A stretch of 33,150 bases of DNA from Oscillospiraceae bacterium (lineage in GTDB: Bacteria > Bacillota > Clostridia > Oscillospirales > Acutalibacteraceae): the NCBI GenBank assembly GCA_902772935.1, contig CACYCR010000189.1, positions 1-33,150 on the forward strand, given 5' to 3'. The position numbers and the translations under genes were made by a program. Shown piece after piece: positions 1 to 33,150 of the stretch. The notes under the pieces are model-generated. The model was not told the DNA's origin and made no database searches. It saw nothing but the letters and a program-made list of their open reading frames with translations. Position 1 is the stretch's first letter, and each line of letters starts with the position of its first letter.

Positions 1-80
1 CAAGTATTGTCAGCACTGATGAGCTTAACTGCCGTGTTCGGGATGGGAACGGGTGGACCCTCATCGCTAAAGACACCGAC
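1..80 (-). rRNA. rrf: 5S ribosomal RNA, partial (cut by window start)
   Basis: Read on the minus strand, the segment contains the conserved 5S core: the CCACCCGTTCCCATCCCGAA block followed by CACGGCAGTTAAGC and a GTGCTGACAATACTTG-like region. The 3' end, including the closing strand of helix I, lies outside the window. The exact 5' end is uncertain by several bases. A consensus promoter sits about 35 bases upstream and no 23S gene precedes it, so this 5S gene is either solitary or the first gene of a cluster. Confidence 0.93.
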
Positions 81-115
81 TGCGCAGTGCATTCCACTGC
101 GTTTCAGTGATTGCT

Positions 116-144
116 ATTATATACGCCGGAATCGGATTTGTCAA
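116..144 (-). promoter_or_regulatory. Sigma-A promoter of the 5S rRNA gene
   Basis: On the minus strand a perfect TTGACA (139-144) is separated by 17 bases from a perfect TATAAT (116-121). Transcription would start near 109, about 30 bases before the recognisable 5S sequence. The match to consensus fits a strong stable-RNA promoter. Confidence 0.85.
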
Positions 145-174
145 GCCTTTTTTGAAATTTTTTCAAAATCTTTT

Positions 175-858
175 TCAATCGCTGAAGGCGTCCTTCTTTT
201 TGATGAACAAGACTGCGGTTGCGACGGCGAACGGTACGGGCAGGAGAAGTGTCAGACGGTACACGATAAGGTAGGAGGTGGTCACGCCGATCACGAGCGC
301 GATCAATCCGTCGATCAGCAAAAAGGCGAGCCATCGCCAGACGCGGCACTTGTTGCTATATTCCGCAATGAGTGCTTCCGAAAAATCGGTGCCTTTGATT
401 GAGAAGTCGAAGTTGCCCGCGGCGATCCCATTGATCAGAATGGCGGCGACGGCAAAGATTGCGGCAATCAGCGTGCACGGTGCAGCGAACCATTCATAGA
501 GCAGAAACGCCAGCAAGCAACCAATGAATGCGGTGCAAAGCGACACCCAGAAGCCAATCTGGTATTTGTGAAAGTTCTTTTCCATCAGATAGCGCAACTG
601 CTTTTCGCTTTTTTCCGAAAGCGTGTCAGCTGGCTCAGCGTTGGCGGAAGCCTTTTCACCGCGCAGCAGCTCGTCCACCGTCACGCCGAAGATATCGGCG
701 AGTACGGGCAGCACACTGATGTCGGGGGCGCTCTCGTCACGCTCCCAGTGACTGACGGTTTTGTCGGAAACGCCCACACGCTCCGCGAGTTCTTTTTGCG
801 TCATGCCCTTTGCCTTGCGCAAAACGGCAAGGAAGGAGCCGAGTGTTTTCTTTTCCAT
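175..858 (-). CDS. XRE-family regulator with C-terminal membrane segments
   Basis: This 227-residue protein has an N-terminal helix-turn-helix of the XRE/Cro-CI class at about residues 5-65, with the typical TQKELAERVGVSDKTVSHWE recognition region. After a charged linker (about 67-95) come four likely membrane-spanning stretches, at about 100-122, 124-150, 170-195 and 200-220. Proteins of this plan are membrane-tethered DNA-binding regulators, and their targets are usually not predictable from sequence. The ATG is preceded by GGGAGG at good spacing (about 8 bases). The gene is flanked by unrelated genes, so context gives no target. A weak TAGAAT -10 lies upstream without a convincing -35. Family call is firm; function is unknown. 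Confidence 0.88.
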   Translation of the reverse strand: MEKKTLGSFLAVLRKAKGMTQKELAERVGVSDKTVSHWERDESAPDISVLPVLADIFGVTVDELLRGEKASANAEPADTLSEKSEKQLRYLMEKNFHKYQIGFWVSLCTAFIGCLLAFLLYEWFAAPCTLIAAIFAVAAILINGIAAGNFDFSIKGTDFSEALIAEYSNKCRVWRWLAFLLIDGLIALVIGVTTSYLIVYRLTLLLPVPFAVATAVLFIKKKDAFSD

Positions 859-972
859 GACAGTGACCTCCCGGTGTTTTCTGTGTTCATTCTATCATGG
901 TGCGGGTGAGAAAGGAAGGAAGCGGACGGGGAGTGACTCTCAGAAGGTGAGAATGTGCTGCGCTTTCCACGC

Positions 973-1731
973 TCAAATCTCAATTTCCAGCTCTACCGGA
1001 CAATGGTCGGAGCCGAAAATCTCCGTGTGGATTTTCGCGTCTTTGATCTGCGGTGCAATGCGATTCGAAACCACAAAGTAGTCGATGCGCCAGCCGACGT
1101 TTTTGTCGCGGGCGTGAAAACGATAGCTCCACCACGAATAAGCGTCGGTCGTGTCCGGATACAGATACCGGAAGGAATCGGTGAAGCCGGCAGCGAGCAG
1201 TTCGGAGAATTTGCCGCGTTCCTCATCGGAAAAGCCGGGGTTTCCGCGGTTTGTCTTCGGATTTTTGAGGTCGATCTCTTCGTGCGCGACGTTCAGATCG
1301 CCGCAGAAAATCACCGGTTTGTTTTTATCGAGCGATTGCAGGTAGGCGCGGAAATCATCCTCCCATTGCATCCGGTAATCGATCCGCCGCAGACCGTCCT
1401 GCGCGTTCGGCGTATAGCAGGTAATGAAATAAAACGTCTCGAATTCAAGCGTGATGAGCCGGCCCTCGGTGTCGTGCGCCGGAATGTCCATACCGTTGAA
1501 GACGGCGATCGGCTGCTCCCTGGTGAAGATTGCCGTGCCGGAGTAGCCTTTCTTTTCGGCGTAGTTCCAGTAGCAGTGGTAGCCTTCGGGCGCAAGATCA
1601 ATTTGCCCTTGCTGCAGTTTGGTCTCCTGCAGACAGAAAATATCGGCGTCGAGCGCGGCAAAGCTTTCCATAAACCCTTTTTGTACGCAGGCACGAATAC
1701 CGTTGACATTCCACGAGATCATTTTTTTCAT
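973..1731 (-). CDS. xth: Exodeoxyribonuclease III (AP endonuclease)
   Basis: The 252-residue product matches exonuclease III/ExoA of the EEP nuclease superfamily. These enzymes cut DNA 5' of abasic sites and remove 3' blocking groups in base-excision repair. Visible motifs are the start block ISWNVNGIRA, the metal-binding CLQETK, the CGDLNVAH catalytic block near residues 145-152, the RIDYF block, and the terminal GSDHCPVELE carrying the catalytic Asp-His. Length equals the family norm of about 250. An upstream TTG in the same frame sits too close to the GAGGAG ribosome site, so the ATG nine bases after that site is preferred. The gene appears monocistronic with its own promoter. Confidence 0.96.
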   Translation of the reverse strand: MKKMISWNVNGIRACVQKGFMESFAALDADIFCLQETKLQQGQIDLAPEGYHCYWNYAEKKGYSGTAIFTREQPIAVFNGMDIPAHDTEGRLITLEFETFYFITCYTPNAQDGLRRIDYRMQWEDDFRAYLQSLDKNKPVIFCGDLNVAHEEIDLKNPKTNRGNPGFSDEERGKFSELLAAGFTDSFRYLYPDTTDAYSWWSYRFHARDKNVGWRIDYFVVSNRIAPQIKDAKIHTEIFGSDHCPVELEIEI

Positions 1732-1776
1732 TTTCAAAATCTCCTCACGATTTCAACATGGTTTTTTGATAATTTT

Positions 1777-1805
1777 ATGATAGCATAAAATCACCGGATT
1801 TTCAA
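1777..1805 (-). promoter_or_regulatory. Promoter of the exonuclease III gene
   Basis: On the minus strand, TTGAAA (1800-1805), a 17-base spacer and TATCAT (1777-1782) precede the gene by about 45 bases. Confidence 0.65.
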
Positions 1806-1819
1806 CAGACATTTTTCGG

Positions 1820-1848
1820 TTGACATCGGCAGCATTTTCAGATATAAT
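1820..1848 (+). promoter_or_regulatory. Promoter of the giant Big_2 protein gene
   Basis: TTGACA (1820-1825), 17 bases, then TATAAT (1843-1848), both exact consensus. It implies a 5' leader of about 130 bases. That leader holds a possible stem closed by TACCCT...AGGGTA (about 1871-1906) with a small CACTTAAAGTG hairpin inside it, a second TATAAT-like hexamer near 1910, and a TCTGC...GCAGA hairpin near 1933-1950. Confidence 0.8.
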
Positions 1849-1987
1849 ATAGTATCTATAATTGGATATTGTACCCTCTTAAGGTTCACTTAAAGTGAGC
1901 AGGGTATGATATAATTGTTAAACTGACAATCGTCTGCCGAGATTTGCAGATGTTCCTGATTCCTGAAGTGAAGTGAGGTAATCGTCC

Positions 1988-4900
1988 ATGAAAAAAAGAA
2001 CTCTTTCCGTCCTGCTCAGCGTTGTGATGCTGCTGTCCGCGCTGCCGTTTGTGCCGGCCTCTTTCAGCCCGGTCGTGACGGCTGCCGCGGCGGATACGTC
2101 TGCCCTGAAAACGCTGGTGGACAGCCTTCCGCCGGAGTCCCAGTGGGACGCGCTCTATCTGGATACCACCGGATTGAAGGCGGCGTATGATGCAGCGAAG
2201 ACAATTCTGGCCGCGCCGGATCGCTATGATGTGGAGAATGTCAGCATGGCGACGACAAATCTGCAGGTCGCAATCAACGCACTGCGGTATCACACCACGG
2301 CGATCTCCGTTGATCAGCGCGCCGTGAGTGCAGAAGTCGGAGATACGGTACGGCTGACGGCAACACTGCGTCCGTCGAATTCTTCCGATGCGATTACCTG
2401 GATGAGCAACAACACTGCCGTTTCCGTTACAGGGAACGGGACAAGCTGCACGGCTGTCGTGAAGTCGTATACTTCGTCGACGGTGCGCATCACTGCGCGT
2501 TCCTATGAGTCTTCCTCCTACTGCGATCTGACAGTGAAGAATCCGCTGGTCGAAGTCGAGCTTTCCAAAAAGACGGCAACTGCGTTCAAAGGGCAGTCCT
2601 TCTCTCTGGCGGCACAGGCCATCGGTGCGGACCGGTCTGCACCGGTAACCGACCCGGTGACCTCCGCAGCATGGAGCACAAGCAATCCGGCTGTCGCTAC
2701 CGTTTCCAACGGCGTGGTTTCCGTGCGCGGTGAAGGCAGCTGCACCATTTCCGTCACCCTGACGGCTGGCGGCAGACAGGCTTCCGCAGGCTGCGCGCTG
2801 ACGGTCGGGAAGATCAATGAAATCACCGATCTTAAACCGATCACTGTGCAGGAAGGCGGTACGCTGACCCTTGCGGTCGGCACAAAAGAGACTGTCCGTG
2901 TCGGCATCACGCCGAAGGACGCGAGCATCAAAGACCTCACCTGGACATTTTCCAATCCCGGCGTTGCTGAAATCGTTTCCAGCGGTGTTTCCGGCAGCGA
3001 AGCCTATGCCGAATTCCGGGCGCTGAGCGAAGGCTCGACCCGTGTGTCGTATACGGCGACCGACGGCAGCAACCAGAACGGGTACTTCAATCTGACGGTC
3101 AGCCCGGCCGTGACTTCGATTATGGTCACACCGGACAAGATTGTTCTGATGCAAAATGATATGACCAAAAAGCTCGAAGTAGCGGTCATTCCTGCGGATG
3201 CGGCGATCCAGATGGTCAACTGGACCTCGGACAACAAGGCCATCTGCGACGTTGACTATGCCGGTCGTCTGAACCCGAAGGCGTTCGGTACCTGTACGAT
3301 TACGGCAACGACGACGGACGGCACGAACCTCTCCGCGTCCTGCAGCGTGCTTGTGACCGACGCGGCAAAGAGCGTCACAATCCGTCCGGCCACGCTGGAA
3401 CTCGACGCAGCCGACAGCGCTTCCGCACTGAAGGCGACGGTCCGGACCGAATCCGGCTTTACCTATGACGCTGTGGAATGGGTCAGCGCCGATCCTTCAA
3501 TCGCCTCGGTCGATGAGAACGGTCTTGTGACGCCGCTGCGTCCGGGCAAGACGACCATCCGTGCCATTGCGCTCGACGGCAGCGAAAAAGACGCTACCTG
3601 CGTTGTGACGGTCCGTGCTGCGCTGCGCGAACTGCAGCTTCCCGCGTTTTCCTCCATCAATGTCGGTGAAACGACCACCCTGACGCCGTCCTTCTATCCG
3701 GCGTATACAACCGAACAGGATGTCAAATGGACAACCAGCAACAAAGCTGTCGCAACCGTCAACTCTGCCGGTGTTGTTGCCGGTAAGAGCGCAGGCACCT
3801 GCGTCATCACCTGCACCTCCGCGACGCATCCGGAAATCAAGGCGGAATGTACCGTCACGGTCAATGTCGGCGTGACCGGCGTCAGACTTTCCAATACGAA
3901 CATTACGATCGACGCGGGTACGACATATACATTGTACCCGACGATCTCTCCCGATAATGCAACCGATACAAGCGTACGCTGGACGTCGTCCAACACAGCC
4001 GTTGCCACTGTCAACGAAGAGGGCAAGGTCTTTGCAAATGCGGGCGGCCGCTGCACGATTACCTGCACGACGAACAACGGCAACAAAACCGCATCCTGCA
4101 ATGTCGTCGTAATTGAAGGGGTGACGGGCGTTGCGTTCTCCGAACCCTCGCATACCTTATATACGACGCAGAATTATCAGCTGACGGCAACGGTGATGCC
4201 CGCCAGCGCAACCAACCGCAACCTGCTTTGGGAAAGCAGCGATCCGAAGATAGCGACTGTCAACGCCTCCGGTGTTGTGACAGCAGTCGGCGTCGGCGCC
4301 GCTGTGATCACGGTCACGACGCAGGACGGCAGCTTCCAGGATACCTGCACGATCAGTGTTGTGCAGAAGGTGGACGTTTCCGGCATCGGCATCGGCCATA
4401 AAGCCGTGACAATCGCCAAGGGCGGTTCCTATGCGGTTGACGTGACAGTGTATCCGACCAATGCATCCAATAAGACGATCCTCTGGACGTCGAACGCGCC
4501 GTCTGTTGCGACGGTGAACAGCAACGGCGTCATCAAGGCAGTCAGCGCCGGTACGGCGATCATCACCGCGGTGACCGAAGACGGCGGCCACAGCGACCGC
4601 TGCACGGTGACAGTCACCCAGGGTGCAGAAGGCGTAACCATCAGCCCGAAGAGCGCTAAAATCGCAGTCGGCGCGGCGAAAACGCTGACCGCGACCGTAA
4701 CGCCCGCCAGCGCAAGCAACAAGAATGTGTCCTGGTATTCTTCCGATGAAACGATCGCGACCGTCAACCAAAAGGGTATCGTTGTCGGTGTCAAGACCGG
4801 CAAATGTACGATTACCGTCATTACCGAAGACGGGGACCACAGCGCAAGTGCACCGATCACCGTCTATGTGCCGCAGGCCGGCATTCAGATCAACAGCAAA

Positions 4901-7858
4901 AAAGTAACGCTCGCAAAGGGCAGCAAAACCGTTCTGACCGCAACAGTGCTTCCGGAAAGCGCAACGGATAAGACCGTGGTCTGGACCAGCAGCGATCCGA
5001 CGCTTTGCTCGGTCAACGACATGGGTCAGCTGCGCGGCCTCAAGGTCGGCACAGCAGTCATTACCGCGGCAACGTCCGACGGCAAGTACAAGGCGAAGTG
5101 CTCTGTCGATGTGGTACAGCTCGCGACTGATTTGATTTTGGAATATGAAAGTCTGCAGCTTAATGTCGGCAAAACCAAGGCGCTGAAAGCGACATTGCGT
5201 CCGGGCAATGTGACCAACAATACGCTCAAATGGACAAGCTCCGACAAATCCGTTGCAACGGTCAACAGCAAAGGCGTCATCACTGCCGTCAAGGGCGGCA
5301 AGGCGACGATCACCTGTACGTCCGGCGACGGCGCGGTACAGGCAACCTGCAAAGTCACGATCATTCAGCCGGTCACACAGATTCTGTTCACCGCAAAAGC
5401 CTTCAATGTCAAGGTCGGCAAAAAGCTGACACTGACGTATAACGTGCTTCCGTCCGACGCGACGGTCGGCGGTTTCCAGTGGTCATCTTCCAATAAAAAG
5501 ATTGTAAAGGTCAACCAGAACGGCCGTGTGACGGGCATTGCCAAGGGCGCGGCAGTCGTCGCTGCCAGAACCGCAGACGGCAGTGTTGCCGCAAAGGTTC
5601 GGGTCAACGTCCTGCAGGGCGTGACCGGTCTGGAACTTGCGCAGACCAGCCTGACGGTGGCGCTCGGCAAGACGGCGACGATCACGCCGATCATTCAGCC
5701 GGAAAGCGCGAGCAACAAGAACGTCACTTGGGCCAGCTCCAACAACGATGTTGCGACCGTGAACAGCAAGGGCGTTGTCACAACCAAGGGTGTCGGCTAC
5801 GCCGTGATCACCGCGAAAACCGCAGACGGCGGTTACAAAAAGACCTGCCGTGTGAATGTTGTCCGCCCGGTGACGAAGGTTGCGCTTGACCATGAAACGC
5901 TGACGATGGAAGTGGACGCACGCGCAACCCTCAAGGCGACTATCACGCCGACCAACGCGACCAACAAAGATCTGAAATGGACTTCATCCGATAAGAAGAT
6001 CGTCAAGGTGACACAGACCGGCGTGATGCGTGCGCTCAAGGCCGGCACCGCGACGATTACCGTGACAAGCATCGACGGCGGCAAACGCGCCAGATGCGTC
6101 GTCACCGTACGCCGTTCCGTGACCGGTGTGGAACTGAACCGCGACACAGATGTGATCGAAAAGGGCAGCACCCTTGCGCTGCGGGCGACGGTTTCACCGG
6201 CAGACGCTACGAACAAGACGCTGAAGTGGGCGTCAAGCAACACCAAGGTCGCGACCGTCAGCAAGAAGGGTATCGTGACCGCAGTTGCGCCGGGTACCGC
6301 AAAGATTGTTGTCAGGACGGTGGACGGCGGTTTCAAACAGGTTTGCAAAGTGACCGTTGTCGTCACACCGACCGGTCTGGTGCTCAATCACAGCAAAGCG
6401 GGTGTTGATGTCGGCAAAAAGCTGCGACTGACCGCACAGGTCACGCCGGATGACGCCGCGCAGACCGTGACCTGGCGGAGTGCGGACAAAAAGATCGCAA
6501 CCGTCAGCAAGACCGGTGTTGTGACCGGCATCGCCGCCGGCAAGGTGAAAATCACCGCGAGTACGCCGAACGGTGTCAAGCAGACCTGCGTCGTGACCGT
6601 TTATCAGACAGTGAACAAGATCACGTTGAATACAACCAATGCGATTCTTGCACCGCAGGAGACCTTGAACCTCAAGGCAGCAGTTGCGCCGAACAATGCA
6701 GTCGGCAGTGAGATTACGTGGAAGACGAGCGACGCCGCGGTGGCGACGGTCAGCAGAACCGGTACAGTCGTTGCTGTTGCGCCGGGCACCGCAAAGATTA
6801 CGGCGTTCAACGAGCGCAGCGGTGTGCAGGCGGTCTGCACGGTGCAGGTGCGCATCCGTGTGACGGCGGTTGCTCTCAGTAAAACGAGCGTCACGCTCGG
6901 TCAGGGCGAAAGCGCCGCATTGACCGCAACGGTTTTGCCGAAGAGTGCGACGGAGAAAGACGTGACATGGAAGAGTGCCGATCCGACCATTGCGACAGTC
7001 AACAGCAAAGGTGTTGTGACAGCTGTCGGCGGCGGTACGACGAAGATCATTGTCACGACTGTTGACAGCGAAAAGACCGCAGCCTGCACGGTGAAGGTTG
7101 CGATCCCGGTCACGGGCATTACGGTGCCGACCGCGACGCAGACGGTTTATACCGGCGAAAAATATCAGCCGAACTGCAGCGTCGTACCGGCGAACGCCAC
7201 GAACAAAACCATTACGTACACAGTGAAAGATCCGAAGATTGCGACAGTTGCAGCGGACGGCAGCATTCTGCCGCAGGCAAACGGTACGACCACTGTGACA
7301 GCGAAGACAAAGGATGGCGGCTTTGAAAAGAGCTTTTTGATTCTCGTGGAAACCAAGGTTGCTTCCGTGAAGCTGGACAAAGCGACCGCGTCGTTGGAAG
7401 TCGGCGAAACGCTGCAGCTTACAGCAACAATCGCGCCGACAACGGCGACGCATCCGGAGCTCACCTGGAAAAGCAGCAATGAAGAAGTTGCGACGGTTGA
7501 CGCAAACGGTCTTGTCAAAACGCGGACGACGCCGGGGACCGCCGTCATCACTGCAACGTCTGCTGACGGCAAGAAAACGGCAAAGTGCACGCTGTTTGTA
7601 ACGGCATCGGTCAAGGGCGTTTCGCTTGATCAGATCAGCCAGCGGGTGAAGGTCGGCGAGACTGTGACGCTCAACGCGACCGTCACGCCGGACAACGCGA
7701 CGAACAAGGCGCTGCAATGGACAAGCGCGGACGACAAGATCGCGTTTGTGAATGCAGACGGTGTGGTCACCGCGGTTTCGAAGGGCAATGTTGTGATTAC
7801 CGTAACGACGGTTGACGGCGGCTTCAAGGCCTCCTGTGTCATTGCCGTCACTGACTGA
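1988..7858 (+). CDS. Giant secreted protein of 22 tandem Big_2 (bacterial Ig-like) domains
   Basis: The 1956-residue product starts with a signal peptide (Lys/Arg-rich start, hydrophobic core about 7-30, likely cleavage after an Ala-rich stretch near 35). A helical segment of about 65 residues resembling FIVAR/sugar-binding helical modules follows. From about residue 102 to the C-terminus I count 22 consecutive Big_2/BID_2 repeats of about 80-95 residues. Each carries the WTSSNxxVATVNxxGxVTAxxxG-type core and a closing CxVTV strand. The repeats are divergent at DNA level, so the array is old. I see no sortase motif, SLH domains, C-terminal membrane anchor or enzymatic domain. Such proteins are usually surface stalks or adhesins, but attachment here is unclear. 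An ATG start follows GAAGTGAGG at about 9 bases. Confidence 0.93.
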   Translation: MKKRTLSVLLSVVMLLSALPFVPASFSPVVTAAAADTSALKTLVDSLPPESQWDALYLDTTGLKAAYDAAKTILAAPDRYDVENVSMATTNLQVAINALRYHTTAISVDQRAVSAEVGDTVRLTATLRPSNSSDAITWMSNNTAVSVTGNGTSCTAVVKSYTSSTVRITARSYESSSYCDLTVKNPLVEVELSKKTATAFKGQSFSLAAQAIGADRSAPVTDPVTSAAWSTSNPAVATVSNGVVSVRGEGSCTISVTLTAGGRQASAGCALTVGKINEITDLKPITVQEGGTLTLAVGTKETVRVGITPKDASIKDLTWTFSNPGVAEIVSSGVSGSEAYAEFRALSEGSTRVSYTATDGSNQNGYFNLTVSPAVTSIMVTPDKIVLMQNDMTKKLEVAVIPADAAIQMVNWTSDNKAICDVDYAGRLNPKAFGTCTITATTTDGTNLSASCSVLVTDAAKSVTIRPATLELDAADSASALKATVRTESGFTYDAVEWVSADPSIASVDENGLVTPLRPGKTTIRAIALDGSEKDATCVVTVRAALRELQLPAFSSINVGETTTLTPSFYPAYTTEQDVKWTTSNKAVATVNSAGVVAGKSAGTCVITCTSATHPEIKAECTVTVNVGVTGVRLSNTNITIDAGTTYTLYPTISPDNATDTSVRWTSSNTAVATVNEEGKVFANAGGRCTITCTTNNGNKTASCNVVVIEGVTGVAFSEPSHTLYTTQNYQLTATVMPASATNRNLLWESSDPKIATVNASGVVTAVGVGAAVITVTTQDGSFQDTCTISVVQKVDVSGIGIGHKAVTIAKGGSYAVDVTVYPTNASNKTILWTSNAPSVATVNSNGVIKAVSAGTAIITAVTEDGGHSDRCTVTVTQGAEGVTISPKSAKIAVGAAKTLTATVTPASASNKNVSWYSSDETIATVNQKGIVVGVKTGKCTITVITEDGDHSASAPITVYVPQAGIQINSKKVTLAKGSKTVLTATVLPESATDKTVVWTSSDPTLCSVNDMGQLRGLKVGTAVITAATSDGKYKAKCSVDVVQLATDLILEYESLQLNVGKTKALKATLRPGNVTNNTLKWTSSDKSVATVNSKGVITAVKGGKATITCTSGDGAVQATCKVTIIQPVTQILFTAKAFNVKVGKKLTLTYNVLPSDATVGGFQWSSSNKKIVKVNQNGRVTGIAKGAAVVAARTADGSVAAKVRVNVLQGVTGLELAQTSLTVALGKTATITPIIQPESASNKNVTWASSNNDVATVNSKGVVTTKGVGYAVITAKTADGGYKKTCRVNVVRPVTKVALDHETLTMEVDARATLKATITPTNATNKDLKWTSSDKKIVKVTQTGVMRALKAGTATITVTSIDGGKRARCVVTVRRSVTGVELNRDTDVIEKGSTLALRATVSPADATNKTLKWASSNTKVATVSKKGIVTAVAPGTAKIVVRTVDGGFKQVCKVTVVVTPTGLVLNHSKAGVDVGKKLRLTAQVTPDDAAQTVTWRSADKKIATVSKTGVVTGIAAGKVKITASTPNGVKQTCVVTVYQTVNKITLNTTNAILAPQETLNLKAAVAPNNAVGSEITWKTSDAAVATVSRTGTVVAVAPGTAKITAFNERSGVQAVCTVQVRIRVTAVALSKTSVTLGQGESAALTATVLPKSATEKDVTWKSADPTIATVNSKGVVTAVGGGTTKIIVTTVDSEKTAACTVKVAIPVTGITVPTATQTVYTGEKYQPNCSVVPANATNKTITYTVKDPKIATVAADGSILPQANGTTTVTAKTKDGGFEKSFLILVETKVASVKLDKATASLEVGETLQLTATIAPTTATHPELTWKSSNEEVATVDANGLVKTRTTPGTAVITATSADGKKTAKCTLFVTASVKGVSLDQISQRVKVGETVTLNATVTPDNATNKALQWTSADDKIAFVNADGVVTAVSKGNVVITVTTVDGGFKASCVIAVTD

Positions 7859-7863
7859 CTTCC

Positions 7864-7903
7864 TTTTCTTTTGGAAAAAAGAAAAGAAAGCAAAAGAAAA
7901 CCA
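7864..7903. repeat. Palindromic T/A-rich intergenic repeat, copy 1
   Basis: CCTTTTCTTTTGG is followed by its near-complement AAAAAAGAAAAGAAAGCAAAAG, forming a T-rich/A-rich stem-loop. It resembles the better-preserved copy at 7930-7982 and the one at 13722-13780. The three look like members of one dispersed intergenic family. Confidence 0.5.
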
Positions 7904-7929
7904 CTGCAATGTGAAAATCAACGCGGCAG

Positions 7930-7982
7930 AAGTTTCTTTTGGTACTTTTCTTTGCCGAAAGAAAAGTACAGAAAAAAGAACC
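7930..7982. repeat. Palindromic T/A-rich intergenic repeat, copy 2
   Basis: GTTTCTTTTGGTACTTTTC is followed by TTTGCCGAAAGAAAAGTAC and AGAAAAAAGAACC. The inner arms GTACTTTTCTTT / AAAGAAAAGTAC are perfectly complementary over 12 bases, closed by an outer T-rich/A-rich stem. It lies directly before the terminator of the giant gene. Confidence 0.6.
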
Positions 7983-8018
7983 AACAGCAGAAAGTCAACC
8001 CGGCTTTCTGCTGTTTTT
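7983..8018 (+). terminator. Rho-independent terminator after the Big_2 gene
   Basis: A perfect 12-bp stem AACAGCAGAAAG (7983-7994) / CTTTCTGCTGTT (8004-8015), with a 9-base loop, is followed by a T run. Confidence 0.88.
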
Positions 8019-8041
8019 GTGTACGCGGGTACGTGGGCGTA

Positions 8042-8071
8042 TTGACTTTTGCCGCGGAGATATGGTAGGAT
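8042..8071 (+). promoter_or_regulatory. Probable promoter of the CHAP protein gene
   Basis: TTGACT (8042-8047), an 18-base spacer and TAGGAT (8066-8071) lie about 33 bases before the start codon. The -10 is imperfect. Confidence 0.5.
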
Positions 8072-8103
8072 AAAAATACCAAATACTGAAAGGGGATTTA
8101 GAG

Positions 8104-10662
8104 ATGAAAACAGGGAAACGATTACTTGCGGCAGTGCTGATTGTGCTGATGGTGATTTGTACAAATGTGCAGGTTGCTTTTGTTGTGACAGCGGCAAGCG
8201 GAACCTGTGGGTCTAATCTGACATGGAAAATTGATTCCAGCGGGACGCTGACGATCAGCGGAAAAGGGCAGATGAAAGACTTTGATGCATGGGATGCAAA
8301 TTATGGAAACGAGACCACATGGAGAAACCATATTGGCTCTGTTAAGAAAATCGTCATTGGCAAAGGAATAACATCCATTGGAAATGGAGCGTTTTCTGAT
8401 GCAACGAAAGTTACAAGTGTAACTATTCCAGGCAGTGTCCGGCAAATTGGTGAGAGTGCTTTTTATTACTGCTGTTCGTTATCGCGCATCAACATTCCTG
8501 AGGGAGTGAAAACAATTAAGTTTTTTGCGTTTGGCGATTGTGATTCACTTGCGACTATTTATCTTCCCAAGAGCCTTACTACAATTGAAAGAGGCGCATT
8601 CTTTGCATTTACTGTTGGCGGAGAATATTTGAAAGATCCACAGGTGTATTATGCGGGCAGCAAAGATCAATGGAAGAAAGTTTCGGGGCATGACGATTTG
8701 GATTATCTTTCAAAAGTCCATTTTAATTCAACACCTAAAGCTGAGGCTGTTGCTCCTTCAACGTCCAGTATTGCACTGAACAAGACTGCTCTTTCAATTT
8801 ATAAGGATCAACAAGAAACGCTTAAGGCAAGCGTAACCGGGAAGTCTTCAAAGGTTACCTGGGAAAGCAGCAATACGAAAATTGCGACAGTGAGCAATGG
8901 CAAAATTACAGGTAAGACGCCGGGAAGCTGCACGATCACAGCCACGGCAAACGGAAAAAAAGCAACCTGCAAGGTTACTGTGTTAAAATCGACGGTTACA
9001 TTGAATAAAACAAGTACGCAGATTTATAAAGATGGTACCAGAATGTTGACGGTAACCGTGAAGGGCGCGAGCAAAAAAGTGAAGTGGACTTCCAGCAATG
9101 CCAATATCGCAACGGTTGATAGCAAAGGAATGATCACAGCAAAGAAAGCAGGTACTTGTTCTGTAACCGCAACTGCAAACGGAGTTTCTGCGACTTGCAA
9201 GGTTACTGTGTTGAATCCGACAATTGAACTGAATAAAACAAGTATCCAACTTTACGAGAATATGAAAGAGACATTAACTGCAACTGTCAGAGGTGCAAGT
9301 TCCAAAGTGAAGTGGACTTCTACCAATTATGATGTTGCAGATGTAAACCAAAAGGGAATAATAACGGCATTGAGCGAGGGTACTAGTGTAATAACAGCAA
9401 AAGCAAACGGAGTTTCAGCAAGGTGTACGGTGACAGTAAAGTCTCCGACACTTACAATTAGTAAAACGAAATTGAAAATGTATCCCGGAATGCAGATAAA
9501 ATTGACTGCAGAAGCAAAAGGAGCAAAAAAAGAAGTTCGGTGGAATAGTCTGACGCGAAGTTATGTTAGTGTTGATAACAGAGGATTGGTTACCGCATTA
9601 ACTACCGGAACCGGATATGTTCAAGCTTCAGCAAATGGTATCAGCAAAGAATGCAAAGTGGTGATTATAGATCCTTACATTAAATTAGAGAAATCTTCAA
9701 TTACTTTGTATACCACTGAAAAAGCAACTTTGAAGGTCAAAGAAATCTTTGGACCAAGTAAAGATGTTACATGGAAAAGCAATGATAAATCCATAGCAAA
9801 TGTAAGCCAGACCGGTGTTATAACAGCAAAAAAAGCGGGAACCTGCACGATTAAAGCAAAAACAGAAGGTGCATCCACAGCTTGTAAAATTACGGTAAAG
9901 ACACTTCCGACGTATACAATCAAATATTATTTGGACGGCGGTGTCAATTCACCGAAAAACCCGAAAACATATACGCCACTTACAGAAACAATTGTTCTGC
10001 AAGAGCCTACGAAAAAGAATTGTCGATTCATGGGATGGAAGGATAAAGACGGTAATACTCGCAAAGAAATTTCTAAAGGAACAAAAAAGAATATTGAGTT
10101 AACTGCAATTTGGTATAAATATCGCGGATTAACACCTGGCGAAGCAGAAGCAATGTATCAAAGAAGTGAAAAAATTAATATCTACGCTTGGCCAGAAAAA
10201 TGTGATTGTATCGGCTGTTATTTCGTTAGAAATGATGGCTGCACATGGTATGCTGCGAGTCGTTATAAAGAAATCTATGGAAACGATTGTCCTCTGACGT
10301 TTTATGGAGATAATCGTAATGCTGGAAATTGGCACAATGTAATTGACGGAAACATTTTCTCTATAACTCCCATGAATGATGATGGAAGCAACATTGTTGC
10401 TGGTGCAATTGCTGAAAGCGATTGTGAGGATACTCATTATTTCTCAAACTATCCAAACTATACAGATCCGGGAGGGATGTTCGTCGGTGCAGGCAGCGGA
10501 CACGTCTGTTTTATCGAAGCAGTTGACGATAAAAACGGGTGGGTGTATTTTACACAAGGCTCATTTGGTCGAGATGCAAGTCATTATGGATATATGATAA
10601 AAGTAACTGTTGACGAATTTGTGAGAGAATATGAATATATAATTGAGCCAAAGATTGATTGA
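8104..10662 (+). CDS. Secreted LRR-Big_2-InlB repeat-CHAP cell-wall hydrolase
   Basis: The 852-residue mosaic protein has a signal peptide (about 1-31) and a BspA-like leucine-rich region (about 80-190, with motifs such as VTIPGSVRQIGESAF). Five Big_2 repeats (about 220-600) follow, then one InlB-B/Flg_new-type repeat (about 605-680, ending MGWKDKDGN...ELTAIW) and a C-terminal CHAP domain (about 700-852). The CHAP catalytic Cys is residue 713 in GCTWYAASR and the His is residue 800 in GHVCFIEAV. CHAP enzymes cut peptidoglycan as amidases or endopeptidases; the exact bond here is unknown. Codon choice is strikingly A/T-rich (AAA, ACA, ATT, GTT) compared with its neighbours, suggesting transfer. 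AAAGGGG sits 8 bases before the ATG. Confidence 0.92.
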   Translation: MKTGKRLLAAVLIVLMVICTNVQVAFVVTAASGTCGSNLTWKIDSSGTLTISGKGQMKDFDAWDANYGNETTWRNHIGSVKKIVIGKGITSIGNGAFSDATKVTSVTIPGSVRQIGESAFYYCCSLSRINIPEGVKTIKFFAFGDCDSLATIYLPKSLTTIERGAFFAFTVGGEYLKDPQVYYAGSKDQWKKVSGHDDLDYLSKVHFNSTPKAEAVAPSTSSIALNKTALSIYKDQQETLKASVTGKSSKVTWESSNTKIATVSNGKITGKTPGSCTITATANGKKATCKVTVLKSTVTLNKTSTQIYKDGTRMLTVTVKGASKKVKWTSSNANIATVDSKGMITAKKAGTCSVTATANGVSATCKVTVLNPTIELNKTSIQLYENMKETLTATVRGASSKVKWTSTNYDVADVNQKGIITALSEGTSVITAKANGVSARCTVTVKSPTLTISKTKLKMYPGMQIKLTAEAKGAKKEVRWNSLTRSYVSVDNRGLVTALTTGTGYVQASANGISKECKVVIIDPYIKLEKSSITLYTTEKATLKVKEIFGPSKDVTWKSNDKSIANVSQTGVITAKKAGTCTIKAKTEGASTACKITVKTLPTYTIKYYLDGGVNSPKNPKTYTPLTETIVLQEPTKKNCRFMGWKDKDGNTRKEISKGTKKNIELTAIWYKYRGLTPGEAEAMYQRSEKINIYAWPEKCDCIGCYFVRNDGCTWYAASRYKEIYGNDCPLTFYGDNRNAGNWHNVIDGNIFSITPMNDDGSNIVAGAIAESDCEDTHYFSNYPNYTDPGGMFVGAGSGHVCFIEAVDDKNGWVYFTQGSFGRDASHYGYMIKVTVDEFVREYEYIIEPKID

Positions 10663-10715
10663 ATTATTTGCGGGTTTAAGCAAAATGTCAATCGGTTCGC
10701 ACCTATAATTATTGT

Positions 10716-10739
10716 TTGCCCCACCACACGGTGGGGCAA
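10716..10739 (+). terminator. Terminator after the CHAP gene
   Basis: A perfect 10-bp stem TTGCCCCACC / GGTGGGGCAA encloses a 4-base loop. The tail (tatcttccc) is only moderately T-rich, so efficiency is uncertain. A second structured G/C element (7-bp CCCCACA 10757-10763 / TGTGGGG 10795-10801 around a GCGG...CCGC core) follows. Confidence 0.65.
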
Positions 10740-10850
10740 TATCTTCCCGTCTTCCCCCCCACACCGCCCACGTGCGGCGCGTACCGCGGAAAGTTGTGGG
10801 GCGGGAACATTATGCACAAAAAAGGCTTCGTTTTTTCAGCGGAAAAAAGA

Positions 10851-10879
10851 TTGACACATTTCTGTAAAAGTTGTATAAT
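10851..10879 (+). promoter_or_regulatory. Promoter of the aminotransferase-aldolase operon
   Basis: TTGACA (10851-10856), 17 bases, then TATAAT (10874-10879), both exact consensus. The leader is about 57 bases and includes a small GTGAG/CTCAC hairpin. It argues for strong constitutive expression unless a repressor acts. Confidence 0.85.
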
Positions 10880-10942
10880 AATAGGGCAATAATAGTGAGC
10901 GACGACTCACCGACATATCAAAATCCAAGAGGAGGTCTTTTT

Positions 10943-12430
10943 ATGGACACAAGATTTGCGATCACGGAATACCTCGACGCAAAAGAAGTCAACCGCAAGC
11001 TCGATAAACTGCTGGAATCTCCGATTTATTCCATCCGGCCTGACGTGCTGAAAAAGTACGAAGAAGAATATTTTGAGAAGAAGTGCGTGAAGTCCAAGGC
11101 TATGATCGCCGAAGCGAAGCAGATCATTCCCGGTGGCGTGCAGCACAACCTTGCTTTCAACTATCCGTTCCCGATCGTTATCAACAAGGCTGACGGCGCA
11201 AAGCTGTATGACATCGACGGCAACGAATATTATGATTTCCTGCAGGCTGGCGGCCCGACCGTGCTCGGCTCCAACCCGAAGGTCGTCCGCGATCAGGTCA
11301 TCGACCTGCTGAATACCTGCGGCCCGTCCACCGGTTTGTTCCATGAGTTTGAATACAAGCTTGCAAAGAAGATCTCCGATTCCGTGCCGACGGTCGATAT
11401 GTTCCGTATGCTCGGTTCAGGTACGGAGGCCTGCATGGTGGCTTGCCGCGTGGCGCGTCTTGCAACCAAGAAAAAGTACATCATCAAAATGGGCGGTGCC
11501 TATCACGGCTGGTCCGATCAGCTCGGCTACGGCATCCGCATTCCCGGTACAAAGTTCACTCAGGCACACGGTGTTCCCATCCGTCTGATGCGCGATACAC
11601 AGGAATTCTTCCCGGGCGATCTTGATGAACTCGAGCGCAAACTGCGCCGCAACCAGTTCTGCGGCGGTACGGCTGCCGTGTTCATTGAGCCGGTCGGTCC
11701 GGAAAGCGGCACCACACCGCTTGAAAAGGATTTCAACAAGGGCGTAGAGCGTCTTTGCCGCAAGTACGGCGCGCTGCTTGTCTTTGATGAGGTTGTTACT
11801 GGCTTCCGTATCGGTATGGCCGGCGCACAGGGCTACTATGGCGTTGAGCCCGACCTGACCGTCTTCGGTAAAGTCATTGCCGGCGGTTATCCGGGCGCAG
11901 GCGGCCTCGGCGGCAAGCGCGAATATATGAAGTACATGGGCGCAGGCCTGGACGGCGGCCAGAAGGTCAAGAAGGCATTCTGCGGCGGTACGATGGCGGC
12001 GACGCCGATTTCCTGCGTTGCAGGTTATTACACTCTTGAAGAGATCGACAAGCAGAACGCCTGCCAGCGCGCGGGTATCCTCGGCGATCGTCTGACCAAG
12101 GGCCTCAACGAGATCATTGACAAATACAACTTGCCGTTCGTGGCGTTCAACCAGGGCTCCATCTGCCACCTTGAAACGGTCGGCACGATGCACCTGTCCA
12201 TCAATTGGCATAAGCCGTGGCAGATCCCCGCTGTCCTGAAGGAGAGCGACGTCCGCAAGGCCGAGATGCAGCACGTCGGCGCTGCTTACATGGCGGAAGG
12301 CATTGTCACCGTCGGCGGCTCCAGACTGTACACTTCCGCGGCGTACAACGAAGAGATGATCGACGATGCATTGAGTCGTTTCGACAAGATCTTCTCCGAG
12401 TGCGGCGTGATCGAGACTGCAAAGAAATAA
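10943..12430 (+). CDS. Class III (GSA-type) PLP-dependent aminotransferase, specific substrate unknown
   Basis: This 495-residue enzyme belongs to fold-type I, class III aminotransferases, close in style to glutamate-1-semialdehyde aminomutase. Visible are GSGTEA (158-163, phosphate binding), YHGW (187-190), the DEVVTGFR block (282-289, Asp contacting the PLP pyridine nitrogen) and the Schiff-base Lys310 in TVFGKVIAGG. An N-terminal extension of about 50 residues, longer than HemL, precedes the usual IPGGVQHN start. There is no haem-pathway gene beside it, so HemL itself is unlikely. The partner is a class II aldolase-like protein 58 bases downstream, suggesting one catabolic or biosynthetic pathway for an amino or oxo compound. 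The ATG at 10943 follows AGAGGAGG by 7 bases and is preferred to the in-frame codon upstream, which lies inside the promoter. Confidence 0.9.
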   Translation: MDTRFAITEYLDAKEVNRKLDKLLESPIYSIRPDVLKKYEEEYFEKKCVKSKAMIAEAKQIIPGGVQHNLAFNYPFPIVINKADGAKLYDIDGNEYYDFLQAGGPTVLGSNPKVVRDQVIDLLNTCGPSTGLFHEFEYKLAKKISDSVPTVDMFRMLGSGTEACMVACRVARLATKKKYIIKMGGAYHGWSDQLGYGIRIPGTKFTQAHGVPIRLMRDTQEFFPGDLDELERKLRRNQFCGGTAAVFIEPVGPESGTTPLEKDFNKGVERLCRKYGALLVFDEVVTGFRIGMAGAQGYYGVEPDLTVFGKVIAGGYPGAGGLGGKREYMKYMGAGLDGGQKVKKAFCGGTMAATPISCVAGYYTLEEIDKQNACQRAGILGDRLTKGLNEIIDKYNLPFVAFNQGSICHLETVGTMHLSINWHKPWQIPAVLKESDVRKAEMQHVGAAYMAEGIVTVGGSRLYTSAAYNEEMIDDALSRFDKIFSECGVIETAKK

Positions 12431-12443
12431 GATCCGATGTTCC

Positions 12444-12464
12444 GGGGCAGGACACTCCTGCCCC
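12444..12464 (+). promoter_or_regulatory. Intercistronic hairpin between aminotransferase and aldolase
   Basis: A perfect 9-bp G/C-rich stem GGGGCAGGA / TCCTGCCCC has a 3-base loop. The following bases (atacttgttat) are not a clean T run, so it may be a partial terminator or a 3'-end stabiliser that sets unequal expression of the two genes. Confidence 0.6.
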
Positions 12465-12488
12465 ATACTTGTTATAAAGGAGACAGTT

Positions 12489-13700
12489 ATGGATATTCAA
12501 AAAGCAAAAGAAATCGTTGTTGAAGCCGGCAAACAGCTGGTTTCCTCCGGCTTGATTGCCCGTACCTGGGGCAATGTCAGCTGCCGGATCGACGACAAGC
12601 GCTTTGTGATTACACCGAGCGGCCGTGCTTATGAAACACTGACGCCGGACGAGATCGTTCTGGTCAACATGGATGATCTGTCCTATGACGGTGACATTAA
12701 GCCGTCGAGCGAAAAAGGCATTCATGCACAGTGCTATTTGCTGCGCCCGGAATGCAATTTTGTGATTCATACCCATCAGGCAAATGCCTCGATTGTCAGT
12801 GTGCTCGGCAGCGACATCAACAAAGTGGAAGGCAAGAGCCGCGACATCATTGGCGACAATGTGCCGCTGGCGTCCTATGGACTGCCCGGTACCGGCAAAC
12901 TCCGTCAGGGCGTGGTTGACGCGCTGATCCGTTCGGATTCCAAGGCAGTGATTATGAAGCATCACGGTGCGGTTTGCCTCGGCGCTGACTATGATGAGGC
13001 GTTTGCGATTGCGAACGAGCTGGAACTGGTCTGCATGAAGGTGGTTTATGCGCGCTATAAGATGCTGACAAACAAGCCGGCGGAAACCTTTAAGGATATC
13101 TGCAAATACGCAGTGGACATCAAGCGCCGCGGTGAGATCGCAGCGACACCGCTGACGGCGTATGACAGCGAACGTGTCGGCGGCGCAATCATTCTGAAAG
13201 ACAAGGCCGGCGAAAATGTACAGACGGTTGCTTTGGATGGCGGCTGCGAAGATTCCGCGCTGCCGATCGAACTGTATTTGCACAAGGCGGTTTATCAGCG
13301 CCGCAAGGATGTGAATTATATTATTCAGTCGGATGACGAAGCGGTTGTTGCGACATCGAAGTTCACAAAGCGGCTGCGTCCGTTGCTGGACGACTTTACG
13401 CAGATTGTCGGTACGACGGTACGCCGTGCAGAGTTTGACGTGAGTGATGCGGGACGTTCCGCAAAGAAGGTTGCAAAAGCGCTTGGCCGCCGCAAGAATG
13501 CGGTGCTTCTGAAGGATAATGGTGCGATTTGTGTCGGGCCGGATCAGGATGAGGCGGAAGCGGCAGAGATGGTGACGGCGAAGAACTGCAAGAGCCATGT
13601 GGCGTCGCAGATGTTCACCACGGCGAAGACGATTGGCATGGTGGATTCCCTGCTGATGAATGTGGTGTATCGTCTGAAATATTCCAAGCAGAAGAAATAA
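12489..13700 (+). CDS. Class II aldolase/adducin-type protein with a degenerate second domain
   Basis: The 403-residue protein is about twice the usual 215-residue length of class II (fuculose-phosphate type) aldolases. Domain 1 (about 1-210) carries all expected residues: GNVS (28-31), TPSG (42-45), Glu75, the zinc-binding HTH (His94, His96) and HHG (His158-159). Domain 2 (about 225-395) aligns in layout: PIE and H265 correspond to the Glu75 region, but HTH is replaced by QSD (280-282) and HHG by DNG (343-345). It therefore looks like a metal-free pseudo-domain. The reaction would be reversible cleavage or decarboxylation of a phosphorylated or oxo compound; the substrate is unknown. The start has AAAGGAG about 7 bases upstream. 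It is transcribed with the aminotransferase. Confidence 0.9.
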   Translation: MDIQKAKEIVVEAGKQLVSSGLIARTWGNVSCRIDDKRFVITPSGRAYETLTPDEIVLVNMDDLSYDGDIKPSSEKGIHAQCYLLRPECNFVIHTHQANASIVSVLGSDINKVEGKSRDIIGDNVPLASYGLPGTGKLRQGVVDALIRSDSKAVIMKHHGAVCLGADYDEAFAIANELELVCMKVVYARYKMLTNKPAETFKDICKYAVDIKRRGEIAATPLTAYDSERVGGAIILKDKAGENVQTVALDGGCEDSALPIELYLHKAVYQRRKDVNYIIQSDDEAVVATSKFTKRLRPLLDDFTQIVGTTVRRAEFDVSDAGRSAKKVAKALGRRKNAVLLKDNGAICVGPDQDEAEAAEMVTAKNCKSHVASQMFTTAKTIGMVDSLLMNVVYRLKYSKQKK

Positions 13701-13721
13701 GAGCTGTTTGCACAATACACC

Positions 13722-13780
13722 CCGACACAATTTCTTTTTGGTTCTTTTTCTTTGAAAAGAAAAAAAACAGAAAAAAACAA
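13722..13780. repeat. Palindromic T/A-rich intergenic repeat, copy 3
   Basis: ACCCCGACACAATTTCTTTT opens the element; a T-rich arm (TTCTTTTTCTTTG) and an A-rich complement (AAAAGAAAAAAAACAGAAAA) follow. It is the same plan as 7930-7982, and its flank resembles the degenerate copy at 14635-14697. Confidence 0.6.
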
Positions 13781-13785
13781 ATAAG

Positions 13786-13822
13786 TAAGAGAGTCATTGG
13801 TTTCAATGACTCTCTTATTTTT
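13786..13822 (+). terminator. Rho-independent terminator of the aminotransferase-aldolase operon
   Basis: A 14-bp stem TAAGAGAGTCATTG (13786-13799) / CAATGACTCTCTTA (13804-13817), with the loop GTTT, is followed by TTTTTCTTCTT. Confidence 0.92.
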
Positions 13823-13888
13823 CTTCTTGGCGCGAATTGTCAGGTTAAGTACAACGAATCATTACAGATTGGATTTGTCAAGAAAAAG

Positions 13889-13920
13889 AATCACCGGACG
13901 ATATTTGATCCGGTGATTTT
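13889..13920. terminator. Possible bidirectional terminator
   Basis: A perfect 10-bp stem AATCACCGGA (13889-13898) / TCCGGTGATT (13909-13918) has TTGTTTTG after it on the plus strand and CTTTTTCTTG after it on the minus strand. It could end transcription of the convergent HExxH gene as well. Confidence 0.65.
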
Positions 13921-14066
13921 GTTTTGATTTGCAGTGATTCTTTCTGCGCTCACTGTGCAGCCTTGCCTTTTATCAGGAAAGGAACAGGATCTGCTTTACA
14001 GGCAGCGCAGCTCTATTGAAAAGAAGTCAACCATCATAACACATTTCGGTCAATGTCGATCTCTTG

Positions 14067-14573
14067 TCATGCAGGCAACGAGTCATCATTTTTGTCGTGT
14101 ATCCAGTCCATATACTCTGCAACAATGTAGTCGGAATATAAAGTTGCTTGTCTTTCTTTCCCGATGGAAGTTAACTCTAATCCATTGATCCACTGAAAAT
14201 AATGAGTTAACTCGTGAGAAACAGTCTTAAAAATAGATAATGTCGCATTTTGTGTTCCCCGTTCTTGGCACAATTCTAAAAAGCCACCAACCGCAATACG
14301 AATATAAGGCTCATCGCTATACCTCTCAGGTTCAAAAAAGGTACCGCACGCGAAGTTCCCATCTAAACATTTTAAGATTCTTTTATTCTTAAAATAAATG
14401 GGAATTCTTATTGGGAAATAATACTCTTTTCTCATCCATGAGGCAAAGCTTTTGCAAGCAGAACGCAATTCAGGATGAACGTCTTTATCAAAAACAAGTC
14501 TTAGTCCTGTGCGATAATTATGGTTTTCGTAATCTAAAATATCAATCCAGTTTTCAATGGTCCAAATATGCAT
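14067..14573 (-). CDS. Small HExxH protein, putative zinc metallopeptidase-like
   Basis: I do not recognise a named family. The 168-residue protein has a clear SHELTHYFQW segment, with His120-Glu121 and His124 forming an HExxH zinc site. An E140-R-Q-A143 run 16 residues later resembles the gluzincin ExxA third-ligand motif. No signal peptide or membrane segment is visible, so it should be cytosolic. The N-terminal half is rich in aromatic and charged residues. Base composition is A/T-rich compared with recG and the aldolase on either side. It sits alone between two copies of the dispersed repeat. The ATG has only a weak GGTGAAAG upstream. It may be an accessory or mobile gene; peptidase activity is inferred only from the motif. 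Confidence 0.75.
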   Translation of the reverse strand: MHIWTIENWIDILDYENHNYRTGLRLVFDKDVHPELRSACKSFASWMRKEYYFPIRIPIYFKNKRILKCLDGNFACGTFFEPERYSDEPYIRIAVGGFLELCQERGTQNATLSIFKTVSHELTHYFQWINGLELTSIGKERQATLYSDYIVAEYMDWIHDKNDDSLPA

Positions 14574-14634
14574 TCTTTCACCCGCCTTACTTCCTGTTTT
14601 CCGGCAAAAGAAAACCAGTGCATCGGCTCAGCGG

Positions 14635-14697
14635 CACATAACGCACCCCGGTACAGTTTCTTTTTGATTACTGTTTCTATAAAAAAGCAAAAGATCA
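14635..14697. repeat. Degenerate copy of the dispersed repeat
   Basis: CACATAACGCACCCCGGTAC AGTTTCTTTTTGATTACT parallels the left part of the copy at 13722 (ACACCCCGACACAATTTC TTTTTGGTTCT). The A-rich return arm is decayed. Confidence 0.4.
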
Positions 14698-14724
14698 TCC
14701 GAACAGTGTTTCAAAGGGATGTTG

Positions 14725-16764
14725 CTAATTGAGTGCAGCGCCCTTTGTACGGGCAAACAGTCGCTGCACAGCATCGTTGAGTGGTTGATGTGCCGGCAAT
14801 TGCAGCTGCGGGTCTTCCTTGATGATCTCATCTGCCGCCGCTTTGGCTTCCTTGAGCGTGGTCATATCGTCCAGAAGATCGGCAATTTTCATCTGCGGCA
14901 GACCATGCTGCCTTGCGCCGAAGAAATCACCCGGCCCGCGCAGGCGCAGGTCGGCGTCCGCAATCGCAAAGCCGTTGCTTGTCTGCTTCATGACGGCCAA
15001 CCGCTCTTTTGCGGTCTCACCCTCTGCATCGCTGATGAGAATGCAAAAGGATTGTTCACTGCCGCGCCCGACACGTCCGCGCAGCTGATGCAACTGCGAA
15101 AGCCCGAAGCGCTCCGCGTTTTCAACAACCATCAGCACTGCGTTCGGTACGTCGATGCCGACTTCAATGACCGTTGTTGCAACAAGCAGCTGCGTTGCGC
15201 CGCTCGCAAAGCTTTCCATGACGCGGGCCTTGTCCTTCGGTTTCAGCTTGCCGTGCAGCAGACCGACACGATACCCGGCAAATTCGCCCTTTGCGAGTTG
15301 CTTTGAGAAATCTGTCGCTGCGTGCAGGTCGCCCTCGCCCTCTTCAACGGCAGGGCAGACGATGTATGCTTGCAGCCCTTTGTCCAGATGCTGCCGAACA
15401 AATGCCCAGACCCGGGCATGATAGCTGCTGTCCACAACATAGGTGCGGATCTGCTGCCGCCCTTTCGGCAGCTCGTCGATGACGGAAATGTCCAGATCAC
15501 CGTAGATGATGAGGGAAAGCGTGCGCGGAATCGGCGTTGCGGACATGACAAGCACATGCGGCGCGCAGCCTTTTTCACTGAGCGTGCTGCGCTGGTGTAC
15601 GCCGAAACGATGCTGCTCGTCGGTCACAACCAGTCCGAGCGAGGCGAACTGCACATCTTCGGTGAGCAGCGCGTGGGTGCCGACAATGATCTGCACATCA
15701 CCGGCGGCGATGGCCGCTTTCACGGTTCGTTTCTCTTTAGGCGTCAGACTGCCGGTCAGCAGGACCACAGACAGCGTATCACCGAACAATTTGCAAAGGG
15801 TTTCGTAATGCTGCTTCGCGAGCAGTTCTGTCGGTGCCATCATCGCGCTCTGATGTCCGCTTTTCGCCATCAGAAAGAGAAGGGCTGCCGCAACCATGGT
15901 CTTGCCAGAACCGACGTCGCCCTGTACAAGCCGGTTCATGGCCGTCCCGCTTTGCAGGTCAGAAACGCAGTCGCCGATGGCCCGCTGCTGCGCGCCGGTC
16001 AGCGAGAAGGGGAGCAGTGCATAAAACGCTTCCAGGACGTCCGTTGCAACGCGGATGTTTGTTTTAACGCGCTCGGTGTGCCGCAGCTGTGCCATACCGC
16101 ACTGCAGAACAAACAGCTCTTCAAAAATGAGCCGCCGCCGTGCCACCATGGCGTCATGCTTGCTTTTCGGAAAATGAATGTTTTTGATGGCGAAGAGCTC
16201 GTGACAAAGCGAAAAGTGGCGCCGGATCGCATCCGGGATCAGATCACCGGGAGAAGCCGCTTCCCATAGCGGAATCGCATTATGAATGATGTTTGAAAGC
16301 TGCTTCGGATAAAGCCCCGCCGTCATCGGATAAACCGGGCGGAAGGGATCGGGCAGCGTTTCCGGCTCGATCAGCGGATTCGCCATTTCAAAGCTGCCGT
16401 TGCTGTATGTAACCTTTCCGTAAAAGAGAAAGGTTTCGCCTTCGATCAGCCGCTGCGCCGCAAACTGACTGTTGAAGATGACGATGTGCATTGTACAATC
16501 GCCGTCGGTGACAATCGTTTTGTAAATTGTCATGCCCTGTCGGATGCGTGCGGCGGAAACGGCAGTGCCGACGACTGCCTTGACACAGGCAGTTTCACCC
16601 GGCTGCAGGGCGGCGATTGGAGTGAAGACGCTGAAATCGAGATAGCGCCGCGGATAAAAATGAACGGCGTCATATACCGTATAGATGCCGAGCTTGTTCA
16701 GCAGCTTTGCACGCTGCTCGCCGACGCCTTTGATAAACTGGACATCCATGTCGAAGCCGTTCAT
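14725..16764 (-). CDS. recG: ATP-dependent DNA helicase RecG
   Basis: The 679-residue protein is RecG, the branch-migrating helicase that regresses stalled replication forks and processes Holliday junctions. The N-terminal wedge/OB region (about 1-150) includes the GVGEQRAKLLNKLGI helix-hairpin-like start. The helicase core has Walker A GDVGSGKT (282-289), the DEQH box (384-387), the SATPIPRT motif III, and the ATTVIEVGIDVPNA and QLRGRVGRG motifs near 540-590. Length is in the family range. An in-frame GTG three codons earlier overlaps the ribosome site; the ATG six bases after GAGGTG is preferred. It lies 15 bases after the FakA-like gene and is surely cotranscribed with it. Confidence 0.97.
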   Translation of the reverse strand: MNGFDMDVQFIKGVGEQRAKLLNKLGIYTVYDAVHFYPRRYLDFSVFTPIAALQPGETACVKAVVGTAVSAARIRQGMTIYKTIVTDGDCTMHIVIFNSQFAAQRLIEGETFLFYGKVTYSNGSFEMANPLIEPETLPDPFRPVYPMTAGLYPKQLSNIIHNAIPLWEAASPGDLIPDAIRRHFSLCHELFAIKNIHFPKSKHDAMVARRRLIFEELFVLQCGMAQLRHTERVKTNIRVATDVLEAFYALLPFSLTGAQQRAIGDCVSDLQSGTAMNRLVQGDVGSGKTMVAAALLFLMAKSGHQSAMMAPTELLAKQHYETLCKLFGDTLSVVLLTGSLTPKEKRTVKAAIAAGDVQIIVGTHALLTEDVQFASLGLVVTDEQHRFGVHQRSTLSEKGCAPHVLVMSATPIPRTLSLIIYGDLDISVIDELPKGRQQIRTYVVDSSYHARVWAFVRQHLDKGLQAYIVCPAVEEGEGDLHAATDFSKQLAKGEFAGYRVGLLHGKLKPKDKARVMESFASGATQLLVATTVIEVGIDVPNAVLMVVENAERFGLSQLHQLRGRVGRGSEQSFCILISDAEGETAKERLAVMKQTSNGFAIADADLRLRGPGDFFGARQHGLPQMKIADLLDDMTTLKEAKAAADEIIKEDPQLQLPAHQPLNDAVQRLFARTKGAALN

Positions 16765-16779
16765 GGGATTCACCTCGGT

Positions 16780-17637
16780 TCAGACGCGTTGATAAACGCA
16801 GTTTTCAATCGAAATATCTGTCAGATTGCCGAAGCGCATGGCAGCTGCCAATACACGGTCCGGCTGATTGGTTTTGAGCGAAAAAAAGAAAATGTCGGCT
16901 CGCCGGTTCACCTGTACGGCGTCGCCGAGCGGCTGCAGCTTTTGCAGCAGAACATCCGGTGTGACCGGCGCTTTGGAAAGAACGGCACATGAGACTGCAT
17001 AGGTGTAGCCGGCGTTGGCGCCGTGTTTGGAAAAGAGAATGTTGTTCTCCTGTACGGCATCGACGCCGTTGCTGAGAAATTCACTGACGCCGTCAAGGAT
17101 CAAAGACAACCCCAGCGCACCGGGATCCGGCGGATCCTTCGGCTGCAGATATGTGTGGGTCGCGGCGGCAAGCAGCCGCCAGGCTTCCGGCAGGGTGCAG
17201 GTTTTGCAGGTTGCGGCCTGCTGTTTGCAGTGCTGCACAAGACCGAGCATTGTGCCGTCGGTCACAGGGTCGGGCAGCAGCGTGTATGCGCGCGCGGCAG
17301 CACGGGAAAACGCATCTTCGAGTCCTGCGCTGTCCAACCTGCCGCGCAGGGTAACTGCTTCGGAAAAGCCCTTGCATAACGCGGCCAAAATGGCGCCGGC
17401 GTTGCCTTTGGAAAAGCGCAGCATGGATTTTGCCGCGCGTTCAAGCAGTTCGCAGACGCTGAGCGATTCGTCCCGTTTGATGGCTTCCACACCCGCTTTC
17501 CATGTGCGGCAAAGGTTGGAGCCGGTATCAAAATCGGCGACGGGAAAGAAGTTCCAAGCGTCCAGCGCGGCACGCGCCGCGGTCAGTTTGTTGAATGCGC
17601 AAAACAACGCACGAACGGTTTTTTCACTGTCGGTCAT
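16780..17637 (-). CDS. Shortened FakA/DAK2-domain protein
   Basis: The 285-residue product has the DAK2 (DhaL-like) nucleotide-binding signature NFFPVADFDTGSN (29-41), corresponding to NVFPVPDGDTGTN of FakA/YloV, and a KGNAGAILAALCKGF block near 80-95. Its end, with KTNQPDRVLAAAMRFGNLTD followed by ISIEN, matches the middle segment of FakA. FakA phosphorylates FakB-bound fatty acids and is normally about 550 residues, so this copy lacks the C-terminal FakB-interacting part. One Gly of the DGDTG motif is Phe, but two Asp remain. It may be a divergent or inactive relative, and kinase activity is uncertain. In many Firmicutes yloV neighbours recG, as here. ATG 17637 follows AGGAG; that site is inside a hairpin arm. 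Confidence 0.78.
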   Translation of the reverse strand: MTDSEKTVRALFCAFNKLTAARAALDAWNFFPVADFDTGSNLCRTWKAGVEAIKRDESLSVCELLERAAKSMLRFSKGNAGAILAALCKGFSEAVTLRGRLDSAGLEDAFSRAAARAYTLLPDPVTDGTMLGLVQHCKQQAATCKTCTLPEAWRLLAAATHTYLQPKDPPDPGALGLSLILDGVSEFLSNGVDAVQENNILFSKHGANAGYTYAVSCAVLSKAPVTPDVLLQKLQPLGDAVQVNRRADIFFFSLKTNQPDRVLAAAMRFGNLTDISIENCVYQRV

Positions 17638-17719
17638 CGACCTCACTCCTTTTTGTGCTTTCACAAAAAGAGTATGCGCCGATGCGTCCGAAAATTTTCA
17701 GACGGAACACCGATTGCAA
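17624..17719 (-). CDS. Possible 31-codon TTG-start ORF overlapping the FakA-like start
   Basis: Directly after the stop codon of the substrate-binding protein gene an AAAGGAG lies nine bases before a TTG. The TTG opens a 31-codon frame beginning MQSVFRLKIFGRIG. The frame reads through the hairpin that covers the next ribosome site and ends 14 bases inside the FakA-like gene. Translation of it could unfold that hairpin and couple the two genes. There is no homology evidence and it may be chance. Confidence 0.25.
   Translation of the reverse strand: MQSVFRLKIFGRIGAYSFCESTKRSEVDDRQ
17649..17670 (-). promoter_or_regulatory. Hairpin covering the FakA-like ribosome binding site
   Basis: On the minus strand a 9-bp stem CTTTTTGTG / CACAAAAAG with a 4-base loop places the first bases of AAAAAGGAG in its 3' arm, 12 bases before the ATG. 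Confidence 0.5.
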
Positions 17720-17733
17720 AAATTATTTCTCCT

Positions 17734-19278
17734 TTATGAGATGCCCCAGGAATAGGCGTTGGCGTAAACGTCACTCTCGCTGCCGGTGCCCTCATAACTG
17801 AGGGTACGGGTGTAGAACATGACCGCGTTCCGGTAGCACAGCGGCAGGAACGGCAGCGTTTCGTCAAAGACCTTAATAAACGTCGGTACGTCAATCGTGC
17901 CGCGCCGATAATCGCGCAGCGCATCCTTGACCACCTGCAGTTCGCCGATCCCGTAGCGCAAGGCGCCGTCATCATCGAAAAAGACGGACAGATCCATGTC
18001 GGGCGTCAGCTTGACTTCGCCGAGATACATGGAAAACGCGCCGGACTGCAGTTGGGACTGATAGCTTTCAAAGGAGAGGACCTGCAGATTGATATCGATA
18101 CCGAGGTCTTCGAGCGCTGACGCAATGCGGCGTGCAAGCGTGACCCGGTGTTCGTTTTCTTCATTGACCAGAAATGTCAGCGAGAGCAGTTCGTCATTCT
18201 TGCTGCGCACCGTGGAAGTGCTGTAGGCGAAGCGGTAGCCCGCTTTGTTCAGCAGATCGGCAGCAGATACCGCAGCACTTTGCGTCGGCCGTTCGGTATC
18301 GTCTGCTGGCGGCAGTTTGCTCCAATTGGGGTTGAAGGGCGTTTCGGCGACGGTGGCGTTCGTGCCGTAGATGTCGTCAATGAGCGCTGTGCGGTCAACG
18401 GCAGCGCTGATCGCACGACGCAGTGCGGGATCCTGCAGGACGGAATCCTTGCTGTTGAAACCGAGATAGACGAGGTTGTTCAACGGAATCTGTGCCGTGT
18501 GCGCGGAGATGATGCGGTTGGTCTCCGTTTCCGGGTCGCAGAACAGACAGGACAAATCGCCGATCTGCAGCAGATAGTGTTTGTTTTCGCGCATGCTGAT
18601 GTCCAGCAGCGAGATGGTCTGCTGCTCCATTTCTTCGTTCGCCGCAGTGTCCTCGTTGCGGACAAGCTGCATATGGCTGCCTTTGCCCTTGAGGATATAG
18701 CGGCCGCTGCCGACAGGGTGATCATTGGTTGCAGTGCCGAATTTCACAATCGGAAAATCCAGACAGTTTGCGCAATCCACATTCGGCGAAAGCAAAACAA
18801 AGCTGACCGTGGTTTCATCGGAAACGGTGCAGTTGAAAATGTTCAGCAGCCGCGCCTTGTAAAACGGGCTTTCTTTTGCGTACCCGAAGGAATACACAAC
18901 GTCGCGTGCCGTCAGCAAATCGCCGTTGGAAAAGCGGATGTCATCGCGCAGCGTCACGGTTGCGGTTGTATCGTCAAGCTGAATGTCCGTTGCGAGAGAG
19001 GGGATGGCGTTGAACATGTCATCGACCCGGAACAAGGAATCAAACAGCAATGTGGACAGATCATGATTGTGGGTGCTTTCGGTCTGAAACGGATTCAGCG
19101 TGTCAGTCGAGGTGTAGGGCAAAACGACCTTTTTGGTCGGCGTGTCAGTTGTCACGTCGGTTGCCGCGGTGGTTTCGGGCGGCGCAGAAGTTGTTTCTTC
19201 CGGCGCGGCCGGCGTTTTGCCGCAGCTGCACAGCGTGACAAGCAGCAGCGCGCAAAGCAGCGCGGAGATTCTTTTCAT
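17734..19278 (-). CDS. ABC transporter substrate-binding lipoprotein, peptide/nickel (SBP_bac_5) family
   Basis: The 514-residue protein starts with a lipoprotein signal (MKRISALLCALLLVTLCSCG, lipid-anchored Cys19) and a Thr/Glu-rich linker (about 22-50). The mature part follows the family-5 oligopeptide-binding fold. DTLNPFQTEST, ATVTLRDDIRFSNGDLLTA, the RDVVYSFGY block and LRRAISAAVDRTALID are typical of OppA/DppA. These lipoproteins capture peptides or similar ligands outside the membrane for an ABC permease. No permease or ATPase genes are adjacent, so it is an orphan component whose partner must be elsewhere. The ATG is chosen because AGGAGG lies 8 bases upstream and the lipobox then fits; the frame is open 41 codons further. 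It follows ymdB by about 90 bases. Confidence 0.92.
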   Translation of the reverse strand: MKRISALLCALLLVTLCSCGKTPAAPEETTSAPPETTAATDVTTDTPTKKVVLPYTSTDTLNPFQTESTHNHDLSTLLFDSLFRVDDMFNAIPSLATDIQLDDTTATVTLRDDIRFSNGDLLTARDVVYSFGYAKESPFYKARLLNIFNCTVSDETTVSFVLLSPNVDCANCLDFPIVKFGTATNDHPVGSGRYILKGKGSHMQLVRNEDTAANEEMEQQTISLLDISMRENKHYLLQIGDLSCLFCDPETETNRIISAHTAQIPLNNLVYLGFNSKDSVLQDPALRRAISAAVDRTALIDDIYGTNATVAETPFNPNWSKLPPADDTERPTQSAAVSAADLLNKAGYRFAYSTSTVRSKNDELLSLTFLVNEENEHRVTLARRIASALEDLGIDINLQVLSFESYQSQLQSGAFSMYLGEVKLTPDMDLSVFFDDDGALRYGIGELQVVKDALRDYRRGTIDVPTFIKVFDETLPFLPLCYRNAVMFYTRTLSYEGTGSESDVYANAYSWGIS

Positions 19279-19302
19279 CGGGAGCCTCCTTTTTGGACGA
19301 TG

Positions 19303-19357
19303 CCGCACGGAAAAGGGTGCGGATGATATGCTGTATATACAGCAGAGAGATCTGCTG
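19303..19357 (-). promoter_or_regulatory. Structured region before the substrate-binding protein gene
   Basis: Within the 89 bases between ymdB and the lipoprotein gene lie a CCGCAC/GTGCGG stem (19303-19322), a perfect 14-base palindrome GCTGTATATACAGC (19330-19343) and an overlapping CAGCAGA/TCTGCTG hairpin (19340-19357). The palindrome could be an operator. No clear promoter hexamers accompany it. Confidence 0.45.
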
Positions 19358-19367
19358 CGGTGATGAA

Positions 19368-20141
19368 TCAGGTCAGGCGGATGCGCTGTACGCTTCGGCA
19401 CAGACCGCTTTTTTCATCAATGTCAAAGATGCAGCCTTCCATGCTGCAGTCTTCACTTTCTTCCGTGTCAAAGCGCACGGGCAGATGGGTGCGGAATTTT
19501 TCAATGACCAGCTCTTTTTTGACACCGAGCACCGTATTCTGCGCACCGCACATGCCGAGGTCGGTGATATACCCCGTGCCGCCGGGCAGCACCCGTTCAT
19601 CCGACGTCTGTACATGGGTGTGCGTACCGACGACAGCGGAAACCTTTCCGTCGAGGTAATAGCCCATGGCGAGCTTTTCCGAGGTCGCTTCCGCATGGAA
19701 GTCCACGAGAATGATCCGGCAGCCGTCAGTCTCTTTCAAGGCGGCGTCTGCGGCGGCAAAGGGATTGCCCAGCGCTTCGAGGTACATGGTGCCCATCAGA
19801 TTGATGACCGCAACGCGAAAGCGCCCGCAGTCAAGAATGCCGACGCCTTTGCCGGGCGTGCTTGCGGGAAAGTTGTATGGCCGCAGGATGGCAGGGTCGC
19901 TGTCGTAAAGATCGAACATTTCCCGCCGGCGGAACGCGTGGTTGCCTGTTGTGATGAGGTCCACGCCGGCGCTGAACAGTGTGCGTGCGACCTGTGGCGT
20001 CAGACCGTTGCCTTTGGCGGCGTTTTCGCCGTTGGCAATGCAGACGTCAATGTGCGCAAAGCGCTTGAATGCGGCCAGCTTTTTTTGCAGAAAGTCGCAG
20101 CCGCTTTGCGACACCACGTCGCCCAGTACCAGAAGTTGCAT
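19368..20141 (-). CDS. ymdB: YmdB-family metallophosphoesterase
   Basis: The 257-residue product matches the YmdB/TIGR00282 family, dinuclear-metal phosphodiesterases; B. subtilis YmdB acts on 2',3'-cyclic nucleotides and affects the biofilm/motility choice. Metal-ligand motifs are in order: LGDVV (Asp8), NGENAAKGNGLT, TTGNHAF, VDFHAEATSEK and GTHTHVQTSDE. Length is close to the usual about 260. The helper region GNHAFRRREMFDLYD departs slightly from the usual wording, but all ligands are present. The start codon lies 9 bases after the stop of the histidine phosphatase gene, whose last codons contain the GAGG ribosome site. Translation of the two is probably coupled. Confidence 0.95.
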   Translation of the reverse strand: MQLLVLGDVVSQSGCDFLQKKLAAFKRFAHIDVCIANGENAAKGNGLTPQVARTLFSAGVDLITTGNHAFRRREMFDLYDSDPAILRPYNFPASTPGKGVGILDCGRFRVAVINLMGTMYLEALGNPFAAADAALKETDGCRIILVDFHAEATSEKLAMGYYLDGKVSAVVGTHTHVQTSDERVLPGGTGYITDLGMCGAQNTVLGVKKELVIEKFRTHLPVRFDTEESEDCSMEGCIFDIDEKSGLCRSVQRIRLT

Positions 20142-20150
20142 AAGCTTGCC

Positions 20151-20855
20151 TCACTCGTCAATATATTCGCTGATGTCAAAGTCGTCGTCTGCCGGGTAGT
20201 AATCCCAACCGTCGTAATAATTGTCTGCCGCCTCCTGGGGTGATGCGGGCAGTTCCTGAATGACTTCGGCCTTTTGTCCGGCCATCCAGAGGATCGGATC
20301 GATGCGCACCGTATAGCCGCAGCCGGAGGGCGTGAGCCAGTCGGTCGGCTTTGCCTCGGGTATGCCGAAGTTGGAAAGGATCGTCATCAGTACGCCGCCG
20401 TGCGTGATGATGCAGGCGTCTTGCGTGTTCGTCTTGAGCAACCCCTCTACGATGTGGACGAAGATGTTGCAGACGCGCTCTGCAAATTCCGCGTTACTTT
20501 CGCCAAAGGGCGGCTTCACATCCGGTTCGCCGCTGAGCCAGCGGTCAAACAGCGCCTGCTTTTTATGCAGTTCCTCTGCGCTGCGGCCTTCAAATTCACC
20601 GAAGTCGTATTCAATCAGCGCGTCCATTTCGATCGGCTTGACAGCGGGAAACAGAATTTTTGCCGTTTCAAGACACCGGGAAAGGGGACTGGAAAACACA
20701 ACGCCGCAATCGGGGTAGCGATAGGTTTCCTTCATTTCTTTCAGTTGCAATCTGCCTTGTTCGCACAGCGGCAGGTCCGTGTGCCCGACATACAGCCCGT
20801 CCAGATTGCCCTGCGTCAGACCGTGGCGGATCAGATGAAGACGAATGGTATTCAT
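20151..20855 (-). CDS. Histidine phosphatase (phosphoglycerate mutase-like) family protein
   Basis: The 234-residue protein has the LIRHGLT signature (Arg10, His11, Gly12; His11 is the phospho-acceptor), SSPLSRCLETA (Arg60), a Glu in YDFGEFEG and the second catalytic His152 in ITHGGV. This is the cofactor-independent-looking branch that includes CobC/PhoE-type phosphatases; no cobalamin genes are near, so the substrate is open. An unusual acidic, Tyr/Asp-rich tail (about 205-234) follows the catalytic domain. The ATG with AGGAG seven bases upstream is preferred over a start eight codons earlier. A consensus-like promoter lies 40-65 bases upstream, probably serving the whole run down to recG. 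Confidence 0.92.
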   Translation of the reverse strand: MNTIRLHLIRHGLTQGNLDGLYVGHTDLPLCEQGRLQLKEMKETYRYPDCGVVFSSPLSRCLETAKILFPAVKPIEMDALIEYDFGEFEGRSAEELHKKQALFDRWLSGEPDVKPPFGESNAEFAERVCNIFVHIVEGLLKTNTQDACIITHGGVLMTILSNFGIPEAKPTDWLTPSGCGYTVRIDPILWMAGQKAEVIQELPASPQEAADNYYDGWDYYPADDDFDISEYIDE

Positions 20856-20892
20856 AACCGGCTCCTTTGTTGTTTGCATATATAATCATTTC

Positions 20893-20921
20893 ATTATAAC
20901 ACAAAATCCGTGCAGTTGCAA
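20893..20921 (-). promoter_or_regulatory. Promoter of the histidine phosphatase-ymdB run
   Basis: On the minus strand TTGCAA (20916-20921), 17 bases, then TATAAT (20893-20898). Confidence 0.75.
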
Positions 20922-20963
20922 GTTTTGCGTGCAGATTCGCTGCAATGTGCGTGTTTCATAAGA

Positions 20964-20994
20964 AACAAGGCCACCCCAAAAGAGTGGCCTTGTT
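20964..20994 (-). terminator. Terminator of the M20 peptidase gene
   Basis: An 11-bp stem AACAAGGCCAC / GTGGCCTTGTT with a 9-base loop lies just beyond the peptidase stop. On the minus strand the stem is followed by TCTTATG, a short T-rich tail. Confidence 0.75.
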
Positions 20995-21005
20995 CTGCAA
21001 TATCC

Positions 21006-22475
21006 TTATTCCGCACTGCAGTCACGGATGTAATTTTTGAAGAAGATCAGTGCGTCTTCCATGCAGGAGATCGGGATGCGCTCATTTGTGCCGTGGGTGC
21101 AAAGCAGCAACTCCGTGCTGGCGCGGAAGGGCGCGTAGCGATAAATGTTTTCGCAGATCGGTTCATAGTTGCATGCGTCGGTGCCACCCATCACAAGGAA
21201 CGGTGCGACAATGGCGTTCGGTTCAATCTGTTTGCAAATGCGCGCGATGATGTTGAACGCGCGGGAATCCGTCGGTGAGAATGACGACGCCTCTTTGCTG
21301 TTGAGGACGTTCACTTCGATCTTTTTGTTGCGGACGACCTTTTTGATGTGCCTGACAATGTCTTCGGTCGAGACGCCGGGCATGGCGCGGAAGTTGACCG
21401 TAATGGACGCACGCTGCGGCAAAACGTTGGATTGCGGGCTGCCCTGCGTCATGGTGACGCCGGTCGTGGTGCGCACCATGCAGGCGGCCGGCGGGATCTG
21501 CTTTGCAACCTGCAGCAGCAGCGGATACAGCAGCGGCAGATTGCAGGTGATCAGGCGGATCGGATAGGTGCAGCTGCGGCCGACAGAATCGATCAGTGAC
21601 TTCATATGGCCGGATAAGGAGGCTTTGAACTGATGATTCTCGAGGTCCTTGATGACGTCAGCGAGAATGCCGACAGCGGAGTGCTTCGGCGGCTGCGAAG
21701 AGTGGCCGCCTTTTGCGTTGACGGCGATCTCAATATCAGTGAAGCCTTTTTCCGCAATGCCGATGCCTGCGAGGTATTTGTTGTTCAGAACGCCGGGTAC
21801 ATGGACGGGCAGCATGGCGCCGCCTTCATCCAGTACGGCATCAAGATGGATGCCTTTTTTGCGCAGATAGTCCATGATGTCGTGCGCACCGTTCTGATCG
21901 TTGGCGACGATCTCTTCGTTGTCGCCGAAGAGCAGATAGACGTCGCGTTCCGGCTGATAGCCGTCTTCCAGCAGTGATTCCACCGCTTCCAGCACGCAGA
22001 TCACATGGTTCTTCATGTCGAGAGCGCCGCGGCCCCAGATGAACTCTCCGTCGTCAAAACCTTCAAACGGCGGATGCTTCCAATCACCTTCCGTACCGCG
22101 GGAGACGGGGACAACGTCCTGATGTCCGAGCAGTGCGATCGGGTCAAGGTCGCTGCGGGTACCTTTCCAATGGTAGACGAGGTTTGACGGCGGAACGATC
22201 TCGCGGGTGAGATGTTCTTTGACCAGCGGATAGGCCTCATCAAAGAAGTCACGCAGCTTTTTGAATTCGTTCCAGTCGACCTGATCCGGGTCGCGGTGCG
22301 AAATTGTTTTGATCTGAATGGCGCTTGTCAGGTGCTTGCGATAACGGTCGACATGGACCTGTTCTTTCTGCAGCGGCGGCGCCTGCATCTTTTTCGGGCG
22401 GTAAAACGCAGCGTGTACGGCGTTGCCGACGGCTGCAGCGCCGAGTGCGCCGAGAACGATGTTGGATTTTTTCAT
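21006..22475 (-). CDS. M20 family metallopeptidase (PM20D1/carboxypeptidase S type)
   Basis: The 489-residue enzyme is an M20 dinuclear zinc peptidase. It carries the ligands His118 and Asp120 in LLGHQDVVPV, Asp153 in GRGALDMKN and the Glu187-Glu188 pair in LLFGDNEEI. A dimerisation-domain GGHSSQPP segment and a terminal MGGTDACNY region are also present. The WKHPPFEG and GALDMKN wording is that of the PM20D1/CPS-like branch, which hydrolyses N-acyl amino acids or dipeptides. An N-terminal hydrophobic stretch (about 5-22) lacks a clear cleavage site and may be a membrane anchor. The ATG with AAAGGAG upstream is preferred over an earlier codon that overlaps the promoter. Confidence 0.94.
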   Translation of the reverse strand: MKKSNIVLGALGAAAVGNAVHAAFYRPKKMQAPPLQKEQVHVDRYRKHLTSAIQIKTISHRDPDQVDWNEFKKLRDFFDEAYPLVKEHLTREIVPPSNLVYHWKGTRSDLDPIALLGHQDVVPVSRGTEGDWKHPPFEGFDDGEFIWGRGALDMKNHVICVLEAVESLLEDGYQPERDVYLLFGDNEEIVANDQNGAHDIMDYLRKKGIHLDAVLDEGGAMLPVHVPGVLNNKYLAGIGIAEKGFTDIEIAVNAKGGHSSQPPKHSAVGILADVIKDLENHQFKASLSGHMKSLIDSVGRSCTYPIRLITCNLPLLYPLLLQVAKQIPPAACMVRTTTGVTMTQGSPQSNVLPQRASITVNFRAMPGVSTEDIVRHIKKVVRNKKIEVNVLNSKEASSFSPTDSRAFNIIARICKQIEPNAIVAPFLVMGGTDACNYEPICENIYRYAPFRASTELLLCTHGTNERIPISCMEDALIFFKNYIRDCSAE

Positions 22476-22508
22476 GGGTTCATCTCCTTTTGATTCTGTA
22501 ACATGCAT

Positions 22509-22537
22509 ATTATACTCTCTTTAACGGATAAAAGCAA
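22509..22537 (-). promoter_or_regulatory. Promoter of the M20 peptidase gene
   Basis: On the minus strand TTGCTT (22532-22537), 17 bases, then a perfect TATAAT (22509-22514), within the 78 bases after mfd. Confidence 0.65.
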
Positions 22538-22553
22538 ATGTTTTTCTGCATAT

Positions 22554-25500
22554 TTACGGCGAACCTTGCATTTTTTTCTTTTCTTCCTGCGCGAATTCCA
22601 GCAGTTTGATCACCTCGAGCAGTGCATCCGTTACGGTCTGGTTCTGCAGACGGACGGAAAGATACGGCTTTGTCTTGGCGGCGCTTGCCATCACGCGGCC
22701 GCGCATCCATTTGCCGAGCGTTGCAAGATAAATCGGCTCGAGCGGATCAAGAAAGACCAGCAGTGCTGCGCCGCGCTGTGTGATTTCCGTGATGCCGAGC
22801 GCGGCGGCACGGGCGCGAATCAGCGCAATGTCAATCAATCCGCGTACACTTTGCGGCGGCTCGCCGAAGCGGTCAATGAACTCATCGAGCACGTCCATGG
22901 CATCCGCATTTGTGCGGATGCAGGCGATGCGCTTGTACATGGCGATGCGGCTGCGGTTGGAATCAATATAGGTTTCCGGAATGTGTGCGTCGATCGCAAC
23001 GTCAATGAGGCATTCCGGTTCCGGCGTCGGTGCATCTGCGCCGGTCTCTTCCGCAACGGCTTCCGACAACAGCTGCAGGTACATTTCATAGCCGACAGCC
23101 TCCATGTGACCGTGCTGCTGCGCGCCGAGGACGTTGCCTGCGCCGCGAATCTCCAGGTCACGCAGCGCGATACGGAATCCGGAACCGAACTCTGTGTATT
23201 CCCGGATTGCAGACAGACGACGCTGCGCTTCTTCGGAAAGCTGTTTGTCGCGCCGGTAGGTGAAATAGGCGAAGGCGCGGCGGGCGGAGCGGCCGACCCG
23301 GCCGCGGATCTGATGGAGCTGCGCAAGACCGAGACGGTCAGCGTCTTCAATGATGAGCGTGTTGGCGTTCGGCACATCCACGCCGGTTTCGATGATCGTT
23401 GTACAGACGAGAATGTCGATTTCATTTTCCAGCAGCTGCCGCCAGATTTCGCTGAGTTCGTCTTCATTCATTTTTCCGTGGGCAATGCCGATGCGCGCAT
23501 CGGGCAGAAGCTGCTTGATTTTTGCGGCGGTACACTCAATGGATTCCACGCGGTTGTGCAGATAATAGACCTGTCCGCCCCGGCGCAGTTCGCGGTCCAT
23601 TGCTTCGCAAAGTACACCGAGATCGTGCGGGATCACATAGGTCTGTACCGGGTGCCGGTCGGCGGGCGGCATTTCCAAAATGGACATATCGCGAATGCCG
23701 GTCATCGCCATGTTCAGCGTACGCGGAATCGGCGTTGCCGAGAGCGTCAGCACGTCCACCAGCGGAAAGCGTTCCTTGAGCTTTTCTTTTTGCGCCACAC
23801 CGAACCGCTGCTCTTCATCCACGATCAGCAGCCCGAGATCTTTGAATTCGACGTTTTTGGCAATGATGGCGTGCGTGCCGACAACGATGTCGACTGTACC
23901 GGCGGCAAGACGCTTTTTGATTTTGTTGCGCTCGCTGACCGAACGAAAGCGCGAGAGCATTTCGATTTCGATCGGAAATCCGTCGAAGCGCTTTTGAATG
24001 GTCTGATAATGCTGAAACGCGAGAATCGTTGTCGGTACAAGGATGGCACACTGCTTGCCGTCGGCGACGCATTTGAAGGCCGCGCGCAGTGCAACCTCCG
24101 TTTTGCCGAAACCGACGTCGCCGCACAGCAGCCGGTCCATCGGGTGCGGGCGCTCCATGTCGCGCTTGATGTCGTTGATCGCGGCAAGCTGATCATCGGT
24201 CTCATCAAAGATGAACCGCCGTTCAAAATCGTTCTGCATATCAATGTCCGGCGAAAATGCGAAGCCGCCGGAATGCATGCGTTTGGCGTAGATCGCGGTC
24301 AGTTGTGCCGCCATGTCCTTGACTGCGGCGCGGACGCGGGATTTTGTCCGCTTCCACTCGTCACCGCCGAGCCGGTTGAGCTTGACCGGCCGGTCTGTAT
24401 CTTTCGGGGAGATGTATTTGGAAAGCAGGTCCAGCTGCGTAACCGGCAGATACAACACATCCGTACCGCGGAAATTGATCTTGATGAAGTCTTTGACTTT
24501 GCCATCCACGGTCATGGTCCGGATGCCGTCGAAAATGCCGATGCCGTGCAGTGCATGGACAACGTAATCGCCGCGGGACAGTTCCTCGAGTCCGGCAATG
24601 GATTTTCCGGCTTTGAAGCGGCGACGCTGTTTTTTCGCAGCGGTGCCGCCGGTTTTGCGGTGGGAGAACAGTGTGAATCTGAGCGTCGGATAGGCGAAGC
24701 CGCCGGAGAAGACGCCGGCAATGATGCTGACGTACCCCTTCGGAAATTCCGCCGGGATCACCGGGAAATAGTGCGCCTTGAACCCTTCGGTCTCCAGATC
24801 GTACGCGAGTTCTTTTGCGTTCTTTTCGGTACCGGCGGCGACGACAACGGTGGCGTTTGCCTGATACGCGCCATGCAGGTCTTCCGTCAGATAGCTCAGT
24901 GTGCCGTCCCACGGCGCCGCCTGCATTGCCTCCATGGAGATGAGGGCTTTGACCGGCAGATCAAAGCTGCCGCGCGCAAGATTGTCAAGGAAGATTGCCC
25001 CGCTGCGTTCATATTGCTGCAGCAATTGCGGCCATTGCAGCGTAAAGCACGTGAGGTCGGCGGTCAGGCAGCCCTCTTCGAGCATACATTTCACATCTTC
25101 CTGCAGCAGTTGGTCTGCATTTTCAAAGTGCTGCTTGACGCCGGCGGACTCGCTGACAAACAGCAGCCAGTCGGCAGCGTAATCAAAAACGGTCTCCTGT
25201 GTGTTGTATGCCAGGGCAAGATAGCGGTCCACGCAGGCGAGGCGTACGCCGTTCTCGAGCTTTTCGATGTCGCCGCGCAATTGCTCTTTGACCTTGACGC
25301 TGCCCTTGCCTTTGACGGTCGCGGCGTAGGTTTTGAGCGCGCTGCACAGAGCTTCATCGCTGTCAAACAGAACTTCGGTTGCCGGCGTCAGGGAAACGGT
25401 GTCCAGCTGATCCGTGCGCCGCTGACTTTCCAAGTCGAAGCTGCTGATGCTGTCCACAGTGTCGCCCCAGAACTCCACACGCAGCGGTGCGGGCAGGTGC

Positions 25501-26051
25501 GGCGGAAAGAAATCGAGGATGCCGCCGCGCAAAGAAAACTGCCCGGTGCCTTCCACCTGGTCGCAGCGGACATAACCGGCAGACAGCAGCACGGAAACGG
25601 CGCTTTGCACTTCAATCTCCTGCCCGACCGTCAGGCGCAGACTGCGCTTTTTCAGTTCAGCACGCGGGATCGTTCGCTGACAGGCGGCGTCGATGCTGCA
25701 GACCACAAAGCGGCAGTCGTCTGCCTGCATACGGGAGAGGACGCCGATGCGCTGCTGCTCGTATTCATGTGAAGCGCTCTCTGTTGTCCGAAAATGAAAA
25801 TCCCGGGCAGGATACAGCACGGCATTGTCGGAAAACCGGTTGAGGTCTTCGCAAAGGCGGGTTGCCGCGCCTTCATCCGCGCAAAGAATCAGCGCCTTTT
25901 TTTGCAGCGTATCGCACAGGGCGGAAATCCAATGCGCCTTGTGTACGCCGGAGAGGCCGAGCAGGCCCATCGGCAGTGCGCCGGTCTGCGCGTTCTTGCA
26001 GACGGAACGAAACTCATCGCAGGTGGTCAGTACTTTGGTAAAGCCGGTCAT
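22554..26051 (-). CDS. mfd: Transcription-repair coupling factor Mfd
   Basis: The 1165-residue protein is full-length Mfd. It removes stalled RNA polymerase from DNA lesions and recruits UvrA. The N-terminal UvrB-like part (about 1-380) includes the FSLRGGILDFFPP block. The CarD-like RNA polymerase-interaction domain (about 490-560) has the DYVVHALHGIGIFDG motif. The RecG-like translocase has Walker A GDVGFGKT (644-651), DEEQ (745-748), the SATPIPRT block and QIRGRVGRS; a C-terminal D7 TRCF domain follows. The ATG follows AAAGGAG by 8 bases. The frame is open 21 codons further up but through a 5'-leader hairpin. It is transcribed from its own promoter and followed by the separate M20 peptidase unit. 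Confidence 0.97.
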   Translation of the reverse strand: MTGFTKVLTTCDEFRSVCKNAQTGALPMGLLGLSGVHKAHWISALCDTLQKKALILCADEGAATRLCEDLNRFSDNAVLYPARDFHFRTTESASHEYEQQRIGVLSRMQADDCRFVVCSIDAACQRTIPRAELKKRSLRLTVGQEIEVQSAVSVLLSAGYVRCDQVEGTGQFSLRGGILDFFPPHLPAPLRVEFWGDTVDSISSFDLESQRRTDQLDTVSLTPATEVLFDSDEALCSALKTYAATVKGKGSVKVKEQLRGDIEKLENGVRLACVDRYLALAYNTQETVFDYAADWLLFVSESAGVKQHFENADQLLQEDVKCMLEEGCLTADLTCFTLQWPQLLQQYERSGAIFLDNLARGSFDLPVKALISMEAMQAAPWDGTLSYLTEDLHGAYQANATVVVAAGTEKNAKELAYDLETEGFKAHYFPVIPAEFPKGYVSIIAGVFSGGFAYPTLRFTLFSHRKTGGTAAKKQRRRFKAGKSIAGLEELSRGDYVVHALHGIGIFDGIRTMTVDGKVKDFIKINFRGTDVLYLPVTQLDLLSKYISPKDTDRPVKLNRLGGDEWKRTKSRVRAAVKDMAAQLTAIYAKRMHSGGFAFSPDIDMQNDFERRFIFDETDDQLAAINDIKRDMERPHPMDRLLCGDVGFGKTEVALRAAFKCVADGKQCAILVPTTILAFQHYQTIQKRFDGFPIEIEMLSRFRSVSERNKIKKRLAAGTVDIVVGTHAIIAKNVEFKDLGLLIVDEEQRFGVAQKEKLKERFPLVDVLTLSATPIPRTLNMAMTGIRDMSILEMPPADRHPVQTYVIPHDLGVLCEAMDRELRRGGQVYYLHNRVESIECTAAKIKQLLPDARIGIAHGKMNEDELSEIWRQLLENEIDILVCTTIIETGVDVPNANTLIIEDADRLGLAQLHQIRGRVGRSARRAFAYFTYRRDKQLSEEAQRRLSAIREYTEFGSGFRIALRDLEIRGAGNVLGAQQHGHMEAVGYEMYLQLLSEAVAEETGADAPTPEPECLIDVAIDAHIPETYIDSNRSRIAMYKRIACIRTNADAMDVLDEFIDRFGEPPQSVRGLIDIALIRARAAALGITEITQRGAALLVFLDPLEPIYLATLGKWMRGRVMASAAKTKPYLSVRLQNQTVTDALLEVIKLLEFAQEEKKKMQGSP

Positions 26052-26088
26052 AGGGGTCTCCTTTGCTGTTGTCAGACACGACAAATTG

Positions 26089-26110
26089 CCCTGTGCCGGA
26101 CAGCACAGGG
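26089..26110 (-). promoter_or_regulatory. 5'-leader hairpin of mfd
   Basis: A perfect 8-bp stem CCCTGTGC / GCACAGGG with a 6-base loop lies about 40-60 bases before the mfd start on the transcript. It has no T run; the role is unknown. Confidence 0.45.
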
Positions 26111-26134
26111 GCATGCATTCTTTTTTGCCTATTT

Positions 26135-26163
26135 ATTTTACACCGCGAAAGCCGCCTTGTCAA
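26135..26163 (-). promoter_or_regulatory. Promoter of mfd
   Basis: On the minus strand TTGACA (26158-26163), 17 bases, then TAAAAT (26135-26140). Confidence 0.8.
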
Positions 26164-26264
26164 GTCTGAAAACGCGGGACGAGAGGGTCGGATCACGTCG
26201 CTTTTTAGGGAGAATTAAAGTTTATTTAATAAAATTTAACAGGTGATTCCGACAACGGAAAGAA

Positions 26265-26293
26265 TTGACTTTGCCGCCGTCTTATGCTACAAT
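26265..26293 (+). promoter_or_regulatory. Promoter of the zinc-uptake operon
   Basis: TTGACT (26265-26270), 17 bases, then TACAAT (26288-26293), about 30 bases before the first gene. An A/T-rich imperfect inverted repeat (GTTTATTTAATAAAATTTAAC, about 26219-26240) lies just upstream and could be a metal-regulator site, but symmetry is weak. Confidence 0.75.
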
Positions 26294-26323
26294 ATATCAT
26301 CATCTTTCAAAGGGGGTATTCGC

Positions 26324-26626
26324 ATGAAACGCCTGCAAAGGCTGGTCGCTGTGGCTCTGATGCTCGGTCTTTTGCTCTCGCTGATTTGTATCTGCGCACT
26401 GTATGCCTATCCGACGCATACACATGAAAGCGATGCCGCACATTGTGTGCTTTGCGCCATTGCCGCGAAAGCGCCGGCGCTGTTGCAGACAGCACACGCG
26501 TCTGTCAAGGCGGCTGCGCTGTTGCTGCTGCTGTTGCTGTTCGCAACGGTGACCCTTCCTGTGCGGATGCGGCAAAGCGAACAAAGAATGACCCCGATCA
26601 CCCTCAAAACAAAGCTTACCACCTGA
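26324..26626 (+). CDS. Small membrane protein with HxH...HCxxC metal-binding motif
   Basis: The 100-residue protein has two likely membrane helices (about 8-28 and 62-80). Between them a short, probably external loop reads HTHESDAAHCVLC (32-44). Two His, a third His next to Cys and a second Cys make a compact site suited to Zn or Cu. I do not recognise a named family, though the HCxxC placement recalls DUF2946-like proteins. It is the first gene of the metal-uptake operon, 48 bases before znuA, so a role in metal sensing or hand-over to the transporter is inferred. The start has AAGGGGG about 7 bases upstream; translation from further upstream would cross the promoter. Confidence 0.8.
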   Translation: MKRLQRLVAVALMLGLLLSLICICALYAYPTHTHESDAAHCVLCAIAAKAPALLQTAHASVKAAALLLLLLLFATVTLPVRMRQSEQRMTPITLKTKLTT

Positions 26627-26631
26627 GTATG

Positions 26632-26667
26632 GTACTCTTTTCCAAGCATTAAATGATAAAGGAGTAC
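26632..26667 (+). promoter_or_regulatory. Hairpin covering the znuA-like ribosome binding site
   Basis: GTACTCTTTT (26632-26641) can pair with AAAGGAGTAC (26658-26667): 10 pairs with one G-U. This buries the AAAGGAG of the substrate-binding protein gene. It lies 5 bases after the stop of the small membrane protein. Confidence 0.5.
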
Positions 26668-26674
26668 TGTACTG

Positions 26675-27646
26675 ATGAAAAAAGCAATCTGTATATTTTT
26701 GTGTCTGCTGCTGGCTGTGAGCGTGTTTGCAGCCTGCGGCAAAGTGTCGCCCGAAGGCAAAGCCCAGACGCCGACGGTGTCCGATCCGGAAAAGCCGAAT
26801 GTTGTGGCGACGATCTTCCCGATTTACGACTTTTGCCGCGTTGTTGCGGGCGACAAGGTGAACCTTTCCCTGCTGCTGGATTCGAAGACGGATCTGCACA
26901 GCTACAGCCCGACAACGGACGACATCCTGCGCATCTCCAATGCGGATTTGTTCTTTTTTGTCGGCGGTGAATCCGACGACTGGGTGGAGGGCGTGCTCGC
27001 CTCCGCTGAAAATGAAGCGCTGCAGGCGATTGCGCTGATGGAAACGGTGGACGCTGCCGAAGAAGAAGCGCTGCCCGGTATGCAGGAAGAGGAAGAAGAA
27101 CCGGAGACGGACGGCCCCGAACTGGACGAACATATCTGGACGTCACTCAAAAATGCGCAGGATATGGTGAATGCCATTGCCGAGGCTTTCGCGTCTGTTG
27201 ACGCGGACAACGCACAGGTGTACCGTGCGAACGCTGCGGCGTATAACAAACAGCTTGCGGCGCTGGAGACGCAATACGCCGAAACGATTGCCGGCGCAAA
27301 GCGCAAGGTGCTTTTGTTTGCCGACCGGTTCCCGTTCCGCTATCTGCAGCGGGACTATGACCTGGAGTGCTATGCCGCGTTTTCCGGCTGCTCTGCGGAA
27401 ACGGAGGCCAGCTTTGACACGCTCGCCATGCTTGTGCAAACAACAAAAGACAAGGCGCTGCCCTATATTCTCATGATTGAAGGCAGCGACAGCGCCGTTG
27501 CACAATCCGTCAGCGCGCAGACCGGCGCCGAGATTCGTGTGCTCAACTCCTGCCAGTCCGTCAGCGCTGACGACATCAAAAACGGCGTGACCTATCTTTC
27601 TGTTATGGAATCGAATCTGGACGTTTTGAAAGAGGTGCTGAACTGA
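26675..27646 (+). CDS. znuA: Zn/Mn-type ABC transporter substrate-binding lipoprotein
   Basis: The 323-residue protein belongs to the ZnuA/cluster A-I metal-binding family. Its lipoprotein signal ends at VFAAC (Cys21). Family positions visible are VVATIFPIYDF at the mature start, His75 in DLHSYSPT, His153 in DEHIW, and Glu269 in LMIEGSD. At the position where many relatives have a third His (HxAFGY) this protein has Asp217 in FADRFPFRYL, giving a His-His-Asp-acid set. Instead of the His-rich loop of ZnuA there is an acidic loop (about 127-150) with six consecutive or near-consecutive Glu. Zinc or manganese is likely, but specificity is not decided by sequence. It overlaps the ATPase gene by one base. 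Confidence 0.92.
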   Translation: MKKAICIFLCLLLAVSVFAACGKVSPEGKAQTPTVSDPEKPNVVATIFPIYDFCRVVAGDKVNLSLLLDSKTDLHSYSPTTDDILRISNADLFFFVGGESDDWVEGVLASAENEALQAIALMETVDAAEEEALPGMQEEEEEPETDGPELDEHIWTSLKNAQDMVNAIAEAFASVDADNAQVYRANAAAYNKQLAALETQYAETIAGAKRKVLLFADRFPFRYLQRDYDLECYAAFSGCSAETEASFDTLAMLVQTTKDKALPYILMIEGSDSAVAQSVSAQTGAEIRVLNSCQSVSADDIKNGVTYLSVMESNLDVLKEVLN

Positions 27647-28362
27647 TGGAACTGCTTCGATTTGAAGATGTCGCCGTCGGCTACGAAGGCAAACCGGTTG
27701 CGGAGCATTTGTCCTTTGCTGTGCACGCGGGAGATTATCTTTGCATCGTCGGCGAAAACGGCGCAGGCAAAAGCACCTTGATGAAAACGCTGCTGTCCTT
27801 GCAGACGCCGCTGTCCGGTAAGATCACCTACGCGGGCGCCCTCAAAAAGAACGAGATCGGTTATCTGCCGCAGCAGACGGAGATTCAGCGGGACTTTCCC
27901 GCGACGGTCCGCGAGGTCGTGTTGTCCGGCTGCTTGAATCGCAGCGGTCTGCGCCCGTTTTATTCCGGCGCGCAGAAACAGACCGCGAAAAAATGGATGG
28001 AACGCCTGGACATCACAAAGCTGCAGAGCAAAAGCTATCGTGCCCTTTCCGGTGGACAGCAGCAGCGCGTGCTGCTGGCGCGGGCGCTCTGTGCAACAAA
28101 GTCGGTCATCGTGCTTGACGAGCCGGTTGCCGGTCTGGACCCGTTGGTGACGGCGGATCTGTACGCGCTCATTGGGCGGCTCAACAAAGAAGACGGGATC
28201 ACGATCATCATGGTCTCGCACGATCTTTCGGCGGCGCTGACTTATGCCGATCACATTCTGCAGGTCAGCCGCGGCTCCAATTTCTTCGGCACGACGGAAG
28301 ATTACCGCGCGTCGGAGCTTGGGAAGCTCTTTATCGGAAAGGCGGGTGACAGCGATGCTTAA
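27646..28362 (+). CDS. znuC: Metal ABC transporter ATP-binding protein
   Basis: The 238-residue ATPase energises the metal permease. Walker A is GENGAGKS (36-43), the Q-loop is in GYLPQQTE, the signature is LSGGQQQRVLLARAL (134-148) and Walker B is VIVLDEP (154-160), followed by the switch His in MVSHD. It is of normal length for the ZnuC/MntB group. Its ATG shares one base with the preceding TGA, and its end overlaps the permease gene by 8 bases, so the three are translationally coupled. Confidence 0.95.
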   Translation: MELLRFEDVAVGYEGKPVAEHLSFAVHAGDYLCIVGENGAGKSTLMKTLLSLQTPLSGKITYAGALKKNEIGYLPQQTEIQRDFPATVREVVLSGCLNRSGLRPFYSGAQKQTAKKWMERLDITKLQSKSYRALSGGQQQRVLLARALCATKSVIVLDEPVAGLDPLVTADLYALIGRLNKEDGITIIMVSHDLSAALTYADHILQVSRGSNFFGTTEDYRASELGKLFIGKAGDSDA

Positions 28363-29287
28363 CGCACACGACACAACGGTCTCTTCCGCGCTGGAAAACA
28401 TCCGCTCCGTATTTCAAAGTATGGGCGTTGCATTGGAGGCCGCGCCCGCTAAGCTGGATGCCTATTTCACCCAGTTCAAATTCGTAAAATTTGCATTGAT
28501 CGTCGCGATCCTGATCGCATTGTGCGCGGCGTTGCTCGGCGTCACGCTTGTGCTCAAGCGGTATTCCATGATCGGTGACGGCTTGTCACACGTGGCGTTC
28601 GGCGCAATGACCGTTGCGATGATCTTTTCCCTTACGCCGGTGTATATTTCCATGCCGGTCACCGTGCTGACGGCGGTTTTGCTGCTGCGCGGCGGAAAAC
28701 GAAAGCTGGGCGGTGACAGCGCCATTGCCATGCTTTCGGTCTCATCGCTCGCGCTCGGCTATTTGCTGCTGAATCTGTTCTCCGGGTCGTCGTCGAATCT
28801 CAGCGGTGACGTCTGCTCGATCCTGTTCGGCTCAACATCGATCCTGACGCTGCGAGAAAGCGACGTGATCCTTTGCGCAACGCTGGCAGCGGTAGTCATC
28901 TTTGTTTACATCTTTTTCCACAATCAGATCTTTGCCGTGACGTTTGACGAAGACTTTGCTAAAGCAACCGGCACAAAGGTCACCGCGTATCATCTGCTGA
29001 TTGCCGTGATCACGGCGGTCGTCATCGTGATCTCGATGAACCTGGTCGGTGCGCTGCTGATCTCCGCACTGATCGTGTTCCCGGCGCTGTGTGCCATGCG
29101 GCTGTTCCGGTCGTTCCGGGGCGTGATCATCAGCGCGGCGATCATCTCCGTTTTCTGCGCGGTATTCGGCATTCTGCTTGCCATAATCTTTTCGACGCCG
29201 GTTGGCTCGACAATTGTTGCCGCCGATCTGCTGGCGTTTGTTATTTGCATCATCATTGACGCGATCAAGAGAGGTACAAAGCGATGA
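28355..29287 (+). CDS. znuB: Metal ABC transporter permease
   Basis: The 310-residue protein is an ABC-3 family permease with about eight or nine membrane helices from residue 40 onward. Typical family segments are LVLKRYSMIGDGLSHVAFGA and the coupling region near NLVGALLISALIVFPALCAM. An N-terminal extension of about 40 residues precedes the first helix and is unusual in length. The start ATG, inside the last codons of the ATPase gene, follows GGCGGGTGA, a modest ribosome site. A longer frame exists upstream but lies within the ATPase. The stop overlaps the next start by four bases (ATGA). Confidence 0.94.
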   Translation: MLNAHDTTVSSALENIRSVFQSMGVALEAAPAKLDAYFTQFKFVKFALIVAILIALCAALLGVTLVLKRYSMIGDGLSHVAFGAMTVAMIFSLTPVYISMPVTVLTAVLLLRGGKRKLGGDSAIAMLSVSSLALGYLLLNLFSGSSSNLSGDVCSILFGSTSILTLRESDVILCATLAAVVIFVYIFFHNQIFAVTFDEDFAKATGTKVTAYHLLIAVITAVVIVISMNLVGALLISALIVFPALCAMRLFRSFRGVIISAAIISVFCAVFGILLAIIFSTPVGSTIVAADLLAFVICIIIDAIKRGTKR

Positions 29288-29847
29288 AAAAAATTCTTGT
29301 GATATTGCTTGCGCTGTCGCTGTTGACAACGCTTGCCGCCTGCGGTAAAAACACGCAGCCGGATACAACCGCCGCCACGGTCGGCAGTACCGACACCGGC
29401 ACACCCGTTTCCACAAATACGCCCGCAGATGATGGGACGACGCTGTCCTCCATGGCGGTCAGCGAAGACGCCGCCGGCGAGGCAGCCGCTGCCGCACAGC
29501 TGGATGGCTATACAGTGGATATTGATCTTGCCGGTAAGGACAAAACCACGGTGACGACACAGATGCAGACGATTGCCAATGACCCGAAGTCATACATCGG
29601 TAAGACCATTCGTGTCTCCGGTACGTACGAGGCGTATTTTTCCGAAGCGACGCAAAAGACCTATAACAACCTGCTCGGTTTCGATACGACCGGCTGCTGC
29701 GCTGCCTGGGGCATTGAGTTTTACGGCGACGCTGTGCCGGACACCATCCCGGATTATGAGACCATCTCTGTGGTCGGCACAATTGATACCTATGACGAAG
29801 ACGGACAGGCGTACACGTTCATCGACGTCTCGCATTTTGCTATGTAA
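29284..29847 (+). CDS. Zn-operon lipoprotein resembling the YcgQ/DUF1980 C-terminal domain
   Basis: The 187-residue product has a lipoprotein signal (Cys20 in TLAACG), a long Thr/Ser/Asp linker (about 22-85) and a compact domain (about 88-187). The domain contains NDPKSYIGKTIRVSGTY, a Cys138-Cys139 pair in LLGFDTTGCCAAWGIEF, and SVVGTIDTY near its end. That order recalls the OB-fold-like C-terminal region of YcgQ/TIGR03943, a Zn-regulated partner of YcgR, where a CC pair occupies the same place. Similarity is by eye only. Because it is the last gene of the metal operon and is coupled to the permease, a Zn-dependent or Zn-supply role at the cell surface is inferred. It is followed by a strong terminator. 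Confidence 0.8.
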   Translation: MKKILVILLALSLLTTLAACGKNTQPDTTAATVGSTDTGTPVSTNTPADDGTTLSSMAVSEDAAGEAAAAAQLDGYTVDIDLAGKDKTTVTTQMQTIANDPKSYIGKTIRVSGTYEAYFSEATQKTYNNLLGFDTTGCCAAWGIEFYGDAVPDTIPDYETISVVGTIDTYDEDGQAYTFIDVSHFAM

Positions 29848-29859
29848 CACCTATAAACA

Positions 29860-29893
29860 CCGCGGTTTTGTTGTCAAAAACCGCGGCGTTTTT
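29860..29893 (+). terminator. Terminator of the metal-uptake operon
   Basis: A perfect 10-bp stem CCGCGGTTTT (29860-29869) / AAAACCGCGG (29877-29886) is followed by CG and seven T. Confidence 0.92.
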
Positions 29894-29909
29894 TTATCGA
29901 CTTCAACAA

Positions 29910-29938
29910 TTGACAAATGGATTTTTGCGGCTTACAAT
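29910..29938 (+). promoter_or_regulatory. Promoter of the MFS transporter gene
   Basis: TTGACA (29910-29915), 17 bases, then TACAAT (29933-29938). Confidence 0.8.
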
Positions 29939-29970
29939 GGAAGTAAACTTGCGAGAAATGAGGGAGTCAT

Positions 29971-31311
29971 ATGCCGAAAAATACACTGCAAAAAAAGCGA
30001 TCCGGATTCTCCATGTGGCTGTTGGTCTGGGGTCTCGGCCTTGCCGGACAGATCTGCTGGAACATGGAAAACCAATGGTTCAACACGTTTGTTTACGCAA
30101 AGATCGGCAAGGATCCGTCCATCATCACGGGCATGCTGATCTGCTCCGCCGCCGCAACCACGTTTTCCACCTTCTTTTTCGGTACGTGGGCGGACCGCAC
30201 CGGAAAACGACGCACCTTCATTTCCTGGGGCTACATCCTGTGGGGTATTTTCACGATTGCATTCGGTCTGACACAGTTCATCAGCAAAGAGTTGTATCTG
30301 CTGCTGGCAGTCAGCGTTGTCCTTGCGGATACCGTGATGAGCTTCTTCGGCTCCATGGGTAACGACGCCGGCTACAACACCTGGATGAATGACATCATGA
30401 CCGACAAGAACCGCGGGCAGATCGGCGCGGCACTGGCAACACAGCCGGTGCTCGGTACCATCATCGGCACCGTAGTCGGCGGCCTGCTGGTCGGTGAGAA
30501 TGACAACTATATGCTGCTGTTCGTTGTGATGGGCGTGTTCGTGATTCTGTTCGGTCTGCTTTCCATGCTGACACTGAATAAGAACGACGACGTCACACCG
30601 AACAAAGACGGCGGCTTCTGGCACCAGTTTTTCAGTGTCTTCAATTTCAAACGCTTTTTCAAGCTGAAAGAGCTTGTGCTGGTCCATGTGGCAATCGCCG
30701 TGTTCTTCATCGGCTTCAACGTGTATTTTGCCTATATCGGCAACTATCTGATTTACTATCTCGGCTATTCCGCCGATATGATGGGCATCATTGAGGCGGT
30801 GCCGCTGGTGCTTGCCATGCTGACGGCCATTCCGATCGGTATTCTGATCAACAAGAACAAGCATCCGTACATTTCGATCGCGGCTGTCCTCATCAACATC
30901 ATCGGCCTGCTGATCCTCTTCCCGATCAAGGCGGCGGATGTTGATCCCACGGCAATCTTCAATCTGCGCATCTGGCTCGGCATTTTTGTTGTCGGCGTCG
31001 GTTATGTCGGCATTCTGCAAACGACAAAGGTTTGGGCAAAGCAGCTCTATCCCGCCAATGCCAAAGGCCAGTTCGAGGGCATTTGGATTTTGTTCTTCGT
31101 ACTGATTCCGATGATCGGCGGTTCCCTCATCGGTCAGGCCGTTGTCAAAACGAGCGGAGAGACCTTCCTGGAGGAGGCGAGTGGACAGATGCAATATGTG
31201 CCGAACGGCAACATTTTCATCGTCGGTGCGGCAGTGGTTCTGCTGTCGCTCATTCCGATCATTCTGACGATCAAACATCACAAAGCACGCAGCAAAACAG
31301 TTGACAAGTAA
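29971..31311 (+). CDS. Major facilitator superfamily transporter
   Basis: The 446-residue protein has about 12 predicted membrane helices and the MFS motif-A-like loop GTWADRTGKRR after helix 2 (about 72-82). A charged central loop lies around 200-220. The opening (MWLLVWGLGLAGQICWNMEN) and the NDAGYNTWMNDIM segment are of a Clostridia-rich MFS/GPH-like group whose substrates are mostly sugars or sugar derivatives; the real substrate is unknown. It is preceded by its own promoter and by GAGGGAG at about 7 bases. No sugar enzyme genes are beside it. The -35 hexamer of the next gene lies inside its last codons. Confidence 0.9.
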   Translation: MPKNTLQKKRSGFSMWLLVWGLGLAGQICWNMENQWFNTFVYAKIGKDPSIITGMLICSAAATTFSTFFFGTWADRTGKRRTFISWGYILWGIFTIAFGLTQFISKELYLLLAVSVVLADTVMSFFGSMGNDAGYNTWMNDIMTDKNRGQIGAALATQPVLGTIIGTVVGGLLVGENDNYMLLFVVMGVFVILFGLLSMLTLNKNDDVTPNKDGGFWHQFFSVFNFKRFFKLKELVLVHVAIAVFFIGFNVYFAYIGNYLIYYLGYSADMMGIIEAVPLVLAMLTAIPIGILINKNKHPYISIAAVLINIIGLLILFPIKAADVDPTAIFNLRIWLGIFVVGVGYVGILQTTKVWAKQLYPANAKGQFEGIWILFFVLIPMIGGSLIGQAVVKTSGETFLEEASGQMQYVPNGNIFIVGAAVVLLSLIPIILTIKHHKARSKTVDK

Positions 31312-31329
31312 GCTGCGCGGGTATATAAT
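31301..31329 (+). promoter_or_regulatory. Promoter of the 43-residue peptide gene
   Basis: TTGACA (31301-31306), 17 bases, then TATAAT (31324-31329), both exact consensus. The -35 hexamer overlaps the last codons of the MFS transporter gene. Confidence 0.85.
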
Positions 31330-31360
31330 AAACATAGCTCAGAAACGGAGGTGCTTGACA

Positions 31361-31492
31361 ATGGAAGAAGAAAAAACCATGAAAGAAAACATGAAGGAAA
31401 TGAGTTTGCTTGATTTTTGGAAGGATATCACACATCTGCTTGAAAAAATCGCGAACTTCTTTAAATCCCTGTTCAACAAAGCGGAAGATTAA
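31361..31492 (+). CDS. Short 43-residue peptide with amphipathic C-terminal helix
   Basis: I do not recognise a family. The peptide has a charged N-terminal part (MEEEKTMKENMKEM, 1-14). A segment SLLDFWKDITHLLEKIANFF (15-34) follows that would make an amphipathic helix with a strong hydrophobic face. Net charge is about -3. A perfect promoter, an ACGGAGGTG ribosome site and a downstream hairpin plus terminator argue strongly that it is expressed. It could be a membrane-active peptide, a small regulatory partner or a two-component bacteriocin element; sequence does not decide. No processing enzymes or exporter lie beside it. Confidence 0.7.
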   Translation: MEEEKTMKENMKEMSLLDFWKDITHLLEKIANFFKSLFNKAED

Positions 31493-31497
31493 GGAAC

Positions 31498-31524
31498 CAC
31501 TGATCTTCGGGCCATAGATCAGTG
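31498..31524 (+). promoter_or_regulatory. Hairpin after the 43-residue peptide gene
   Basis: A perfect 9-bp stem CACTGATCT / AGATCAGTG with a 9-base loop begins 5 bases past the stop. It has no T tail; it may protect the 3' end or take part in regulation of the next peptide. Confidence 0.55.
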
Positions 31525-31540
31525 TGATCTGAAGTGCAAG

Positions 31541-31570
31541 GAGTCGTTGCGGGGCAGCGGCTCTTTTGTT
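31541..31570 (+). terminator. Terminator or attenuator between the two short-peptide genes
   Basis: A 10-bp stem GAGTCGTTGC (31541-31550) / GCAGCGGCTC (31554-31563), with two G-U pairs and a 3-base loop, is followed by TTTTGTTT. It lies only 20 bases before the start codon of the next peptide, which has no visible promoter of its own, so read-through or attenuation is implied. Confidence 0.75.
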
Positions 31571-31589
31571 TCTGTGAGGAGGTGTTGTT

Positions 31590-31685
31590 ATGTCCAGAAC
31601 GACGTATCGTTATCTGCGCGATCTGATCCGGAATACCTACCGCGCCAATCGTTCGATTCTGCGTCTGCTGTTCTTCTGGTTGTAA
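31590..31685 (+). CDS. Short 31-residue Arg-rich cationic peptide
   Basis: This 31-codon frame is preceded by a strong GAGGAGG about 7 bases before the ATG. The peptide (opening MSRTTYRYLRDLIRNTYR, ending ILRLLFFWL) has seven Arg and one Asp, net about +6. It has a regular spacing of Arg and a hydrophobic aromatic end. The core LIRNTYRANRSIL parallels LVRQNYRFGRTHL of the leader peptide 100 bases downstream. It may be a regulatory leader, a cationic membrane-active peptide, or the partner of the 43-residue peptide. No homology is known to me; expression depends on passage of the terminator-like hairpin upstream. Confidence 0.5.
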   Translation: MSRTTYRYLRDLIRNTYRANRSILRLLFFWL

Positions 31686-31709
31686 GCGATATTTTATTTG
31701 ACTAAAGGG

Positions 31710-31738
31710 TTGACTTTTCTTTGCGGCGGGTGTATAAT
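31710..31738 (+). promoter_or_regulatory. Promoter of the ECF transporter operon
   Basis: TTGACT (31710-31715), 17 bases, then TATAAT (31733-31738). Transcription starts near 31745, giving a leader of about 140 bases. Confidence 0.85.
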
Positions 31739-31751
31739 CCAATAAACCTAT

Positions 31752-31879
31752 CGAACAAGTAGGCAGAAAAGGAGGAGATGTCCCTTGCAAAGAATCTTTG
31801 TTCTTCTTGTTCGTCAGAACTATCGTTTCGGACGAACACACCTGATTTCCTGAAACATCATTTTTCGGAAAGGAAATCA
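31752..31879 (+). promoter_or_regulatory. Leader with competing hairpins and sequestered ribosome site (putative attenuator)
   Basis: Four exact pairings or partners are seen. CGAACAAG (31752-31759) can pair with CTTGTTCG (31806-31813). The same segment, as TGTTCGTC (31808-31815), can instead pair with GACGAACA (31831-31838). TGATTTCCT (31843-31851) pairs with AGGAAATCA (31871-31879), which buries the ribosome site of the ECF S gene. A 22-codon ORF runs through these elements and its stop codon lies in the 5' arm of the last stem. The first two stems are mutually exclusive. No known riboswitch consensus is visible. Confidence 0.6.
31785..31853 (+). CDS. 22-residue leader peptide (TTG start)
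   Basis: A strong AAAGGAGGAG lies 9 bases before a TTG that opens a 22-codon frame (start MQRIFVLLVRQNYRFGR, end THLIS). An ATG overlapping the ribosome site in another frame is too close to be used. The peptide has a hydrophobic start and three further Arg (four in all). A ribosome pausing in its middle would cover 31808-31838, and one reaching the stop would sit on the 5' arm of the stem that hides the next ribosome site. That geometry resembles erm-type translational attenuators. Confidence 0.5.
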   Translation: MQRIFVLLVRQNYRFGRTHLIS

Positions 31880-31886
31880 AGAACTC

Positions 31887-32417
31887 ATGAAAAATCAAAA
31901 TCTGACCCGGTTGTCGTTTGCCGGCTTATTTGCGGCATTGACGGCAATCTTTATCTATCTCATTCACATTCCGTATGGGCAGACCGGCTACATCCACCTC
32001 GGTGACGCGGTGATCTTTCTGTGTGCCGTTCTGCTGCCGGAACCGTACGCTGCGGCTGCGGCTGCGGTCGGTGGGGGACTGGCAGATCTCATCAGCGGTT
32101 TCCCGATCTATATCTTGCCGACCGTACTCATCAAAGCATGCATGGCATTGCTGCTCTCATCCAAGACACCGAAGCTGCTTTGTAAGCGCAACGTTATCGG
32201 TGTCCTTCTTGCCGCGGCGCTGAATCTGCTGCTGTATGCAGTTACGGAATTCGTTCTCGGCGTTACGGCGTACGGCATGCCGGCGGCGGGCGCACTCGCG
32301 ACGGCGGTGTCCACGCTGTTGCAGAACGGGATTCAGGGCGCAGCGAATGTTGTTGTATTTCTGCCGCTTGCGGCAGCGTCGGACCGTTTTCATATCAAAT
32401 CAAAATTTCATCTGTAA
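31887..32417 (+). CDS. ECF transporter S component (PF07155-like)
   Basis: The 176-residue integral membrane protein has about six helices and the S-component signature IHLGDAVIFLCAVLLPEPYA followed by VGGGLADLISGFPIY (about 34-75). S components capture a vitamin or similar micronutrient and dock on the shared EcfAAT module, which is not in this window. The substrate cannot be read from sequence; PF07155 members include riboflavin-type and uncharacterised ones. It starts at the ATG 7-8 bases after an AAGGAAA ribosome site that lies in a stem. The TIGR01440 gene follows 19 bases downstream in the same operon. Confidence 0.88.
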   Translation: MKNQNLTRLSFAGLFAALTAIFIYLIHIPYGQTGYIHLGDAVIFLCAVLLPEPYAAAAAAVGGGLADLISGFPIYILPTVLIKACMALLLSSKTPKLLCKRNVIGVLLAAALNLLLYAVTEFVLGVTAYGMPAAGALATAVSTLLQNGIQGAANVVVFLPLAAASDRFHIKSKFHL

Positions 32418-32436
32418 TCTCGGAGGCGCATTTTCC

Positions 32437-32973
32437 ATGACGGAAATTACCAACGCGGCAGCAGCCGCAACAAAAGAACTGATCGAAGCAGCGGGGCTGC
32501 AGGCAGGACAATTGCTTGTGGTCGGCTGTTCGTCCAGTGAAATTGTCGGCGGAAAAATCGGACATGATTCTTCCCTCGAAGCGGCCGCAGCCGCCTTTGC
32601 CGGCATTTATCCCGTACTCAAAGACCGGGGGATCGACCTCGCCGCACAGTGCTGCGAGCATCTCAACCGCGCGCTGATCATGGAACGCGCAGCGGCAGAG
32701 CGCCGCGGATACGAAATCGTCAGCGTCGTTCCGCAGCCCAAAGCCGGCGGCTCATTCGCCACGACGGCATGGAACCGATTCAGCGATCCCGTTGCTGTGG
32801 AGTACATCAAAGCGGATGCCGGACTGGACATCGGTCTGACGCTCATCGGAATGCACCTCAAGCACGTTGCCGTGCCGCTCCGCCTTTCGGTGGACCACAT
32901 CGGTGAGGCACGCATCACGGCCGCCCGTACCCGCCCGAAGTACATCGGCGGTGAACGTGCGCACTACGAATAA
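32437..32973 (+). CDS. TIGR01440/YwlG family protein
   Basis: The 178-residue protein matches the YwlG/DUF436 family of unknown function. Characteristic segments are QLLVVGCSSSEIVGGKIGHDSS (about 22-43), AAQCCEHLNRALIMERAAAE (about 70-90), VPQPKAGGSFATTAW, and the ending GEARITAARTRPKYIGGERA. The Cys residues and GCSSSE loop look like a conserved active or binding site. Length equals the family norm of about 180. The ATG follows CGGAGG at about 10 bases. Its place behind an ECF S component suggests a link to the same nutrient, but in other Firmicutes the gene is found in different contexts. A terminator follows. Confidence 0.93.
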   Translation: MTEITNAAAAATKELIEAAGLQAGQLLVVGCSSSEIVGGKIGHDSSLEAAAAAFAGIYPVLKDRGIDLAAQCCEHLNRALIMERAAAERRGYEIVSVVPQPKAGGSFATTAWNRFSDPVAVEYIKADAGLDIGLTLIGMHLKHVAVPLRLSVDHIGEARITAARTRPKYIGGERAHYE

Positions 32974-32979
32974 CAGCAA

Positions 32980-33014
32980 TGCCCGGTGCAAAACTGTACC
33001 GGGCAGATTTTTTT
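32980..33014 (+). terminator. Terminator of the ECF-TIGR01440 operon
   Basis: A perfect 8-bp stem TGCCCGGT (32980-32987) / ACCGGGCA (32998-33005) with a 10-base loop is followed by GA and a run of T. Confidence 0.9.
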
Positions 33015-33034
33015 GGAAAAATACGCGCAAACGG

Positions 33035-33063
33035 TTGACAAGTCGCGCGGAATCTGTTAAAAT
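33035..33063 (+). promoter_or_regulatory. Promoter of the tRNA-Ser gene
   Basis: TTGACA (33035-33040), 17 bases, then TAAAAT (33058-33063), about 11 bases before the tRNA. Confidence 0.8.
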
Positions 33064-33074
33064 TTTTGGGCAAT

Positions 33075-33150
33075 GGAGAGTTGTCCGAGTGGTCGAAGGT
33101 GCAGCACTCGAAATGCTGTGTACGAAAGTACCTAGGGTTCGAATCCCTAA
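33075..33150 (+). tRNA. tRNA-Ser (anticodon CGA), partial at window end
   Basis: GGAGAGTTGTCCGAGTGG starts the acceptor and D arms. The anticodon loop CTCGAAA gives anticodon CGA (reads UCG). A long variable arm GTGTACGAAAGTACC, typical of tRNA-Ser, precedes the T arm TAGGGTTCGAATCCCTA. The 3' acceptor strand is cut off by the window end. Confidence 0.95.

Follow-up and report, generated by a model that had tools for sequence, protein, structure and literature searches.

The locus examined here raises the question of how a gene whose ribosome site is buried in a perfect hairpin comes to be translated, and whether a 22-codon open reading frame (ORF) ending in that same hairpin takes part in the process. 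The window that we analyzed spans a complete contig (G000:C189; 33,150 bases) from a Clostridia-type genome, which is 84% complete in 190 contigs; a 5S rRNA gene on the minus strand and a tRNA gene are truncated at its ends (1-80 and 33075-33150). Near one end lies an operon consisting of a promoter, a leader of ~140 nt, the gene for the S component of an ECF transporter (the S gene) and a DUF436 gene. A sequence-only reading of this stretch had described the leader as an attenuator of the erm type—a description that was confirmed as an observation and partly supported as an interpretation. The reading that we favour, as a plausible but unconserved arrangement with a little less than an even chance of being right, is that of a leader peculiar to the species, whose short ORF and the S gene would be coupled in translation. 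The features on which the argument rests are the following:

31590..31685, + strand: sORF1, a conserved Arg-rich ORF of 31 aa located 5' of the S-gene promoter, outside the leader
31710..31738, + strand: sigma-70 promoter of the S-gene leader, TTGACT-17-TATAAT, 11/12 matches
31747..31763, + strand: 5' hairpin, CCTAT-N7-GTAGG; CCTA..TAGG also begins the leader of the relative G020, with another loop
31752..31759, + strand: arm A, which could pair with 31806-31813 (exact 8 bp) and lies within the 5' hairpin loop
31769..31775, + strand: strong ribosome site of the 22-codon ORF (-11.6 kcal/mol)
31785..31853, + strand: 22-codon leader ORF MQRIFVLLVRQNYRFGRTHLIS, TTG start, TGA stop, in the S-gene frame
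31806..31815, + strand: arm B, from the helix search and the equilibrium fold
31831..31838, + strand: arm C, forming a hairpin with 31808-31815 (probability ~1 at 31809-31815, 0.62 at 31808)
31843..31851, + strand: 5' arm of the stem hiding the S-gene Shine-Dalgarno (SD) site; covers the last codons of the leader ORF and the first base of its stop
31871..31879, + strand: 3' arm of the SD-hiding stem; includes the weak S-gene SD (AGGA)
31887..32417, + strand: ECF transporter S component, TIGR04002 / PF07155, probable vitamin B6 transporter
32437..32973, + strand: DUF436 / TIGR01440 (YwlG family)

The identity of the S gene sets the context for any control exerted by its leader. Its product scored 132.1 bits against TIGR04002 (cut-off, 120) and 84.8 bits against PF07155 (cut-off, 26.7)—the family to which PMC9997740 assigns PdxU and PdxU2/HmpT—and pdxU has been placed in PdxR regulons (PMC5320631). 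The gene probably encodes a vitamin B6 transporter, because TIGR04002 relatives adjoin PdxR or pyridoxamine kinase genes: in L003 and L004 the S gene adjoins a gene passing the PdxR cut-off, in L006 a gene of GntR plus aminotransferase build, with a PdxR match that likewise passes, lies beside it, and in L077, L080, L087 and L099 the neighbour is a pyridoxamine kinase. Such neighbours were present at 7 of the 9 relatives' loci tested, which were chosen since their upstream sequence hinted at them, and not in the window itself. With vitamin B6 as the likely cargo, the transported nutrient gains as one of the inducing signals suggested for the leader. FMN riboswitches (RF00050) precede distant relatives of the S gene in Fermentithermobacillaceae (L173, L175, L176 and L178), suggesting that PF07155 relatives differ in substrate.

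DUF436 is linked to vitamin B6 by its position beside divergent PdxR genes, with no S gene between in G007:C46, G027:C10 and G030:C76, and together with the S gene in G009, G021, G026 and G025; in the last of these, a methyltransferase gene separates the two. YwlG, the DUF436 member of Bacillus subtilis, influences EF-P modification (PMC5885033), and a YwlG-type protein was pulled out by a pyridoxal probe in Staphylococcus aureus, according to PMC6522883. Across 34 genomes of the genus, PdxR was matched in 29 (26 above the cut-off) and pyridoxamine kinase in 25, including G000 and G020; at E 1e-30, PdxR had no match in G000, G018, G020, G022 and G029. The absence from G000 is provisional because of the incompleteness of that genome, while the G020 genome is 97% complete. 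In comparison with the PdxR-controlled pdxU and pdxK operons (PMC5320631), the window operon shares an S gene of the PF07155 type that in relatives stands beside PdxR or the kinase, but G000 and G020 are without a PdxR match, and the operon in the window is headed by a sigma-70 promoter and a leader instead.

The leader region from 31745 to 31900 contains three exact Watson-Crick helices of at least 8 bp (31752-31759/31806-31813, 31808-31815/31831-31838 and 31843-31851/31871-31879), and the stop codon of the leader ORF (TGA, 31851-31853) falls within the 5' arm of the third through its first base. Both the 22-codon ORF with its strong ribosome site and the perfect 9-bp stem that hides the S-gene SD, with the leader stop inside, were borne out where they had been placed. 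The computed anti-SD binding energy was -11.6 kcal/mol for the leader ORF site and -5.6 kcal/mol for the S-gene site. Stop and S-gene start are separated by 33 nt in the same frame. Read-through of the stop to give an N-terminally extended S protein was considered, as the ORF shares the S frame with one TGA between, and was set aside because aligned S proteins start at about the same place and TGA also ends the sORF of a relative.

Both the SD-hiding stem and the 31808-31815/31831-31838 hairpin had a probability of ~1.0 in the equilibrium fold, and the S-gene SD was unpaired at 0.00-0.18 per base in the free RNA. The two competing 8-bp stems proposed earlier do exist as sequence helices, but the pairing of 31752-31759 with 31806-31813 never exceeded 0.02 in this fold. 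We then modeled a ribosome as a 31-nt footprint masked codon by codon, with 15 nt assumed on either side. With the P-site at codons 1-15 the S-gene SD stayed closed (mean unpaired, 0.04-0.06), and from codon 16 to the stop it opened (0.43-0.74), solely by the covering of one arm. The competing stems (31752-31759, 31806-31815 and 31831-31838) have zero bases in common with the hiding stem (31843-31851/31871-31879), and the model gives them no connection to the SD, which opens only when the ribosome has come to the end of the leader ORF—the behaviour of coupling rather than of an erm-type switch. Transcription attenuation was rejected as well, as a search for terminator-like sites between 31745 and the S start returned none.

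The ribosome terminating on a short upstream ORF can open a downstream ribosome site, an effect termed translational coupling. The S-gene leader resembles known cases in its strong upstream SD, its weak and hidden gene SD and the location of the stop in the hiding stem, and differs from them in being known from the sequence of a single species and in its stop-to-start distance of 33 nt. On the favoured reading, ribosomes would load at the strong leader SD and translate the 22-codon ORF; a ribosome on the last seven codons or the stop would hold the SD-hiding stem open, and a new or a re-initiating ribosome could then start on the in-frame S gene 33 nt further on. If the leader ORF were not read to its end, the S gene would remain closed; in its ordinary version, such coupling would require no signal. 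PdxR control of the operon seems to be gone in G000 and G020, so that the amount of the vitamin B6 transporter may now depend on the leader. Should the coupling hold, this would be a case of a vitamin transporter leaving the control of the PdxR transcription factor for that of a short ORF in its own mRNA. The points in favour are the contrast between the two SD energies, the rarity of the elements in shuffled sequences, the opening of the SD at codons 16 to stop, the scarcity of the geometry among upstream regions (3 of 335, detailed below) and the unmatched PdxR in G000 and G020; against it stand the absence of a homologous leader, the layout in G020, the ordinary folding energy, the frequency of hidden SDs and the post hoc nature of the tests.

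The strongest competitor, itself quite possible though behind the coupling in probability, is that ORF and helices are incidental features of a young, unconserved 5' leader and that the S gene uses its own weak site. All chance tests bearing on this alternative were fixed only after the site had been seen, and the site was picked by its reader from 33 kb, which favours an incidental origin; the shuffles preserved dinucleotides. At least three Watson-Crick helices of 8 bp occurred in 5 of 500 shuffled leaders, a mutually exclusive helix pair in 10/500 and a 9-bp Watson-Crick helix touching the S-gene SD in 9/500, and an ORF of 10-45 codons with an SD as strong as that of the leader ORF was found in 1/300 (39/300 at -5 kcal/mol). 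This coincidence of several elements, each rare in shuffles, argues against chance. When G-U pairs were allowed, an equally long helix at the S-gene SD appeared in 119/500 shuffles and the SD was hidden as well in 26/300; the SD-hiding stem therefore looks ordinary under this null and not under the Watson-Crick one. The folding energy of the leader is also ordinary (z -0.96, with 30/200 shuffles folding as well). When 21 further ORFs of the window, taken from a mechanical list, were measured in the same way, six had an SD accessibility below that of the S gene (0.24 in this context), and a hidden SD is not special by itself. Further, we compared 335 upstream regions—the window plus fetched loci, a sample biased to S-gene and DUF436 loci—where three helices occurred in 12, a helix in the SD zone in 30 and an SD-led short ORF in 13. 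A short ORF ending in an SD-hiding helix was present in only three (the S-gene leader, L176 and L178), a geometry that speaks against a merely incidental origin; L176 and L178 were dropped as parallel cases because both lie behind FMN riboswitches. On the whole, the leader arrangement moderately exceeds chance.

Conservation weighs on the side of the incidental reading. At E 0.001, a relative of the S gene was present in 31 of 59 related genomes, and at 1e-25 in 30 of 300 family genomes; a search of contigs with a three-row alignment yielded 45 S-gene loci, and a contig search with the S protein alone returned no relatives. The 101 loci taken on gave 97 readable leaders (one was without a match, three were too short), two of which are second copies of the same contigs, with a third pair identical over the compared stretch. 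An SD-led short ORF of any kind occurred in nine of these leaders, two of the nine being the same locus, and no ORF in the 97 resembled the 22-mer beyond chance: the best match, sORF2 of G020, had a score of 22 that was equalled by 518 of 2000 shuffles. The alignment of orthologous leaders that had been put forward as a check thus turned out largely unfavourable to the erm-type proposal. Searched against the 33 other genomes of the genus, the leader DNA matched through its promoter stretch alone, in G002 and G025. Only G020 (65% identity) has a like promoter, at -79 to the S start, and the CCTA..TAGG hairpin. In that genome, the 5' hairpin is followed straight away by the SD and ATG of the S gene, and no conserved aptamer-like sequence was seen in the leader. 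The test on relatives is thin because no other relative has the same promoter type, and the leader itself is seen in one genome only. The nearest named relative found was a Clostridia MAG from goat omasum (L142, which repeats L002, the G020 locus).

The study of the leader also pointed to a conserved, unnamed gene for an Arg-rich peptide of 27-32 aa before DUF436, which we consider a better lead than the 22-codon ORF. This gene, sORF1, encodes MSRTTYRYLRDLIRNTYRANRSILRLLFFWL behind a very strong SD (-13.5 kcal/mol) and has homologues in 8/34 genus genomes, its own included (E up to 6e-4). In all eight it lies 5' of DUF436—six times directly, and before the S gene in G000 and G020—and a scan of 53 DUF436 loci recovered it in eight (E up to 4e-15), with the next frame at 0.28. 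Codon comparisons indicate that sORF1 is under selection at the peptide level: pS was 0.47-0.80 and pN 0.04-0.24 among the six closer members; with G028 and G019 added, pN reached up to 0.36 and pS dropped to 0.30 between these two. Terminator-like sites separate sORF1 from DUF436 in the two genomes scanned for them (G001 and G028), and shuffles give such sites too. A tRNA-Ser gene is located 5' of sORF1 in G012, G016, G001 and G013, so that PdxR is not a neighbour there, and in the six sORF1 carriers that have PdxR its match is on other contigs. Weak matches to sORF1 were dropped—five within the genus (E 0.38-0.91) and five in the family (E 0.001-0.009), the latter with neither DUF436 nor an S gene in the locus. 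Among the listed papers on YwlG, DUF436 and UPF0340, sORF1 is unmentioned in titles and abstract openings. DUF436 has no assigned biochemical role and is tied here to vitamin B6 by its neighbours; together with the Arg-rich peptide, it becomes testable. G020 contains, beside sORF1, a second Arg-rich ORF of 30 aa (sORF2, 196 to 103 nt before the S start in L002), which ends 5' of the S-gene promoter and whose likeness to the sORF1 family was reached by 0/2000 shuffles in summed score and by 70/4990 in HMM score.

The 22-codon ORF could accordingly be regarded as a short third copy of this Arg-rich family, an origin that we deem unlikely. An ungapped fit to the sORF1 family reached a summed score equalled by 7/2000 shuffles and a best score equalled by 33/2000, and the HMM score was attained by 36 of 4537 scored shuffles. 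Against this, a matrix built without the 22-mer ranked it 11th of 66,300 window positions (14.7, versus 66.9 for sORF1), it came 16th (E 1.5) when 1,223 frames located 5' of DUF436 were compared, and its match to sORF2 is at chance level, as the 518 shuffles above indicate. A regular-expression motif that, over six frames, hit only sORF1 and the 22-mer was given no weight, having been composed once both peptides were known.

In erm systems, a stalled ribosome frees one arm of a stem, and alternative pairing releases the downstream SD. That a drug or nutrient stalls ribosomes in the leader ORF here, rearranging the stems to free the S-gene SD, is very improbable, even with three perfect helices of which two are mutually exclusive and with an IFVL stretch in the 22-mer that resembles the IFVI of ErmCL. 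The hiding stem is separate from the competing stems, and a stall at codons 1-15, IFVL included, leaves the SD closed in the model, so that only codons 16-22 could work; the arginine codons suggested as a signal found no support in this ORF. With erm and tlrB (yxjB) attenuation as described in PMC6851288, the S-gene leader shares a leader ORF with an SD followed by an SD-hiding hairpin, but its upstream stems are unlinked to that hairpin, and it lacks the macrolide arrest motif R/K-X-R/K, a downstream resistance gene and a conserved peptide.

No more probable is an undescribed riboswitch or protein-binding leader with the strong SD-hiding stem as its output and the ORF as an incidental feature: RF00050 does precede the distant S relatives, and like the S-gene leader some of these leaders (L176 and L178) end in SD-hiding stems, but the S-gene leader has no aptamer, Rfam gave zero leader matches over the whole window and, permissively, in 31490-31960 (E up to 5)—in line with the earlier claim that this is not a known vitamin riboswitch—G020 shows nothing aptamer-like that is conserved, only ~95 nt separate the expected RNA start from the stem, and the folding energy is ordinary.

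Returning to the coupling of ORF and S gene, a far-reaching extension of it would be that, after the loss of PdxR, the S-DUF436 operon came under short nascent peptides, with the sORF1 family and the 22-codon leader gauging ribosome performance (e.g., the state of EF-P) and adjusting the amounts of transporter and DUF436 through the opening or closure of downstream ribosome sites; we regard this as a long shot. Upstream of sORF1, the window also contains an amphipathic-looking ORF of 43 aa (31361-31492) behind a perfect sigma-70 promoter (31301-31329, 12/12), and a terminator-like hairpin with a T-rich tail (31538-31566) lies between this ORF and sORF1. For the 43-aa ORF, 29 of the 34 genus genomes gave a match with E no higher than 1, about ten of them at E up to 3.2e-5, self included.
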